Source: an uncultured Jannaschia sp. (GTDB lineage: Bacteria > Pseudomonadota > Alphaproteobacteria > Rhodobacterales > Rhodobacteraceae). Taken from it: a stretch of 64,000 nucleotides of DNA. The notes beneath the pieces are model-generated. The model was not told the origin of the DNA. It worked only from the letters and a program-made list of their open reading frames with translations, and did not search any database. A program made the translations under genes and the position numbers. The DNA is taken from positions 62,001-126,000 of the forward strand of contig CANLTZ010000001.1 in assembly GCA_947494145.1 (NCBI GenBank), given 5' to 3'. Shown one piece after another: positions 1 to 64,000 of this stretch. The first letter of the stretch is position 1, and every line of letters begins with the position of its first letter.

Positions 1-136
1 AGATGGGATCGCCCGGCTGAATGCACAAATGCCCCCGTGGGCGCGACGCGCTGACGGAGGGCGATCCCCAAAGCGGGGACCGGAAACGCTGCGGCTTCCG
101 GGTTGGGGCGCGGGCTACGCCTGCCTGGGGCGACTG

Positions 137-553
137 TCAAGATTGGGCACGGGCGGCCAGCCAGGGGTTGATCGCGTTCGTGGCGCGTTGAGGCGCGTGG
201 TCGCCGCCCCAGGCAACTGGCAAGCGCCGGGGCCCTTGGCGCACCACGTCCAGTTCCAACCTTGCAAGCCTGCTTCTGGAGGTGCCCGTGGCGGTGATGC
301 GGCGTTTCAACCGCGCGGGGCCCATCGCAGACGACGGCGCGTCTTCGACACTGCCCTCTAAAACATGGCGTCGGCCGGAGTATGCGCTGTGCTGTCTGCG
401 GTCGAGAATGATGGTTTGGCGTGACACGAAGACCGCGAAGGTCCCGGCACCGACACGTGCACAAGGCACCCACCAAAGGCGCATCACCGGCGGCGCGAAG
501 GGGTTCCAGAATGCGAAGGCGGAATAGATCACGATCAGCGCGATGGTAATCAC
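137..553 (-). CDS. Putative small membrane protein, start uncertain
   Basis: The reading frame has coding-like third positions. It encodes a hydrophobic N-terminus (about residues 1-45, one or two membrane segments), then a basic soluble part ending in a region with PQRATNAINPWL. That pattern resembles short membrane proteins with a PH-like tail that I recall from Rhodobacterales, but I cannot name a family. The listed start is a GTG. The frame stays open and protein-like for about 35 more codons upstream, up to a TGA near position 660, with no ATG, GTG or TTG in that stretch. The true start may be a rare codon, or the 5' end may be damaged. It lies downstream of another small membrane protein on the same strand. 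Confidence 0.45.
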   Translation of the reverse strand: MITIALIVIYSAFAFWNPFAPPVMRLWWVPCARVGAGTFAVFVSRQTIILDRRQHSAYSGRRHVLEGSVEDAPSSAMGPARLKRRITATGTSRSRLARLELDVVRQGPRRLPVAWGGDHAPQRATNAINPWLAARAQS

Positions 554-730
554 ACCGATCGCCCAGAGCGCGCGATCAATGATGAGGCGATCGGGTTCCG
601 ATCCGATGCCGATGGCCCTGGCGGCCAGGATAAAGGCCCGGACGGCGTCTTTGGAGTCGCAGGATCACCGATTTCTCTCGCACTTGATGGCTTGTGTCTA
701 AGCCCCCGCCACCTTGGCGAAGCACCACGC

Positions 731-785
731 CCCTTCATCTTGGCGCAAATACTCCACGGGGGTCCGGGGGTGTGAAACCCCCGGC
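731..785 (-). repeat. GC hairpin plus GGAGTATTT/GATGAAG element, copy 1
   Basis: On the minus strand a GGGGG-TTTCACA-CCCCC hairpin is followed by GGACCCCCGTGGAGTATTT and then GCGCCAAGATGAAGGG. The same layout (GC-rich hairpin, GGAGTATTT, a short spacer, GCCA(G/A)GATGAA) recurs near 8219 and 62525, with a related palindromic form at 37137. It lies between two small membrane protein genes. I recall similar sequences scattered through Rhodobacterales genomes; the function is unknown to me. Confidence 0.8.
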
Positions 786-817
786 GTTCCCAGCCGTGAT
801 CCCAGAACGATCCGTCG

Positions 818-994
818 TTAACCGTCGTCGGATGACGTCTGGACGATTCCGCTGATCTCGGAGTTTTGGAAGCCGATGATGTCTTTCCAAAAAACCAGAT
901 CGACCGCGATGATGCCCACGATGGCAATGGCCGAAAACAGGGCGAGGCGGTCGAGAAGCGGGGTCCGGTTCTTGGTGGTATAGATGTTGCGCAT
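818..994 (-). CDS. Small single-pass membrane protein (58 aa)
   Basis: The start is the ATG at 994, preceded by a good ribosome site (GGAGAGGATC just before the ATG). A longer frame upstream lacks such a site. The product has a basic N-terminus (MRNIYTTKNRTPLLDR), one hydrophobic helix at about residues 17-33 (LALFSAIAIVGIIAVDL), and a short polar C-terminus rich in Ser and Asp. It is therefore probably a single-pass inner-membrane protein. No family is recognised. It may be cotranscribed with the gene at 137-553. Confidence 0.65.
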   Translation of the reverse strand: MRNIYTTKNRTPLLDRLALFSAIAIVGIIAVDLVFWKDIIGFQNSEISGIVQTSSDDG

Positions 995-1145
995 GATCCT
1001 CTCCGGCGGAGTTGGGGATGATGCGTTAACCATGGAGGGCGACAATGGCCTGCGTCGGGCCGAATTGTGCAGCCCGCGGGGTCATGTCCTGCCGCCTTGA
1101 TGGCAAAACGGGCCTGGGCTGGCCGGTTCACGAAACTGTTTTCAT

Positions 1146-1172
1146 TGGGCGCCCGCATGTTACGGGCGCCCA
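1146..1172. other. Perfect GC-rich hairpin downstream of azoR
   Basis: TGGGCGCCCG and CGGGCGCCCA form a 10-bp perfect stem around a 7-nt loop, about 35 nt past the azoR stop. No T-run follows on either strand, so it is not a classical intrinsic terminator. It may protect the mRNA 3' end or assist Rho-dependent termination. Confidence 0.5.
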
Positions 1173-1206
1173 TGGGGTCTAGCCTATCTGCCAGATGGCG
1201 TGCGGC

Positions 1207-1779
1207 TCAGGCCGCAATTGCGTCGATTTCGGCTTCGGCGCGGCCCACGCCTTCGGGGTCGCCCATCAGGCCATCGGCGGCGACGATTTCCACGTCATGG
1301 ATGCCGATAAAGCCCAAAAAGAAGGTCAGCCAGGGCGTCGCGAAGTCGATATCGCTGCCGACCTTTGTGCCGCCAGAGGCCACCGCGATGATGGCGCGCT
1401 TGCCTTCCAGCAGGCCCTTGGGCCCGGTTTCGGTGTATTGGAACGTCACGCCCAGCCGAGCAACGTGGTCGGCCCAAGCCTTCAGCGCGGCGGGTACGCC
1501 GAAGTTGTAAATGGGCGTGGAGATCACGATGGTGTCTGCGGCCTGAAGCTCGGCCACCAGCGCGTCCGACAAGGCAAGCGCGTCGCGGTGGGCGCCGCTG
1601 CGGTCGGCGGGCGGGGTGAAGGTGCCCGCGACCCAGGTATCGGTGACTTGGGGCACCGGGTTGGTGCCGATATCGCGGGTGACAACGTCGCCACCCAGCC
1701 GTTCGACGATGCGGTCGGCCAGCTTGCGAGAGGTGGAGCCTTCGGTGCGGGCGGAGGCGTCGATGCGGAGAATGCTCAT
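1207..1779 (-). CDS. azoR: FMN-dependent NADH-azoreductase / NAD(P)H:quinone oxidoreductase
   Basis: This is a 190-residue protein of the flavodoxin-like AzoR family, which uses FMN and NAD(P)H for two-electron reduction of quinones or azo compounds in the cytoplasm. The FMN phosphate-binding region is at residues 5-20 (RIDASARTEGSTSRKL). The conserved PIYNFGVPAALKAWADHV segment is at 89-106, and ASGGT follows at about 134-138. The ATG at 1779 is chosen because the family starts just before the first beta strand (MSILRIDAS) and AAGGA lies a few bases upstream. Length is normal for the family. It appears to be a single-gene unit; physiological substrate unknown. Confidence 0.9.
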   Translation of the reverse strand: MSILRIDASARTEGSTSRKLADRIVERLGGDVVTRDIGTNPVPQVTDTWVAGTFTPPADRSGAHRDALALSDALVAELQAADTIVISTPIYNFGVPAALKAWADHVARLGVTFQYTETGPKGLLEGKRAIIAVASGGTKVGSDIDFATPWLTFFLGFIGIHDVEIVAADGLMGDPEGVGRAEAEIDAIAA

Positions 1780-1926
1780 GGCGGGGTCCTTGGGGTTGGA
1801 GCGAATGATGCGCCCAAGGTGACCGTTTGTTGACGCAATGAAACAGGTAAGGACGCACCGGTTCTGTGCGAAAATACAGGGCAACGCCAGATGTCCGCGC
1901 GCATGGAAACTCAAGACCAAAAAACG

Positions 1927-1950
1927 AAAAAACCCCGCCCGGAGGCAGGG
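1927..1950 (-). terminator. Intrinsic terminator after the Flp-like gene
   Basis: On the minus strand CCCTGCC-TCCG-GGCGGGG forms a 7-bp stem with one T-G wobble, followed directly by TTTTTT. It lies 26 nt beyond the stop of the pilin-like gene at 1977-2465. Confidence 0.8.
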
Positions 1951-1976
1951 CTTTCAAAGTCGTTGCTGGGAAAATT

Positions 1977-2465
1977 TCAGGAATTGTGCAACGTCGTCAG
2001 GGCCCTCGTGTAGTCGGTGTCGGCTGCTGGCACGTCGATGCCGCGGTTCGCCATGGCGGCTTCGGTCGCGCCAAGATCGTCGATGCGGGTTTCGTATTCC
2101 TGGCGGTTCGTGATGCCGCTGGCTTCCTGCTGGGCGACGAAGGTGGCGCTGTCCTGATGCAGGGCGATCAGATCCGCGTCGCTGATGACGTTTGGATCAC
2201 TCCAACCGGCGACAGTGCCTTCCATCCAGCCGCCCCCATGGCGGGAATGGATCGCACCTTCATCCAAGATGCTGAGGCCCGTGTCGCCATTCCAGTTAGA
2301 CGCCACTTCCGTGGCTTCCAACTGTGTGTCGATATCGCCCGACACGTCCTGCATGCCGCCTGAGACAACCGCCGCAGCGGCCAGACCAAGACCCACGATT
2401 GCAGCGGTCAGAACGACCCAGTCGACGGTGACGGCACCTTCTTCGGAGGCAATAAATTCTTTCAC
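1977..2465 (-). CDS. Flp-pilin-like protein with long C-terminal extension
   Basis: The GTG at 2465 gives a 162-residue protein beginning MKEFIASEEGAVTVDW, typical of Flp/type IVb pilins and related TadE-like proteins: a short charged leader, a Glu, then a hydrophobic helix at about 15-36 (VDWVVLTAAIVGLGLAAAAVV). Flp pilins are usually about 50-70 residues. This one carries about 120 extra hydrophilic residues rich in Asp, Glu and Ala and with no recognised domain. The upstream frame (to 2669) lacks pilin features and is probably untranslated. No tad/cpa genes are nearby. It is divergent from the LysR gene at 2708, which could regulate it. Membrane or envelope location is inferred. Confidence 0.7.
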   Translation of the reverse strand: MKEFIASEEGAVTVDWVVLTAAIVGLGLAAAAVVSGGMQDVSGDIDTQLEATEVASNWNGDTGLSILDEGAIHSRHGGGWMEGTVAGWSDPNVISDADLIALHQDSATFVAQQEASGITNRQEYETRIDDLGATEAAMANRGIDVPAADTDYTRALTTLHNS

Positions 2466-2707
2466 TGAACAGACTTTCTTCTGTGTAACGTCGCCGCAAT
2501 CTCTGTTCGCGAAGTGGCGTGCGACTTGGGCTGCTCTGGGGGTGTGGTCGCGAAAGATCGCGACGAATTCTAGTGTTCTTGCGCAGAAGCCGCTCAGCCG
2601 GGGCGCAGGCATCCCATTGTCCACGAAAGACCTTGGTCGGTGTGGCACTGGCAAGGACGCTGTGCGCATGATAACGGCTCACCCAGCTTTGGTGGAAAGG
2701 CGCACAG

Positions 2708-3601
2708 ATGGCATTCAACGATTGGGACGAGGTCCGCACGGCGTTCCAGGTGGCCCGATTGGGTACGGTGTCAGGTGCGGCGGGGGCTTTGGGTGTCCAC
2801 CATGCGACCGTGATCCGCCATATCGACAGTCTGGAAGGTAAGCTGGGCACCAAGCTGTTTCAGCGCCATGCACGTGGCTACACGCCCACCGAAGCGGGGC
2901 AAGACCTGCTGAAGGTGGCGCAATCCACCGATGATCAACTGGCGCAACTCGCCAACCGCATCCGGGGCCGCGGCAATGAGGTGACGGGCGAGCTTATCAT
3001 CACCTCGCTTGCCGTCCTGGCGCCGCTCCTGTCACCCGCCCTGGCTGCCTTTCGAGAGGCGCATCCAGAACTGACGATCAAGTTTCTGACCGATGAAAGG
3101 CTGTTTCGCCTGGAATATGGTGAAGCCCATGTGGCCATCCGCGCAGGCAACCCGCCAGACCAGCCCGACAATGTGGTTCAGAAGTTCTACAAGCAGGGCT
3201 TCGCGCTTTACGCATCGCGTGAATATATAGAGCGCATGGGAATGCCGGAGAGTTTGGAGGATGTGGGCAACCACATCTTCATCGGCTCGGCAGAAGACAC
3301 CCCCCGCGCGCCCTTCTTCGCTTGGCTGCAAAAGCACATCCCGGCGAAAAATATCGGCTATCAGGTCAATCAGATCACGGCGGCCCGCCCCGCGCTTCTG
3401 GCTGGGTCCGGCATCGGTTTCTCGACCACGTGGTCGGAAGAAGATTGTGAAGACACGGTGCAGGTATTCGGGCCGCGGCCTGAATGGAACAGCCAGCTTT
3501 GGCTCGTGACCCATGTCGATCTGCATCGCACGGCCAAGGTGCAGACCTTCGTGAAGTTCCTCAAGGACTGGGCCACTCGCTGGCCAGTTCTGGAGGAGTG
3601 A
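2708..3601 (+). CDS. LysR-family transcriptional regulator
   Basis: The 297-residue protein has the normal LysR architecture. A winged helix-turn-helix lies at about residues 5-65 (FQVARLGTVSGAAGALGVHH through PTEAGQDLL), and a substrate-binding domain at about 90-295. The ATG follows GGAAAGGCGCACAG. The gene is divergent from the Flp-like gene, with 242 bp between starts, the usual arrangement for a LysR protein and a target. The ligand cannot be inferred. Confidence 0.88.
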   Translation: MAFNDWDEVRTAFQVARLGTVSGAAGALGVHHATVIRHIDSLEGKLGTKLFQRHARGYTPTEAGQDLLKVAQSTDDQLAQLANRIRGRGNEVTGELIITSLAVLAPLLSPALAAFREAHPELTIKFLTDERLFRLEYGEAHVAIRAGNPPDQPDNVVQKFYKQGFALYASREYIERMGMPESLEDVGNHIFIGSAEDTPRAPFFAWLQKHIPAKNIGYQVNQITAARPALLAGSGIGFSTTWSEEDCEDTVQVFGPRPEWNSQLWLVTHVDLHRTAKVQTFVKFLKDWATRWPVLEE

Positions 3602-3733
3602 GGGGCCCCCACGGGATCCATAAGCAAACAGATTGCGCGTTCTTGGACGGTCGGATCGTCACCGCCCGGCCCGGCGCTGACCCGGCTGGCACCATGACGG
3701 TCCGTTTGCGTCCCACTGCGTGGGCCCGCCCCC

Positions 3734-4306
3734 TCACCGATATAGCTGCACCCCCGCCACAGCGACATCAGCACGAAATTCGCGGCCGATACCCAGCACG
3801 CCCACACGGCGCAGCTTTGACGCGTCGAAGGGGGCATCGGTGCGATGACGCTCAAAGCTGGTGAAAGGCAGTGTAATCGTCGTCCAGTCAGGCGTCGCCT
3901 CGATCTCGGTGCGATAGGATTGCCAGGGCCGTGTCAGGTCGGACGTGCGCAGGCGCAGGTCGTAGACCTCTCCGTTGCCCATGACATCCAGCGATATGCC
4001 CGCCCAGTCGGAGGCATCGAAGGCGCTGCCATCGGGCAATAGGTCGAAGGCCATCTGGACGAAGCCGCCGTTGTTATCGAGTGACACATCCCCCGTCAGC
4101 CGCGTGGCCGGGCGGCCTGCGACAGTGGCGGCTGTTATCCCGCCGCTCGAAACCCCGCCCATGACGGTGTCGGCGATGTAGGCCCAGCGGGGCGAAAGCT
4201 CCATCACGCGCTCCTTTGCCTGGACCGGGCCCGCTGCCGCAAAGGCGCCCAGGCCCGCCAGTACGGCGCGGCGACCGGGCCGCCTGGATATTGTCGGGCG
4301 GTGCAT
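3734..4306 (-). CDS. Tat-exported CIA30 family protein
   Basis: The ATG at 4306 is preceded by AGGAG, giving 190 residues. The N-terminus has a twin-arginine-type signal (PGRRAVLAGLGAFAAAGPVQA, about residues 9-29), so the mature protein is probably periplasmic. The rest matches the CIA30 fold (complex I intermediate-associated protein 30, galactose-binding-like beta sandwich). Typical features are WAYIADTVMGGVSSG near the mature start and TLPFTSFERHRTDAPFDASKL late in the chain. Bacterial CIA30 proteins have no settled function; a role in respiratory complex assembly is unproven. It is convergent with the LysR gene. Confidence 0.78.
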   Translation of the reverse strand: MHRPTISRRPGRRAVLAGLGAFAAAGPVQAKERVMELSPRWAYIADTVMGGVSSGGITAATVAGRPATRLTGDVSLDNNGGFVQMAFDLLPDGSAFDASDWAGISLDVMGNGEVYDLRLRTSDLTRPWQSYRTEIEATPDWTTITLPFTSFERHRTDAPFDASKLRRVGVLGIGREFRADVAVAGVQLYR

Positions 4307-4580
4307 GGGCGCTCCTGTCTCATTTACCATGGGCCATGTGCGATGGCCCACGAGGATGGCAAATGAACAATGGGTGAGCGGGGCGCGTCAGGTCGCGAAG
4401 GTCAGCGCCGTCTGGCCGCCGAATGACGGTCCGGGAACGGCATAGTCAGACGGCCAGAGACGCCAAGATGTGCAGCGCGTTGATGCCAAAGACGCGGCCG
4501 ACGGATAGACCATGTCTGTCCTTGCGAAAGAGGCTGCCCGAGCGGCCAGGGGGCAGACCCCTTTCGCAAGATTGTGAGCG

Positions 4581-4709
4581 TCAGCGGCGCGAACGCGCAA
4601 AGAGCTGAGCAAACGTCGTATCGGGCCAGAAGGCCAGAGCCGCGAAGCGTGCAAGCCCAACGAGGACCATGATGCAGGCAAAGAGAAAACCAGCTTCAAA
4701 CAGAGACAT
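4581..4709 (-). CDS. Small membrane peptide (42 aa)
   Basis: The ATG at 4709 follows GGAGTTCTACA, a good ribosome site. The product is MSLFEAGFLFACIMVLVGLA and then RFAALAFWPDTTFAQLFARSRR, with a single hydrophobic helix at about residues 6-27 and a basic C-terminus. A perfect CtrA-type site (TTAA-N7-TTAA) lies 67 bp upstream. It does not overlap dnaE2, whose stop is at 4838. No known family is recognised. Coding status rests on the ribosome site, the membrane-helix composition and the promoter-like upstream element. Confidence 0.55.
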   Translation of the reverse strand: MSLFEAGFLFACIMVLVGLARFAALAFWPDTTFAQLFARSRR

Positions 4710-4775
4710 TGTAGAACTCCGACTTGATTTGGCCTTAATTTGCCTTTGCTTCGCGGCAGGAATGTGGCCACTTCG

Positions 4776-4790
4776 TTAACAAAAGGTTAA
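4776..4790. promoter_or_regulatory. CtrA-type site TTAA-N7-TTAA
   Basis: The sequence TTAACAAAAGGTTAA matches the full alphaproteobacterial CtrA consensus. It lies in the gap between dnaE2 and the small peptide gene at 4581-4709, 67 bp upstream of the peptide start. Binding is inferred from the consensus only. Confidence 0.55.
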
Positions 4791-4837
4791 CAATGCTGCG
4801 CTGCAGAGGGGCATTTCGCGAATCGCGGCGACGGCGC

Positions 4838-7800
4838 CTAATGAAAATCTCGTGATTTGGGAATCACTCGGACATTTCTGGGATGGCGTGATGTAGCGTC
4901 GGGAATCGGTTTGACCACCTCGTCGGCACGGGCCAGGGCGGGGGCGAGGGCATCTTCGCTCAGCCGGGTCAGCGCATCGTTGCGGTCTTCGATATGGTGG
5001 GCCACCACGTGAAGAACGGCATCGTCGAATTGCACATGACCATGGACGGCCATCAGGCGCGAGGCCATGATTTGCTTGCGGTACTTGGCGAACAGATCGG
5101 GCCAGATCACCACATTGATGACGCCGGTTTCGTCTTCGAGGGTGGTGAAGCACACGCCCTTGGCACTGCCGGGTTTCTGGCGGATCAGCACAAGCCCCGC
5201 GACGGACACCTTCTGATTGAAGCGCAGGCTGCGCAGATCGGCGGCGGCGGTATAGCCCGAAGCGCGCATGGCACCCCGCATGAAGCTGATCGGATGGGCT
5301 TTCAGCGACAGGCGCGCGGTCTGGTAATCGGCCACCACATGTTCGCGCAGCGCCATGGCGGGCAGCGTGTGCTCAGGCTCCTCCCCGACCTCGGGGGCGT
5401 CTTCATGGGTGAAAAGCGGCAGATCGGGGCCGCGCCGGATGGCCTTGGCATCCCAAAGCGCCTGGCGTCGATCTTGCCCGCAGGACCGGAACGCATCGGC
5501 CGAGGCCAAAATCTCCACACCTCGGCGCGATAGACGGGTGCGGCGCTGCATGTCTTCGACCCCGTCGAAGGGGCGGGTGCGGGCGGCCATGATCCGCTGC
5601 GCTTCCTCTTCCTTGAGACCCGACAATTGCCGGAAGCCCAGGCGCAGCGCGTAACCTGTGCCATCGGGCTCCAGGCTGTTGTCCCAATTGGAATAGTTCA
5701 CATCCACCGGCAGCACGGTCACCCCCGACCGTCGGGCCATATCGACGATTTGGGCGGGGGCATAGAAGCCCATGGGCTGGGAATTTAGCAGCGCGCAGGC
5801 GAAGACATCCGGGTGGTGGCATTTCAGGTAGCTGGACACATAGACCAGATGGGCGAAGCTGGCGGCGTGGCTTTCGGGGAAGCCGTATTCGCCGAAGCCC
5901 TCGATCTGGGAAAAGCAGCGCGCGGCGAAGTCGGCGTCATAGCCCCGTTCGATCATCCGGTCGACCATGCGGGCCTTATGGTTTGTGATGTCTTCCTTAG
6001 ATCGGAACGTGGCCATGGCGCGGCGCAGACCATTGGCTTCGGAGCCTGAGAACTCAGCCGCGACGATGGCGATCTTCATGGCCTGTTCCTGAAAGATCGG
6101 GACACCGAGAGTGCGTTCTAGAATGTTTTTCAACTCATCTTGGTCGTATTGCGGGCCAGGTGTGGGGTATGTGACTTTCTCTCGTCTGCGACGACGCTTC
6201 AGATACGGGTGCACCATATCGCCCTGGATGGGCCCAGGCCGAACGATGGCCACCTGGATAACCAGGTCGTAGAATTCCCGGGGCCGGAGCTTGGGCAGCA
6301 TGGCCATCTGCGCGCGGCTTTCCACCTGAAAGACGCCCAGGCTGTCGCCGCGGCAGAGCATGTCATAGGTGGCTTCGTCGCCTTCCTTGATGGTCGCGAG
6401 TTCCATCTCGATGCCGTAATGGGCGCGCAGCAAGGCAAAGCTTTTGGCGATACAGGTCAGCATCCCAAGCGCCAGCACATCCATTTTGAAGATGCCCAAC
6501 GCGTCGATATCGTCCTTGTCCCATTCGATGAAGGACCGGTCGGGCATGGCGCCGTTGCCGATGGGCACGGTGTGCGTCAGCGGCTGATTGGTCAGGATGA
6601 AGCCGCCCACATGCTGGCCCAGATGGCGCGGCATCCCGATCAATTGATCGGTCAGCTTCAATACCCGGCGGATATGGGGGTCGGCCATGTTCACGCCGGT
6701 ATCTTCTGGGTGCATGTCCTTGACCGACCCGCCCCAAGACCCCCAGGTCGTCTTAGCCAGGGCGGTGGTCACATCCTCGCTGAGGCCCATGACCTTGCCC
6801 ACTTCGCGCACCGCCATGCGGGGACGATAATGGATCACGGTGGCGCACAGCCCCGCATGTTGGCGGCCATAGCGGTTATAGATGTGTTGGATGACGTCTT
6901 CGCGCCGTTCATGTTCGAAATCGACGTCGATATCGGGGGGCTCGTTGCGGTCGGCAGACAGGAAGCGTTCGAACAGGACTTCGTGCTCGTTCGGGTCGAC
7001 CGAGGTGATCCAGAGGCAATAGCAGACCGCCGAATTGGCCGCCGAGCCGCGGCCTTGGCAGAGGATGTTCTGGCTGCGCCCATAGGCGACGATTTCCTGG
7101 ATAGTGATGAAATAGCGGGCCAGGTCCCGCTCGGCGATGAAGTCGAGTTCTTTTTCGATGGCGTCGCGGACTTTGGCGGGCACGCCTTCGGGGTAGCGGC
7201 GGGCGGCGCCCTCTTCGGTCAGGATGCGCAGGTGCTCGTCCGGGCCGCGCCCGGCGGGGATATCGTCTTCGGGATATTCGTAGCGGAGTTCATCGAGCGA
7301 GAAATCCAGCTGCCGCGCGATGGCCAGGCTTTCGCGGATCGCATGGGGCCAGCGTTGGAACAGGCGGGCCATTTCCTCGGGCGATTTCAGGTGCCGTTCG
7401 GCATTGGCATGGAGGTGGAAGCCCGCCTCCGCCAGTTTCACCTTTTCGCGGATGCAGGTCATCACGTCCTGCAAGGGGCGGCGCTCCGGCGTGTGGTAAT
7501 GGACGTCATTGGTGGCCACGAGGCGCAGGCCGTGGCGATTGGCGAGGCGGTCGAGCCGTTCGATCCGCGCATAATCGTCACCGCGATAGAGATGGGCGGC
7601 GGCGATATGGCTGAACGAGGTGAGGCGCTTGGCGATGCGGGGCAGGTCGCGTTCGAACGTGTCCAGGTCTTCGGGCGGAAGCACGATCAGGATCACGCCC
7701 GCCTGGTGTTGGGCCAGATCGTCCAGCGTGATGTCGCAGCGCCCCTTTTCCTGCCATTCGCCATTTGGCCCGGTCATGCGGCCCTTGGAGATGAGCGCAC

Positions 7801-8137
7801 AAAGCGTGCCATAGGCGGCGCGGTCACGGGGATAGGCCAGAAAGGCGCTGCCATCGGTCAGGATGATGCGCGTGCCGATGAGCGGGCGCAGCTTGGCGGT
7901 CTTGGCCTCGGTATGCAGGCGCACGACGCCCGCCATGGAATTGCGGTCGGCCACACCGATGGCATGATAGCCCATTTTCCAGGCGGCGAGCACCAGATCG
8001 AGCGGCTCGGACGCACCGTGGAGGAAAGAAAAGCAGGTGGTGACGCCCAGTTCCACGAAGGGGGCGGGTGGGTTCTTGGTAAACTCCTCGTTTGGGTCGA
8101 GGCTGCGTTTGTCGGGGGTCAGTGGCGCGTCGGGCAT
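4838..8137 (-). CDS. dnaE2: Error-prone DNA polymerase DnaE2
   Basis: This 1099-residue C-family polymerase performs translesion synthesis after DNA damage together with ImuA and ImuB. A PHP domain occupies about residues 28-220 (begins ELGVTTCFSFLHGAS). The palm has GRGSAANS at 362-369 and the catalytic PDIDVDF at 401-407. A helix-hairpin-helix region and an OB fold (VSVAGLVLIRQKPGSAKG) are near the C-terminus. There is no obvious beta-clamp motif at the extreme end. Length matches the DnaE2 family and is shorter than the replicative DnaE1. It is the third gene of the mutasome cassette, 270 bp after imuB; that gap carries a repeat element but no SOS box that I could see. Confidence 0.95.
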   Translation of the reverse strand: MPDAPLTPDKRSLDPNEEFTKNPPAPFVELGVTTCFSFLHGASEPLDLVLAAWKMGYHAIGVADRNSMAGVVRLHTEAKTAKLRPLIGTRIILTDGSAFLAYPRDRAAYGTLCALISKGRMTGPNGEWQEKGRCDITLDDLAQHQAGVILIVLPPEDLDTFERDLPRIAKRLTSFSHIAAAHLYRGDDYARIERLDRLANRHGLRLVATNDVHYHTPERRPLQDVMTCIREKVKLAEAGFHLHANAERHLKSPEEMARLFQRWPHAIRESLAIARQLDFSLDELRYEYPEDDIPAGRGPDEHLRILTEEGAARRYPEGVPAKVRDAIEKELDFIAERDLARYFITIQEIVAYGRSQNILCQGRGSAANSAVCYCLWITSVDPNEHEVLFERFLSADRNEPPDIDVDFEHERREDVIQHIYNRYGRQHAGLCATVIHYRPRMAVREVGKVMGLSEDVTTALAKTTWGSWGGSVKDMHPEDTGVNMADPHIRRVLKLTDQLIGMPRHLGQHVGGFILTNQPLTHTVPIGNGAMPDRSFIEWDKDDIDALGIFKMDVLALGMLTCIAKSFALLRAHYGIEMELATIKEGDEATYDMLCRGDSLGVFQVESRAQMAMLPKLRPREFYDLVIQVAIVRPGPIQGDMVHPYLKRRRRREKVTYPTPGPQYDQDELKNILERTLGVPIFQEQAMKIAIVAAEFSGSEANGLRRAMATFRSKEDITNHKARMVDRMIERGYDADFAARCFSQIEGFGEYGFPESHAASFAHLVYVSSYLKCHHPDVFACALLNSQPMGFYAPAQIVDMARRSGVTVLPVDVNYSNWDNSLEPDGTGYALRLGFRQLSGLKEEEAQRIMAARTRPFDGVEDMQRRTRLSRRGVEILASADAFRSCGQDRRQALWDAKAIRRGPDLPLFTHEDAPEVGEEPEHTLPAMALREHVVADYQTARLSLKAHPISFMRGAMRASGYTAAADLRSLRFNQKVSVAGLVLIRQKPGSAKGVCFTTLEDETGVINVVIWPDLFAKYRKQIMASRLMAVHGHVQFDDAVLHVVAHHIEDRNDALTRLSEDALAPALARADEVVKPIPDATSRHPRNVRVIPKSRDFH

Positions 8138-8218
8138 GGCGGCGGGATCCAGGCGTCAGGCAGGCGTGGGACGGAAGATGCAGGCTTTTGGAGTGACCGT
8201 GGGGTGGCGGATGGGTTT

Positions 8219-8259
8219 GGGACGCCTCCGGCGGGAGTATTTGAGCCAGGATGAAAGGG
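8219..8259 (+). repeat. GC hairpin plus GGAGTATTT/GATGAAG element, copy 2
   Basis: A small hairpin (CGCC-TCC-GGCG) runs directly into GGGAGTATTTGAGCCAGG and ATGAAAGGG. It lies between imuB and dnaE2 inside the mutasome cassette, in antisense orientation to those genes. See the copies at 731, 37137 and 62525. Confidence 0.8.
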
Positions 8260-8407
8260 CGGGCTTTGGGAGGGGGCGTTGCGGTTTGTTTTGAATGTGG
8301 GGGCCCTCTGGCTGGGGGAACGGTTTGTTAAGGTTAATGAAGATTGGAGTCAGGGCGTGGTGCGGTCCCCTGGTTGGCTTGTGTGGTCATATGGATTTTG
8401 CAGGCCG

Positions 8408-10018
8408 TCATGGGAAAAGGCCGTGCAGAAACCAGTCGGGCGGGCCGCCGCGGCCATCGCCGGCCAGGCCTTCGCGGAACAGCCAGTAGCGGCCGCCACC
8501 TTCCACCTCGACCTTGTAATAGTCGCGCAGTCGGGCCGTGGCGCGTTCGCGCCACCATTCGGGGGCGATGCGTTCGGGGCCCTGGTGGCGGGCGATGCTG
8601 TAGGGTTTGCGGCGCCATTTGAAGCGGATGGGTGGGCCTTCGGGCACGGCATAGAGCACGTCGATCCGTTCGGGATTTTGCAGCAAGCGGATGGGCCGTT
8701 CGCGGGGCGGGGCCACCAGGCCGCCGCCGCCCAGGCCCCCGGGTGCCAGCAGGTCGGCACGGCCCGTCTTGGCGATGGCGGGCGCCCAGGTTTCGGCCCG
8801 TTCGGGAATGTGGCTTTCACGCGGGGCGGGGCTTTGCACGGAAGCCGCGCCCATGCGCGCCGACAGGCGGTCGACCAGGGTGGCCAGCGCGACCGCGCTA
8901 TCGGCTTCGCGATTGAGGCGCATCTGCGCCTCTGACAGGGGCTCGACCCGCGCGGCCTCGACCGTGATCGTGTCAAAGCCGAAGCCCGCATCGAGGGTTT
9001 CGAAATGCTTTTGCAGCAGGCGCAACAGATGGGCGGGGTCGCGGCTGGGCCGCGCGGTGCGGGCGTCGAAGCGGCTGGCATGGCCATCGACGCGGAACAG
9101 GTCGAGCCGCAGGTGGCGCGCGCCTTGCCCTTCGCGGGTGAGGTCGGCACAAAGCGCGGCCATGGCGTCAGGCAGCCAGGGCTGCGGGTCCATCACCGGC
9201 TCGGCCAGGCGTTTGACATGGCGGTAGCGCTGGGGCGGGGGCGGGCTGACGACGGGTTCGGGTAGGTGGCCCAGGGCCTGGTCCAGACGGCGCAGCGGCG
9301 TGGCCAGGTGCTTGCCGTCCTGCCCGAAGCGGCGGGCCAGCGTGGCGCGGGGGATGGCCATCAGATCGCCGATGCGCTTGAGGCCCAGCCGGTGTAGGAC
9401 CAGCCGCGTTTCCCCGTCGAGGCGCAGGGCCGCGATGGGCAGAGGTGCGAGGGTGTCGGGTAGGGTGTCAGGCGTGCAGATCGTGTCCGGCGCGCCGTGG
9501 CGGGCCAGGGCCCAGGCGGCGCCATGGGTGGGCGCGCAGGCCAAGCGGGCGGTCTGGCCCAGCGTCGCGAAGCGGGTGTGCATGTCGGCCAGCATCGCCG
9601 CTTCACCACCCCAAAGATGGGCCGAGCCGGTGGTGTCCAGAACCATCCCATCGCTGCCGTCGCTGGCCGACCAGGGGCACCAGCGGCGCGACCAGAGCGT
9701 CAGGCGCGTCAGGGCGGCGGCATCGCCCGCCAGATCGGCGGGCGCGACCAACAATTCGGGACAGAGCGCGCGGATATCGACCACGCGCGCGCCGCGCGCC
9801 GCACCCGCGGCGATGGCGGTGTCATTGGCGGCGTGGATGACGGGGCCGTGGCGCCCCTCGGCGGCCAGCACCAGGGGCTTGGCGGGGTCATAGGCGCCGG
9901 ATTGGGCCGCCGCCTCCCACGGCGCGGGGGGTGGTGTGGGGCGATTGACTTCGGCCCGTTCCCACAGCGCCATCGCGAAGCGGGGCAGCCAGATCGACAC
10001 AATGCGCTGCGCGGTCAT
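8408..10018 (-). CDS. imuB: Y-family-like DNA polymerase subunit ImuB
   Basis: The 536-residue protein starts MTAQRIVSIWLPRFAMALWE, the typical ImuB opening. It has the Y-family fold through residue ~330 (LACAPTHGAAWALARHG; a helix-hairpin-helix near LHRLGLKRIGDLMAIPRATL) and a long ImuB-specific C-terminal tail. ImuB is regarded as catalytically inactive and acts as a hub linking DnaE2, ImuA and the beta clamp. The start lies 131 nt inside the 3' end of imuA, so the two are probably translationally coupled. An upstream SOS box controls the unit. Confidence 0.92.
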   Translation of the reverse strand: MTAQRIVSIWLPRFAMALWERAEVNRPTPPPAPWEAAAQSGAYDPAKPLVLAAEGRHGPVIHAANDTAIAAGAARGARVVDIRALCPELLVAPADLAGDAAALTRLTLWSRRWCPWSASDGSDGMVLDTTGSAHLWGGEAAMLADMHTRFATLGQTARLACAPTHGAAWALARHGAPDTICTPDTLPDTLAPLPIAALRLDGETRLVLHRLGLKRIGDLMAIPRATLARRFGQDGKHLATPLRRLDQALGHLPEPVVSPPPPQRYRHVKRLAEPVMDPQPWLPDAMAALCADLTREGQGARHLRLDLFRVDGHASRFDARTARPSRDPAHLLRLLQKHFETLDAGFGFDTITVEAARVEPLSEAQMRLNREADSAVALATLVDRLSARMGAASVQSPAPRESHIPERAETWAPAIAKTGRADLLAPGGLGGGGLVAPPRERPIRLLQNPERIDVLYAVPEGPPIRFKWRRKPYSIARHQGPERIAPEWWRERATARLRDYYKVEVEGGGRYWLFREGLAGDGRGGPPDWFLHGLFP

Positions 10019-10571
10019 GTTCGGCCACCCATTCGCCGGGCGCGTGGCGGCGCGAGCGGAACAATTCGGCCCCCCAGCGGGCCCGACCGGGGGCGCGCGG
10101 GTCCAGCGTGTTGATGCCCGAAGCCAAGGGCGTCACGCGCCAGCGGTCGGGGGCGATGGACAGATCCACCGCGCCGTCCTGGCGCAACAGCCAAAGCGGC
10201 ACGCGATGGCGCCGGGCGCGCAGGCCCAGCCGTTTGGTCGCGGTGAAGTCGAGCGCCTTGGGATTGCCCCAGACCTCGCCGATGACGGCGGACAAGGCTT
10301 TGCATTCCAGTCCCTCCTCCATCGCCCAGAGTGCCTCGGCCCCGTCGCGGGCCGCGACCCTCAGGATGGGTCTGTGATCTCCGATGAGGGCCCGGATGCC
10401 GGGACCGTAGGGCAGGCCGCCTTCGCGGGCGGCCAAGCGGTCCTGCACCCACAGGATGGGGCCTGCGCGGCGCGCGGACTGGTCCAACTGGGCCAGGACC
10501 AAACCCGTCCCGGACCCGTCCCGCGTCTGCGAGAAGGCCTCCGTAAAGGGGGGCAAGGCATGGTCCGACAT
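9888..10571 (-). CDS. imuA: SOS mutagenesis protein ImuA
   Basis: The ATG at 10571 gives 227 residues (MSDHALPPFTEAF...), a normal ImuA length. The open frame extends upstream to 10808 but runs through the LexA box and a repeat, so it is not used as the start. ImuA is a RecA/SulA-like accessory protein of the mutasome; GPILWVQDRLAAREGGLPYG is typical. The C-terminal 43 codons overlap the start of imuB. A LexA operator lies 30 bp upstream of the start. The ribosome site is weak. Confidence 0.88.
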   Translation of the reverse strand: MSDHALPPFTEAFSQTRDGSGTGLVLAQLDQSARRAGPILWVQDRLAAREGGLPYGPGIRALIGDHRPILRVAARDGAEALWAMEEGLECKALSAVIGEVWGNPKALDFTATKRLGLRARRHRVPLWLLRQDGAVDLSIAPDRWRVTPLASGINTLDPRAPGRARWGAELFRSRRHAPGEWVAEHDRAAHCVDLAAPLRDGAVGTGRSQSPHTTPRAVGGGGPIRRL

Positions 10572-10600
10572 GGGCCGTGAACACCGGAGAATCGGTTTAT

Positions 10601-10615
10601 GTTCCCTTAATGTTC
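10601..10615. promoter_or_regulatory. LexA (SOS) operator of imuA-imuB-dnaE2
   Basis: The sequence GTTCCCTTAATGTTC is a perfect match to the alphaproteobacterial LexA box GTTC-N7-GTTC. It sits 30 bp upstream of the imuA ATG, where repressor would block the promoter. The family context (imuA-imuB-dnaE2 is SOS-induced in Caulobacter and relatives) makes this assignment strong. Confidence 0.9.
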
Positions 10616-10798
10616 TCTTTTTGGATCCCGTTTGTCGAGTCCCCTTTTGACGTCGATATGTCGGTGGGGCATGGGCCAGGGTGGGGGCGATGTTGTGCCA
10701 GATAGGGCGGAGGGCTTTGGTTTCGTGGGGAAAGCTTGGCGTCCAAGGATGCCTTCCCTCACCGCTTTGTCCTGAGACCGGAATCAAGCCCGCAGGGC

Positions 10799-10941
10799 GC
10801 CGATCCATCGACGGGCCGCCCCCCGGCCCGGCGATTTGGTTGATCTTGGTGCATCGCTGGGGCGGTGTAAGGATATGGCAGCCATAAAGCGCAACAGAAT
10901 GCCCGTCGGATCGCCGACCCGCGGCCCGTCGATGGACCGGC
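10799..10941 (-). repeat. 143-bp dispersed repeat with 21-bp inverted ends, copy A
   Basis: The left end begins GCCGATCCATCGACGGGCC and the right end is its inverted partner (20 of 21 positions match). In minus orientation the whole unit aligns to copy B at 19091-19234 with a single 1-nt gap and about 107 of 143 identical positions by hand count. This includes a conserved core GCTTTATGG(C/T)TGC. Similarity continues for about 28 bp past one inverted end. Copy A begins about 25 nt after the speE-like stop, in sense with that gene. Mismatches show no clear third-position bias, so it is probably not coding. Confidence 0.85.
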
Positions 10942-10966
10942 TCGCATGTTAAGTTGGCATGTCTTT

Positions 10967-12556
10967 CTAAAGCCGTTTCCGGTCTTCGGCGTAGCGCTGA
11001 TAAATGGTCGGCTCAAAGATGGAATTCACTTCAAGCGCCTTGGTGGGCAGAAGGTCGGCGGGGAAAATGGTCGCGGCGGTGAACGCCTGGGGCGTGAGGG
11101 CGCGCAGGCCATCGGGCAGGGTACCAAGGGCTGCCAGGTCGTCGCGCGATGCCATGTGAAAACCCCAGATGCCAAAAGATGGCACCGATGTCTGATAGCT
11201 GGTGATCTGCGGGAAGATCTGATCCAGCGTATGGGCCACCGTCCAATAGGTGTTGGTGGTGGCAAAGGGCGAAGACGATTGCGTCACCAGCGTCGCATCG
11301 GGCGCCATGATGGCCTGGACCATGGCATAGAACTCGACGGAATAGAGCTTCGACAAAGCCTCGTTATGGGGGTCGGGGAAGTCGATGATGATGCGGTCGT
11401 AGCTATGTTCCGTCTCTTGGACGAAGCGGAAGGCGTCGAGATTGTGGATATGGACCTTGGACGAGGCCAGGCTGTCCCCGTTGAGCCGGGTGACCGGGGC
11501 AAATTCGGTGCCCAGGCGCGTCATCTCGGGGTCGAGGTCCACCAGGTCGATGCGCTCGATCCCGTCGTGGCGCAGCACTTCACGCACGGCAAGGCCATCG
11601 CCGCCGCCCAGAATCAGGACATTGGCAGGCGCGCTATCGCCCCAGGACATGACGGGGTGCACTAGGAATTCGTGGTAGCGGTATTCGTCGACCTCGGCGA
11701 ATTGCAGATGCCCGTCGATGAACAGCCGGACATCGCCGTGGTCCCAGGTGTTGGTGACCACCAGCGATTGATACGGTGACTGGGTCTGCCAGACGATACG
11801 GTCGAAATAGAGGTGGTGCTGCGCCCAGCCCGTGATGCGCGAGGCGGCCAATGTCAGCACGAACAAGGCCACGACCGTCAGCACCACATAGCTGAGCATC
11901 CGGCGGAAATCGTCGAGATAATCGCGCAGCCAGAAGACGTTGAGAAGTGCCACAAGCGCGTTGGTCAGGCCCACGGCGAAGGATGCAGTGATCAAGCCCA
12001 GGGACGGCAGAAGCAGCAGGGGGAAGGCCACCGCGCCAAAGAGGGCGCCCACATAATCAAGCGACAGGACATCCGCGATGGATTCCCGCATGGAAGACCG
12101 CTGGGACAGGACCCGTGTAAGGACGGGGATTTCCAGGCCCACCAAAAAGCCGATGGTCAGGATGAAGCCGAACATGCCCACCTGGTAAAGCCAGGGCGCA
12201 AACGGGAAGAGCAGGAACAAGGAGATCGAGCACATGCCGCCCAAGATGGCGAGCATCAGTTCGATCTGGATGAAGGCCTGGATCAAGTTGCCCCGGATGA
12301 AGCGCGACACGTAGGACCCGATGCCCATGGCGAACATGAAAAAGCCGATGGTCAGCGAAAACTGATAGACTGAGTCGCCGATCAGGTAGCTCGACACCGT
12401 GCCGATGATCAGCTCATAGACGATGCCGCACATGGCAACGATGAGGACGGACCCCAGAAGGATGAATGCCTGCCGCTGGGGGAGGTCTGAATAGTCCCGC
12501 GTCTCGGGGCTCAGGGGCGCGTTCGGCCCTGGGGAGGTCAGGTCGGCGTTCGACAA
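10967..12556 (-). CDS. Membrane-fused spermidine synthase-like aminopropyltransferase
   Basis: The 529-residue protein has about seven hydrophobic helices at about residues 28-240, followed by a SpeE-type domain at about 250-520. The cofactor loop is LILGGGDGLAVREVL (GGGDG at about 317-321), with the acidic VDLDPEM at 339-345. The catalytic region is YDRIIIDFPDP at 386-396, where classical SpeE has a D-S-T/S-D-P motif. Such proteins would transfer an aminopropyl group from decarboxylated AdoMet to an amine at the membrane. It is the last gene of a cluster with an AdoMet decarboxylase, which supplies that donor. The acceptor is unknown and may not be putrescine. Confidence 0.85.
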   Translation of the reverse strand: MSNADLTSPGPNAPLSPETRDYSDLPQRQAFILLGSVLIVAMCGIVYELIIGTVSSYLIGDSVYQFSLTIGFFMFAMGIGSYVSRFIRGNLIQAFIQIELMLAILGGMCSISLFLLFPFAPWLYQVGMFGFILTIGFLVGLEIPVLTRVLSQRSSMRESIADVLSLDYVGALFGAVAFPLLLLPSLGLITASFAVGLTNALVALLNVFWLRDYLDDFRRMLSYVVLTVVALFVLTLAASRITGWAQHHLYFDRIVWQTQSPYQSLVVTNTWDHGDVRLFIDGHLQFAEVDEYRYHEFLVHPVMSWGDSAPANVLILGGGDGLAVREVLRHDGIERIDLVDLDPEMTRLGTEFAPVTRLNGDSLASSKVHIHNLDAFRFVQETEHSYDRIIIDFPDPHNEALSKLYSVEFYAMVQAIMAPDATLVTQSSSPFATTNTYWTVAHTLDQIFPQITSYQTSVPSFGIWGFHMASRDDLAALGTLPDGLRALTPQAFTAATIFPADLLPTKALEVNSIFEPTIYQRYAEDRKRL

Positions 12557-12585
12557 GGGACGGATCCTTCGGGTCTGAATCGAAA

Positions 12586-12618
12586 GGGCCCGGTCCGCCT
12601 TCGGGCGGGACCGGGCCC
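12586..12618. other. Long UUCG-capped hairpin between two cluster genes
   Basis: GGGCCCGGTCC and GGACCGGGCCC form an 11-bp perfect stem, extended by GCC/GGC around a TTCG tetraloop with one bulged G. It lies in the 82-bp gap before the speE-like gene. Only a short TTT follows on the minus strand, so it may be an attenuator or mRNA-processing element rather than a full terminator. Confidence 0.6.
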
Positions 12619-12638
12619 CATATGGTCGGGCGCGCGGC

Positions 12639-13226
12639 TTACTTGCCCGCGCGCGGACCGCCGGAGCGGGCCGAGGACGGGGCGGAGTAGCTGGCGCGCG
12701 GTGTGACCGAACGGTTGGCGAAGCTGGACTTGGAGATGCCCGCGCCGCGCTGCCGGTTGATCAGGCTACCGATCAGGACACCGGCCAGGATGCCGGAGCC
12801 GGAAAAGCGCAGGCCGGTGGAATTGCCCGCCACATCGGTGGCGATCAGGCGCTGGTTTTCCTCGTCGATTTCGACGGTGAAGACGCGGCCTTCTTCGGCG
12901 TCCTGGATACCGTTCCCATTGGCATCGGCGAAGCCCAGGAAGCTGGCATCGTTCTGCACCTCAAGTCCCAAGGTCTTGCCGTAGAAGCGCGGCTCCGCGT
13001 TCAGGACATCGGTGTAATAGGCGGTGAATTCGGCCATCTGCGCGTCGCCGACTTCGGTGACATTGTTTTCGCCAAGATAGCCTTGGTAATTCGTCAGCAC
13101 ATATTCCGTGCGGTCGAGAACTTGGCCCAGATCGGCGGTCTGCTCTTGCTGGGGTGCGAGAAAGACGGAATAGGCCACGAAGCCGCCGATCCCCAGAAAG
13201 GCGAGCAATTTGATCTGTTGAAACAT
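12639..13226 (-). CDS. Membrane-anchored protein with calcium-loop-like motif
   Basis: The ATG at 13226 follows AAGGAC and gives 195 residues. A hydrophobic N-terminal segment lies at about 5-24 (IKLLAFLGIGGFVAYSVFLA). A soluble part follows, with an EF-hand-like Asp/Asn loop DANGNGIQDAEE at 101-112. A second short hydrophobic stretch is at about 145-157 (ILAGVLIGSLINR), and the tail is Ser/Arg rich. No family is recognised. The position between a rhomboid-acetyltransferase fusion and a membrane aminopropyltransferase suggests a partner or substrate of those enzymes. The basic C-terminal tail (SKSSFANRSVTPRAS) could be a modification or proteolysis target, but this is speculation. Confidence 0.75.
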   Translation of the reverse strand: MFQQIKLLAFLGIGGFVAYSVFLAPQQEQTADLGQVLDRTEYVLTNYQGYLGENNVTEVGDAQMAEFTAYYTDVLNAEPRFYGKTLGLEVQNDASFLGFADANGNGIQDAEEGRVFTVEIDEENQRLIATDVAGNSTGLRFSGSGILAGVLIGSLINRQRGAGISKSSFANRSVTPRASYSAPSSARSGGPRAGK

Positions 13227-13243
13227 TGAAGAAGTCCTTACAC

Positions 13244-14509
13244 TTAGCCGTGGTCTGATGGCGTTGACGCCAGTGAGCATGTCCACCAGACCTGGTTCAA
13301 TCCTGGCGCAAAATAATCTTTCAGTTCACCGCAATTGATGAATCCGTGTGATGTGAAAGTCGCGCTATTGACCGCTGATATGTCAGAAGGGAGCGCAATT
13401 GTGGCAAGCCGCGCGCCGCCTTTGCGGATCTTTTCCAACCTATCATCCAAGCCGGACACGCCCGCGGGCTGGGCTTGCCAGATCAGGCCCGCAGTGCCGT
13501 CGGTTTCCGGCTCCCGCGCGGCACCGGTGATGGCGAGGCCGGTATCGGGATGCGGTGCGGGGGCGGGCCCGGCCTCATATTCTGGATTGGCCAGACCATA
13601 GATGATCTTGGCCTCGCCCGGCGCGTGGTAGTCAGGCACGGTCAGTTCCACCTCGGCACCGAAATCGGCATACATGCGGTGGGCGGCGGCATAGATGGGC
13701 TGCCCGTCTTCGGCATAATCCGATGTGGCGATGAAAAGCTTGCGGATGCCATCCTCTTTCAAGCGGCCAAGCAGGTCGTTGAGCATGGTGCTGCCCAGCC
13801 CGGCGCCCATTTCCGCTTCGGTCAGATAGGTCCAGGACAGCCAGGCAATGTCGGGCACCTGGTCATCCAGGCCATAGCCGGTGACGCCAATAACCCGGCT
13901 GCCGCGCGCAAGCACGAACATGCCCTCCAGATCGCCAGCCAGGAAGCCCTGTTCCGCTTCCAGCGCGTCGTCTTCATCGGTTTCCTCGATGATGGCGACG
14001 ACCTGGGCGATGTGGGTCATCTTCATGGGTTTCAGGCTGGGGTCTTTACTGCCGAAAAGGGAGCCGAACATGGCGAAACCTCCTCCGATGAGGGCCGAAA
14101 TGGTGTGGGTGGCGACCGACAGGTCTTGTGCGAAGGCGCTGACCTCGATGGCCAAGACAAGGGCGATGGCAATCAGTATCCAATCGCGGCTGCCGGGCGT
14201 GGCGGTTGCCAGCAATGTGTAGCAGGCAAGCCCATAGGCGGGCCCGGAGGCGCCGATGAAGGACGGACCCGTCAGCGCGTATTGCGCGAATGTGCCCGCC
14301 ACCGCGCAGGCGGCGACCAGGCCAAGGGTGCGGATGGGGCCGATCCGACGCTCGGCCACGGTGCCAGCGGCAAGGATGATGCCCAGATTGATCATCAGAT
14401 GGGTGGGGCTGCCATGGCGCAGCACACCCGCGAAAGCGTCGCCAAGGTCGGTCAGCGCGCCAGGGTTGCGGATGGGCCCCAGCCAGGCATGGGCCCCGGC
14501 CAGCAGCAA
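13244..14509 (-). CDS. Rhomboid protease fused to acetyltransferase-like domain
   Basis: The N-terminal membrane domain has rhomboid signatures: HGSPTHLMIN (His32, His37, Asn41), GASGPAYG with the catalytic Ser at about 88, and a later catalytic His in ATHTISALIGG (about 135). Residues ~165-310 resemble a GNAT fold (GAGLGSTMLNDLLGRLKEDG; VPDYHAPGEAKIIYG). A further C-terminal part (to 421) may be a degenerate second acetyltransferase half. The listed TTG start cuts into the first membrane helix; the frame is open upstream to about 14557, where a CTG overlaps the speD stop. The real N-terminus is therefore probably up to 16 residues longer. Head-to-tail packing with speD suggests coupled translation. 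Confidence 0.78.
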   Translation of the reverse strand: MLLAGAHAWLGPIRNPGALTDLGDAFAGVLRHGSPTHLMINLGIILAAGTVAERRIGPIRTLGLVAACAVAGTFAQYALTGPSFIGASGPAYGLACYTLLATATPGSRDWILIAIALVLAIEVSAFAQDLSVATHTISALIGGGFAMFGSLFGSKDPSLKPMKMTHIAQVVAIIEETDEDDALEAEQGFLAGDLEGMFVLARGSRVIGVTGYGLDDQVPDIAWLSWTYLTEAEMGAGLGSTMLNDLLGRLKEDGIRKLFIATSDYAEDGQPIYAAAHRMYADFGAEVELTVPDYHAPGEAKIIYGLANPEYEAGPAPAPHPDTGLAITGAAREPETDGTAGLIWQAQPAGVSGLDDRLEKIRKGGARLATIALPSDISAVNSATFTSHGFINCGELKDYFAPGLNQVWWTCSLASTPSDHG

Positions 14510-14553
14510 GCAGATCGACAGGGTGACCCATGGCGGGGCGGGCGTCGTCTGAG

Positions 14554-14937
14554 TCAGCCCGGCACCGCGATATCGGCCATGATGCCCCTCTCGATCCGGT
14601 TTACGTCTTCGCGGCGGGGCCGGAAGAAGCGGCGAAGGTGGTCAAGCGCAACCATCGGCTCGCAGGTGCCGCACATGAAGATATCGATGGCGGCATAGCC
14701 GTGTTCGGGCCACGTGTGGACCGAGATATGGGATTCCGCCAGCGTGGCCACGCCGGTGAAACCTGCGCGCGCCCCGAAATCATGCATCGACACGTCCAAA
14801 ACTGTGGCCCCGGCCACTTCGGCTGCCCTGCGGAACACATCCGTTGCCGGTTCGGCATCGAACAGGTTCTTTGCGCCGTGGAAGTCAGCAAGGACATGCG
14901 TGCCACAGACAAGCGGCAGGCGGGAAATCTGGTTCAT
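14554..14937 (-). CDS. speD: S-adenosylmethionine decarboxylase proenzyme (SpeH type)
   Basis: The protein is 127 residues, the size of the short bacterial/archaeal class 1B enzyme. It self-cleaves between Glu68 and Ser69 ([14 protein letters not shown]), converting the Ser into the pyruvoyl cofactor. His74 and Cys89 (IFMCG) are the conserved processing and catalytic residues. The product, decarboxylated AdoMet, is the aminopropyl donor for the SpeE-like enzyme encoded further along the cluster. The start MNQISRLP is chosen by family length; the ribosome site is weak. As first gene it probably carries the cluster promoter in the 270-bp gap upstream. Confidence 0.93.
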
Positions 14938-15208
14938 GGGGGTCACACACGCGGGAACTGTATTTTTTCTTGACCGTAGAAGGCAGATAGCCATCGCGCA
15001 ATCACGGGTGTGGGGCGGTGGTTAAGAATGTTGCATATCGGACGGTAGTTGCCATCGGAGTGCCATTTTCTGGGCCGTCCAAAGGGCTGGGTTCCGCCAA
15101 ATGGCACGACAGGTCCGCGGCGTATCGGGCCGATGCCATGGCCGCGCCCCGCATTCCCGTCGCGTGCGCCCGGCTCGGGACGTCAGCCCAACACCCGCGC
15201 GCCGTCCC

Positions 15209-17440
15209 TTACCCGCATTTCGAGAAACCGCAGCTTGCACAGGTCGCGCAGCCTTCGGCCATGTGGATGTCGAAGCTGCCGCAATGGGGGCAGGCGGGTC
15301 CGGGGGCTGCGCCCGGTGCGACCGGGTCGATCTTGAGGCCCAGGCCTTCGCCCGACAGAAAGCCCGTGGCGATCATGTGCCGCTCGATCACCCCGCCGAT
15401 GGCCGCCAGGATAGAGGGCACGTATTTCCCCTGCACCCAGGCGCCGCCACGGGGATCGAAGACGGCCTTCAACTCCTCGACCACGAAAGACACATCGCCA
15501 CCGCGCCGGAAGACCGCACTGATCATGCGGGTCAGCGCCACGGTCCAGGCGAAATGCTCCATGTTTTTGGAGTTCACGAAGATCTCGAACGGCCGCCGCC
15601 GCCCGTCGATTTCGATGTCATTGATGGTGATATAAAGCGCGTGTTCTGATTGCGGCCATTTCAGCTTGTAGGTCTCGCCCGGCAGCGTCGAGGGCCGGTC
15701 CAGCGGGTCGAACATCTGCACGACCTTGGCGGTCTCGGGCTTGGCGTCGTCGGTGGACAGCACGCTGCCCGTCACCGCATTGGGCCGGTAGGTCGTGCAG
15801 CCCTTGCAGCCTTCATGCCAGGCCTGAAGGTAGACGTCCTTGAAGGCATCGAAGTCGATATCGGCGGGCACGTTGATCGTCTTGGAGATGCTGGAATCCA
15901 CCCATTCCTGCGCGGCCGCCTGCATCGCCACATGGTCCGACGGGGCCAGGTCGGCCACGGACACCATGTGGTCGGGCAACGGCGCATCGCCGTGCAGGTC
16001 GCGCCAGACGGCAACGGCGTAGTCTTCGACCAGTTCCTCGGTCCGGCTGCCATCGGGTTGCAGCACCTTGCGGGTATAGCTGTTGGCAAAGATCGGCTCG
16101 ATCCCCGACGATACATTGCCCGCCAACAGGCTGATCGTTCCCGTGGGCGCGATGGAGGTCAGAAGCGCGTTGCGCAGCCCGTGTTCCGCGATGGCGGCCT
16201 GCACATCCGCGTCCAGCCTGCGCACCATGGGCGCGGCTTGAATGGCCGTGCCGTCGTAGAGCGGGAAGGCGCCCTTTTCCGCAGCCAGTGCCGCCGATGT
16301 GCCATAGGCCGCGTTGGCGATGCGGCGCAGCCAGTCGCCCGTGGCCACCACGGCCTCCGGCGCGCCATAGCGCAGGCCGCACATGGCCAGCGCATCGGCC
16401 AACCCCGTGACGCCCAGCCCGATGCGGCGCTTGGCACGCGCTTCATCGGCCTGCTGGGGCAGCGGAAAGCGGGACGCATCGACCACATTGTCCATCATGC
16501 GGATGGCGGTGCCGGTCAGCGCCGCCAATTCCTCCGCGTCGATCCGTGCCTCGTCCGTGAAAGGGTTGCGCACCAGTTTGGCCAAGTTGACCGATCCCAG
16601 CAGGCAGGCGCCATAGGGCGGAAGGGGCTGTTCGCCGCAGGGATTGGTGGCGGCGATGGTTTCGGCATAGCGCAGGTTGTTGGTGGTGTTGATCCGGTCG
16701 ATGAAGATGACGCCCGGCTCGGCATAATCATAGGTCGCCCGCATGATCGCGTCCCAAAGGTCGCGGGCCTTCAGTACCGTGTGAGTCTGCCCGCGAAACA
16801 CCAGCGGCCAATCGCCATCTGCGGCCACCGCCTCCATGAACGGGTCGGTCACCAGGACGGACAGGTTGAACATGCGCAGCCGCGCCGGGTCGGATTTCGC
16901 GGCCACGAAGTCTTCGATATCGGGGTGGTCGCAGCGCAGGGTTGCCATCATGGCGCCCCGTCGCGACCCCGCCGACATGATCGTGCGGCACATGGCATCC
17001 CACACATCCATGAAGCTGAGCGGGCCGGATGCGTCCGCGGCCACCCCATGCACATCTGCGCCCTTGGGCCGGATGGTCGAGAAATCGTAGCCGATCCCAC
17101 CGCCTTGTTGCAGGGTCAGGGCCGCTTCGCGGAGCGCACTGAAAATCCCGGACATGCTGTCTTCGATCGTGCCCATGACGAAGCAGTTGAACAGCGTCAC
17201 CGACCGATCCGTGCCTGCGCCTGCCACGATCCGGCCTGCGGGCAGAAAGCGGAAATCCTGCAAGGCCTCCCGGAAGGGGCCTTGCCACTTGGCAGGCTCG
17301 GCCTCGGGCGCGGCCAGGGCGCGCGCGATCCGGTCCCATGTGGCCTCGACGGTTTCGTCCAACGGTGTCCCGTCGGCGCCCTTGAGGCGGTATTTCATAT
17401 CCCAGATTTGTTCGGCGATGGGTGCGGCGAAAGCGGACAT
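15209..17440 (-). CDS. nrdJ: Adenosylcobalamin-dependent ribonucleotide reductase (class II)
   Basis: This 743-residue enzyme reduces ribonucleotides to deoxyribonucleotides using a B12-generated thiyl radical, so it works with or without oxygen. Key residues are the redox Cys in LFNCFVMG (about 86), NPCGE at 266-270 with the thiyl Cys and Glu, and the second redox Cys in GACLLGSVNL (about 279). The last 27 residues form a Cys-rich tail (CPHCG...CATCASCGFSKCG), as in this subgroup. It is shorter than the roughly 1200-residue form also found in Rhodobacterales. No cobalamin riboswitch is visible in the 78 bp upstream. Confidence 0.93.
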   Translation of the reverse strand: MSAFAAPIAEQIWDMKYRLKGADGTPLDETVEATWDRIARALAAPEAEPAKWQGPFREALQDFRFLPAGRIVAGAGTDRSVTLFNCFVMGTIEDSMSGIFSALREAALTLQQGGGIGYDFSTIRPKGADVHGVAADASGPLSFMDVWDAMCRTIMSAGSRRGAMMATLRCDHPDIEDFVAAKSDPARLRMFNLSVLVTDPFMEAVAADGDWPLVFRGQTHTVLKARDLWDAIMRATYDYAEPGVIFIDRINTTNNLRYAETIAATNPCGEQPLPPYGACLLGSVNLAKLVRNPFTDEARIDAEELAALTGTAIRMMDNVVDASRFPLPQQADEARAKRRIGLGVTGLADALAMCGLRYGAPEAVVATGDWLRRIANAAYGTSAALAAEKGAFPLYDGTAIQAAPMVRRLDADVQAAIAEHGLRNALLTSIAPTGTISLLAGNVSSGIEPIFANSYTRKVLQPDGSRTEELVEDYAVAVWRDLHGDAPLPDHMVSVADLAPSDHVAMQAAAQEWVDSSISKTINVPADIDFDAFKDVYLQAWHEGCKGCTTYRPNAVTGSVLSTDDAKPETAKVVQMFDPLDRPSTLPGETYKLKWPQSEHALYITINDIEIDGRRRPFEIFVNSKNMEHFAWTVALTRMISAVFRRGGDVSFVVEELKAVFDPRGGAWVQGKYVPSILAAIGGVIERHMIATGFLSGEGLGLKIDPVAPGAAPGPACPHCGSFDIHMAEGCATCASCGFSKCG

Positions 17441-17518
17441 GGGCAGGTTTACCCCAAGGATTGGTTGCGCGGAGGTCCAGAGCGTCTAGATATACCCCGA
17501 CCAGGGGGCTCTGTCATC

Positions 17519-17944
17519 ATGGCGATCAATCTCATCAAACTCAGCGTCGGCTCCGACAGCGTGGAGACAATGGCGGCCTGGCAGGCCTCGGCTGCAGCCA
17601 AGGGCCCCGATGGCAAGCCGCGCCACGTGACCCGCATGTGGCCCAAACGCGAGGCGGAGCTGCTCGATGGCGGCTCCATCTACTGGGTGGTCAAGGGCGT
17701 GGTCATGTGCCGCCAACGCATCCTCCGCCTCGATGAGGTGCGCCGCGCCGATGGCATCCCGCGCTGCGGCATCGTGCTGGACCCGTCGCTCGTGCCGGTC
17801 ACGCCGATGCCGAAGCGGCCCTTCCAGGGCTGGCGCTATCTCAAGCCCGAAGATGCGCCTTCCGATATCGACCCATCGCGGCGCGACGACACACCCCTCC
17901 CGGCGGAGCTTTCGGTGGCGCTGGCGGAAATCGGCGTGTTGTGA
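17519..17944 (+). CDS. DUF1489 family protein
   Basis: The 141-residue protein matches the alphaproteobacterial DUF1489 family: MAINLIKLSVGSDSVETM at the start, RHVTRMWPKREAELLDGG, and PKRPFQGWRYLKPEDAP near the end. The function is unknown. A G-rich segment (AGGGGGCTC) precedes the ATG. The stop overlaps the GTG start of the next gene by 4 bp, implying translational coupling with a PanE-like reductase. It is divergent from nrdJ, with 78 bp between. Confidence 0.88.
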   Translation: MAINLIKLSVGSDSVETMAAWQASAAAKGPDGKPRHVTRMWPKREAELLDGGSIYWVVKGVVMCRQRILRLDEVRRADGIPRCGIVLDPSLVPVTPMPKRPFQGWRYLKPEDAPSDIDPSRRDDTPLPAELSVALAEIGVL

Positions 17945-18891
17945 CCATCGCCGTGCTCGGCGCCGGTGCCGTCGGTACCTGGGTCGGGGCAAGCTGGGGC
18001 GCAACGCTGATCGGGCGGGAGGGCGTTCTGGCGCCCCTGCGCGAAGCGGGACTTCGGCTCACGGGCGGCGGCGACCGCCACATTGCCCCGGGCGATATCC
18101 GCATCGCGGGCCCCGAGGCCCTGGCCAATGCCGATCTGATCGCCTTGACGGTCAAGTCCACTGCCCTGTCGCGCGCCGTTGACGACCTGACAACCCATGC
18201 ACGCCCGGACGTTCCGATCCTCTGCCTCATGAACGGCCTGGCCCCTGTCCGCGACCTGCGCGCCGCCCTCCCCAACCCGGTCTTGCGCGGCATGGTGCCC
18301 TTCAACGTCGTCTGGCGCGGCGCTGCCCATCTGCACCGCTCCAGCGCCGGGCACGTGGCGGTCGAAGATGCACCCGCCACAAGGGGTCTGCCCGATACCG
18401 AAGCCCGCACCGACATGGAGGCGCTGCAACACGGCAAACTCCTCCTGAACTTGATCAACCCCATCAATGCCTTGTCGGGCCTGCCCCTGCGCCAGATGCT
18501 GTCGCGCAAGCCGTGGCGCCTGGTCTACGCTGCCACCGTGGACGAGGCCCTGCGCGCCTATGCCGCCAAGGGCATCGTCCATACCAAAGCCGGCCCCATC
18601 CCCCCCGCGTGGAGCGGCCCGCTGCTGCGCCTGCCCGACGCGATCTTCGTTCACACGTTGCTGCGGCTGCAAAAGATCGACGCAGAAAGCATGACCTCCA
18701 TGGCCAGCGACTTGGCTGGTGGCCACCAGACGGAAATTGACACCCTAAACGGCGAAATCGCGCGCCTGGCCCCGGGGGGCGCCCCGGTCAATGCCGGACT
18801 GGTCCGCCTGATCCACGCAGCCGAAAAGGGCGGTTGCAAGACCTGGACTGCCCGCGACCTTGCTGCCGAGATCGGCTTGTCGGGCGCGTGA
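17941..18891 (+). CDS. 2-dehydropantoate 2-reductase family protein
   Basis: The 316-residue NADPH-dependent reductase has an N-terminal Rossmann motif (MTIAVLGAGAVGTWVG, glycines at 7-12) and the family segments LTVKSTAL and LLLNLINPINALSGLP, which include the catalytic Lys and Asn region. It may be PanE, converting ketopantoate to pantoate for coenzyme A synthesis. However, ketopantoate-reductase-like paralogues are common, so the symbol is withheld. The GTG start overlaps the DUF1489 stop (GTGA). Confidence 0.82.
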   Translation: MTIAVLGAGAVGTWVGASWGATLIGREGVLAPLREAGLRLTGGGDRHIAPGDIRIAGPEALANADLIALTVKSTALSRAVDDLTTHARPDVPILCLMNGLAPVRDLRAALPNPVLRGMVPFNVVWRGAAHLHRSSAGHVAVEDAPATRGLPDTEARTDMEALQHGKLLLNLINPINALSGLPLRQMLSRKPWRLVYAATVDEALRAYAAKGIVHTKAGPIPPAWSGPLLRLPDAIFVHTLLRLQKIDAESMTSMASDLAGGHQTEIDTLNGEIARLAPGGAPVNAGLVRLIHAAEKGGCKTWTARDLAAEIGLSGA

Positions 18892-19336
18892 CCCGGACTG
18901 TCGCTTGGCGAAGGCGTCCCCCCGCGCCCCCTCCGCTGCTGCCTGGATAGAGGCGCAGCACGATGGCTTTGATACCAAGCCAATCATTCCCCAGCACGCC
19001 GCCGGGGGCCGGTGTCTTTGGCTTTGGCCAGAGACCATGGGGGCGAGGTCTGCTTGGAGCCCAGCGCACACTGTCGTCGCTCACGCGCAAGCCGATCCGT
19101 CGACGGGCCGCGGCGCGGCGGTCTGAGGGGGATTCTGGAGTGCTTTATGGTTGCAAGGTCATTGCTTTGCCCAAGCGACGCGCTGATGGTGGCCAGATCG
19201 CCGTGCCGTGGAGGCGGCCCGGCGATGGACCGGCGGCCTTCGGCCTTGCTTCCGGTCTAGGGTGCTGACTGGGAATGTCCGGTCTGAGCCCTAGTTGCCC
19301 TTTGCTCTGCCTATCACGGTGACTTAGAATACAGGC
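18892..19336. other. Intergenic region with repeat B
   Basis: This 445-bp gap between panE-like and the acetyltransferase contains the second 143-bp repeat (19091-19234). The short open frames here are not supported by ribosome sites or composition. No RNA gene was recognised in the remainder. Confidence 0.75.
19091..19234 (+). repeat. 144-bp dispersed repeat with 21-bp inverted ends, copy B
   Basis: The left end GCCGATCCGTCGACGGGCC and the inverted right end match at 18 of 21 positions. Aligned to copy A in reverse orientation, the internal 101-102 bp share about 69 positions. The similarity runs on to about 19262 (CTTGCTTCCGGTCTAG against CTTGATTCCGGTCTCA). The copy lies downstream of panE-like and before a low-GC acetyltransferase gene. 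Confidence 0.85.
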
Positions 19337-19819
19337 GTGGTAAGTATCCGACCAATAAGGCCCGATGACTTTGAGGAAGTCATCAAACTCTGGCATGACG
19401 GCTGGCAAAGTGCGCACGCGAACATCGTTCCTAACGGTGTTTTGCAGTATCGAACAATGGAGTGTTTTTGGTCTTGGTTTCATGGTTCTTCTGACAGGTT
19501 CTATGTCGCGGTTGATGACAAGGTTCTTGGCTTCGTGTCGACGCAAGGTTCAGAACTTGTGAAACTATATGTCCGTCCTTCTGCCCGCGGGTCAGGGATA
19601 GCGACCGAATTGTTGTCTTTTGGAGAAACGGAAATTCGCAAGCGGGGTTTTTCGGAAGCGGTGCTGTTTTGTACTGCCGGGAATACTCGCGCTGAGCGCT
19701 TTTATCATCGCGAAGGATGGACGTTGATCAAGACATTTCCCGATAGTCTCTGGCTTCCAGCCAGCGTTACTGACGAGTTTATCGCGGACACGCATCAGTA
19801 CGATCGGCAGTTAGATTGA
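19337..19819 (+). CDS. GNAT family N-acetyltransferase
   Basis: The 160-residue protein fits a single GNAT domain: MVSIRPIRPDDFEEVIKLW at the start, the acetyl-CoA loop VRPSARGSGIATELL at about 78-92, and NTRAERFYHREGWTLI toward the end. The start is GTG with a weak ribosome site. The coding sequence is visibly poorer in G+C than its neighbours and uses many A/T-ending codons, consistent with recent acquisition. The substrate is unknown. It sits next to repeat B. Confidence 0.82.
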   Translation: MVSIRPIRPDDFEEVIKLWHDGWQSAHANIVPNGVLQYRTMECFWSWFHGSSDRFYVAVDDKVLGFVSTQGSELVKLYVRPSARGSGIATELLSFGETEIRKRGFSEAVLFCTAGNTRAERFYHREGWTLIKTFPDSLWLPASVTDEFIADTHQYDRQLD

Positions 19820-19936
19820 AGGTCCGCAAAGTCCCGCCAAGCACCCATCTCTCCAATTGTGTTCGCTATCTCCGATCTCAAAAACCTTGCGCAAGCCGTG
19901 CATGACGCGCCCAGGTGACGCCCCGCGTACCGCCGG

Positions 19937-21583
19937 TCACACGGCCCGTCCCACCGCCCGGCCTGAAAACAGGCAGCCGCCCAGGAACGTGCCCTCCAGG
20001 GCGTTCCAACCGTGATAGCCGCCGCCGCCGAAACCCGCCGCTTCCCCGCAGGCCCAAAGCCCGGGGATGGCGGTGCCATCGGCGCCCAACATGCGCCCCT
20101 CCAGATCGGTCAGCAGCCCGCCCAGCGTCTTGCGTGTCAGCACGTTCAGCCGCACCGCCACCATGGGCCCATGGGCCGGATCGGTCAGCTTGTGGGGCTT
20201 GGCCGTCCGCATCAGCCGGTCGCCGCGATGGTTGCGCATGGCGTGGATGGCCATGACCTGTGCGTCCTTGGCGAAGGGATTGTCCATCTGGCTGTCGCGG
20301 GCCGCGACCTCGGCGCGTACCTGGTCGGCATCCAGCAGGTCGCCGCCACCCACCTGGGCCATCCCGCGCAGAAGCCCGTCCAGATCGGGCGCGATCACGA
20401 AATCTTCGCCCTTCTCCTTGAAAGCCTCCACCGCTGGTGTGGCTTTCTTGTTGAGCAGCCGCTCGCGGAGGACACGACCCCAATCCTTCTGGGCGAAATC
20501 GGGGTTCTGCTCGGACCCGGACAGCGCGAATTCCTTCTTCACGATGGTCGAAGTGGTCACGAACCAGCTATGGGCGTGGCCCGTGGCCAGAATGGCCTTC
20601 AGCGTGGACATGGTGTCGAACCCCGGCAGGCAGGGCGCGGGCAGGCGGTGCCCCGTCGCGTCCAGCCAAAGGGAGGATGGCCCCGGCAGGATGCGGATGC
20701 CGTGGTGGGGCCAGATCGGGTCCCAGTTCTTCACGCCCTCCGTATAGTGCCACATGCGGTCCCCATTGATGACCCGTCCGCCCGCCGCTTCGGCCACGGC
20801 AATCATCTTGCCGTCCACATGGGCCGGTACGCCCGACAGCATCTTGTCCGGCGGCGGGCCCAGCCGGTCGCGCGGCCAATTCTGGCGCACCATCTCGAAA
20901 TTCCCGCCGATCCCGCCCGAGGCCACGACGATGGCCTCGCCCGATATCTCAAACGCGCCGGTTACGTCCCGATTGGTGGGCGCCCCGATGGGTGCGTCGT
21001 CCGGGGCCAGCACATCGCCCGCCGCGCCCTTCGCCACCCCGCCTGTCATCACGACACGACCTACCCGGTGGCGGAACCGGAAGGTGATCCGCCCCGCCTG
21101 TTCATGGGCCAAAGCCCGGTCCACGAAGGGCGCGATCACGCCGGGTCCCACGCCCCAGGTCAAGTGGAAGCGCGGCACCGAATTGCCGTGTCCCCCGGCG
21201 AAGCCGCCGCCCCGTTCGGCCCAGCCGACGATGGGAAACCAGCGCATCCCCAGCCCGTGAAGCCAGTCGCGCATCCCGCCCGCGGCGAAATCCACATAGC
21301 CCTCGGCCCATTTGCGCGGGCATTCGTCTTCTGCCCGGTCAAACGCGGCAGAGCCCATCCAATCGGCCAGCGCCAATTCGCGGCTGTCGCGGATGCCCAT
21401 GCGCCGCTGTTCGGGCGTGTCCACCAGAAACAGCCCGCCCAGCGACCAGAAGGCCTGGGCGCCCAGGTTCTGGCGCCCTTCTTGGTCCAGAATGACGACC
21501 TTCCGCCCCCGATCCGCGGCCTCCACCGCAGCCACCAGGCCCGAAAGGCCAGCCCCCACCACGATCACGTCTGCATCTGCCAT
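19937..21583 (-). CDS. FAD-binding dehydrogenase (KstD/fumarate-reductase-like flavoprotein)
   Basis: The ATG at 21583 follows AGGAGGACGGCC and gives 548 residues. An FAD-binding Rossmann motif is at about 6-35 (VIVVGAGLSGLVAAVEAADR). The C-terminal closing motif is GLWACGEAAGFGGGGYHGWN. This layout is typical of the FAD-dependent oxidoreductase family related to 3-ketosteroid 1-dehydrogenases, often annotated only as FAD-binding dehydrogenase. The substrate cannot be assigned; no steroid genes are nearby. It is followed upstream on the same strand by the Tat-SDR gene (87 bp away), possibly one unit. Confidence 0.85.
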   Translation of the reverse strand: MADADVIVVGAGLSGLVAAVEAADRGRKVVILDQEGRQNLGAQAFWSLGGLFLVDTPEQRRMGIRDSRELALADWMGSAAFDRAEDECPRKWAEGYVDFAAGGMRDWLHGLGMRWFPIVGWAERGGGFAGGHGNSVPRFHLTWGVGPGVIAPFVDRALAHEQAGRITFRFRHRVGRVVMTGGVAKGAAGDVLAPDDAPIGAPTNRDVTGAFEISGEAIVVASGGIGGNFEMVRQNWPRDRLGPPPDKMLSGVPAHVDGKMIAVAEAAGGRVINGDRMWHYTEGVKNWDPIWPHHGIRILPGPSSLWLDATGHRLPAPCLPGFDTMSTLKAILATGHAHSWFVTTSTIVKKEFALSGSEQNPDFAQKDWGRVLRERLLNKKATPAVEAFKEKGEDFVIAPDLDGLLRGMAQVGGGDLLDADQVRAEVAARDSQMDNPFAKDAQVMAIHAMRNHRGDRLMRTAKPHKLTDPAHGPMVAVRLNVLTRKTLGGLLTDLEGRMLGADGTAIPGLWACGEAAGFGGGGYHGWNALEGTFLGGCLFSGRAVGRAV

Positions 21584-21669
21584 GGCCGTCCTCCTTGCTG
21601 ACAGCACGCGCGAAAAAGGGACGCGATGGCAAGTGCGCCGTCGCGTCCCTCCTCACGGTCGTGCCGATG

Positions 21670-22530
21670 TCAGCGTGTCAGATACCCGCCATTGACGAAG
21701 ACCGTCTGGCCGTTGGTCCACTGACCTTCAGGAAGGGCCAGGCTGGCCACGGCTGGGACGACATCGGCGACGGTGCCCAGGCGGCCTTCGGTGGACAGGC
21801 CCGACGCATAGGCCACGCTTTGGGGCGTCTCGGCCGCATGGAAGAACGGCGTGTCGATCGGGCCGGGCGCCACGTTGTTCACCGTGATCCGACGGTCGCC
21901 CAGTTCCTTCGCCAGCATCCGGGTGAATTCCTCGACCGGGGCCTTGGTGCCGCCATAGGCCGCATAGCCGGGTGCGGCGCCCGCCGTGAGCGAGGTGCCG
22001 ACCGCAATGATCCGGCCACCGTCGCGCAACCGGCGGGCGGCTTCGCGCATGGCGTAGAACGTGGTCTTGGTGTTGTCGTTGAGCAGGCGCTCGAACTCCG
22101 CATCGGTGAACGCGGCCACCGGCTTCTTGATGATCGCGCCTGCGGTGTGGACCAGGATGTCGACGCCGCCGAATTCGGCCTCGGCCAAGTCGAACAGCGC
22201 GGTCACGTTGGCGCTGTCGCCCAAATCGCCGTGGATCACGGCGGCACGGCGGCCTGCGGCGCGAACCAGGTTGGCGGTTTCCTCGGCTTTGGCCCGGCTG
22301 TCTTCGCGATGGTGGTGGACGACCACGTCGGCGCCCATCTGGGCCAGGCGTTCGGCGAAGCCACGGCCCAGATTATTGCGGGCGCCCGTGACGATGGCGA
22401 CTTTGCCAGCCAAGGGGGCAGCGTTGCTGGTCTGGGCGCGCGCGGCGGTCGTGGCCGCGGCGGCCCCGGCAGCGGCGAGGCCAAGGCCCCCGATCATGGC
22501 GCGGCGGGACGGGTTGTGGATGTCGGTCAT
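21670..22530 (-). CDS. Tat-exported short-chain dehydrogenase/reductase
   Basis: The 286-residue protein begins with a twin-arginine-type signal (NPSRRAMIGGLGLAAAGAAA, about residues 6-25). A complete classical SDR domain follows, with the cofactor motif TGARNNLGRG near residue 50 and the catalytic YGGTK (YxxxK). The end FVNGGYLTR is typical. SDR enzymes are normally cytoplasmic; a Tat signal implies export with cofactor bound. Substrate unknown. It is grouped with two small exported proteins and faces a divergent LysR gene, which probably controls the set. Confidence 0.85.
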   Translation of the reverse strand: MTDIHNPSRRAMIGGLGLAAAGAAAATTAARAQTSNAAPLAGKVAIVTGARNNLGRGFAERLAQMGADVVVHHHREDSRAKAEETANLVRAAGRRAAVIHGDLGDSANVTALFDLAEAEFGGVDILVHTAGAIIKKPVAAFTDAEFERLLNDNTKTTFYAMREAARRLRDGGRIIAVGTSLTAGAAPGYAAYGGTKAPVEEFTRMLAKELGDRRITVNNVAPGPIDTPFFHAAETPQSVAYASGLSTEGRLGTVADVVPAVASLALPEGQWTNGQTVFVNGGYLTR

Positions 22531-22569
22531 AGCTTCGGTCCTTTCGGGTTGCGGGTTTTGGGCAATGGG

Positions 22570-22698
22570 TCAGTCGGTCATCATGGCTTGGATTTCGGCC
22601 ATCCGCTCGGGCGGCAACTTGGTGTTCTCAGTCGGCGGTGTCGCAACCGCTGCGGCCGTCAGAAGGGGAATGGCGATCAGGGTCAAAAGGCGGGTCAT
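22570..22698 (-). CDS. Small exported peptide (42 aa)
   Basis: The ATG at 22698 has AAGGAA upstream. The product is MTRLLTLIAIPLLTAAAVAT followed by PPTENTKLPPERMAEIQAMMTD. The first 20 residues form a signal peptide, leaving a mature peptide of about 22 residues. It lies 39 bp upstream of the Tat-SDR gene and about 100 bp downstream of another exported protein, probably in one operon. No family is recognised. Confidence 0.6.
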   Translation of the reverse strand: MTRLLTLIAIPLLTAAAVATPPTENTKLPPERMAEIQAMMTD

Positions 22699-22799
22699 GG
22701 CGTCGGTTTCCTTGGTTGGCTGCATTGGTTTGGAGGGTGTGGGGGCCTGGTTGGATCGCCCTTCGACCGCGCGGGCGGTCGAAGGGTCGCGCCCACCGC

Positions 22800-23111
22800 T
22801 CAGTCGTCGCTTTCGGCGGCGATGGTGGCAAAGATGTCCTGGGCGACACTGGGTTCGCCGGACCAGACCGAGGCGCTTTCGCTGCGGATCACGTCGTTGC
22901 CGGTGCGGCCCTGGTTGAACTGTGCGAAGGCTTCGCCTTTTACGCCCGACCGGGTTGAGATGGTGATGACATCGCCAGGCTGGGGCGTGGCAATCCGCTG
23001 GCTGGGCGCCAAGTCCTGGTTGAAGTGGGCCATGGCGGCCGCCATCGGGTCGGCCGAAACGGGCGCGCCGAGGGCGAGGGTCACGGCGGCAGCTGTTAGC
23101 AGGGTTTTCAT
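22800..23111 (-). CDS. Small exported protein (103 aa)
   Basis: The start at 23111 follows GAAGGAGACCACATC. Residues 1-20 (MKTLLTAAAVTLALGAPVSA) are a clear Sec signal peptide. The mature part has MAHFNQDLAPSQRIATPQPG and a similar later stretch with AQFNQGRTGNDVIRSES, suggesting a short internal duplication (FNQ...). No family is known to me. It is first in the unit with the 42-residue exported peptide and the Tat-SDR, divergent from the LysR gene. Confidence 0.72.
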   Translation of the reverse strand: MKTLLTAAAVTLALGAPVSADPMAAAMAHFNQDLAPSQRIATPQPGDVITISTRSGVKGEAFAQFNQGRTGNDVIRSESASVWSGEPSVAQDIFATIAAESDD

Positions 23112-23195
23112 GATGTGGTCTCCTTCGGTACTTGGTTGCATGGGGGCCGTGCGCTCTGGCTTCGGCGTGATTGGTTTTCGCTATCGTCGTTCTCT

Positions 23196-23210
23196 GGAAC
23201 GCTTCGTTCC
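23196..23210. promoter_or_regulatory. Candidate operator in LysR divergent promoter
   Basis: GGAACG-CTT-CGTTCC is a perfect 6-bp inverted repeat in the 180-bp gap between the exported-protein unit and the divergent LysR gene. A second imperfect dyad (TGATC...GATCA) lies at about 23252. Either could be the regulator binding site. Confidence 0.4.
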
Positions 23211-23291
23211 TTCGATGATTGGAATATGGCTCATGCGTCCAATCGGCGGTATTCGTGATCTGAACCGATCAGAATTGCGTAAAACGCATTA

Positions 23292-24170
23292 ATGGATGAC
23301 GATACCCTCTTCCTCGCCGTGATTGATGGCGGCAGCTTCCGCGCGGCGGCCAATGCCTCTGGGCTGGACCCAAGTCGCGTCAGCCGCCGCATCGCCGCCT
23401 TGGAAGACCGGCTGGGCGTCAAGCTGCTGAACCGTACCACCCGCGCTTCGTCCCCGACCGAAGCGGGATCGCGCTACGCCGAAGGCGTTCGCCGTCTGGC
23501 CGAGGCGCGCGCGGCCCTGCTGGCCGACGTCACAGGCGGCCAGGACGCACCGCGCGGGCGCTTGCGCGTTGCCGCGCCAGTCGATTTCGGGGCCCGCTTC
23601 GTGGCCCCCGTTCTGTCCGAGCTTTCGGCCCAGCATCCCGACTTGTCGGTGGATTTGCGGTTGGGATCAGGCTTCGCCGATTTGCTTGCCGAAGGCATTG
23701 ACGTGGCCATCCGCATCGGCACCCTGGCCGATAGCGGCCTGACCGCGCGCCGCATCGGTCTGTCCCGGCGCGTCCTGGTGGCGACGCCGGACCTGGCTGC
23801 CGATATCCGCAGGCCCGACGACCTGCGAAAGCTGCCCCATGTGTCCTACCGACCCGGCCTGGCGGAAGTGGCCATCTCGTTCCAGTTGGGTGACAACACC
23901 CATCGCATCCCCCAGCCCAGCCGCTTCGGCGTCAATTCCATGTCGGCGGTGCGCGCCATGGTCCTGGCCGGGCAGGGCGCCCATCTGGGGCCGGAATGGG
24001 CATTTGCAGACGACATCGCCGCCGGTCGCCTTGTGCGCTTGCTGCCCGAAGCGCGCTTCGATGCCTTCCCGATCCGGGCCGTCTGGTCGCCCACGCCGTT
24101 CCAGCCCGCTGCGCCGCGGGCCTTCGTGGCCGCCATGGGCGATGCGCTGCGGGCCGCCAGCCTGTCGTAA
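23292..24170 (+). CDS. LysR-family transcriptional regulator
   Basis: This is a 292-residue LysR protein with its DNA-binding domain at about residues 3-60 (FLAVIDGGSFRAAANASGLD, PTEAGSRYAEGV) and an effector domain thereafter. The sequence resembles the AaeR/CrgA-like subgroup, often divergently arranged with a dehydrogenase. It is divergent from the 23111-21670 unit, consistent with control of it. The ATG follows a short AT-rich stretch with an imperfect TTGCGTAAAACGCA dyad, possibly autoregulatory. Confidence 0.88.
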   Translation: MDDDTLFLAVIDGGSFRAAANASGLDPSRVSRRIAALEDRLGVKLLNRTTRASSPTEAGSRYAEGVRRLAEARAALLADVTGGQDAPRGRLRVAAPVDFGARFVAPVLSELSAQHPDLSVDLRLGSGFADLLAEGIDVAIRIGTLADSGLTARRIGLSRRVLVATPDLAADIRRPDDLRKLPHVSYRPGLAEVAISFQLGDNTHRIPQPSRFGVNSMSAVRAMVLAGQGAHLGPEWAFADDIAAGRLVRLLPEARFDAFPIRAVWSPTPFQPAAPRAFVAAMGDALRAASLS

Positions 24171-24253
24171 TCCGGTCGCGGGGCGTCGCCCCGGGTGGCC
24201 CACCCGCCGTGCCATCGGGCAGAAAGACGAGGAACGGATGCGGAGGTTTGGCC

Positions 24254-26752
24254 ATGAAGACCCATGTGAAGGCTTTGGTCGTCGGCGGCGGTGCCGTCGG
24301 CACCAGCATTGCCTACCATCTGGCCAAGGCGGGCTGGTCCGACGTCATGCTGCTGGAACGCGATGAATTGACATCGGGGTCTACCTGGCACGCGGCGGGC
24401 CTGTTGCCCTTGTTCAACATGGGCTACGCGACCAGCCACATCCACGACTATTCCGTGAAGTTCTACAAAACCTTGGAGGAGGAAACGGGCCTCAACCCCG
24501 GCTTTTCCGTCGTGGGCAATCTGCGCATGGCGCAAAGCCAGGCCCGGATGGACGAATACGAACTCTATGCCTCCACCGCCGAAACCGTGGGCATCCCCTT
24601 CGAATGGCTCACCCCCGCCCAGATCAAAGACCGCTATCCGCTGGTGCGCACGGACGATCTGGTCGGCGCGATCTATCACCCCACCGACGGCTACATAAAC
24701 CCCGCCGACGTCACTATGGCCATGGCCAAGGGCGCGCGGCAGCGGGGCGTCGTGATTGAGCGGAAATGGCAGGTGGACGGGTTCGAATGGACGGGCGCGG
24801 AATGGCGCGTGACGGTGACCAAGATGGCCGAGAAGGGCGGGAACCTTGTCCCGACCGACGAGGTGGCCACCATAATTGCGGAACATGTGGTCACCGCCAC
24901 CGGCAACCACGCGCAGCGCACCGCGCACCTGCTGGGCATCAAGACCCCCGCCATTGTGGTGGAGCACCAATATATCGTCACAGAACCCGATCCGGCCTTG
25001 CAGGATTGGCGCAAATCGAACCCCCAGCACCCCGTGCTGCGCGACGCCGACGCCAAATGGTATGTGCGCGAAGAACGGGGCGGCTGGATCCTGGGGCCTT
25101 ACGAACAGAACGCCCCCGCGCGCTTCCCCTATGGCGTGCCCGACAGCTTTCGGGCCGATCTGTTTCCATTGGATCTGGAGCGGATCGAACAGGAATACAT
25201 GTCCTTCATTCACCGCATCCCCAGCTCTGAGACAGCCGGTTTGAAGGACGATTATAATGGCCCGATCTGCTACACGCCCGACGGCAACCCCCTGGTGGGC
25301 CCGGCACCCGGACTGACGAATATGTGGCTGGCCGAAGGGTTCAGCTTCGGCATCACGGCGGCAGGCGGCACCGGGTATTACCTGGCGCAGATGATGGTCG
25401 AGGGCGAGGCCGAGATCGACATGGCGTCGCTCGATCCGCGACGGTTCGGGCCGTGGATGACCACCGAATATGCCAGTCGCAAGAACGAAGAAGCCTACGA
25501 CCACGTTTTCATCCTCCACCACCCCGACGAAGAACGCCCCGCCGCCCGGCCGCTGAAGACGGCGCCTTGCTACGACCGCGTTAAGGCCCGTGGCGCGCAG
25601 TTTGGCCAGGTCAACGGGTGGGAACGGCCCAACTATTACGGCCCCTCCGAAGCGCCCGACAGTTTCGACCATGACAGCCGCTCTTTCCGGCGTGGCGCGT
25701 GGTGGCCATACGCCGTGGAGGAGGCCAAAGCCGTCCGCGAAGCCGCAGGCCTGATCGATGCCACCGCCTTCGCCAAGCACCGGCTGACCGGGCCGGGGGC
25801 GGCGGCGTTTCTGGACTGGTTCACGACGAACAAGCTGCCCCGCGTGGGACGCATCAATCTGACCTATGCGCTGACCGATGCGGGCACGACGCGGACGGAA
25901 TACACCATCGTCCGGCAGGGTGAGAACGATTTCTATCTCGTCTCCGTCGGCGCGTGGGAGGCGTATGACGAAGACTACCTCTACCAAGCCATCATGGCTG
26001 AGGAAGATCGCTTCGGCCGTATCAACGAAGAAAACGTCACCGCCAAATACGGCGTCTTCGCCCTGGCTGGGCCGAGTGCGCGGGCGGTTCTGGCCGACCT
26101 GATCCGCGATGCAGAGCCGGACACCGCGCTGTCAAACAAGCGCTTCCCCTGGCTGTCGGCGCGGCCCATCGAGTTGATGATGTGCCCGGTCAACGCCATC
26201 CGCGTGGCTTATACCGGCGAATTGGGCTGGGAATTGCACCATCCGATGGAGATGCAGACTTACCTGTTCGACCGGTTGATGGAGGCGGGGGAAGCGCATG
26301 GCCTGAAACTGGTGGGCGCGCGGGCGCAAAACTGGCTTCGGCAGGAGAAATCCTATCGCGCCTTCGGGACGGAACTGGGCCGCGACGCGACACCTTTGGA
26401 AGCCGGGCTGGACCGCTTCGTGGATCTGTCAAAGGATTTCCATGGCAAGGCGGCCATGGTCGAAACCGGCATACGCTCCAAATGCGTGACGGTGCTGGTG
26501 GACGGCCCGCCCGATGCCGACCCTTGGGGGCGTGAGGCGTTATATGTCGGCGACGAAAAGGTCGGGCGCCTGACCTCGGGCGGCTATTCCGTGGCCTTTG
26601 GAAAGTCTATCGGCATGGGCTACGTCCGCCCTGACCTGGCGGTGCCGGGCACCAAGCTGAAGGTGCGGATGCAGCGCCAGCTTTGGGATGCGGAAGTGAC
26701 CGAGGACAGCCCCTATGACCCCAGCAATGCGCGGATTCGTCAGGACGGCTAG
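24254..26752 (+). CDS. Dimethylglycine/sarcosine dehydrogenase-like FAD-GcvT oxidoreductase
   Basis: This is an 832-residue two-domain enzyme. Residues ~1-380 form a DAO-type FAD domain (KALVVGGGAVGTSIAYHLAK). It contains SGSTWHAAGL, the motif that in this family carries the covalently flavin-linked His. Residues ~430-830 are an aminomethyltransferase (GcvT) fold that accepts the one-carbon unit on tetrahydrofolate (RSFRRGAWWPYAVEEAKA; GYVRPDLAVPGTKL). Such enzymes demethylate dimethylglycine, sarcosine or related methylamines, common in marine Rhodobacterales using betaine or choline. The start is set by GGAGG 7 bp upstream; a longer frame to 23996 overlaps lysR and is rejected. Confidence 0.87.
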   Translation: MKTHVKALVVGGGAVGTSIAYHLAKAGWSDVMLLERDELTSGSTWHAAGLLPLFNMGYATSHIHDYSVKFYKTLEEETGLNPGFSVVGNLRMAQSQARMDEYELYASTAETVGIPFEWLTPAQIKDRYPLVRTDDLVGAIYHPTDGYINPADVTMAMAKGARQRGVVIERKWQVDGFEWTGAEWRVTVTKMAEKGGNLVPTDEVATIIAEHVVTATGNHAQRTAHLLGIKTPAIVVEHQYIVTEPDPALQDWRKSNPQHPVLRDADAKWYVREERGGWILGPYEQNAPARFPYGVPDSFRADLFPLDLERIEQEYMSFIHRIPSSETAGLKDDYNGPICYTPDGNPLVGPAPGLTNMWLAEGFSFGITAAGGTGYYLAQMMVEGEAEIDMASLDPRRFGPWMTTEYASRKNEEAYDHVFILHHPDEERPAARPLKTAPCYDRVKARGAQFGQVNGWERPNYYGPSEAPDSFDHDSRSFRRGAWWPYAVEEAKAVREAAGLIDATAFAKHRLTGPGAAAFLDWFTTNKLPRVGRINLTYALTDAGTTRTEYTIVRQGENDFYLVSVGAWEAYDEDYLYQAIMAEEDRFGRINEENVTAKYGVFALAGPSARAVLADLIRDAEPDTALSNKRFPWLSARPIELMMCPVNAIRVAYTGELGWELHHPMEMQTYLFDRLMEAGEAHGLKLVGARAQNWLRQEKSYRAFGTELGRDATPLEAGLDRFVDLSKDFHGKAAMVETGIRSKCVTVLVDGPPDADPWGREALYVGDEKVGRLTSGGYSVAFGKSIGMGYVRPDLAVPGTKLKVRMQRQLWDAEVTEDSPYDPSNARIRQDG

Positions 26753-27278
26753 GGCGCTTGTCCTACTGACGCTTGCCTTCGGTGTCGGGTTTCTGACGCA
26801 TCATGCGCTCACACCCCTGTCGCCGAAGAACGTGCATATCAGCGGCGACGGGGCCGACCAGATCGCAGCCGCCTTTTTCCAATGGCCGGGCCCCGACCGG
26901 GCGCAGGTGCCCGAATTTGCCGAGTTTCAGGTGATCGCGCTCAGGCGCTGGCAGAATTTCGAGGGCATGACCGATCTGCGCCGTCTGTGCGGCGTGGCTT
27001 GCGACGGGAGCACGCCGGTGGTGGAGATACGCCGCCCCTCGCTCGATGGGCTGACGCGGGTTCTGATCGTGGATGTGGCGTTCTTTGGCGCGGGTCCGGC
27101 GCTGGACCAAGGAACGGTCATCGAAGAATACGTGTTGCCCTGCATCGCGGGCTTTATCTGGCGTATCCATCAATATGCGCCACCCAAAATCACCAAATGC
27201 GACGTGCCTGAGGTCCGCCATGTCTGGCGCCCCCGCCTGCGCACGCCGCAGCCACCAAGGTCTCTGTTTTCCCTATAG
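26715..27278 (+). CDS. Hypothetical protein with N-terminal membrane anchor
   Basis: The 187-residue frame begins inside the end of the dehydrogenase gene (38-nt overlap). It has one hydrophobic segment at about residues 13-32 (ALVLLTLAFGVGFLTHHALT) and a soluble domain with no recognised family. A later ATG (codon 5) is an alternative start. The stop TAG abuts the TAG of the opposing DUF2125 gene within CTATAG, so the two convergent genes leave no spacer. Confidence 0.6.
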   Translation: MTPAMRGFVRTARALVLLTLAFGVGFLTHHALTPLSPKNVHISGDGADQIAAAFFQWPGPDRAQVPEFAEFQVIALRRWQNFEGMTDLRRLCGVACDGSTPVVEIRRPSLDGLTRVLIVDVAFFGAGPALDQGTVIEEYVLPCIAGFIWRIHQYAPPKITKCDVPEVRHVWRPRLRTPQPPRSLFSL

Positions 27279-28217
27279 AGACCCCAGGGGCAGGCCCAAA
27301 ACGCGGATCTGTCCGGCTGCGATGGTGACGGGTACCGTGGCCATGCCGTCATCCCCGCGCAGCGAATTCAGCCCGCCATTCAAGATCGCGACCTGGCCTT
27401 CCCCGATGGCGCCTATGGCGACGAGTGTGTCCAGAAGCGGCTCCCACCCGCGTATCCGCAGCTCAAGCGCGCCATCAACCGCGCCCGACGCCGTGGTGGC
27501 CAGCGCGCCGGTCACGGCCAGCCGCAGGTCCCCCATGGACAGAAGCGCGTCGATGTCTTCGGCCAACGGGCCCGCGCCCCCATCGGCCAAGCCCGGCAGA
27601 CGGGCCTCAAATGTCAGCGCGTCAATGCGGCCCGGCAGGCCGCGCCCGGGGTCGATCAGACTGCGGAGCCAATCGTTCAAGCCCACATCGGTCATGGAAA
27701 ATGCCACATCCATCTCCCCCGGCACCTCGGTCCGCCGGGCCGCCATCAGGGCATTGCCTGCCGTCAGGCCAAATTGCGGGTCGATGATGTCCAGCCCTTC
27801 CGCAGTGGCGGTGAAACGGTCCAGATCGGGCTCCGTCGAGACGGTCAGAATGACCGAGGCGCGCAGATCGTCCGACCTGACCTCCACCTGCCGCCCCGGC
27901 AATTCGAACACCATCTGGTTGGGCGCGACGGCGATGATGTGATTGGGCCGGTAGGCCAGCGCGAAGACCTGAAAGAACGGCGCCGACCAGGTGATCAGCC
28001 CGTCGGGCGTGGTCACCATGGGCGCGGTCACCGTGGTGTCGAAGCGGTTGGGGAAGCCCGCGACGCCCAAATCGTCATAGGCGATGTCCCAGCCCGAGGC
28101 GCGGGCTTCTTCGACCAGAACCAGGCTACCCTCCCGCGCTGCGGTCGAGCCGACGAACCACCAGCCGCCCCAAAGCGCGCCCAACACGCAGACGATGATG
28201 ATCAGCCATTTTGCCAT
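27273..28217 (-). CDS. DUF2125 domain-containing protein
   Basis: The ATG at 28217 gives 314 residues: an N-terminal membrane segment (MAKWLIIIVCVLGALWGGWW) and a long periplasmic domain matching the alphaproteobacterial DUF2125 family. Typical features are GWDIAYDDLGVAGFPNRFD and ALAYRPNHIIAVAPNQ. The function is unknown; the repeated hydrophobic strands suggest a lipid- or envelope-associated fold. It is divergent from the ChaC-like gene (68 bp between starts). An upstream frame to 28505 is not supported. Confidence 0.82.
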   Translation of the reverse strand: MAKWLIIIVCVLGALWGGWWFVGSTAAREGSLVLVEEARASGWDIAYDDLGVAGFPNRFDTTVTAPMVTTPDGLITWSAPFFQVFALAYRPNHIIAVAPNQMVFELPGRQVEVRSDDLRASVILTVSTEPDLDRFTATAEGLDIIDPQFGLTAGNALMAARRTEVPGEMDVAFSMTDVGLNDWLRSLIDPGRGLPGRIDALTFEARLPGLADGGAGPLAEDIDALLSMGDLRLAVTGALATTASGAVDGALELRIRGWEPLLDTLVAIGAIGEGQVAILNGGLNSLRGDDGMATVPVTIAAGQIRVLGLPLGSL

Positions 28218-28285
28218 GTCTGCGCCCTTCCGAAATCGACCTCCCCCCTCTATCCCTGCCGGAACCGCCACGAAAGGGACAGTGC

Positions 28286-28870
28286 ATGACTGCGCCAAGC
28301 GACACCGATGACCTGTGGGTCTTCGCCTACGGCTCCCTCGTGTGGAACCCAGGGATCGAGGTGGCCGAGACGCGGTTGGCCACGCTGGCCGACTTCCGGC
28401 GGCGCTTTTGCATGTGGTCCATCCACCATCGCGGGTCCGAGGCTGATCCGGGCCTTGTCCTGGCGTTGGAGCCCCATGCCGGGGGCGCCTGCGCGGGGCT
28501 TGCATTGCGGGCCGCCGACCCCGGCGCGGCGCTGAGCGAATTGCGCGCGCGGGAGTTGATTTCGTCGGCCTATTACGAAGACCATGTCAGCCTGCTGACC
28601 CATGACGGCACCACCATCCAGGCGCTGGCCTATGTCATCAACACCGACCACGTCCAATATACCGGGGAGCTGCCGCTGGAACGCCAGGCCCAGGTGATCG
28701 CCCATGCTCAAGGCGGGCGCGGTCCAAACCATGAATATCTGGAACGCACGGCCCATGGGCTCCATGCGCTCGATATCGGCGATGCCGATCTGGACTGGTT
28801 GGTCACGCGCGTGCAACAGATCAGGTCAGAGACGCGCGCGGGCATTGTCGGGTCGCGCGGCGGCAGGTAA
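28286..28870 (+). CDS. ChaC-like gamma-glutamylcyclotransferase
   Basis: The 194-residue protein starts MTAPSDTDDLWVFAYGSLVW. The YGSL motif binds the gamma-glutamyl group, and the catalytic Glu lies later (RARELISSAYYED). ChaC-type enzymes degrade glutathione to 5-oxoproline and Cys-Gly in the cytoplasm. The chosen ATG at 28286 follows AAAGGGAC. It appears monocistronic, 43 bp before the TolQ-like gene. Confidence 0.85.
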   Translation: MTAPSDTDDLWVFAYGSLVWNPGIEVAETRLATLADFRRRFCMWSIHHRGSEADPGLVLALEPHAGGACAGLALRAADPGAALSELRARELISSAYYEDHVSLLTHDGTTIQALAYVINTDHVQYTGELPLERQAQVIAHAQGGRGPNHEYLERTAHGLHALDIGDADLDWLVTRVQQIRSETRAGIVGSRGGR

Positions 28871-28913
28871 CGTCAGCGCACAATAACAATGGCCACAAAC
28901 AGGGCCGGGGCAG

Positions 28914-30116
28914 ATGGCACGCGAACCGCTTGAGACCGAGGTCCAATTCTCACAGCCGATCCGGCAGATCGTCTACATGCTGGCGGTGCTTGGCGCCGTG
29001 GGCTTGGGCGTCTTTGTCGCCTATCCGCGGGTCGCGCCGATCTTTGCGGCAAACCCGTGGCTCAACGGCACGATCATCCTGGTCTTCGTCCTGGGTGTGA
29101 TCGCCTGCTTTGCGCAGGTCTTGCAGCTTTTCAGCTCCGTCAGCTGGATCGAAGGCTTCGCCGACCAGCGCCCGGGCCACGACATTTCCCGCCCGCCGGG
29201 CCTGATGGTGCCACTTTCCGCGCTTTTGCGGTCGCGATCGGCGCGCAGCCAGGTGTCGGCGTCGTCCTCTCGGTCGATCCTCGATTCCGTCGGCGCACGA
29301 ATGGAAGAGGCGCGGGATATCACGCGCTACATCGTCAACACGCTGATTTTCCTGGGCCTGCTGGGCACTTTCTGGGGCCTTGCCACCACAGTCCCGGCGG
29401 TCGTCGACACGATCCGCAACCTGAACCCCGATTCCGGGGAAGGGGGCGTGGCGGTCTTCGGACGTCTGATCGGCGGCCTGGAAGAACAGCTTGCCGGCAT
29501 GGGCACGGCCTTCGCGTCGTCCCTTCTGGGCCTCGCGGGGAGCCTTGTGGTGGGCCTGTTGGAGCTGTTCGCGGGTCACGGCCAGAACCGCTTCTACCGT
29601 GAAATGGAAGACTGGCTGAGTTCGATCACCCGGGTCGGTCTGGTGGGCGATGGCGAAGAAACCATCGACCAGTATTCCCTTGCCGCCGTTCTGGACCACA
29701 TGAACTACCAGATGGAAACGCTGCAAGACATGTTCCAGAAGGCCGAAGCCGGGCGCCTGGCGGCCGATGCCCGCCTGACCGTGCTGTCAGAGGCCATCAC
29801 CGCCATGGCCAACCGGATCGAATCCGGTGGCGACACGTCCGACGCGCTCAAACGGGTGGCGGAAGGGCAGGAAAACATCGTCGACGTGCTGCAAGGCTCG
29901 TCTGGCGGGGGCGACGGGCTCGACGCCGAAAGCCGGATGCGCATCCGGTCCATCGACGTGCAATTGCTCAAGGTCTTCGAAGAATTGCAGCAGGGTCGCC
30001 AAGCCGCCATCGACGATCTGCGCGGCGATATCGGCGCACTGACCCGCACCATGCGCCAGCTTAACCGCAACGTTCAGTCCACGAACCCGTCGCGGACCGT
30101 GGAAGGGGACGGCTGA
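28914..30116 (+). CDS. MotA/TolQ/ExbB-like proton channel protein
   Basis: This is a 400-residue inner-membrane protein. Hydrophobic segments are at about 18-38, 50-73, 140-160 and 195-220; the last two carry the MotA/ExbB signature (IFLGLLGTFWGLATTVPAV; GMGTAFASSLLGLAGSLVVG). The C-terminal 160 residues are polar and helical. It pairs with the OmpA/MotB-like protein starting 1 nt after its stop, so the two probably form a proton-driven stator-like complex linking the inner membrane to peptidoglycan. It has no tonB/tolR or flagellar neighbours. Confidence 0.85.
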   Translation: MAREPLETEVQFSQPIRQIVYMLAVLGAVGLGVFVAYPRVAPIFAANPWLNGTIILVFVLGVIACFAQVLQLFSSVSWIEGFADQRPGHDISRPPGLMVPLSALLRSRSARSQVSASSSRSILDSVGARMEEARDITRYIVNTLIFLGLLGTFWGLATTVPAVVDTIRNLNPDSGEGGVAVFGRLIGGLEEQLAGMGTAFASSLLGLAGSLVVGLLELFAGHGQNRFYREMEDWLSSITRVGLVGDGEETIDQYSLAAVLDHMNYQMETLQDMFQKAEAGRLAADARLTVLSEAITAMANRIESGGDTSDALKRVAEGQENIVDVLQGSSGGGDGLDAESRMRIRSIDVQLLKVFEELQQGRQAAIDDLRGDIGALTRTMRQLNRNVQSTNPSRTVEGDG

Positions 30117-30117
30117 G

Positions 30118-32202
30118 ATGGCCCTGGCCCGGCGCAGCGGGCAGCGCTTCACGGCGAATGTCTGGCCGGGCTTCGTCGATGCGATGACGGCGCTGCTGCT
30201 GGTGCTGATGTTCGTTTTGTCGATCTTCATGATCGTGCAATTCATCCTGTCGGAAACCATCGGTGAGCAGGATCTGGAACTGGACGCTTTGGGCGTGCAG
30301 GTGGCCGAACTGGCCCGCGCGCTGGGGCTTGAAAACGCCCGCGCCGCCGCGCTGGAAGATGAAGTGGCGTCCCTGGGCGCCGAACGCGACAGCCAGGCCG
30401 CGCTGGTCGCAACCCTGTCGGCCCAGCGTGATGAGTTGAACACCCGCGTCGCGTCTTTCGAGGAACAGGTTGCGGGTCTGTTGGCCGACCGGGACCGCTT
30501 GACCGCCTCGCTCGATGCCTCCGAAGGGGAACGCAGCGCGCTGGCTGCCCAGCTTGAAACCACCGAAGGGGAGTTGTCGCGCATCGTAGATGAGCGGGAA
30601 GCCCTGCAATTGGCGCTGGCCCAGGCCCGCGACGAAGTCGACGTCCAGGCCGAACAGGCCCGGTTGGCCGCCGCCCAGCGGGAGGCCGTGGATGCCCTTC
30701 TGGCCGACCTGCGGGCCGAAGCCGAGGACCGCGAAGCCACGCTGGCCCAGACCCTCGCTTCGCTGACCGAACAGGAAAATCGCGCCGCCGCCTTGCAGGC
30801 CGATCTTGACGAAGTTCAGCAGGATGTATCCGCCGACGAAGCCGCGCGCCTGGCCGAAGCCGCCGCTGCCCAGGCCCTGCGGGACCGCCTGGCCGCGGCC
30901 GAGACCGAACTTTCAGACGCAGAAGCCGCGCGCCTCGCGGAAGCCGCCGCCGCCGAGCAGCTTCGCAACCGCCTGGAAAACGCCGATGCCGAACTGACCG
31001 CCATGACCCTGGCGCTGGAAGAACAGCGCCGGGAGGCCGAGGAAACGCTGACCCTGCTGGCTGCCACGGAAGCGGCGCGCGACGATCTGGATGCCCGTCT
31101 GGCCCAAGCGCTTCTGGATCTCGATGGCTCTGAAGCCCAGGCAGACGATTTGAACGACCGCCTGGCCTCTGCGCTGACCGCGCTCCAGACGGAACGGGAC
31201 GATGCCCAATCCGAAGACGCCGCGCTGCGTGCCCGGATCGCCCAGTTGGAAGCGCAATTGGCCGATGCGGGCAATGCCGAAGCCGCCCGCCGCGCGCTGG
31301 AAGCCCGGTTGGCGGAAGCGCTCGCCGCCCAAGATGGGGCCGCGCAGGGTGAAGACGAATTGCGCCAGTCGCTCGCCGAAGCCCTGGCCGCCCGCGCGGC
31401 CGCCCAGACCCAAACCGCCGAAGCCCTGACCGAAGCCCAGCGAAGTGCCGCCCTTCTGGCCCAGGCGGAAACCGAATTGGCCCAGGTCGACGAAGAACGC
31501 ATTGCTGCCCAGCGGGAGGCCGCCGCGCTCAACGCGCAGGTATTGGAACTGCGCCAACAGCTTTCGGGGCTGCAAAATCTGCTCGACTCCGCCGCTGCCG
31601 CGGATGCCGAAGCGCAAGTGCAACTCGATAGCCTGGGCAACCAGCTTAACGCGGCGCTGGCTCAGGTGGCCAGCGAACAGCGCGCCCGGGCCGAACTGGA
31701 AGCCGCCGAGCGTCGCCGACTGGAGGCCGAGACCGAACAACTCGAACGCTTCCGGTCTGAATTCTTCGGCCAATTGCGCCAAGTGCTGGCCGACCGCGAC
31801 GAAGTCGAAATCGTGGGCGACCGCTTCATCTTCTCATCCGAGGTGCTGTTTGACGCAGGCGCGGTCACGCTGCGCCCCGAAGGCCGCCGCCAGATCGCCC
31901 AGGTCGCGGAAATCATCCTGGACGTGGCCACCGAGATCCCTGACGGCATCGACTGGGTCCTGCGTGTGGATGGCCATACCGATGACGTACCGCTCAGCGG
32001 CGGCGGACGCTACGCCGACAATTGGGAACTCAGCCAAGCGCGCGCGCTGTCGGTGGTGCGCTTCATGACCAACGAATTGGGCGTGCCGCCCTTCCGCTTG
32101 GCCGCTGTCGGGTTTGGGGAATACCGCCCCGTGGACCCAGCCCCCACGCCGGAGGCCCGCCAGCGCAACCGCCGCATCGAATTGAAGCTGACGGAGCGCT
32201 GA
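30118..32202 (+). CDS. MotB-like protein with ~500-residue coiled coil and OmpA domain
   Basis: The 694-residue protein has a single N-terminal membrane helix preceded by WPGFVDAMTALLLVLMF. Asp21 is in the position of the MotB proton-binding Asp. Residues ~50-555 are Ala/Glu/Leu-rich heptad-like coiled coil with near-repeats such as AARLAEAAAAQ/AARLAEAAAAE. The C-terminal OmpA/peptidoglycan-binding domain starts at about 563 (VEIVGDRFIFSSEVLFD) and has VDGHTDDVPL and NRRIELKLTE. The long rod would let the peptidoglycan-binding head reach far from the inner membrane. It is cotranscribed with the TolQ-like gene. Confidence 0.87.
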   Translation: MALARRSGQRFTANVWPGFVDAMTALLLVLMFVLSIFMIVQFILSETIGEQDLELDALGVQVAELARALGLENARAAALEDEVASLGAERDSQAALVATLSAQRDELNTRVASFEEQVAGLLADRDRLTASLDASEGERSALAAQLETTEGELSRIVDEREALQLALAQARDEVDVQAEQARLAAAQREAVDALLADLRAEAEDREATLAQTLASLTEQENRAAALQADLDEVQQDVSADEAARLAEAAAAQALRDRLAAAETELSDAEAARLAEAAAAEQLRNRLENADAELTAMTLALEEQRREAEETLTLLAATEAARDDLDARLAQALLDLDGSEAQADDLNDRLASALTALQTERDDAQSEDAALRARIAQLEAQLADAGNAEAARRALEARLAEALAAQDGAAQGEDELRQSLAEALAARAAAQTQTAEALTEAQRSAALLAQAETELAQVDEERIAAQREAAALNAQVLELRQQLSGLQNLLDSAAAADAEAQVQLDSLGNQLNAALAQVASEQRARAELEAAERRRLEAETEQLERFRSEFFGQLRQVLADRDEVEIVGDRFIFSSEVLFDAGAVTLRPEGRRQIAQVAEIILDVATEIPDGIDWVLRVDGHTDDVPLSGGGRYADNWELSQARALSVVRFMTNELGVPPFRLAAVGFGEYRPVDPAPTPEARQRNRRIELKLTER

Positions 32203-32215
32203 CAGGCCCGCGCGA

Positions 32216-33910
32216 TCAGAGGATCAGATCGCCCGCATTCATGTCGCGCACCCAAAGGATGTCGATCCGGGCATCGGCTTCGCCGTCTCCGTCGGCGTCG
32301 ATGGCCAGGCGCTGATCCATGAAGCGCACCTGGGCACCGCTGCCATCGAAGCCTTGCTCATCGATCCATTCCAGACCGCCGAAGCCCGTCAGGTCGATGC
32401 GATCCGTGCCGGAATCGAAGCCTTCGATCGTGTCCCGGTCGCGCGCGCGAACGCCCGTATCGCCCGGATTGAAAACAAAGATGTCGCGCGAATTGCCGTC
32501 TTCCCAGTCAGCCAGCAGGTCGGCCCCGGCGCCGCCATTGAAGATGTCGCGCCCATTGCCGCCAACCAGACGGTCATCGCCGGTGCCGCCGCGCAGGTCG
32601 TCATTGCCGTCCTGACCCGCAATGTCGTCATTCCCGCTGGATCCGTTGAGCGTGTCGTTGCCGTTTTCACCGCGCAGCTTATCGTTACCCGCGCCGCCGC
32701 CTAGCTGGTCGTTGCCGTCCCCGCCGGCGATGCTGTCGTCGCCCTGGCTGCCCATGACGCTATCCACGCCTGTGCCGCCATAGACGGTATCGTTACCCGA
32801 ACCGGCAAGCAGCATATCGTTTCCGTCACCGCCATTAAGGGTGTCGTCGCCGCTATTGCCCCGCAAGGTGTCGTTGCCTTCCTGGCCGCTCACCCGGTCG
32901 CTGCCCGCGCCACCGACCACCAGATCGCGGCCTTCCTCGCCGAACAGGTCATCATTGCCAGTGCCGCCATAAAGGGAATCGTTGCCGAAATCGCCGCCTA
33001 TCGTGTCGTTGCCGTTCTGTCCTTGGGCCCGGTCATTGCCAGTGCCCATCCAGATCGCATCGTCCCCGTCGCCGCCGCGCAGGCGGTCATCGCCTTCATT
33101 GCCGGAAAGCGTGTCAGCGCCTTCCCCGCCGACAATCGTGTCGTTGCCGTGGCCGCCGCCCATGGCGTCGTCGCCGTCTTCGCCCTTGATCAGGTCGGTG
33201 CCATCTTCCCCCCAGAGGGAATCGTTGCCAGCCCCACCGATCATCAGGTCGTCGCCTGCGCCGCCGCCCGACCGGTCATTGCCGTTCCCGGCCTCGATCG
33301 TGTCATCGCCAAGACCTGCCCAGATGGAATCGTTGCCACCACCGGCATCGAACAATTCATCCTCGGCGTCAGACAGGGCGACGCTGTAGGTGCCGGAATT
33401 CAGCGTTTCGGACGCCTCGGTGCCATAGACGATGTTCACCCCATTCACGAACCAGTTCAGCCAGCCTGCGACGTCGTCCACGCGCTCATTCGCGTTGCCA
33501 TCTTCATTCAGAAACCGCCCATCTCGGTATTCGAAGCCGATGTGGTAGATCGCATCCGCTATGGTGTTGACGAATGCGCGGTTCTGAAACTGCAACGTTC
33601 CGCCATCGCCCTGCACCAGGTGATAGCCAGTTTCGATATTGCCCTCATCGTTCCCATGGCCTTCGACGAACCGTTCATACAGCGCGGCATTCCCGCGGAT
33701 ATAGTCGCTGATCGCCTCCAGATCGTCTTCGTCGAGCTGGCGATCCGCGTTGACGCCCGTGGCCCGGATGGCCGCGGCGATCACATCGTTCATCGTGCGG
33801 GCAGCGTCCACGCCACCGGCAAGTTCATCAGCGGGCAGTCGCGCGCGCAGGCCCGGATCGGCGGCAGTAAATTCGGCGAGACCTTCGAGGCCGGGGATAT
33901 TGGTCGGCAT
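32216..33910 (-). CDS. RTX calcium-binding repeat protein
   Basis: The ATG at 33910 follows AAAGGAATACGCA and gives 564 residues. About 170 N-terminal residues of unknown fold (MPTNIPGLEGLAEFTAAD...) precede roughly 30 nonapeptide repeats of the GGxGxDxxx type (about 185-480), which bind calcium as a beta roll. A C-terminal segment of about 80 residues (DIFVFNPGDTGVRARDRD...) resembles the secretion end of type I-exported RTX proteins. No type I exporter genes adjoin it. The gene is convergent with the coiled-coil OmpA gene, 13 bp apart. Confidence 0.88.
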   Translation of the reverse strand: MPTNIPGLEGLAEFTAADPGLRARLPADELAGGVDAARTMNDVIAAAIRATGVNADRQLDEDDLEAISDYIRGNAALYERFVEGHGNDEGNIETGYHLVQGDGGTLQFQNRAFVNTIADAIYHIGFEYRDGRFLNEDGNANERVDDVAGWLNWFVNGVNIVYGTEASETLNSGTYSVALSDAEDELFDAGGGNDSIWAGLGDDTIEAGNGNDRSGGGAGDDLMIGGAGNDSLWGEDGTDLIKGEDGDDAMGGGHGNDTIVGGEGADTLSGNEGDDRLRGGDGDDAIWMGTGNDRAQGQNGNDTIGGDFGNDSLYGGTGNDDLFGEEGRDLVVGGAGSDRVSGQEGNDTLRGNSGDDTLNGGDGNDMLLAGSGNDTVYGGTGVDSVMGSQGDDSIAGGDGNDQLGGGAGNDKLRGENGNDTLNGSSGNDDIAGQDGNDDLRGGTGDDRLVGGNGRDIFNGGAGADLLADWEDGNSRDIFVFNPGDTGVRARDRDTIEGFDSGTDRIDLTGFGGLEWIDEQGFDGSGAQVRFMDQRLAIDADGDGEADARIDILWVRDMNAGDLIL

Positions 33911-34238
33911 TGCGTATTCCTTTTGGACGATGGACCGCCCGGCTGACACGGGATGTCTGCGCGCAAAATACGTCGCGTGACGTGAGCCGCATGGTCGGCG
34001 ACAAATGGTCGTATTGGGCATTCACGGGGGCGTGATTTTCGGTGGCTTCCCGCCCACCAAATCCGTCACGCCCGATGGGCGCTAATCCGCCGGAATCAAA
34101 AGGGAATTCGTTAACCGTGGTTAACCAAAGACGGCCTTCTGAGGTCCCGAACCCTTATTTCCGAAGCGCGCGCTGGCATCGCATTGATGTTGCGATATTT
34201 CTCGAAACGCCGATGCTTCAAGGTCGACGAAAACCGCT
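33911..34238. other. Intergenic region upstream of RTX gene
   Basis: This 328-bp gap should hold the RTX promoter. It contains an imperfect inverted repeat at about 34031-34070 (CGTGATTTTCGGTGG and its partner) and a TTAACC-GT-GGTTAA palindrome at 34111-34124. No small gene with a ribosome site was seen. Confidence 0.6.
34111..34124. promoter_or_regulatory. Palindrome TTAACC-GT-GGTTAA
   Basis: This is a perfect 6-bp dyad with a 2-bp spacer, about 200 bp upstream of the RTX gene. It contains two TTAACC-type CtrA half-sites facing each other, but the spacing (N6 between TTAA boxes) departs from the canonical N7. It is a possible regulator site; the identity of the protein is open. Confidence 0.35.
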
Positions 34239-35087
34239 TTAGCGGCAGACCGTGCCCGCACGATAGCGCGCCGTGTCGAAATGGAAGTGGTCGCGGTGAA
34301 ACCGGTCGCTTTCCGGGCCAAGAACCGTTCCGAATGGCCCGCAGGCCGCGCGGTGGACGGCGCGCAGGATGCGGCCCGCTTCGCCGCGCCCCCAATCGCG
34401 CAGCACGTTGAATTCCGAACCGTCCGCCAGGCGGATCGCGGCAATGTCGATGGCGCGCCCCTTGCCATGTTCGCTGATCCGGGCGCCGCGCTGATTGTTC
34501 CGCGTCCGGCAGGCATAGCCCGCCACCACATGCAGCTCCACCGCCCCGCCACCGGCGCGGCCTACGGCGGGCACGACGCCATTCCGCACCCAGTCTTCCA
34601 ACGCCTGGGCGGTGCCGCAATCCATCCGCGCAGGCGTGCTGAGCGCCAGGCCTGCCACGCCGCGCACGCGCACCGGCTCCGCGATGCCGCAGCCACGGAT
34701 CCGGCCCGGCACCGGCTCGATCACCTCCCCCTGGATCGAGGGCCGCCCGCACAGCCCCCCGCCGCGCGCCTCGCCCCTGGGGCTGCGCGAAAGGGCCAGG
34801 ACGATGTCATCGCGCCAGATCGGTCGCCCCGACCGGCGCACCATTCCGTCCGCGTCGATGCGTGGCCAAGGGGAGCGACGCGCGGCAGCCATTTCGCGCG
34901 CCAACTTCGCCTCGTCGGACAACCGACCCACCGGACGCGGTGACCTGGACACCGCCGCCACCGGCGATGGCTCCGACGCGCCGCGGCTGGACATGACCAC
35001 GATCTGCGTGTCCGGCCGTGGCACCGGGCGAATATCCTCCGCAACAGCAGGCGCTGCCAGAAGAAACGCGGCGACCAGCGCCCTCAC
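34239..35087 (-). CDS. Extensin-like family protein (peptidase M15-like), exported
   Basis: This is a 282-residue protein with a signal peptide (MRALVAAFLLAAPAVA). A proline/arginine-rich linker precedes a C-terminal extensin-like domain common in Rhodobacterales. Metal-ligand-type motifs are SEHGKGRAIDIAAI and DRFHRDHFHFD, as in M15 D-Ala-D-Ala carboxypeptidases. Four or more Cys in the domain suggest disulfides, consistent with the periplasm. A peptidoglycan role is inferred. The GTG start overlaps the tyrC-like stop by 4 bp. Confidence 0.83.
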   Translation of the reverse strand: MRALVAAFLLAAPAVAEDIRPVPRPDTQIVVMSSRGASEPSPVAAVSRSPRPVGRLSDEAKLAREMAAARRSPWPRIDADGMVRRSGRPIWRDDIVLALSRSPRGEARGGGLCGRPSIQGEVIEPVPGRIRGCGIAEPVRVRGVAGLALSTPARMDCGTAQALEDWVRNGVVPAVGRAGGGAVELHVVAGYACRTRNNQRGARISEHGKGRAIDIAAIRLADGSEFNVLRDWGRGEAGRILRAVHRAACGPFGTVLGPESDRFHRDHFHFDTARYRAGTVCR

Positions 35088-35989
35088 CGCTTCGGCCCCC
35101 GCCCGAAATCGGGCGCGTCGGTATCTTGCCCCGCTTCAATGATGCCCCGCCGAATGGCCCGGGTCCTTGTGAAGTACTCATGCAACAGATCGCCATCCCC
35201 CGTGCGGATCGCCCTTTGCAACGCGAACAATTCTTCGGTGAAACGCCCCAGGATTTCCAGCGTGGCGTCCTTGTTGGTCAGGAACACATCCCGCCACATG
35301 ACCGGGTCGCTGGCCGCGATGCGGGTGAAATCCCGAAAGCCCGCCGCTGAATACTTGATGACCTCGCTATCGGTCACGCGCCGCAAATCGTCGGCCACGC
35401 CCACCATCGTATAGGCGATGAGATGCGGCGCATGGCTGGTGACGGCCAGAACCAGGTCGTGGTGATCGGGCGCCATGGTTTCGACGCTTGAGCCCAGCGC
35501 CTCCCAAAGCCGTGTCAACCGCGCCACTTCGGGCCCATCCATCTCGGGCGTCAGCAGGCACCAGCGATTGTCGAACAGCTCCGCAAAGCCTGCCTCGGGC
35601 CCCGAATGCTCGGTGCCCGCCAGCGGATGGGCGGGCACGAATTGCACGCCCTCGGGCAGGTGCGGCCTCACGGCCCCGATCACCGCCCGCTTGACGGACC
35701 CCACATCGCTGACCGTGGCGCCCGGCGCCAGATGGGGCGCGATCTCGCGCGCCACGGCCTCCATCGCGCCCACCGGCACGCAAAGCACGACCAAATCCGC
35801 GCCCTGCACGGCGTCGGCCGCCGTGGCGCAGACCCGGTCGCACAGGCCCAAGCCCACGGCCAAGTCGCGCGTCTTGGCCGTGCGCGCCGTACCCACCACC
35901 TCGCCCGCCAGCCCGTCGCGCTTCATGCGCAACCCCATGGAGCCCGCGATCAGGCCCAGCCCGATCAACGCGACGCGGTCATAGATCAC
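35084..35989 (-). CDS. Prephenate/arogenate dehydrogenase
   Basis: This is a 301-residue NAD(P)-dependent enzyme of tyrosine biosynthesis. It starts at the GTG at 35989 (VIYDRVALIGLGLIAGSMGL) with the nucleotide-binding GxGxxxGS. PAHPLAGTEHSGPEAG is the substrate-binding signature. The GTG overlaps the hisC stop by 4 bp (GTGA), and its own stop overlaps the next gene by 4 bp: a tightly coupled hisC-tyrC-extensin operon. The hisC-tyrC pairing is frequent in alphaproteobacteria, where the aminotransferase can also serve aromatic amino-acid synthesis. Confidence 0.9.
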   Translation of the reverse strand: MIYDRVALIGLGLIAGSMGLRMKRDGLAGEVVGTARTAKTRDLAVGLGLCDRVCATAADAVQGADLVVLCVPVGAMEAVAREIAPHLAPGATVSDVGSVKRAVIGAVRPHLPEGVQFVPAHPLAGTEHSGPEAGFAELFDNRWCLLTPEMDGPEVARLTRLWEALGSSVETMAPDHHDLVLAVTSHAPHLIAYTMVGVADDLRRVTDSEVIKYSAAGFRDFTRIAASDPVMWRDVFLTNKDATLEILGRFTEELFALQRAIRTGDGDLLHEYFTRTRAIRRGIIEAGQDTDAPDFGRGPKR

Positions 35990-37065
35990 GCCCGCGCCCA
36001 AGCGGCCATTCCTTCCAGCAAGCGCGTCACGCCCGCAGCATCGCCCACCGTCATGCGCAGGCAATGGGGCAGGCCATAGCCCGCCAAGTGCCGCACGATG
36101 ATGCCTTGCGCCTTGAGTGCTGCATCACAGTCGCGCGCGGCCGCTTCGTTCTCGAACCGCGCCAATACGAAATTCGCCTCCGACGCGTCGACGCCCAACC
36201 CAAGGTCGCGCAGCCCCTCCGTCAGCCGCGCGCGTTGCACCCGGTTGTCTTCGGCACAGCGCGCCACGAAATCCCGGTCGCGCATGGCGGCCTCGGCGGC
36301 AGCCAGCGCCACGTTTGACAGGTTGAACGGCCCGCGAATACGGTTGAGCACGTCGATCACGGCCTGCGCGCCATAGCCCCAGCCGACCCGCAGCCCGCCC
36401 AGCCCATACATCTTCGAGAAGGTCCGCGTGACGAATACATTCTCTCGCACGCCCGCCAGACCCAGGCCGCCATCGAAATCGCCCGCATATTCCACATAGG
36501 CCCCGTCCAGCACCAACAGACAGCCCTCGGGCAGACCATCGGCCAGTCGCACCACGTCTTGCCCGCCGATCATGGTGCCGGTGGGATTGGCAGGGTTGGC
36601 CAGGAACATCAGCTTGGTGCGCGGCCCGCAGGCGGCGAGCATGGCATCCACATCGACCACCCGGTCCCGCTCCGCCGCCGCGACCGGCGTGCCGCCCGCG
36701 GCGCGGGTGGCGATGGGATACATCAGAAAGCCCTGTGCGGGATGCACCACCTCATCGCCCGGCCCCACATAGGCCTGGCACAGCAGATGCAGCACCTCGT
36801 CCGAGCCCACGCCGCAAATCACGCGCGCCGCGTCCAAGTCATGGACTTCGGCAATGGCGCGCCGCAGTCCCGCGTGGTCCGTGGAGGGATAAAGGTGCAT
36901 GGCGCCCGCCGCCTCCCGGGCGGCGGCCACGGCGCTTTCCGGCGCGCCATGGGGATTTTCGTTGGAAGACAGCTTGAGCACATCCTCAACCCCCGGCACC
37001 TTTGACGCGCCGCCCTGATAGAGCTCGATCTCCATGATCCCCGGCTGGGGCGCGGGCGCCTGCAT
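35986..37065 (-). CDS. hisC: Histidinol-phosphate / aromatic aminotransferase
   Basis: This is a 359-residue class II PLP aminotransferase. LSSNENPHGAP is at the start, the PLP contacts lie in NPANPTGTMI, and the Schiff-base Lys is in TFSKMYGLGGLRVGWGYG. PGIMEIELYQGG is typical of alphaproteobacterial HisC. Coupling to the prephenate/arogenate dehydrogenase suggests it may also transaminate prephenate or aromatic keto acids. The gene starts 138 bp downstream of priA, after a perfect palindrome. Confidence 0.88.
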   Translation of the reverse strand: MQAPAPQPGIMEIELYQGGASKVPGVEDVLKLSSNENPHGAPESAVAAAREAAGAMHLYPSTDHAGLRRAIAEVHDLDAARVICGVGSDEVLHLLCQAYVGPGDEVVHPAQGFLMYPIATRAAGGTPVAAAERDRVVDVDAMLAACGPRTKLMFLANPANPTGTMIGGQDVVRLADGLPEGCLLVLDGAYVEYAGDFDGGLGLAGVRENVFVTRTFSKMYGLGGLRVGWGYGAQAVIDVLNRIRGPFNLSNVALAAAEAAMRDRDFVARCAEDNRVQRARLTEGLRDLGLGVDASEANFVLARFENEAAARDCDAALKAQGIIVRHLAGYGLPHCLRMTVGDAAGVTRLLEGMAAWARA

Positions 37066-37136
37066 CTGTCTGATCCCCGTCTCGTTCGGGCCGTTCTACG
37101 AAGACCGGACCGGGCCCGCAATCGGCCAGGTGGGAA

Positions 37137-37191
37137 TTGAGTATTTATGGACCAGTGATGCCCCCTCCATCACTGGTCCATAAATACTCAA
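37137..37191. repeat. Perfect 24-bp inverted repeat (paired GAGTATTT elements)
   Basis: TTGAGTATTTATGGACCAGT (continuing GATG) and its exact inverse surround a 7-nt CCCCCTC loop. Each arm resembles the GGAGTATTT...GCCAGGATGAA element found singly at 731, 8219 and 62525, so this is a tail-to-tail pair. It lies between priA and hisC. There is no T-run after it on the minus strand (TTCCCACC), so simple termination is not clear. Confidence 0.9.
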
Positions 37192-37203
37192 AAAATCCGA
37201 CGG

Positions 37204-39402
37204 TCAGAGGAAGCTCTGTGGGTCGATATCGACGCTCAGCCGGGCCGAGCGTGGCACGTCGACAGCCGCCACCCAGGCCGAGATCGCCGATTGCAACGGG
37301 GCTTGGCGCGGCGCCTTGACCAGCAGGCGCACGCGGTGGCGGCCGCGGATGCGGGCGATGGGGGCGGGGGCGGGGCCGAAAACCTCGGCGCCGATCTGGT
37401 CCAGCATCGCCGCCCGGCGCGCCAAGGCGTTGCCCAAATCGAAGGCCACTTGCGACGATGGGTCCGAGATGACGATGCCTGCCATGCGCCCGTAAGGCGG
37501 CACGCCCGCGGCGCGGCGTTGGGCCGCTTCCTCGGCCCAGAAGGCTTCTTCATCGCCCGACAGGATGGCGCGCATGACGGGATGTTCGGGTTGGAAGGTT
37601 TGCAGCAGCGCCTCGCCCGGGCGGTCGGCGCGGCCCGCCCGGCCCGACACTTGGCGCATCAATTGAAACGTGCGTTCCGCCGCCCGCAGATCGGACCCCT
37701 GCAAGCCCAGATCGGCGTCGATCACGCCCACCAGGGTGAGCAGCGGGAAGTTGTGTCCCTTGGCCACCAATTGCGTGCCCACCACGATATCGGCGCCGCC
37801 ATTGGCGATATCCTCCACCTTGGCCTTCAGCGCCCGGGCCGAGCCGAACAGGTCCGAGGACAACACCGCCACGCGCGCTTCGGGGAACAGCTCGGTCACT
37901 TCTTCGGCCATCCGCTCCACCCCCGGGCCCACGGGCGCCATCTTGCCTTCGACCCCGCAGGACGGGCAGGCTTGGGGCAGGGGGGCCGTTTCGCCGCATT
38001 GATGGCACATCAGGCGTTTGAGGAAGCGGTGTTCCACCATGCGCGCGTCACATTGGTGGCAGGCCACCTGCTGGCCGCAGGCCCGGCACAGCGTCACCGG
38101 CGCATAGCCCCGGCGGTTGAGGAAGATAAGCGACTGCTCCCCCGCCTCGATCCGCTGCGTGATGGCGCCGCGCAGGGTGGGCGACACCCATCGCCCGCCG
38201 GGCAGGTCTTCGTTGCGCATGTCGATGGCGCGCAGGCGGGGCAGCACCGCGTCGCCGAAGCGGGTGGTCAGGTCCAGGCGGCGATATTTGCCGCTTTCGG
38301 CATTGGCCCAGCTTTCCAGCGACGGCGTGGCCGAGGCCAGGACAACCTGCGCCCCTTCGCAGGACGCGCGCAGAACCGCCATGTCACGCGCCGAATACAG
38401 CACGCCGTCTTCCTGTTTGTAGGAGGTGTCGTGTTCTTCATCCACCACCACCAGCCCCAAATTCGGGAAGGGCAGAAACAGCGACGACCGTGCCCCCACC
38501 ACCAGCCGCGCCTGGCCTTCGGCCACCTTGCGCCAGCAGCGCCGCCGCTCGGCCTGGGTGACGCCGGAATGCCATTCTGCGGGGCGCGCGCCGAAGCGGG
38601 CTTCGACCCGGGTCAGGAATTCCGCGGTCAGCGCGATTTCCGGCAGCAGGACCAGCGCCTGGCGCCCCCGTGCCAGACATTCGGCGACGGCTTCCAGATA
38701 GACTTCGGTCTTGCCCGAGCCCGTGACGCCCTTCAACAGCGTCGTGCCGTAGCCCGGCTGGGCCAGGGCTGCCCGCAGGGCTGACGCCGCTTGGGCCTGG
38801 TCGCAGGCCAGCTTCTTGCCGGGGCGGACGGCGTCCAGGGGGGGAAAATCCGCGTCCCGCTCCACCCGCCGCTCGGCCACGGCACCCGAGGCGACCAGCC
38901 CCTTGACCACCCCGGTGGAGACGCCCGCAAGCTCCGCCAATTCGGATGCGCCGAAGAGGTCGTCGCGCCGTTCTTCCAATACGGCGAGTACCTGTTCGCG
39001 GGCGGGCGTCATCCGGTCGGGTGCGCCGTCACCCAAGGCATAAAGCACGCGCTTGCCGGGTTTGTCGCCCAGGCCGGGCACGCGCATGGCGAGGCGGACC
39101 ATGGTCGTCAGCGGGGTGAGCGTATAGGCCGCCGCGCGGGTGACGAAATCGCGCATCCCCTCGGTCATGGGGGTAACGTCCAGCACGCGGGATACACGGC
39201 GCAGCTTTTCCACCGGCCAATCGCCTTCGGCCGGGCCCCAGACCACGCCCAGGATCAGCCGGGGGCCCAGGGGCACCTCAACGAAGGCGCCGTCTTCCAC
39301 GCCGCCTTCGGGTGCCAGATAATCCAGCGTCCGATCCAGGGGCTGCGTCGTCAGAACGGCGACAGGCGTGCCGGGGGAATGGTGTCGATCCATGGCCCCC
39401 AT
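37204..39402 (-). CDS. priA: Primosomal protein N' (PriA helicase)
   Basis: This is a 732-residue replication-restart DEAH helicase. Walker A is GVTGSGKTEVYLE, the DEEH box is VVVDEEHDTSYKQ, and the eight zinc-binding Cys occur as CRACGQQVACHQC...CHQCGETAPLPQACPSC. The N-terminal 3'BD domain and C-terminal domain are present. It restarts stalled forks by loading DnaB. Two ATGs (39402, 39393) are possible starts. Unregulated by any site I can see. Confidence 0.95.
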   Translation of the reverse strand: MGAMDRHHSPGTPVAVLTTQPLDRTLDYLAPEGGVEDGAFVEVPLGPRLILGVVWGPAEGDWPVEKLRRVSRVLDVTPMTEGMRDFVTRAAAYTLTPLTTMVRLAMRVPGLGDKPGKRVLYALGDGAPDRMTPAREQVLAVLEERRDDLFGASELAELAGVSTGVVKGLVASGAVAERRVERDADFPPLDAVRPGKKLACDQAQAASALRAALAQPGYGTTLLKGVTGSGKTEVYLEAVAECLARGRQALVLLPEIALTAEFLTRVEARFGARPAEWHSGVTQAERRRCWRKVAEGQARLVVGARSSLFLPFPNLGLVVVDEEHDTSYKQEDGVLYSARDMAVLRASCEGAQVVLASATPSLESWANAESGKYRRLDLTTRFGDAVLPRLRAIDMRNEDLPGGRWVSPTLRGAITQRIEAGEQSLIFLNRRGYAPVTLCRACGQQVACHQCDARMVEHRFLKRLMCHQCGETAPLPQACPSCGVEGKMAPVGPGVERMAEEVTELFPEARVAVLSSDLFGSARALKAKVEDIANGGADIVVGTQLVAKGHNFPLLTLVGVIDADLGLQGSDLRAAERTFQLMRQVSGRAGRADRPGEALLQTFQPEHPVMRAILSGDEEAFWAEEAAQRRAAGVPPYGRMAGIVISDPSSQVAFDLGNALARRAAMLDQIGAEVFGPAPAPIARIRGRHRVRLLVKAPRQAPLQSAISAWVAAVDVPRSARLSVDIDPQSFL

Positions 39403-39436
39403 ATCGCCCCTGCCGGGGCCGTGCGCTAGGCCCGTG

Positions 39437-40063
39437 TCAAGTGGCGCGCCGCGTCAGCGCCGTGACCGCGCCCATGGCCATGAGCGCGCCGCCCCCGGCG
39501 CGTGTCAGCAGCCGCAAGACCGACGGACGCCGCAGGCCGGCGCGCAGGCGGTCGGCCAGCAATGCGTAGGCCAGGGCGTTGAGCGTGGCCAAAGCGACGA
39601 AGGTCACCGTCAGAATGGTGAATTGCGGCAGAAGCGGTGCATCGGTCCGGATGAACTGGGGCACGAAGGCGATGAAGAAGACGATGCTTTTGGGGTTGAG
39701 CGCGGTGACGATGGCCGCGTGGCCAAAGACGTCGCGGGCCGAGACGGGGCCAGATGTGACGTCTTCCAGGCTGGCGCTGTCTGCCGAGCGCCAAAGCTTG
39801 AACCCCATCCAGATCAGATAGGCCGCACCGATCCATTTAAGAATGGTGAACAACGTGGCGCTGGCCAGAACCAAGGCCCCCAGCCCCGCCAACGAGGCGG
39901 TCATGGCGATGGCATCCCCCAGGGCCACGCCGCCCGCGCTGGCCAGGGCCACGCGGCGCCCTTGGGAGAGCGCATAGCTCATCACCAGCAGGATGGTGGG
40001 GCCGGGAATGGCCAGCAAGGCCATCGAGGCGATGACGAATGTCACCCAGAGTGTCGGATCCAT
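39437..40063 (-). CDS. LysE family amino-acid exporter
   Basis: This is a 208-residue membrane protein with five to six hydrophobic helices. The LysE/RhtB signatures are IPGPTILLVMSYALSQGRR near the start and ALNPKSIVFFIAFVPQF in the middle. It probably exports an amino acid or derivative; the substrate is unknown. It is divergent from the transaldolase gene, with 64 bp between starts. Confidence 0.87.
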   Translation of the reverse strand: MDPTLWVTFVIASMALLAIPGPTILLVMSYALSQGRRVALASAGGVALGDAIAMTASLAGLGALVLASATLFTILKWIGAAYLIWMGFKLWRSADSASLEDVTSGPVSARDVFGHAAIVTALNPKSIVFFIAFVPQFIRTDAPLLPQFTILTVTFVALATLNALAYALLADRLRAGLRRPSVLRLLTRAGGGALMAMGAVTALTRRAT

Positions 40064-40127
40064 GGTCTAGTCCTTTGGCGGGTCGTACTCTATCACGCCA
40101 ACAAATCCCAGCCATGCCGAGGACGCC

Positions 40128-40781
40128 ATGAAATTCTTCGTAGACACTGCCGAAATTGACGCCATCCGCGAACTCAACGATCTGGGCATGGTGGATGGGG
40201 TGACGACGAACCCGTCGCTGATCGCAAAGTCCGGGCGCGATATCTTCGAGGTCACCAAGGAGATCTGCGATCTGGTGGAGGGCCCCGTCAGCGCCGAGGT
40301 GGTCGCCACCGAATACGACGCGATGCTGCGCGAAGGGGAGCATCTGGCAAAGATCGCGCCCAATATCTGCGTGAAGGTCCCGCTGACTTGGGCGGGCCTC
40401 AAGACCTGCAAGGTGCTGTCTGCGCAGGGCACGCAGGTCAATGTCACGCTGTGCTTCAGCGCCAATCAGGCGCTGCTGGCGGCCAAGGCGGGGGCCACGT
40501 TCATTTCACCCTTCATCGGGCGGTTGGACGATATCAATATCGACGGGATGGAGCTGATCGAGGACATTCGCACGATCTACGACAATTACGATTTCGGGAC
40601 CGAAATTCTGGCGGCGTCGATCCGGTCGGCCAACCATATGAAGGACGCGGCCTTGATCGGGGCGGATGTGGCCACGGCACCGCCGGGCGTGATCAAGGCG
40701 ATGATCAACCATCCGCTGACCGACAAGGGGCTGGATGCGTTCTTGGCCGATGCGACCAAGGCAGGGATCAAGATCGTCTGA
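40128..40781 (+). CDS. Transaldolase / fructose-6-phosphate aldolase family
   Basis: The 217-residue protein is of the short TalC/FSA type. [17 protein letters not shown] is at the start, with TNPSL at 27-31, and the Schiff-base Lys is about 83 in [12 protein letters not shown]. It works in the non-oxidative pentose phosphate pathway or as an aldolase; sequence alone does not separate these. GAGGA precedes the ATG. It is convergent with the first AraC gene; the gap holds an unusual cluster of dyads. Confidence 0.88.
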
Positions 40782-40826
40782 GGGGGCTGTTCGCTTCGGT
40801 CCGACACGCGGGACACGTACCGGAAT

Positions 40827-40894
40827 GTTTCGCGTGCGAAACGTCCGCTTCGGACCTTTAACCTATTGTTAATAAATTGTTTCGCGTGCGAAAC
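40827..40894. promoter_or_regulatory. Duplicate GTTTCGCGTGCGAAAC 16-mers flanking a CtrA-type site
   Basis: The same 16-mer (7-bp arms GTTTCGC/GCGAAAC, central GT) occurs at 40827-40842 and 40879-40894, exactly 52 bp apart (about five helical turns). Between them are a GTCCG-CTT-CGGAC hairpin (40843-40855) and TTAACCTATTGTTAA (40858-40872). A GGGGG/CCCCC hairpin follows at about 40900-40917. All lie in the gap between convergent transaldolase and AraC genes, so this is not a normal promoter position. The 16-mer is 2 bp longer at its centre than the ParB site TGTTTCACGTGAAACA. Confidence 0.65.
40858..40872. promoter_or_regulatory. CtrA-type site TTAA-N7-TTAA
   Basis: TTAACCTATTGTTAA matches the full CtrA consensus. 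It is centred between the two 16-mers described in the enclosing entry and is not close upstream of any start codon. Confidence 0.5.
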
Positions 40895-40919
40895 ATCTGG
40901 GGGGCGGGAAAACCCCCGG

Positions 40920-41837
40920 TCAGTGGAGTACCCGCCCTCTGGCGCGCACATCGCGGCGCCACTGGGCGGGGGAGAGGCCGATCTGCTGGTTGAAGACCCG
41001 GGCCATGCGCGCGGGGCTTGAAAACCCCGCCGCGCGGGCAATGTCGGGCAGGGTATCGGCGCCCAAAGCCATGCGATCTTTCACCACGGCGATCCGGCGC
41101 TGCGTGACATAATCGTCGGGCACCAGGCCGGTGGTCTTCTGGAAAGCCTCGAAGAAGGAAACCGTGTCCATACCCAAGGTCGCCGCCATCCGGTTGAGCG
41201 ATAGCGGCCGGTTCAGATGCGCTTCGACGTAATCGGACACGCGGGACAGTTCCGTCTGCGACAGCGTGTGGCGCGCGGGTTCGCGGTCGGTGATACCCAT
41301 GCGCCGCATCGTCAGGATCAACGCGATCTTCATCACCAGCATGTCCGCGAACACGTCGCTGGCGCATTGTGGCAGCCTTGCTTCGTCCAAAAGCAAGTCC
41401 ATCAGCATCTTCAGCCGACTGTCATAGACCCCGAAGAACGAAATCGGCTCCACGAAACCGCGCCCCAGATGGCTGAGCGCTTCCATGGCGTCGTCGAAGA
41501 CGGATTGATCGATGCAGACTTGCTGGACAACCTGTGTGCCGCGCATCTTGCAGGACATTTCGGTCCCATTATGGGTGTAATGGACCATACCGGGCAGACA
41601 CCGACCGCTGGTCTTCGACCCGTTCTCACAATCGCACTGAATGGCAAAAGACTGGCTGCCATGGAGCGTCAGTTCGACCAGATGAAATCCGCAGGCTGCT
41701 TCGAACTGGCCGCTGCCTTGTTCAATCACCAACAGGTTCGCGCGGGGCCAATAGGCTTCGTCGGGCCGGCGCAGCTTGGCGTGGCCGAACTCGACCATGG
41801 CCTCCGACATGTCCGTGCGCAGGATTGAATCGTGCAT
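40920..41837 (-). CDS. AraC-family transcriptional regulator 1
   Basis: The 305-residue protein has a C-terminal AraC double helix-turn-helix at about 205-300 (LSRVSDYVEAHLNRPLSLNR; TLPDIARAAGFSSPARMARV) and an N-terminal domain of unknown ligand. It is the most divergent of three tandem AraC genes on this strand. It shares their N-terminal layout (a FHLVELxLxG segment) but differs in recognition-helix residues. Self-contained, 70 bp downstream of the next AraC gene. Confidence 0.87.
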   Translation of the reverse strand: MHDSILRTDMSEAMVEFGHAKLRRPDEAYWPRANLLVIEQGSGQFEAACGFHLVELTLHGSQSFAIQCDCENGSKTSGRCLPGMVHYTHNGTEMSCKMRGTQVVQQVCIDQSVFDDAMEALSHLGRGFVEPISFFGVYDSRLKMLMDLLLDEARLPQCASDVFADMLVMKIALILTMRRMGITDREPARHTLSQTELSRVSDYVEAHLNRPLSLNRMAATLGMDTVSFFEAFQKTTGLVPDDYVTQRRIAVVKDRMALGADTLPDIARAAGFSSPARMARVFNQQIGLSPAQWRRDVRARGRVLH

Positions 41838-41907
41838 GCCCTACTAGGCGGCTTTGCCATCTATCGGGTCAAGGAAAGGATGTGCCCGAAACGAAGAAGT
41901 GACTGCC

Positions 41908-42834
41908 CTAGCTTTCCGTTTCCGGGTCGGCCTGGCCGTCCTTGACGGCGGCCCGCCACTTCCCGGGCGATGTGCCCACGCGTTTGGTGAACGCGGTGGT
42001 CATGTGGGATTGGCTCGAAAAACCGGTGGCATAGGCGATTTCGGCCAAAGGTTCGCGATCTTCCAGCAGCATTTCCTTCGCCCGCGCGATGCGCCGCTCG
42101 ATCAGGTATTGATGCGGTGCCTGACCGGTCGTTTCCCGGAAGGCGCGGGTGAAACCGAAAACGTCCATGCCAAGGATGTTGGCCAAGGTGTCCATGCCGC
42201 CCGGGTCTGCAAGATTGGCGCGCAGATAGTCGGAGACGCGCGAAATCTCTTCCGCCGAAAGCTTGCGCCGCTTCTGTTCGGCAGGTGGCGCATTCTGCTG
42301 GCGTCGCAGGATCAAGACGGCCATCTGCTGCGCCAAGGCGTCGACGTATAGGTCACCGCCCGCAGACGGATTGCGCGCTTCTTCCAGAAGCGCTTCGGCC
42401 AGTGCTTTCAAGCGTGGCTCAAACACGCCCTGAAAGCCAAGCGCAGGTGCCAGGTCCGTGGCGGAGGCGTTCAGCGAGGATGCCGTGTCGTCGAAGATCG
42501 TGCGGTCGATATACATCTGCAGGACGGTGTATTGCCCGTCGATGCGGAATTCCTGCGGCGTGTCGCATTGCATATGGCTCAGCGAGCCGGGCACGATATC
42601 CGCGCTCACACCATCGCCCTGTTCGGTGCCGTTGATCGGGCCCACTCTGACACGACCATCGAGGCAAAGCTCCACAAGGTGGAAGTCCAAGACACCGCGG
42701 CAGGACACATCCTCTTGACGAAAGACGACCGCGTTGACCCGTCTCCAGTTGCGGCTGTTCCTTTCTTGCAGGGTCGCCTGGAACCGCCGTTCCATCATGT
42801 CCACCATCCGCTGGCGGGTGATGCGTTCCGACAT
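41908..42834 (-). CDS. AraC-family transcriptional regulator 2
   Basis: The 308-residue protein has a C-terminal DNA-binding domain (ISRVSDYLRANLADPGGMDT; PLAEIAYATGFSSQSHMTTAF) almost the same as that of the third AraC protein. The shared core GQAPHQYLIERRIARxKEML indicates a recent duplication. The N-terminal region carries FHLVELCLDGRVRVGPING, parallel to FHLFELCLEGHMHAEVEME in regulator 3. Ligand unknown. Confidence 0.87.
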   Translation of the reverse strand: MSERITRQRMVDMMERRFQATLQERNSRNWRRVNAVVFRQEDVSCRGVLDFHLVELCLDGRVRVGPINGTEQGDGVSADIVPGSLSHMQCDTPQEFRIDGQYTVLQMYIDRTIFDDTASSLNASATDLAPALGFQGVFEPRLKALAEALLEEARNPSAGGDLYVDALAQQMAVLILRRQQNAPPAEQKRRKLSAEEISRVSDYLRANLADPGGMDTLANILGMDVFGFTRAFRETTGQAPHQYLIERRIARAKEMLLEDREPLAEIAYATGFSSQSHMTTAFTKRVGTSPGKWRAAVKDGQADPETES

Positions 42835-43086
42835 CGCTCAGGTCTCCGGGTGGGCCGCTGTGTAGGGAGTGACTCCGAACCGCTCACAAAACCGTTAACC
42901 GGGGAAAACCGCAAATTCTTGCAAATTCTTGCATAAGGGCCTGCGGCGACCGCACGTCATCTAAAAACGGTCCCGTGGTTTCAACGGGCCGCTTCTTGGT
43001 GTCGATGGAGTCGCCAAGCCCCGATTTTCTGCGTGGGTTTGCCGGATTTCCGGCTCGCCCTGGCAGGCGCGTTGCCGTGCCGCGCC

Positions 43087-43989
43087 CTAGCTGTGAATGG
43101 TGGTACGCCATCTGCCGGGTGACATCCCAACGCGCCGCGTGAAGGCGGATGTCATATGCGACTGGCTGGAAAAGCCCGTCGCAAACGCGATCTGCGCCAG
43201 GCTTTCACGATCATGAAGCAGCATTTCCTTCACGCGCGCGATCCGCCGTTCGATCAGGTATTGATGCGGCGCCTGGCCCGTCGTTTCCTTGAAGGCGCGC
43301 GTGAAGGCGAAAGTGTCCATGTTGAGCAGGCTAGCCAATGTATCGACGCCGCCCGTATCGATCATGTGTGTTTCCAGGTATTCTGACACGCGGGACAGTT
43401 CTGCGGGCGAAAGCGACCGCCGCCGGGGCGGTATGCGGACATCCAGATTGTAGCGCCGACGCAGAATTTGCAGGGCGATCTGCTGGGCCAGCGCATCGGC
43501 ATAGAGCGCGTTGCCCAAAAGCTCAGCGCGACCTTCATCGAGCATCGCATCGGCCAGCAGCTTCAGGGACGGATCGAAGATGCCCGTGAAACCCAAGGGT
43601 TTCAAATTGTTGGGGTCACCCTTCGTGATCATGCCCGCCGCTTCGCGAAAGACCTCATCGGCGATGACGACCTGCTGCACCTTGTAGCTGCCGCGCGTCT
43701 TATAGGCCCCGGTCTCACCGCTTTGGTGGAAATGCAGTGTCCCGGGGACCAAGTCCGCTTCGGCCCGGTCGCCCGATTCCATCTCCATCTCAACCTCGGC
43801 GTGCATGTGCCCTTCGAGACAAAGTTCGAACAGGTGAAAGCCGGTCAACCCGGCGGATCGTTCCGCGCCCGTCTGGTGGGTGACAAGCGTATCGACGCGG
43901 TCCCACCGCGTTCCCCGAAATCCTCGGTTGGAATGCCGTGCCAAGGCGACCGGGGCCGCCATCTGTTCTCTCGTTATTTGTCGTGCCAT
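43087..43989 (-). CDS. AraC-family transcriptional regulator 3
   Basis: This is a 300-residue paralogue of regulator 2, with helix-turn-helix segments ELSRVSEYLETHMIDTGGVD and SLAQIAFATGFSSQSHMTSA and a nearly identical GQAPHQYLIERRIARVKEML core. It is separated from regulator 2 by 252 bp. The triplet has no adjacent catabolic or transport operon, so the targets are elsewhere or are the regulators themselves. Confidence 0.87.
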   Translation of the reverse strand: MARQITREQMAAPVALARHSNRGFRGTRWDRVDTLVTHQTGAERSAGLTGFHLFELCLEGHMHAEVEMEMESGDRAEADLVPGTLHFHQSGETGAYKTRGSYKVQQVVIADEVFREAAGMITKGDPNNLKPLGFTGIFDPSLKLLADAMLDEGRAELLGNALYADALAQQIALQILRRRYNLDVRIPPRRRSLSPAELSRVSEYLETHMIDTGGVDTLASLLNMDTFAFTRAFKETTGQAPHQYLIERRIARVKEMLLHDRESLAQIAFATGFSSQSHMTSAFTRRVGMSPGRWRTTIHS

Positions 43990-44205
43990 CCGGTTGGTCG
44001 TTCTTTCAGGCTTCGAGGTTTTCCCCCTGGAGCAAGGGTAAAACGATGTTGACGTAACGATATACTAGAATCGTGCCGCCCGCCGACCGATGCAGCCTTG
44101 CATCCGTTCCTGGGCAAATTTCCTCTGGTCGCGCGAAAAAACTCGGGCGACGCGGCCGATATGGTAGCGCTGGCAAAAATCGGCATCAGACCGGAGCAGA
44201 GGCAC

Positions 44206-44904
44206 ATGGCAGAGCAGACCGCGTTTCGCGCGGATCACGATTGGCGTGACCGCGTCCTGACGAACCCCGACATGATTTTGGAGGATCGCGACGTGATGCG
44301 CGCCCTCATCGCCGCCAATGAGCGGCAGATGGGCAAGAACATCGTCGACCTTCGCGGCATCGCGATGGAGCGGCTGGAAGCCCGGCTTGACCGGCTGGAA
44401 GACACCCATCGCAGTGTGATCGCCGCCGCCTACGAAAACCTAGCGGGCACGAACCAGATCCACCGCTGCGTGCTGCGCCTTCTGGACTGCGCGGACCTCA
44501 CCGAAATGCTCGACGCGCTTCTGGGCGACGTGACCGACACGCTGCGGGTGGATCGCATCCGCCTCGTGCTCGAATCCGAAGCCCCGGGCGACAACCCCCA
44601 TGAGGCCATCGCCCCCGTCGGCGTGGGCTTTTGCCAGCGCTATGTCACCCAGGGCCGCGATGTTCCCGTCCGGCAAGTCACCCTGCGCCAATGCGCGCCG
44701 GCTTCTACCCATGTTTTCGGCCTGGATGCCGATTGGGTCCGGTCCGAGGCGCTTTTGCAGCTTGAACTGGGGGCGGGGCGTGGCGCGGCCATGCTGGCCA
44801 TGGGGTCGGAGGACCCGCACCAATTCCGCGCCAACCAAGGCACCGAGCTTTTGGTCTTCCTGACCGGCGTGTTGGAGCGTTTGGTCCGCCGCGAACTGGG
44901 CTAG
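44206..44904 (+). CDS. DUF484 family protein
   Basis: The ATG at 44206 gives 232 residues (MAEQTAFRADHDWRDRVLTN). The family is a GAF-like protein almost always next to xerC; RHMxx upstream frames are rejected. An N-terminal helical part (ILEDRDVMRALIAANE) precedes a GAF-like domain. The function is unknown; it may modulate XerC or sense a ligand. The stop is 6 bp before xerC. Confidence 0.85.
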   Translation: MAEQTAFRADHDWRDRVLTNPDMILEDRDVMRALIAANERQMGKNIVDLRGIAMERLEARLDRLEDTHRSVIAAAYENLAGTNQIHRCVLRLLDCADLTEMLDALLGDVTDTLRVDRIRLVLESEAPGDNPHEAIAPVGVGFCQRYVTQGRDVPVRQVTLRQCAPASTHVFGLDADWVRSEALLQLELGAGRGAAMLAMGSEDPHQFRANQGTELLVFLTGVLERLVRRELG

Positions 44905-44910
44905 GGGCCG

Positions 44911-45849
44911 ATGTCCGGGACCGCGCCTTTCCAGATCAGCCCTGGCCTGCGCGATGCGCTGTCGGCCTGGGCGGACCATATGCGTGCCCTCGATGGCGCG
45001 GCCGAGAACACGATTACCGCCTATCTGGCCGATTTGACGGGGTTTCTTGCCTTTCAAGCAGGCCATCGCGGCGGGTCCATGGGGCTGGGCGAAGTTGGGC
45101 GGCTGACCAGTGCGGATATGCGCGCCTGGATGGCGGCGGAGCGTCTGCGCGGCGCCGGTGCCCGGTCGGTTGCGCGGCGGCTGTCGGCGGTGAAAAGCTT
45201 CACCCGTTGGCTCTGCGAGCGCGAGGGCTTCGACCCCACGGCCATCTTGTCCATGCGTGCGCCCAAATTCCGCCGCCCGCTGCCCCGCCCCATCGCCAAG
45301 GCGGCCACGCGGGAACTGATCGACACGGTGGGTCTGCAACACGAAACCCCCTGGATCGCGGCGCGTGACGTTGCGGTCGTCACGCTGCTTTACGGCTGCG
45401 GGTTGCGCATTTCCGAAGGGCTGGGCCTGACGGGGGCGGATGTGCCGCTGCCCGACATGCTGCGCATCCGCGGCAAGGGCGGGAAGGAGCGGCTTGTGCC
45501 CGTGCTGCCCGCCGCACGGGCGGCGGTTGATCGCTATGTCGCGCTGTGCCCCTACGAGCTTGGGCCGGAGGCGCCGCTGTTTCGGGGCGCCCGCGGTGGT
45601 AAGCTGTCGCCAAGGCTGGTGGCGGGCGTCATGGCGCGGGCGCGGATGCAGCTAGGACTGCCGTCTTCGGCCACGCCCCACGCGCTGCGCCACAGCTTCG
45701 CCACCCACCTGCTGGAGGCGGGCGGTGACCTGCGTGCCATCCAGGAATTGCTGGGCCACGCATCTTTGTCGACGACCCAGGCCTACACGGCCGTCGACGC
45801 AGTCCATCTTATGGATGTCTACGCCAAGGCGCATCCCCACGGGCGGTGA
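44911..45849 (+). CDS. xerC: Tyrosine recombinase XerC
   Basis: The 312-residue site-specific recombinase resolves chromosome dimers at dif with XerD. It has an N-terminal SAM-like core-binding domain (about 15-105). The catalytic residues are Arg166 (CGLRISE), Lys192 (GKGGKER), His257 and Arg260 (PHALRHSFATHLLEAGG), His283 (LLGHASLSTTQ) and Tyr292. It is cotranscribed with DUF484, as usual. No dif site was sought outside this window. Confidence 0.92.
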   Translation: MSGTAPFQISPGLRDALSAWADHMRALDGAAENTITAYLADLTGFLAFQAGHRGGSMGLGEVGRLTSADMRAWMAAERLRGAGARSVARRLSAVKSFTRWLCEREGFDPTAILSMRAPKFRRPLPRPIAKAATRELIDTVGLQHETPWIAARDVAVVTLLYGCGLRISEGLGLTGADVPLPDMLRIRGKGGKERLVPVLPAARAAVDRYVALCPYELGPEAPLFRGARGGKLSPRLVAGVMARARMQLGLPSSATPHALRHSFATHLLEAGGDLRAIQELLGHASLSTTQAYTAVDAVHLMDVYAKAHPHGR

Positions 45850-45864
45850 GCCCCGCGGAAAGGG

Positions 45865-46209
45865 TCAGGCCGGCTTGGCCGCCGTCACGATGATTTCCAC
45901 CAGCAGGTCCGGGCGGGCCAGCTTCGCTTCCCCGCAGGCACGGGCAGGGGCGTGGCCTTCGGGCACCCAGGCATCCCAGACGGCGTTCATGTCGGCGAAA
46001 TCCTCCATGTCGGCCAACCAGATCACGGCTTGCAGGATGTGTTCGCGCGACGACCCGGCCTCGGCCAGAAGGGCGTCCACCTTGGCCAGCATGGCGCGCG
46101 TCTGTTCGGTCACGTTGGCGCCTTCGGCGATTTGGCCCGCCAGATAGATCGTATCGCCATGGGTGACGATCTGGCTCATGCGGGTGGTGGTATGGCTGCG
46201 TTCGATCAT
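45865..46209 (-). CDS. RidA family protein
   Basis: The 114-residue protein fits the RidA/YjgF fold: [20 protein letters not shown] at the start, [18 protein letters not shown], and [12 protein letters not shown] at the end with the Glu of the active-site strand. The conserved Arg that binds the substrate carboxylate in archetypal RidA is replaced by [10 protein letters not shown] at the expected region, so it may be an Rid6/7-type member. It lies 2 nt after the SDR gene, in one operon. Confidence 0.8.
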
Positions 46210-46211
46210 GT

Positions 46212-46949
46212 CTACACCGTGTAATTCAGGCCCAAGCGGCCCCCATCCACATAGACCGTTTCCCCGGTCACGTAACTGGCCTTGTCAGAGGCCAGGAAGG
46301 CCACGACATCGCCGATTTCGCGCGGGGTGCCCGCGCGTTTTAGCGGTGTGCGCGACATGGCGCGGGCATAGGCCTCTGGGTCGGCATTGACGGCGGCCAT
46401 CATGGCGGTGTCGATGCTGCCCGGGCCCACGGCGTTGACGCGGATATTGTGCGGCGCCAGCGCCAAAGCGGCCACCTTGGTCAGTTGCATCACCCCGCCC
46501 TTGGACGCGCAATAGCCAGCGATGGCGGGGATAGCGACTTGGGCGTTGATCGAGGACATGTTGACGATCGATCCCGCGATCCGTTTGTCCACCATGGTGC
46601 GTGCGGCCCGCTGTGTGGCCACGAAGACGCCCGTCAGGTTCAGGTCGATGACCTTCTGGAAGTCATCCAGCGGCATGGTCAGGAAATCGCCCGCAATGGC
46701 CACGCCCGCATTGTTGACCAGCGTGTGGACAGGGCCGTGATCGGCCTCCACCCGGTCGAATAGTGCGGTGATCTGGGCCGGGTCGGACATATCGCAGACA
46801 TAGCCCGCGCCGCCCAGCTTGGCGGCGGCGTCTTTCACGTCTTCCTTGATGTCGGCCAGGATGACCTTGCAGCCATCTTCGGCCAAGGCCTCGGCGCAGG
46901 CAAAGCCGATACCTTGGGCCCCGCCGGTGATCAATGCGATCCGCTCCAT
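46212..46949 (-). CDS. Short-chain dehydrogenase/reductase
   Basis: The 245-residue classical SDR has [21 protein letters not shown], catalytic Ser near NMSSINAQ, and YCASK (YxxxK). It ends with the typical [14 protein letters not shown]. The start [10 protein letters not shown] is used rather than an upstream Met. It precedes a RidA gene, suggesting a small catabolic unit acting on an imine/keto-type intermediate. Substrate unknown. Confidence 0.86.
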
Positions 46950-47014
46950 CTGTCCCTCCCTCATGGTCGTGTCGATGGTTGAACTGTGGCGGCGGGGGCG
47001 TCAACGTGGGGGCC

Positions 47015-47383
47015 ATGAAAACCGTCGAAACCATGGTCGCCGAGGCCCGCGCCCGGATCGAGGAATGGGATGTGGCCCGCCTGCGCGCCACGCCCGAGGC
47101 CGTTATCGTCGATATCCGCGACGTGCGGGAGCGGGCGAAGGGTTTCATCCCCGGTTCGATCCATGCGCCGCGGGGGATGCTGGAATTCTGGTGGGACCCC
47201 ACCAGCCCCTACCACCGGGAGGTCTTTGCCGGGCCGGGGCCTTATGTTCTGCACTGCGCCATGGGCTGGCGGTCGGCGCTGGCGGCGGCGACGTTGCAGG
47301 ATATGGGCTTTGACGTGGCGCACCTTGATGGCGGGATGGAGGCTTGGGTCGAAGCTGGCGGCACGGTTGAGGTGAAGGGCTAG
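47015..47383 (+). CDS. Rhodanese-like protein
   Basis: This is a single rhodanese domain of 122 residues with the catalytic Cys81 in LHCAMGWRSA. Start MKTVETMVAEARARIEEWD; VDIRDVRERAKGFIPGSIHA. It may act in sulfur transfer. The stop TAG is shared in a GCTAGC palindrome with the M23 gene, which runs the other way, giving a 4-bp tail-to-tail overlap. Confidence 0.86.
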   Translation: MKTVETMVAEARARIEEWDVARLRATPEAVIVDIRDVRERAKGFIPGSIHAPRGMLEFWWDPTSPYHREVFAGPGPYVLHCAMGWRSALAAATLQDMGFDVAHLDGGMEAWVEAGGTVEVKG

Positions 47384-48303
47384 CGCAACTCGATCTGTGT
47401 GGTCAGGCGGTCGAGGGCGGTGCCGTCGCGGCGTAGCACCACGATGCCTTCATAGGTGCCAGGCTGCCAATGCGGGTCGCGCAGGGGGCGGCCCGCGGCG
47501 CGGAACAGTTCGGCCTGGGTGCGCGTCAGTTCTTCTTCGTGGCGTAGAAATTCCTGACCCATGGGGTCGATGATCGTGATTTCTACCTGATCGCCCACTT
47601 GCCCGCCGAACATATACCCCCATAGCACCAGGGCGGGCGCGTCGATGGTTAGGTCGTCGGCATCGGCGGTGCCGGCCTTGACGGCTTGGTATTCGGGCAC
47701 GGCGTCCCAGAAGCCGATCGTGAGCAGGCCGCCGGGTTCGTAGCGCGGCGGGTCGAACCAGAGATCTGCGGGAAACGGGTCGACGACCACGCCGTCCTTG
47801 CGCACCGAGATGTGGACATGGGGGAATTGCGTCGCACCCGACAGACCCATGAGGCCCAGGGGCTGGCCGGCTTCCACCTCATCGCCCGGTGCCACCAGGA
47901 CGGAGCCGCTTTGCAGATGACACAGTTGCGTTTCCCAGCCATCGCCGTGGTCGATGGCGACGCCGTTGCCGCATTCGCGGCCTTCCACCTCAGTACGGTC
48001 GGCGATGATCTGGTCGTCCATGCCATCGCGGATGCCGCGTACTGTGCCAGCCGCGGGCGCAAGGATTTCGACCCCCTTTGCGAGTGCTTCGAGGTCGGTG
48101 ACCCGGAAATCGGTGCCGCGATGGTCGTCGTAGGCCAGGGGGCCGCCGGTGAAATCCGCGGCGTCGGGGCCTGGATCGGTGTCCACATATTGTTGGATGA
48201 AACAGGTCTCGCCCAAGGTGCAATCGAGCGGGATGCGCAGTTGCGGCGCATCGGCCAGCGCCGGGGCGGCGATGAGAAGGGCGAGGGGGAGCAGGCGGAA
48301 CAT
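47380..48303 (-). CDS. M23-family (LytM-like) peptidase, exported
   Basis: The ATG at 48303 has AGGAG at 6-nt spacing, giving 307 residues. A signal peptide (MFRLLPLALLIAAPALA) is followed by a LytM domain with zinc ligands in HRGTDFRV and HVHISVRKD. The central segment also contains DDQIIADRTEVEGREC. A C-terminal beta-rich domain of unknown role ends the protein (about 200-307). It probably cuts peptidoglycan cross-bridges or regulates that. It is convergent with the rhodanese gene. Confidence 0.85.
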   Translation of the reverse strand: MFRLLPLALLIAAPALADAPQLRIPLDCTLGETCFIQQYVDTDPGPDAADFTGGPLAYDDHRGTDFRVTDLEALAKGVEILAPAAGTVRGIRDGMDDQIIADRTEVEGRECGNGVAIDHGDGWETQLCHLQSGSVLVAPGDEVEAGQPLGLMGLSGATQFPHVHISVRKDGVVVDPFPADLWFDPPRYEPGGLLTIGFWDAVPEYQAVKAGTADADDLTIDAPALVLWGYMFGGQVGDQVEITIIDPMGQEFLRHEEELTRTQAELFRAAGRPLRDPHWQPGTYEGIVVLRRDGTALDRLTTQIELR

Positions 48304-48364
48304 CGGCATCTCCTGAAGGAGGGGCGTGGGGGTCCGTGCGTTAATGAACGCTGGGCCGGACATG

Positions 48365-48390
48365 AAAAAGGCCCCCACGCGGTGGGGGCC
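48365..48390 (-). terminator. Intrinsic terminator of clpA
   Basis: On the minus strand GGCCCCCAC-CGC-GTGGGGGCC forms a 9-bp stem with a 3-nt loop, followed by TTTTT. It lies just after the clpA stop at 48414. Confidence 0.9.
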
Positions 48391-48413
48391 TTCAAATGTC
48401 GGTGTGGTGCCGA

Positions 48414-50747
<2,334 letters not shown>

Positions 50748-50766
50748 GATGTTCTCCTGCCTGGCT

Positions 50767-50790
50767 GCGGTCCACGGAAGTATGGACCGC
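50767..50790. other. Perfect 8-bp hairpin in clpA leader
   Basis: GCGGTCCA and TGGACCGC flank an 8-nt loop, 20 nt upstream of the clpA ATG and just before its AGGAG ribosome site. Its position suggests control of translation or mRNA stability; a heat-sensor role is only a guess. A second nested dyad (GGACAG...GGCTT-CA-AGCC...CTGTCC) lies about 30 nt further away. Confidence 0.45.
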
Positions 50791-50894
50791 GTTTCTTTAA
50801 GTTTTGGTTGTCACCGGACAGGCTTCAAGCCTTTTTCTGTCCGACTGCTCATTCCGTGACCGTGCTGTGACCGCGAAATAGGCATGTGGGCGCA

Positions 50895-51656
50895 TCAGAA
50901 GGCGTCCTTTGCACGGCGCGTGGCAGCAAAGGTTTCGGTATCCGGTTGGTCTGCGGTGCCCGTCGCGTCCTTGAGGGTGGGGACATGGGCGCGAAGGAAC
51001 GGGTTGGTGTGACGTTCTGTCGCCAGGGTGGACGGAACGGAGGGATGACCCGCCGCCCGAAGGCTTTCCACCTCGGCTATGCGAGAAATAAGCCGCGGGT
51101 TATCCGGTTCAAGGGACAAGGCGAAGCGCAGGTTGCTGGCGGTGTATTCATGCCCCGATGCGATGAGCATCTCATCGGGAAATGCGTCGAATTGTGCGAG
51201 ACTTGTGTGCATCTGTTCAGGCGTACCTTCGAAAAGGCGACCGCAACCGGCCGCCATCAGGCTGTCGCCGGTGAAGGCGATACTGTCGAAAATATAGGCG
51301 ATATGGCCGATCGTGTGGCCCGAGACGTCGATAATCCGCGCAGAATCAGTGCCGATGGTCACCTCATCACCGGGGGACAGGGCGTGATCGAGGGGGGGCA
51401 GGCGGTGCGCGTCCGCGGCGGCGCCCCAGACCCGGGCGCCGGTCTGCGCCACCAAATCGGCCACGCCGTCGACATGATCCCAATGATGGTGTGTCAGCAA
51501 GATATCGGTCAGAGACCAGTCTTTTTCCTTCAGGGCCGCAAGGATCGGCGCGGCCTCGGGGACATCGACGACCGCGACATTTTCGCCAGAGCGGAACGCG
51601 TAGGCATAGTTGTCCTGCAGGCAGGGAATGGTCAGAAGGGTGTCGCGGACGGTCAT
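50895..51656 (-). CDS. gloB: Hydroxyacylglutathione hydrolase (glyoxalase II)
   Basis: This 253-residue metallo-beta-lactamase-fold hydrolase turns S-lactoylglutathione into lactate and glutathione. Metal ligands: THHHWDHVDG at about 54-63, SGHTIGH at about 110-116, FTGDSLMAAG, and the later ASGHEYTASNL with the C-terminal glutathione-binding RTNPFLR-like region (HTNPFLRAHV). The ATG at 51656 is used. It is upstream of clpA on the same strand, 148 bp away, and divergent from a methyltransferase gene. Confidence 0.92.
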   Translation of the reverse strand: MTVRDTLLTIPCLQDNYAYAFRSGENVAVVDVPEAAPILAALKEKDWSLTDILLTHHHWDHVDGVADLVAQTGARVWGAAADAHRLPPLDHALSPGDEVTIGTDSARIIDVSGHTIGHIAYIFDSIAFTGDSLMAAGCGRLFEGTPEQMHTSLAQFDAFPDEMLIASGHEYTASNLRFALSLEPDNPRLISRIAEVESLRAAGHPSVPSTLATERHTNPFLRAHVPTLKDATGTADQPDTETFAATRRAKDAF

Positions 51657-51762
51657 GGCAGTCTCCGGCTCAAACGCTCTGGCGTGTGTCGAAAAACCTG
51701 ATTGAAGGTGTTCCGATCTCCGCCGCAACCATGGCAGGAACGTGCCGGGGGGCAATGACAAG

Positions 51763-52530
51763 ATGCATCTGGATGTTCTGGACTTGCGCCAATTCTACTA
51801 CCGCACCCGTTTGGGCCGTGCGGCGCAGAAGGCCATTCGCGACCGGCTTCTGACGCTCTGGCCGGAAGCGAAGGGGCAGACAGTGGCGGGATTCGGCTTT
51901 GCGGTGCCGCTGCTGCGCCCCTATCTGCGCGACGCGCGGCGGGTGATCGGGCTGATGCCTGCGCCCCAGGGGGTGATGCATTGGCCTGCGGGGATGAAGA
52001 ACGTCTCGGTTTTGGTGGAAGAAACGCTGTGGCCGCTGGAAACCGGCGTGGTAGACAAGCTGGTGGCGTTGCACGGGTTGGATACGTCGGAAAACCCGAC
52101 CGCGTTGCTGGATGAAGTCGCGCGTGTGCTTGGCCCCGGCGGGCGGGCGGTGTTCATCGTGCCCAACCGGTCTGGCCTGTGGGCGCGGCGGGATCGGACG
52201 CCCTTTGGCTTCGGTCGCCCCTATTCGCTTGGCCAGTTGGAAGCGCAGGTGAAGGGCGCGGGTCTGGTGCCGGAACGGCACGCGGCGGCCCTGTTCGCCC
52301 CGCCCAGCGAAGGCAAGTTCTGGCTGCGTGCCGGCGACATGGTGGAGCGGATGGGCCGCGGGCTGAGCAATTCCAACGGCGGTGGCGTGATCTTTCTGGA
52401 GGTCTCAAAACAGGTGCCCGCGCGACCGCGCACGGGGCTGGCAGAACGGGTGCGCCGCCCGCTGCGGGTGCTGGAAGGCGTGCCGGAGCCGCAGGTATCT
52501 GGGCGGCTGGGGCGTCAGCGCAGGGGTTGA
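51763..52530 (+). CDS. Class I SAM-dependent methyltransferase-like protein
   Basis: This is a 255-residue protein ([15 protein letters not shown]...) that I recall as a Rhodobacterales gloB neighbour. The Rossmann motif is degenerate ([15 protein letters not shown]) and the following acidic residue is weak. It has [23 protein letters not shown], as in methyltransferases of the ubiE-like group, and an Arg-rich C-terminus. Substrate unknown; AdoMet binding may be weakened. An upstream GTG is less likely as start. Confidence 0.72.
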
Positions 52531-52829
52531 AGGCGGTCGGGCTGGCTTGAGCGGCGCAAGTCACCGCGTCCACGGCGGCGCAGGCGCGTCCCGATGCCCC
52601 AGAGACTGATCATGATCCAGAAGGTCTGCACGACCATGGCCGCCGCATTGAAGGCGCTGGCCAGGCTGATCAGAACCATGGTCGAGGAAGCAAGGTTCAT
52701 CACGAAGAAGGGGGGTGTTGACGCGTCGAGCCGCTGGGTGGTGAGCAGAATATACGTCAAAATGTAGTTGCAGGCCCCCACCAGCCCCAAAAGCTGCAGC
52801 GGTTCTGGCAGGGAAAAGCTTTCGTACAT
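52515..52829 (-). CDS. CBU_0592-like small membrane protein
   Basis: The 104-residue product from the ATG at 52829 (GGAG 6 nt upstream) has three hydrophobic helices: [39 protein letters not shown] and [16 protein letters not shown]. These match the small membrane family typified by Coxiella CBU_0592, and a basic C-terminal tail follows. The function is unknown. It overlaps the convergent methyltransferase by 16 bp. Confidence 0.72.
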
Positions 52830-53112
52830 CAAACACTCCGACCCGAAAGGAAGGCGGCCCCTGGAATATGGCGGGGCCCCTGATCTGAAAAGTTGGGACA
52901 TTGCTGGATGCAATCTCATCCGCCCCGCCAACAGACGTAACGTCAACTTCGGCACGGGACGAGTAAGGGTTTCCTTACCGCTCATTTGAACGACGGGTCT
53001 TGACGGCGTCATAGCGCCCTGCGCACCGTCCAGCAGGATTTCGGTCTGCGGATGCAGCCACCCCCGTTCGCGGGGCCTTTCCCGCGATGCGATATCCCAC
53101 CTTTCCCGAGAG

Positions 53113-53580
53113 ATGACTGATATGTCAGATATTTCCCCTGCCCACGGGCAGGATCGTGACGCCATTTTGGACGTCGCAGCCAAGTCCGGGCTGTTCGGGC
53201 CCGATGACCTTGCCTTCGTTGCCGATGATTTCGATGGCTGGCTGGCCGCAGGACCCGAAGACCCGCGCTTATGGCTTGTCGCGAAAGGGGCCGCCGCAAT
53301 GGTCGCGCCCGAGCCGCTGTCGGACAATGCTTGGAACATGCTGTTTCTGGCGGTTCTGCCAGACGAACGCCGTCGCGGTCTGGGCGTGGCCATGGTCGGC
53401 GCGGTTGAGGCGGCGGTCAGAGCCCACGGCGCGCGCCTGTTGTTAATCGACACGGCAAGCGGCGACGATCAGGCTCCGGCGCGCGCACTTTATGCAAAGC
53501 TTGGCTTCGGCAAGGTGGGCGACGTGCCCGATTACTATGGCGACGGCGTGGCCCGCGTCAGCTTTGCAAAGCGATTGTAA
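53113..53580 (+). CDS. GNAT family N-acetyltransferase
   Basis: The 155-residue protein has one GNAT domain with the acetyl-CoA loop LPDERRRGLGVAMVGAVEAA at about 85-104 and ARALYAKLGFGKVG near the end. The start is the ATG at 53113, with a weak GAGAG; a second ATG nine bases later is possible. Substrate unknown. Its composition matches its neighbours, unlike the low-GC acetyltransferase at 19337. Confidence 0.82.
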   Translation: MTDMSDISPAHGQDRDAILDVAAKSGLFGPDDLAFVADDFDGWLAAGPEDPRLWLVAKGAAAMVAPEPLSDNAWNMLFLAVLPDERRRGLGVAMVGAVEAAVRAHGARLLLIDTASGDDQAPARALYAKLGFGKVGDVPDYYGDGVARVSFAKRL

Positions 53581-53886
53581 CCCGTTTACGTCTGACCGGG
53601 TGGCGCCGATTGGGGGCCGCGTCGCGAATCCGACAGGTTTGAAACATGGGGCCAACCTTGATTGACCTGACGGAGACCTGGCGCCACCCGGACAGGGTTG
53701 CCGCGAAAGCCTTTAGAAAAAGGGCCATCGCCTGCGGCAAATCCCCCCGATGGTCGCAGTTGCAGGGTCTGAAACCCTCTGCTAGAGGAAGCGCGATTTC
53801 GTGATCCGGCCCCTTTAACGGCCGGGTTTGGCATGGGCCGCTCCCGGGGGAAGGGTGTGTCCCAAGACACTATCGAAAGGGTGGAC
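53581..53886. other. Leader region of the atp operon
   Basis: This 306-bp gap should hold the atp promoter. Two overlapping mutually exclusive hairpins are visible at about 53764-53788 (AGGGT/ACCCT and CCTCT/AGAGG), about 100 nt before atpH. Possible promoter hexamers are weak (TTGCAG, 17 bp, TAGAGG). No gene was found in it. Confidence 0.6.
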
Positions 53887-54446
53887 GTGTCCGAACCAGC
53901 TTCGATTTCTATGGGGATCGCCGAGCGCTATGCGCAAGCGGTCTTCGACCTTAGCCGCGACGGCGGCGACCAGAAGAAACTGGAGGCGGACGTGGCCGCA
54001 CTGGACGAGGCCATGAAGGCGTCGCCCGATCTGCGCGATATGCTGTCTTCGCCGGTGATCACCCGCGATGAACAGGGGGCCGCGGTGGGCGCGCTGGCGG
54101 CCAAGATGGGTCTGACGGCGACCATGGGCAACACGCTCAAGCTGATGGCGTCCAAGCGGCGGCTTTTCGTGGTGCCGCAGATGATCCAAGCGCTCAAGGA
54201 CATGATCGCGGAGGAAAAGGGCGAAGTGACCGCCGAAATCCGCGCGGCCAAGGACCTGACCAAAGCCCAATCCGACAAGCTTGCCCAGGCGCTCAAGGCG
54301 TCCACGGGCAAGGACGTTAATCTCGACGTGACCGTCGATGACAGTCTGATTGGCGGTCTGGTGGTCAAGGTCGGCTCCCAGATGATCGATACAAGCATCC
54401 GCGCGAAACTCAACGCGCTTCAGAACACGATGAAAGAGGTCCGGTA

Positions 54447-54447
<1 letters not shown>
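53887..54447 (+). CDS. atpH: F1 ATP synthase delta subunit
   Basis: The 186-residue peripheral-stalk subunit starts at GTG ([22 protein letters not shown]), matching the usual Rhodobacterales start and preceded by AAAGGGTGGAC. The N-terminal helical domain binds the top of alpha; the C-terminal part ends [23 protein letters not shown], typical of the family. It is the first gene of atpHAG-X-DC. The stop overlaps the atpA start (TAATG). Confidence 0.93.
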
Positions 54448-55985
<1,538 letters not shown>

Positions 55986-56007
55986 GGACGGCTAGAGGAG
56001 ACTTCCC

Positions 56008-56877
56008 ATGCCTTCCTTGAAGGACCTCAAGAACCGGATCGAGTCGGTCAAATCGACCCGCAAGATCACCAAGGCCATGCAGATGGTCGCGGCGGCCAAG
56101 CTGCGCCGCGCCCAGGATGCCGCCGAGGCGAGCCGCCCCTATACGGAGCGGTTCAACGCGGTGCTGTCGTCGCTGGCCGCCGCCGTTGGCGACAGTGAAG
56201 GCGCGCCCAAGCTTCTGGCGGGCACCGGGTCGGATCAGACCCATCTGCTGGTCGTCATGACGTCGGAGCGCGGCCTGTGCGGTGGCTTCAACGCCAATAT
56301 CGCAAAGCTTGCCAAGTCCCATGCCGACAAGCTGAAGGCGGCGGGCAAGACGGTGAAGATCGTCACCGTGGGCAAGAAGGGCCGCGAGTCGATGAAGCGC
56401 GAATATGCGGATCTGTTCATCGACCATGTTGACCTCAGCGAGGTGAAGCGCGTCGGCTATGGCAATGCCGCTGGCATTGCTGCGGATGTTCTCAAGCGCT
56501 TCGATGCGGGCGAATTCGACGTGGCGACGATTTTCTTCGCCAAGTTCAATTCCGTCATCAGCCAGGACCCCACGGCCCAGCAGATCATTCCCTTCGAGGT
56601 TCCGGAAGGGGCCGAGGCGGGTGCGCTTTACGATTATGAGCCCAGCGAGGAAGCGATTCTGGCCGATCTGCTGCCGCGCGGCGTCGCGACGGCGATCTTT
56701 TCGGCCCTGCTGGAAAACGGAGCTTCCGAACAGGGCGCGCGCATGTCCGCCATGGACAACGCCACCCGCAACGCCGGCGACATGATCGACAAGCTGACCA
56801 TTCAGTATAACCGGTCGCGCCAAGCCGTTATCACGAACGAACTGATCGAAATCATTTCGGGAGCGGAGGCGTTGTAG
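56008..56877 (+). CDS. atpG: F1 ATP synthase gamma subunit
   Basis: This is the 289-residue central shaft subunit. It starts [20 protein letters not shown], has the conserved [11 protein letters not shown] segment, and ends with [26 protein letters not shown] precedes the ATG. The methyltransferase gene begins one base after its stop. Confidence 0.95.
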
Positions 56878-56878
56878 A

Positions 56879-57652
56879 ATGGCCGGTTTGCGTGGATTCA
56901 CATACGAGAAGATCTATCCAGAGATCATGGCTGGCGGCTTCGCCCGTCATGATGACGAATTTCTGTTCTTCTCTCGTCTGCGCATCCTGCTCAAATCGAC
57001 CGATACCGTCCTCGACCTGGGCGCAGGCCGCGGCTATTCCGTGACCAGCGGCCCGTTGGGCAAGATCGGCTACAAGCGGCTCGATTTGCTTTGCAAAAAG
57101 CTGATCGGGGCCGATGTGGATGAAGCGGTTCGCGAAAATCCCTACCTCGCCGAAAGTCATGTCATTGGTGAAGACGGGCATGTCCCAGTCGAAGATGCAA
57201 GCTGCGACATGGTGATGAGCCGGTCTGTCATGGAACATGTCGAGAATCCCGAGATCTTCGCGTCCGAAGTCGAACGGATGCTCAAGCCCGGTGGCTGGTT
57301 CTGCGCTTTAACGCCCAACAAGTGGGGCTATGGCTCCATCGGGGCGCGGCTGGTGCCCAACAAGCTTCACGCCAAGGTGCTGCGTTCAGTCGGCGCCGTC
57401 GGCCGGGATGGTGGCCGCGAAGACGAAGATGTCTTCCCGACCGTCTTTCGCATCAACACGCGCCGCGACATCGAACGGGTCTTTTCGAAGGAAAAGTTCG
57501 AACACGGCACGTATTATCACGGCGGCCCCCCGGCCTATACGGGGGGTTACTGGCCGCTTGCTGCGGCCTTCCTGACTTGGGAATGGATCATGCCCAGGTC
57601 GTTCCTGAGAAACATTCACGTCTTCATCCGCAAACGCGGCGCCCACGCTTGA
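56879..57652 (+). CDS. Class I SAM-dependent methyltransferase inserted in the atp operon
   Basis: The 257-residue protein has motif I VLDLGAGRGYS at 44-54 and the acidic VEDASCDMVMSRSVMEHVEN, the MxHxxx post-motif of UbiE/class-I enzymes. Later it has MLKPGGWFCALTPNKWGYGS and a hydrophobic C-terminal segment (WPLAAAFLTWEWIMPRSFLR). It starts 1 nt after atpG and 68 bp before atpD, so it is cotranscribed with F1 genes. Known F1 operons have atpG next to atpD. The target is unknown: it could modify an ATP synthase subunit or be an unrelated passenger. GC is slightly lower than its neighbours. Confidence 0.87.
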   Translation: MAGLRGFTYEKIYPEIMAGGFARHDDEFLFFSRLRILLKSTDTVLDLGAGRGYSVTSGPLGKIGYKRLDLLCKKLIGADVDEAVRENPYLAESHVIGEDGHVPVEDASCDMVMSRSVMEHVENPEIFASEVERMLKPGGWFCALTPNKWGYGSIGARLVPNKLHAKVLRSVGAVGRDGGREDEDVFPTVFRINTRRDIERVFSKEKFEHGTYYHGGPPAYTGGYWPLAAAFLTWEWIMPRSFLRNIHVFIRKRGAHA

Positions 57653-57672
57653 GCCAAGGTTGTCATCCCTGA

Positions 57673-59145
<1,473 letters not shown>

Positions 59146-59148
59146 GCC

Positions 59149-59553
59149 ATGCAGTTCGAACTCGTCTCACCCGAGCGGCGGCTGGCCTCGATGGAGGTCA
59201 ATGCCGTCCGCATCCCCGGCGCGGACGGGGACATGACCGCAATGGCCGACCATGCGCCGACCATCACGTCGCTGCGCCCCGGCATCCTGACCGTCGAGAA
59301 GGACGGCGGTGATGAGAAATTCGCCGTCACCGGCGGGTTTGCCGAAATCGGTGCGGGCGTCACTGTTCTGGCCGAGCGGGCCCTGCCCGTGGGCGATGTG
59401 ACGCAAGAAACCTTCGATGGCTGGGTCGCCGAAGCCCAGACCGCGCGCGAAGGGGCGGCGGGCGATACGGTGGATGCGGCGGTGAAGCTGTTGGCCGATC
59501 TGGTCGCCATGGGCGGGGAAATTGGGCTGAACGCCAATCAGCCCAACCTCTGA
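59149..59553 (+). CDS. atpC: F1 ATP synthase epsilon subunit
   Basis: The 134-residue subunit has the beta-sandwich N-domain ([42 protein letters not shown]) and a short C-terminal helical part. It inhibits ATP hydrolysis when extended. It is the last gene of the operon, with an intrinsic terminator 22 nt downstream. Confidence 0.94.
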
Positions 59554-59574
59554 TAAATCGAAATTGTTCAGATT

Positions 59575-59600
59575 GGCCCCGGCATGTCCGGGGCCTTTTT
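59575..59600 (+). terminator. Intrinsic terminator of the atp operon
   Basis: GGCCCCGG-CATGT-CCGGGGCC is an 8-bp stem with a 5-nt loop, followed by TTTTT. It lies 22 nt after atpC. Confidence 0.92.
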
Positions 59601-59682
59601 ACGTTTTAGACCTGTTTTCGCCGGATTTTCCGATAGGATCGTCCTTAACGTTTCGTCAAGAAGCGACCGGTACGGAAGACAG

Positions 59683-60030
59683 ATGCGCAAGCTTCGCAAT
59701 CATCTGATTGGCGTCCAGCAGGGCAGCCAAATCATGTTTTCGGATTTCGAGGACGGGGGAGAGATGTGGACAGGCCGTGGCCCGCGCGAAGCGCGTGTGC
59801 GGATCACGTTCGAAGAACCCTACAAGACCCCGCCCGCCATCATGACCTCGCTTGCGATGTTCGACATCGACGAATCCACCAACCAACGCGCCGACCTGTC
59901 CCACGGCAAGGTTACGCTGGATGGTTTTGATCTGGTCTTCCGCACCTGGGGTGACACCCGTGTCGCCCGCGTCCGCGCCGACTGGACGGCCATCGGTGAG
60001 ATCAAGGCCGAGGATGAGTGGGACCTGTGA
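59683..60030 (+). CDS. H-type lectin domain protein
   Basis: The 115-residue product (MRKLRNHLIGVQQGSQIMFS) matches the H-type lectin fold: a beta sandwich with VRITFEEPYKTPPAIMTSLA and a later VRADWTAIGE end. Bacterial members are small carbohydrate-binding modules of unknown role. GGAAG precedes the ATG. There is no signal peptide. Confidence 0.78.
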   Translation: MRKLRNHLIGVQQGSQIMFSDFEDGGEMWTGRGPREARVRITFEEPYKTPPAIMTSLAMFDIDESTNQRADLSHGKVTLDGFDLVFRTWGDTRVARVRADWTAIGEIKAEDEWDL

Positions 60031-60063
60031 AGCGGTGCGGCTTTGCCGCGTTCGTTTACTTGA

Positions 60064-60082
60064 TGAGGGGCTTTGCCCCTCA
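60064..60082 (+). other. Hairpin after the lectin gene
   Basis: TGAGGGGC and GCCCCTCA around TTT form an 8-bp stem. No T-run follows (AACGCCCC). It may be a mRNA 3' end element or a degenerate relative of the GC-hairpin elements elsewhere in the window. Confidence 0.4.
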
Positions 60083-60195
60083 AACGCCCCAAAGCATCTT
60101 CGGCACATTGGGGCCGCAGGGAAATTGTAGGGATACGTTTGCGGCTTTGACATCTCGCTACAGGCCCCGCCAACTGCGTGCAGGAGGCCCTTGCC

Positions 60196-61536
60196 ATGCG
60201 TGACCATAATTTCCTGACCGAGATGAATGCCCGCCATCTGTGGCACCCCATGGCCCATCCCGGTGAAATGCAGGCGACGCCGCCCAAGGTCATCACGGGT
60301 GCGTCGGATGTCCGGATCACCGATATGGACGGGCATGAGGCCATCGACGCCATCGGCGGGCTTTGGAATGTGAATTTGGGCTATAGCTGCGGCCCCATCA
60401 AGCAAGCCATTGCAGAGCAGTTGGACCGCTTACCCTATTATTCCGCCTTCAAGGGTACGACGAATGACGCGGCCATCGCGCTGTCGGTCAAGCTGGCCGA
60501 GATGTTCGGGCCTGACGGCATGACGCGCGCGTTCTTTACCTCGGGCGGGTCGGACAGCGTGGACACGGCGCTGAAGCTTGCGCGGCAATATCATCGCATC
60601 CGTGGCGAGGCGTCGCGGACCAAGTTCATCGCCTTGCGGAAGGGCTATCACGGCACCCATTGGGGCGGCGCATCGGTGAACGGCAATCCGCAATTTCGCG
60701 AACCTTATGAGCCGCTTCTGCCCGGCTGTTTCCACGTCCCCAGCCCCTATGCCTATCGCAACCCGTTCGATGAAGACGACCCAGAGCGGCTTGCCGCCCT
60801 ATGCCTGAAGGCATTGGAGGCAGAAATCGAGATGCAAGTGCCCTCCACCGTGGCTGCCTTCATCATGGAGCCGGTTCAAGGCGCGGGCGGCGTTATCGTT
60901 CCGCATCCAAGCTTCATGCGCGGTGTGCGCGAGATATGTGACCGCCACGGCGTGCTGCTGATCGCCGATGAGGTCATCACCGGCTTCGGGCGCACCGGCG
61001 ACGTGTCGGGGTCGCGCCATTGGGGGGTGCAGCCGGATTTGATGTGTCTCGCGAAGGCGATCACGTCCGGTTACTTCCCCATGGGTGCCGTCATGGCCGG
61101 GGACCGGCTGGCCGAGGTGTTCGAGGCCGAGGGGTATGCCATGATCGGCACGGGCTACACCTATTCCGGGCACCCGGTGGGCTGCGCCGCGGCCCTGGCC
61201 TGTCTGGAAGAGACCGAACGCCTGGCCGTCTGGGACAATGTGCGCGCGGTGGGGCCGCGGCTGAAAGCGGGGCTGGAGGGGCTCCGCCGCCACGAAGCCG
61301 TGGGCGATGTGCGGGCCGAGGGGCTGATGTGCGCGCTGGAAATCGTGTCGGACCGCGCTGCCAAGACGCCTGACCCCGCCATGGCGGGACGCATCTATGA
61401 AGCGACCTATAGGGCCGGGGTCATGGTGCGGTGGTCCGGCACAAACATCGTCATGTCGCCGCCTCTGATCCTGACGGCAGACGATGCCGACCGTATCGTC
61501 GCGGCCCTGGATGAAGGGCTGAGCGCGGTCGCATGA
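60196..61536 (+). CDS. Class III PLP aminotransferase (omega-amino acid/putrescine type)
   Basis: This is a 446-residue fold-type I aminotransferase. The PLP Lys is in CLAKAITSGYFPMG and the cofactor-binding Asp is in LIADEVITGFGRTG. It has FTSGGSDSVDTALKLARQYH, typical of omega-aminotransferases acting on beta-alanine, GABA, taurine or diamines with pyruvate. GGAGG precedes the ATG at 60196. The stop overlaps the next ATG (ATGA), so it is coupled to a GAPDH-like gene. Confidence 0.88.
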   Translation: MRDHNFLTEMNARHLWHPMAHPGEMQATPPKVITGASDVRITDMDGHEAIDAIGGLWNVNLGYSCGPIKQAIAEQLDRLPYYSAFKGTTNDAAIALSVKLAEMFGPDGMTRAFFTSGGSDSVDTALKLARQYHRIRGEASRTKFIALRKGYHGTHWGGASVNGNPQFREPYEPLLPGCFHVPSPYAYRNPFDEDDPERLAALCLKALEAEIEMQVPSTVAAFIMEPVQGAGGVIVPHPSFMRGVREICDRHGVLLIADEVITGFGRTGDVSGSRHWGVQPDLMCLAKAITSGYFPMGAVMAGDRLAEVFEAEGYAMIGTGYTYSGHPVGCAAALACLEETERLAVWDNVRAVGPRLKAGLEGLRRHEAVGDVRAEGLMCALEIVSDRAAKTPDPAMAGRIYEATYRAGVMVRWSGTNIVMSPPLILTADDADRIVAALDEGLSAVA

Positions 61537-62507
61537 AGGCCTTCATCAACGGGTTCGGGCGGATTGGCCGCTCGATCCTGCGGGCGCATCTGCAAGGGGC
61601 AGGCCGTGGGATCGACGTGGTGGGGATCAACGATATCGCGCCGCTAGAGACCTGCGCTTACCTGTTCCGCTTCGATTCCGTCTTCGGGCGGTGGCCGGGC
61701 GTGGTGGAGGTGGGCGATGACGCATTGGTGGTGGATGGCTTGGCCATCCCATTCTACCGCACGCCGGACTTGCGCACGCTGTCCCTGGGCGGGGTGGATT
61801 TGGTGATGGAATGCACCGGCCATGCCGAGACGCGCGCCGAGGTGGAGCGCGGGCTGCTTGCAGGCGCGGGCAAGGTGCTGATGTCGGGGCCGTCTGCGGT
61901 GGCCGATGCGACGATTGTGCTGGGGGCCAACGATGCGGCGCTTGTGGCGCGGCATCGCATCATTTCCAATGCGTCGTGTACGACCAATGCGGTGGCGCCA
62001 TTGCTGGCGGTGTTGGATCGGGCCTTTGGGGTCGTGTCCGGGTCTATGACCACGATCCATTGCTATACCGGTAGCCAGCCCACGGTCGACATGCCGCGCG
62101 GCGATCTGGCCCGGTCGCGGGCGGCGGCCCTGTCCATGGTGCCCACGACGACCAGCGCGGGCCGCTTGGTGGATGAGGTGCTGCCCCACCTGGCGGGCCG
62201 CGTCCCTTGTCAGTCGGTGCGGGTGCCCGTGGCTTCGGTTTCAGCGGTGGATTTGGTGTTTCAGCCGGGGCGTATTGCGAATGTGGATGCGGTCAACGGG
62301 GCGCTGCGCGAGGCGGGCGGCGTGATCGGGGTGGAGGATATGCCCGTGGTGTCCTCAGACATGCGGGGGCGGGCGGAAAGCTTCATTCACATGCCACGGG
62401 AAACCCGGATGGCGGGCGGCGGCTTGATCCGCGTGTTCGGCTGGTATGACAACGAATGGGGCTTTGCGAACCGGATGTTGGAGCTTGGGCGCCTGATGGT
62501 GGCCTGA
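61533..62507 (+). CDS. Glyceraldehyde-3-phosphate dehydrogenase-like protein
   Basis: This is a 324-residue protein of the GAPDH fold: NGFGRIGRSILRAHLQG at the start, the active-site Cys in SNASCTTNAVAPLLAV, IHCYTGSQPTVDMP, and SMVPTTTSAGRLVDEVLP. The helix after CTTN and the GSQPTVD segment resemble ArsJ-associated or erythrose-4-phosphate-type members more than housekeeping Gap. It lacks arsJ here. Translation is coupled to the aminotransferase. The actual phosphate substrate is unsettled. Confidence 0.82.
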   Translation: MKAFINGFGRIGRSILRAHLQGAGRGIDVVGINDIAPLETCAYLFRFDSVFGRWPGVVEVGDDALVVDGLAIPFYRTPDLRTLSLGGVDLVMECTGHAETRAEVERGLLAGAGKVLMSGPSAVADATIVLGANDAALVARHRIISNASCTTNAVAPLLAVLDRAFGVVSGSMTTIHCYTGSQPTVDMPRGDLARSRAAALSMVPTTTSAGRLVDEVLPHLAGRVPCQSVRVPVASVSAVDLVFQPGRIANVDAVNGALREAGGVIGVEDMPVVSSDMRGRAESFIHMPRETRMAGGGLIRVFGWYDNEWGFANRMLELGRLMVA

Positions 62508-62524
62508 GCTGCGCGGTCAGGCAT

Positions 62525-62577
62525 GCGAGGGGCCAACCCCTCGCGCTCCCCGGAGTATTTTAGCCAGGATGAAGGGG
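62525..62577 (+). repeat. GC hairpin plus GGAGTATTT/GATGAAG element, copy 3
   Basis: A perfect 8-bp hairpin (GCGAGGGG-CCAA-CCCCTCGC) is followed by GCTCCCCGGAGTATTTTAGC and CAGGATGAAGGGGC. It lies between the convergent GAPDH-like and GH42 genes. The GH42 stop codon and its last three residues (HPG) are encoded by the inverse strand of the element (CATCCTGGCTAA). Confidence 0.85.
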
Positions 62578-64000
62578 CAGGCGCAGGAAATCGGCGGGGG
62601 CGATTGTTTGGCCTTCAAACAAGGCGGGGGTGGCGGCGTAGTTGAAGACGAAGCGCTCGGAGCCCGTGTCGCGGATGCGCAGGCCCGGGGGCAGGTCGTG
62701 GGTGTCGAGGCTCGCTTCGCGGGCCAGAGCGCCCAGGATGCGGCGGGCGGCGGCCGGGTCGGGCCACGTAGTGAGATGCAGGCGATTGTCGCTGTGGATG
62801 AGGGCGGGGGTGCCGTCGGTGGTGGTCTCGATCACGCGGGCCCTGGTTTCGAGATGTTCTAGCCAAAGCGTGGCGTGGCCGCCACCGGTAAGGGGGCGGG
62901 GCGCGTTCGGGGGGAAGGTTTCTTCCATGATTGACGTAGCGTCGAGGCCGGGGATATCGGGGCCTAGCGGGTCTTTGAAGCGGAGCGTGTCGGTCTTGAG
63001 GTCGGTGCGGGGGCCAGTGAGGACGAGACCATCGGCGACGGCGATGGCGGCGCGGAGGGGTGGGCTGAGCGTTAGGAGACCCGGGATGAGCGTCAGTTTG
63101 TAGCCCTCCAGGGTGGTGGCGTCGGGGGGCAGGATGTCGATGCTGAGGCCTAGGCTGCGCAGGGCGCGGTAGAGATTGAAGCAGAGCGCGAAATGGTCGA
63201 AGCCCGCGCCTTGGGGCTGCACCTCCCACGCCCATTGGGAGGTGTAGTCGAAGACGAGCGCCACGGGGGCTTGGGCGGCTTCAACGTCGGGGGTGTCGGC
63301 CAGGTCGCGGGCGACTTGGGCGGCCTCGGCATGGCCTTGGGCGGGCACGGAATCGGGGCGCAGCAGGCCTGCATGTTGTTGTTCCTGCGCGAAGGGGGCC
63401 TGGCGCCAGCGGAACCAGCAAACCGCTTCGGCGCCGTGGGCGAACGCCTCCCACGTCCAGAGGCGGACCATGCCGGGTAGGGGGGCAGGGTTCCAGGGGG
63501 CCCAGTTCACGGGACCGGGCTGTTGTTCCATGACCCACCAGCGGCCCCGCCCCACGGCGCGGTAAAGGTCATGGTGGAAGGCTTGGAAATCCGGGTCGCC
63601 CTGGCGCAAAAAAGCCTGCTTGTCGCCGCCGGGCACGCGGTCCAGCAGGAAGCCCATAGGATAGCTGTCCCAAGTGGCGATCTCCATATCCGCGCCGGTG
63701 GCGTAATGGTCGAATTCGGTGACGCGGCCCATGTAGTTGTGGCTGATCGGCGCGTCGGAATGGCGGCGGATGGCGTCGACCTGGGCGCGGTTCCAGCGCA
63801 CGACCTGATCGGAGGAAAAGCGGCGGAAGGCCAGGGCGTGGGCTGGGTTCGGCTCGGTCACCGTCAGGTTGGGCAGGTCGATCTGGTCGAAGTCGGAATA
63901 GTCCATGGACCAGAAGACGTTGCCCCAGGCAGAGTTCAGCGCCTCGGGCGTCTGGTAGCGGTGGCGCAGCCAGTCGCGGAAGGCGTCGCGGGCGGATTCG
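62560..64000 (-). CDS. GH42 beta-galactosidase, 5' end beyond window
   Basis: The frame is open to the window edge (codons back to 63999 read ESARDAFRDWLRHRYQTPEA, then LNSAWGNVFWSMDYSDF), typical of GH42. It covers the C-terminal part of the catalytic barrel (EIATWDSYPMGF; GRWWVMEQQPGPVNW with the nucleophile-region Glu), the A-type trimerisation domain (VALVFDYTSQWAWEVQPQG) and the C-terminal beta domain. It hydrolyses beta-galactosides. The N-terminus lies outside the window. Confidence 0.87.
   Translation of the reverse strand, partial: ESARDAFRDWLRHRYQTPEALNSAWGNVFWSMDYSDFDQIDLPNLTVTEPNPAHALAFRRFSSDQVVRWNRAQVDAIRRHSDAPISHNYMGRVTEFDHYATGADMEIATWDSYPMGFLLDRVPGGDKQAFLRQGDPDFQAFHHDLYRAVGRGRWWVMEQQPGPVNWAPWNPAPLPGMVRLWTWEAFAHGAEAVCWFRWRQAPFAQEQQHAGLLRPDSVPAQGHAEAAQVARDLADTPDVEAAQAPVALVFDYTSQWAWEVQPQGAGFDHFALCFNLYRALRSLGLSIDILPPDATTLEGYKLTLIPGLLTLSPPLRAAIAVADGLVLTGPRTDLKTDTLRFKDPLGPDIPGLDATSIMEETFPPNAPRPLTGGGHATLWLEHLETRARVIETTTDGTPALIHSDNRLHLTTWPDPAAARRILGALAREASLDTHDLPPGLRIRDTGSERFVFNYAATPALFEGQTIAPADFLRLPLHPG

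Follow-up and report, generated by a model that had tools for sequence, protein, structure and literature searches.

Dispersed palindromic elements of Rhodobacterales that lie near gene ends and are probably mobile

Among described bacterial repeats, those closest to the element considered here are REPINs, REP doublets associated with RAYT transposases. As portrayed in PMC3116915, they are extragenic inverted doublets around a spacer that fold into a long hairpin or a 'clover', with compensatory changes, tandem groups and remnants; all of these traits recur in the present element. The CGTC-tagged REPs described in PMC3733652 are single hairpins with stems of 8-9 bp that carry a CGTC tag and, in most cases, a CCA tail; neither Rhodobacter, Roseo-, Ruegeria nor Paracoccus appears in the main text of that study. 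No repeat like the present one was found described in Rhodobacterales, in a literature search that mostly did not cover subscription papers, so an earlier description may exist.

The element is represented twice in the window, the 64-kb stretch of DNA from an uncultured Jannaschia sp. that was analysed as a whole. The original prediction of two repeat copies with inverted ends, each located 3' of a gene in the sense direction of that gene, was borne out. The copies (76% identical across an alignment of 172 bp), their parts and their neighbours are as follows:

10775..10943, minus strand: core of copy 1, full-length form (covariance model R1 match, 194.5 bits, E=5.7e-34; BLASTN family)
10921..10941, minus strand: 5' arm of the long stem of copy 1, 21 nt (sequence)
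10799..10819, minus strand: 3' arm of the long stem of copy 1, 20/21 complementary (sequence)
10884..10888, minus strand: TTTAT in the apical loop of copy 1, conserved across genera (sequence and alignments)
10775..10798, minus strand: tail hairpin of copy 1 (sequence; conserved in alignments; genome-wide tail pattern)
10967..12556, minus strand: spermine/spermidine synthase-domain gene (ORF, Pfam PF01564), whose stop lies 23 nt before copy 1
19089..19258, plus strand: core of copy 2, full-length form (covariance model R1 match, 155.5 bits, E=1.6e-26)
19091..19111, plus strand: 5' arm of the long stem of copy 2 (sequence)
19214..19234, plus strand: 3' arm of the long stem of copy 2, 18/21 complementary (sequence)
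19144..19148, plus strand: TTTAT in the apical loop of copy 2 (sequence and alignments)
19235..19258, plus strand: tail hairpin of copy 2 (sequence and alignment)
17941..18891, plus strand: ketopantoate reductase-like (ApbA) gene (ORF, Pfam PF02558 and PF08546), whose stop lies 197 nt before copy 2

The similarity that had been seen to continue past one repeat end is the tail hairpin, which belongs to the element, making the unit longer than first delimited; outside this core, weaker conservation extends about 8 nt upstream and 16 nt downstream. One strand of the element can form a long stem in which 21-bp arms are followed by a G-rich bulge and then by an inner stem of 7-9 bp; a loop of 74 nt that includes TTTAT caps this stem, and the tail hairpin comes 3' of it. 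Sequence X of the outer arm is present three times, in the 5' arm, as its complement in the 3' arm and again in the tail, and a long-hairpin fold therefore competes with a multi-hairpin fold. The two inverted palindromes around a spacer can form one long hairpin, which is the REPIN type of build. A second subfamily (type 2) has arms unrelated to those of type 1 in the same architecture; by eye, the two types within one species share only this build, the CACTTTAT apical motif, the bulge and the TTGATTCC tail.

The element is not clearly coding, as had been supposed. A small ORF that would start at the ATG in TTTATGG and end at the tail's TGA looks open in some copies, but by eye this ATG is ATC, ATA or GTG in many others and indels shift the frame, and the candidate was rejected. 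Nor does the element coincide with a known RNA family: an Rfam scan of the window matched only the ffh sRNA at 24-75, with nothing at either copy, and a scan of six element loci (E<=1) returned only a 5' ureB sRNA elsewhere in L214.

Far more copies were recovered than the two chance-level matches that would have undone the original prediction. A first look by BLASTN, in which 40 of 115 candidates were scored, gave best E-values of 2.6e-98 to 2.3e-20. At E<=0.1, R1 had 123 matches in the host genome (4.9 Mb), 150 of its 7713 candidates having been scored; removal of 12 antisense duplicates left 111 non-redundant matches, two of which overlap on C4; 102 matches have E<=1e-3. Copies are either full-length (core of ~168 bp, ~170-190 bp overall) or internally shortened (24/111; 48-86 nt), most of the latter retaining both ends. 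The tail pattern alone, with 3 mismatches allowed, occurs at 32 places in the host genome and at none in a reversed control. It was rejected as a free REP, given that 30 of the 32 places are inside model matches and the other two start within 20 nt beyond one.

Among 120 sampled genera of the host's taxonomic family, 43 have the element, the host included, and the other 77 gave no match under strict filters at E<=1e-6. Of 19 congeners of the host, 15 lack a BLASTN match at E<=1e-5. Across the class, R1 matched only the host among 240 sampled genomes. The element occurs in 91 plasmid records of Pseudosulfitobacter, and a strict pattern had 0 matches in viral contigs.

Stem pairing is maintained between genomes: 53 copies contain 187 double changes, compared with 58.3 in shuffles (0 of 500). 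Within the host genome, 40 copies contain 8 double changes against 6.9 in shuffles (192 of 500), with 89.4% of cells paired against 88.8% (28 of 500). This covariation between genomes, and hardly within the host, suggests that spreading lineages retain the structure. The stem was defined by hand and then counted, the structure proposed by RNAalifold itself being poor on one alignment. The arms diverge from the consensus by 10-12% and the loop by 31%, a difference that host use could explain equally. No convincing structure was detected inside the loop, where the RNAalifold energy is -1.37 against -0.42 (sd 0.85) for column shuffles and the prediction comprises four pairs only, beside TTTAT.

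Copies are concentrated where genes end. With both neighbours called, 62 of 105 host copies lie between convergent genes, compared with 4 of 37 element-free gaps in the window (Fisher p=2.4e-7), and 4/105 between divergent genes, compared with 9/37 (p=7.6e-4). An alternative control, from gaps adjoining element gaps (3/57 convergent), was dropped in favour of the window gaps because the neighbour of a convergent gap cannot itself be convergent. Facing stop codons are at median distances of 50 and 54 nt. Among 77 copies of other genera, convergent placement is again the commonest (35, with 17 + 8 co-directional, 8 divergent and 9 at an edge). This distribution could reflect a host-functional, orientation-independent 3'-end element, in which the hairpin, transcribed from either side, limits read-through from the facing gene or shields mRNA 3' ends, copies being retained for that service. 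Such a role would also accommodate one convergent gap that is occupied by type 1 or type 2 depending on the strain, and the rarity of intrinsic-terminator-like hairpins between stop and element (8/113 sides, against 13/75 element-free 3' ends; p=0.035), in a comparison with shorter stretches on the element sides and a control hairpin that is counted twice. However, only 7 of 176 strand tests found a T-run after the hairpin at an element end, so that the elements do not resemble intrinsic terminators; 77 of the 120 genera gave no match under the strict filters; pairing shows little sign of copy-by-copy upkeep in the host genome, in a test of limited power; and a mobile element avoiding genes and promoters would acquire the same placement. 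A host role of this kind is a possible but rather improbable explanation. The earlier suggestion of a structured 3' RNA element holds in so far as there is covariation between genomes and a position at gene 3' ends, but orientation is not significantly biased (24 sense, 15 antisense; p=0.20) and compensation within the host is slight.

Evidence of turnover comes from several species. Copies at different loci are 99.5% identical over 187 bp and 97.8% over 181 bp in Roseovarius tolerans, and 97.3% over 186 bp in Sulfitobacter sp. 20_GPM-1509m, while Pseudaestuariivita atlantica (G115) has 51 matches, some in head-to-tail groups with start-to-start distances of 180-301 bp in several and 191-205 bp in three. 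Strains differ at the sigJ locus, where CP069022.1 has 248 bp including an additional type 2 element and L336 has 15 bp between flanks that are 95.8% and 97.2% identical. In the lysR-puuD gap, type 1 in L283 (199 bp) is exchanged for type 2 in L439 (252 bp) between flanks of 89.5% and 95.6% identity; this exchange could also represent selection for having an element there. In three pairs (L288/L331, L285/L355 and L290/L295) the element is inverted relative to its orthologous flanks, and the L288 copy resembles those at other sites (95.1% over 144 bp in L325, 93.4% over 166 bp in L303) more than it does its positional counterpart in L331 (86.8% over 190 bp). At uraH, in the single pair L283/L107, both sites are occupied in unchanged orientation. 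The flanks of L015 are rearranged in relatives.

Strain comparisons provided no clean empty site with exact junctions, several of them swapping most of the spacer. For the window copies, the two neighbours are adjacent in none of 20 genomes of the genus (in G007 they are on different contigs), and R1 had 0 matches at E<=0.01 in 16 orthologous stretches of these loci; in the genus of G115, one other, incomplete genome contained no orthologous gap. Direct repeats at the element ends were detected neither in the host genome (89 copies, p=0.11) nor in other genera (77 copies, p=0.38), most copies in both sets being diverged. An outer inverted repeat was likewise undetected in the host (p=0.11) and is indicated in other genera (p=0.006; 10/77 above the 95th percentile of controls). 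In G080, two of seven copies are within a unit of ~330 bp whose inverted ends start with TA. Of the identities initially offered, a MITE is the best supported: the element is short, non-coding and dispersed in many copies with inverted ends, some nearly identical, and differs between strains, but no target-site duplication was detected among the mostly diverged copies of the host, and it has no known transposase partner.

The REPIN-like build raises the question of whether a RAYT (TnpA-REP) transposase moves the population, as in Pseudomonas. Inverted palindromes around a spacer, the alternative long-hairpin and multi-hairpin folds, head-to-tail groups and remnants all agree with REPINs as characterized in PMC3116915. 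Nevertheless, PF01797 (Y1/RAYT) is found in only 4 of 27 genomes (3/14 element-bearing, 1/13 others), the single host match spans 35 positions and includes a stop codon, and the domain had no match in G115, G131, G028, G061, G092, G093, G110 and G021, each with at least 16 listed copies. By eye, the consensus also has no GTAG or CGTC tag at the hairpin end. A RAYT was therefore rejected as the general mobilizer, and REPINs in this strict sense are very unlikely; the search, with PF01797 as its candidate, found no mobilizer. About as improbable is a chromosome-wide binding site for a nucleoid-associated or regulatory protein. Conserved arms and TTTAT in around a hundred intergenic copies would suit such a site, but arms are replaced between subfamilies and genomes with pairing retained, few copies lie between divergent genes and most congeners lack a match, leaving the regulator site first proposed with no specific support.

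We consider it probable that these repeats form a family of mobile but non-autonomous palindromes in Rhodobacterales, which resembles REPINs and ERIC in build and does not track RAYT. A putative trans-acting enzyme would recognize the folded element, perhaps as single-stranded DNA, and move source copies; new copies would survive mainly between convergent genes, where no promoter is broken, and then decay through point mutation and internal deletion. More speculatively, and with low probability, recognition may be by shape rather than sequence: the arms would be freely replaced as long as pairing is kept, the X-X'-X arrangement would act as a fold switch, and a non-RAYT enzyme would move single-stranded DNA, with insertions of both orientations recurring in the same gaps between facing gene ends. 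The family is an abundant and apparently unnamed repeat in a bacterial order that is among the commonest in the sea. With near-identical copies in several species, the 91 plasmid records and two subfamilies that build one architecture from unrelated arms, it is a natural setting in which to test how palindromic repeats spread when no RAYT is evident. It is also relevant to the question of whether hairpin elements are drawn to convergent gene ends or are selected for there.

ERIC is not known to have a tail hairpin or an arm sequence repeated three times. In other respects ERIC, as described from gammaproteobacteria (PMC2267715, PMC10969869), is similar in description, rather than sequence, to the present element: it is of a comparable size class (127 bp), forms one long stem-loop, is mostly intergenic with some copies at gene 3' ends and has copy numbers in the tens to hundreds. 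Bru-RS, whose length is tabulated in PMC2267715, and RIME, also compared by description, are likewise alphaproteobacterial intergenic palindromic repeats, but R1 matched none of the other 239 class-sample genomes. QMITE2 of Coxiella is depicted in PMC10969869 as mainly occupying 3' untranslated regions, with REP-like truncated copies, as here; by the same description, it differs in its direct repeats at the ends and its host. CGTC-tagged REPs resemble the element in being palindromic, common in alphaproteobacteria and without a dedicated transposase according to PMC3733652, but their tag was not seen here. Compared with REPINs as presented in PMC3116915, the element is unmatched by a RAYT in most copy-rich genomes searched and is distinguished by its longer spacer, a further hairpin in the tail, where the outer arm sequence recurs, and a strong bias towards convergent gaps.

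The element is a dispersed family that conserves its shape, can pair in two ways, sits next to stop codons and shows turnover. Two copies lie in the window, where other features were also found:

10775-10943, minus strand: core of element copy 1
19089-19258, plus strand: core of element copy 2
24-75, minus strand: ffh sRNA (RF01793), Rfam match of 61.9 bits
32545-33310: repeat at 27-nt spacing, 19 copies registered, presumably RTX-type calcium-binding repeats
37137-37191: inverted repeat of 24 nt, perfect, around a 7-nt spacer

Reading and aligning both places bore out the two-copy repeat of the original prediction, including the inverted ends of 21 nt, complementary at 20/21 and 18/21, and similarity that continues beyond one end. 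The core consensus draws on 49 sequences (32 full-length copies from the host genome and 17 from relatives), and R1, a covariance model of the element, was built from these 49 sequences. In 5' to 3' order, the core has a 5' arm (in the host genome GCCGGTCCATCGACGGGCCGC), GG, two free bases, CGGCGAT and a 74-nt loop whose first third holds (G)CGCTTTATG; 3' of the loop come ATCGCCG, GGCC next to a bulge rich in G, then the arm's complement and the tail GCCCTGCGGGCTTGATTCCGGTCC. Across the 49 sequences this stem is paired in 87.7% of cells, and the covariance check proposed for the copies showed that it covaries, with 48 cells changed on both sides vs 17.3 when shuffled (0/500 as high). Alternative local hairpins, one per half, covary too, but less (14 cells vs 5.8). 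Among 93 distinct copies, the arm pairs rank with the strongest co-varying columns, and no pairing was detected in the loop except for four pairs beside TTTAT. This motif is conserved at 90% or more per position in copies from other genomes; in the host genome, 11.6% of its cells are off consensus, like the arms.

The outer arm sequence X, present in the 5' arm and as its complement in the 3' arm, reads GGTCC in the host genome; elsewhere it takes other forms, GCGCC and CGCGC among them (further types by eye). Because X recurs in the tail, the 3' arm also covaries with the tail (47/609 cells double-changed vs 22.9; maximum 33 in 300 shuffles), and it therefore has two possible partners. Pairing of 3' arm and tail is weaker in 53 copies from other genomes (70.8% of cells vs 63.6% shuffled; 18 double changes vs 7.3), in part owing to poor alignment of the tails. 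Some copies carry inserts: loci L019 and L034 have a palindromic insert of ~37 nt in common, located in the 3' half, and a different insert lies in the 5' half of L024. By eye, the 3' arm or bulge is interrupted by a small hairpin in L019, L034, L439 (~1520-1570) and L440 (~2360-2405), and such inserts, in several copies, often fall between GTC and GAC.

The proposed BLASTN check against the host genome found 40 places with each window copy as query, the best 40 of 115 and of 118 candidates. R1 gave at least 123 host matches at E<=0.1, a lower bound since 150 of 7713 candidates were scored. Removal of 12 antisense duplicates left 111, 102 of them at E<=1e-3; 62 host matches reach a length of 150 nt or more and a score of 60 bits or more, and 24 are shortened to 48-86 nt, most with both ends. 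The tail was never found apart from the element in the host genome (search at 3 mismatches). Another intergenic repeat (like GGTTTTCGAAAACC...CTGAATCAG) was seen by eye beside some host copies, in the flanks of L009, L021 and L027.

Gene calls came from a home-made codon-usage caller, for which the window served as training set. No host match of the 111 falls within a called gene, and five overlap a gene end by at most 30 nt; 62 occupy convergent gaps, 24 follow a gene in sense, 15 are antisense, four are divergent and six are at edges. Element-free window gaps of at least 20 nt comprise four convergent, nine divergent and 24 co-directional gaps (Fisher: convergent p=2.4e-7, divergent p=7.6e-4). 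Facing stop codons lie a median of 50 nt away at the 5' side (89 copies) and 54 nt away at the 3' side (78 copies), and orientation in co-directional gaps (24 sense vs 15 antisense) gives p=0.20. In other genera, 77 copies from named genomes comprise 35 in convergent gaps, eight divergent, nine at edges, and 17 sense and eight antisense in co-directional gaps. On the four P. pseudonitzschiae plasmids inspected, of 94 matching plasmid records, the element follows a gene in sense (ilvD, a YhaV-type toxin gene, a RepB-type replication gene and uraH).

BLASTN located the element in 10/60 genomes (host included), 6/41 genera and 4/19 congeners. With R1 at E<=1e-6 and strict filters, it occurs in 43/120 genera of the family, counting the host's own; across the class, 240 sampled genomes gave the host only at E<=1e-5. 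A strict pattern matched at least 116 stretches over GTDB species genomes. Except for one record named only Alphaproteobacteria, the matches listed come from genera of Rhodobacterales, among them Roseovarius, Natronohydrobacter, Roseinatronobacter, Sulfitobacter, Roseivivax and Maritimibacter.

Copies at separate loci in Roseovarius tolerans reach 99.5% identity over 187 bp, with similarity dropping outside the core. Some Roseovarius copies keep an inverted repeat outside it (TTTGGCCTGGAGCGG and related sequences), and among the 77 copies from other genera the two outer flanks, compared as inverted sequences, resemble each other more than mismatched pairs do (p=0.006). In one sampled genome (G080), seven copies (L243-L249) are alike well past the core, two of them inside a ~330-bp unit whose inverted ends start with TA, which looks like a larger MITE carrying the element. 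Another genome (G115) has 51 matches, including head-to-tail groups.

Orthologous sites record turnover. Where both genomes carry a comparable element in the gap, it is inverted relative to its flanks in L288 174-363 / L331 2797-2986 (86.8% over 190 bp, between flanks of 79.7% and 91.6%), in L285/L355 from two Maritimibacter (81.1%) and in L290/L295 (70.1%), and has the same orientation in both genomes at uraH (L283/L107). For L294/L360 and L314/L200, it is the flanks that match. A second subfamily, type 2, shares the build of the main form, type 1, but its arms are unrelated (GGGCAGCGCCCGACCGC, paired with the complement); it further has a bulge of ATGG type, CACTTTAT and, at the end of the tail, TTGATTCCGGGC. 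In L111 (1745-1925, minus) it scores 51.3 bits with R1, and 145 plasmid records match it. The lysR-puuD gap holds type 1 in Sulfitobacter sp. 20_GPM-1509m (L283 3253-3451) and type 2 in P. pseudonitzschiae SC33-90 (L439 1385-1636), so that one site has a different subfamily by strain. At sigJ, an extra type 2 copy in CP069022.1 is absent from L336. At uraH of P. pseudonitzschiae H46, BLASTN comparison found no type 1 element, and the uraH-lysR gap holds type 2 arms and a 250-aa ORF without a Pfam match (L108 923-1675); the uraH gap is 79 nt in Leisingera and 5 nt in Ruegeria.

The test of what DISCRIMINATES set pairing and compensatory changes among copies of one genome against those in other genomes. 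If the host used each copy as a hairpin, kept pairs and compensatory changes would be expected within one genome. In 40 host copies, 89.4% of cells are paired vs 88.8% shuffled (28/500 as high), with 8 double changes vs 6.9 (192/500), a test limited in power because the arms differ little from consensus (10-12%; loop 31%). In contrast, 53 copies from other genomes have 92.7% of cells paired vs 78.2% shuffled and 187 double changes vs 58.3 (both 0/500). Our reading of this contrast is that the spreading lineages are the ones that keep the structure. That the arms change more slowly points to constraint, which alone cannot separate spread from host use. A trans-acting enzyme may act on the folded element, and selective survival of copies away from promoters and genes would shape where they remain. 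RAYT, considered as a general mobiliser, is not the general answer.

Rfam, searched at the window copies and further loci, gave no family for the element, so that a known Rfam family, one of the outcomes named as contrary to the original prediction, was absent. The literature searched, mostly without subscription papers, yielded no description of such a repeat. Short palindromic intergenic repeats are a well-known kind, of which the element is a new family with unusual features. REPINs are described with a stable hairpin, a 'clover' fold and tandem groups (PMC3116915), and the CGTC REPs of alphaproteobacteria are likewise without a dedicated transposase (PMC3733652).
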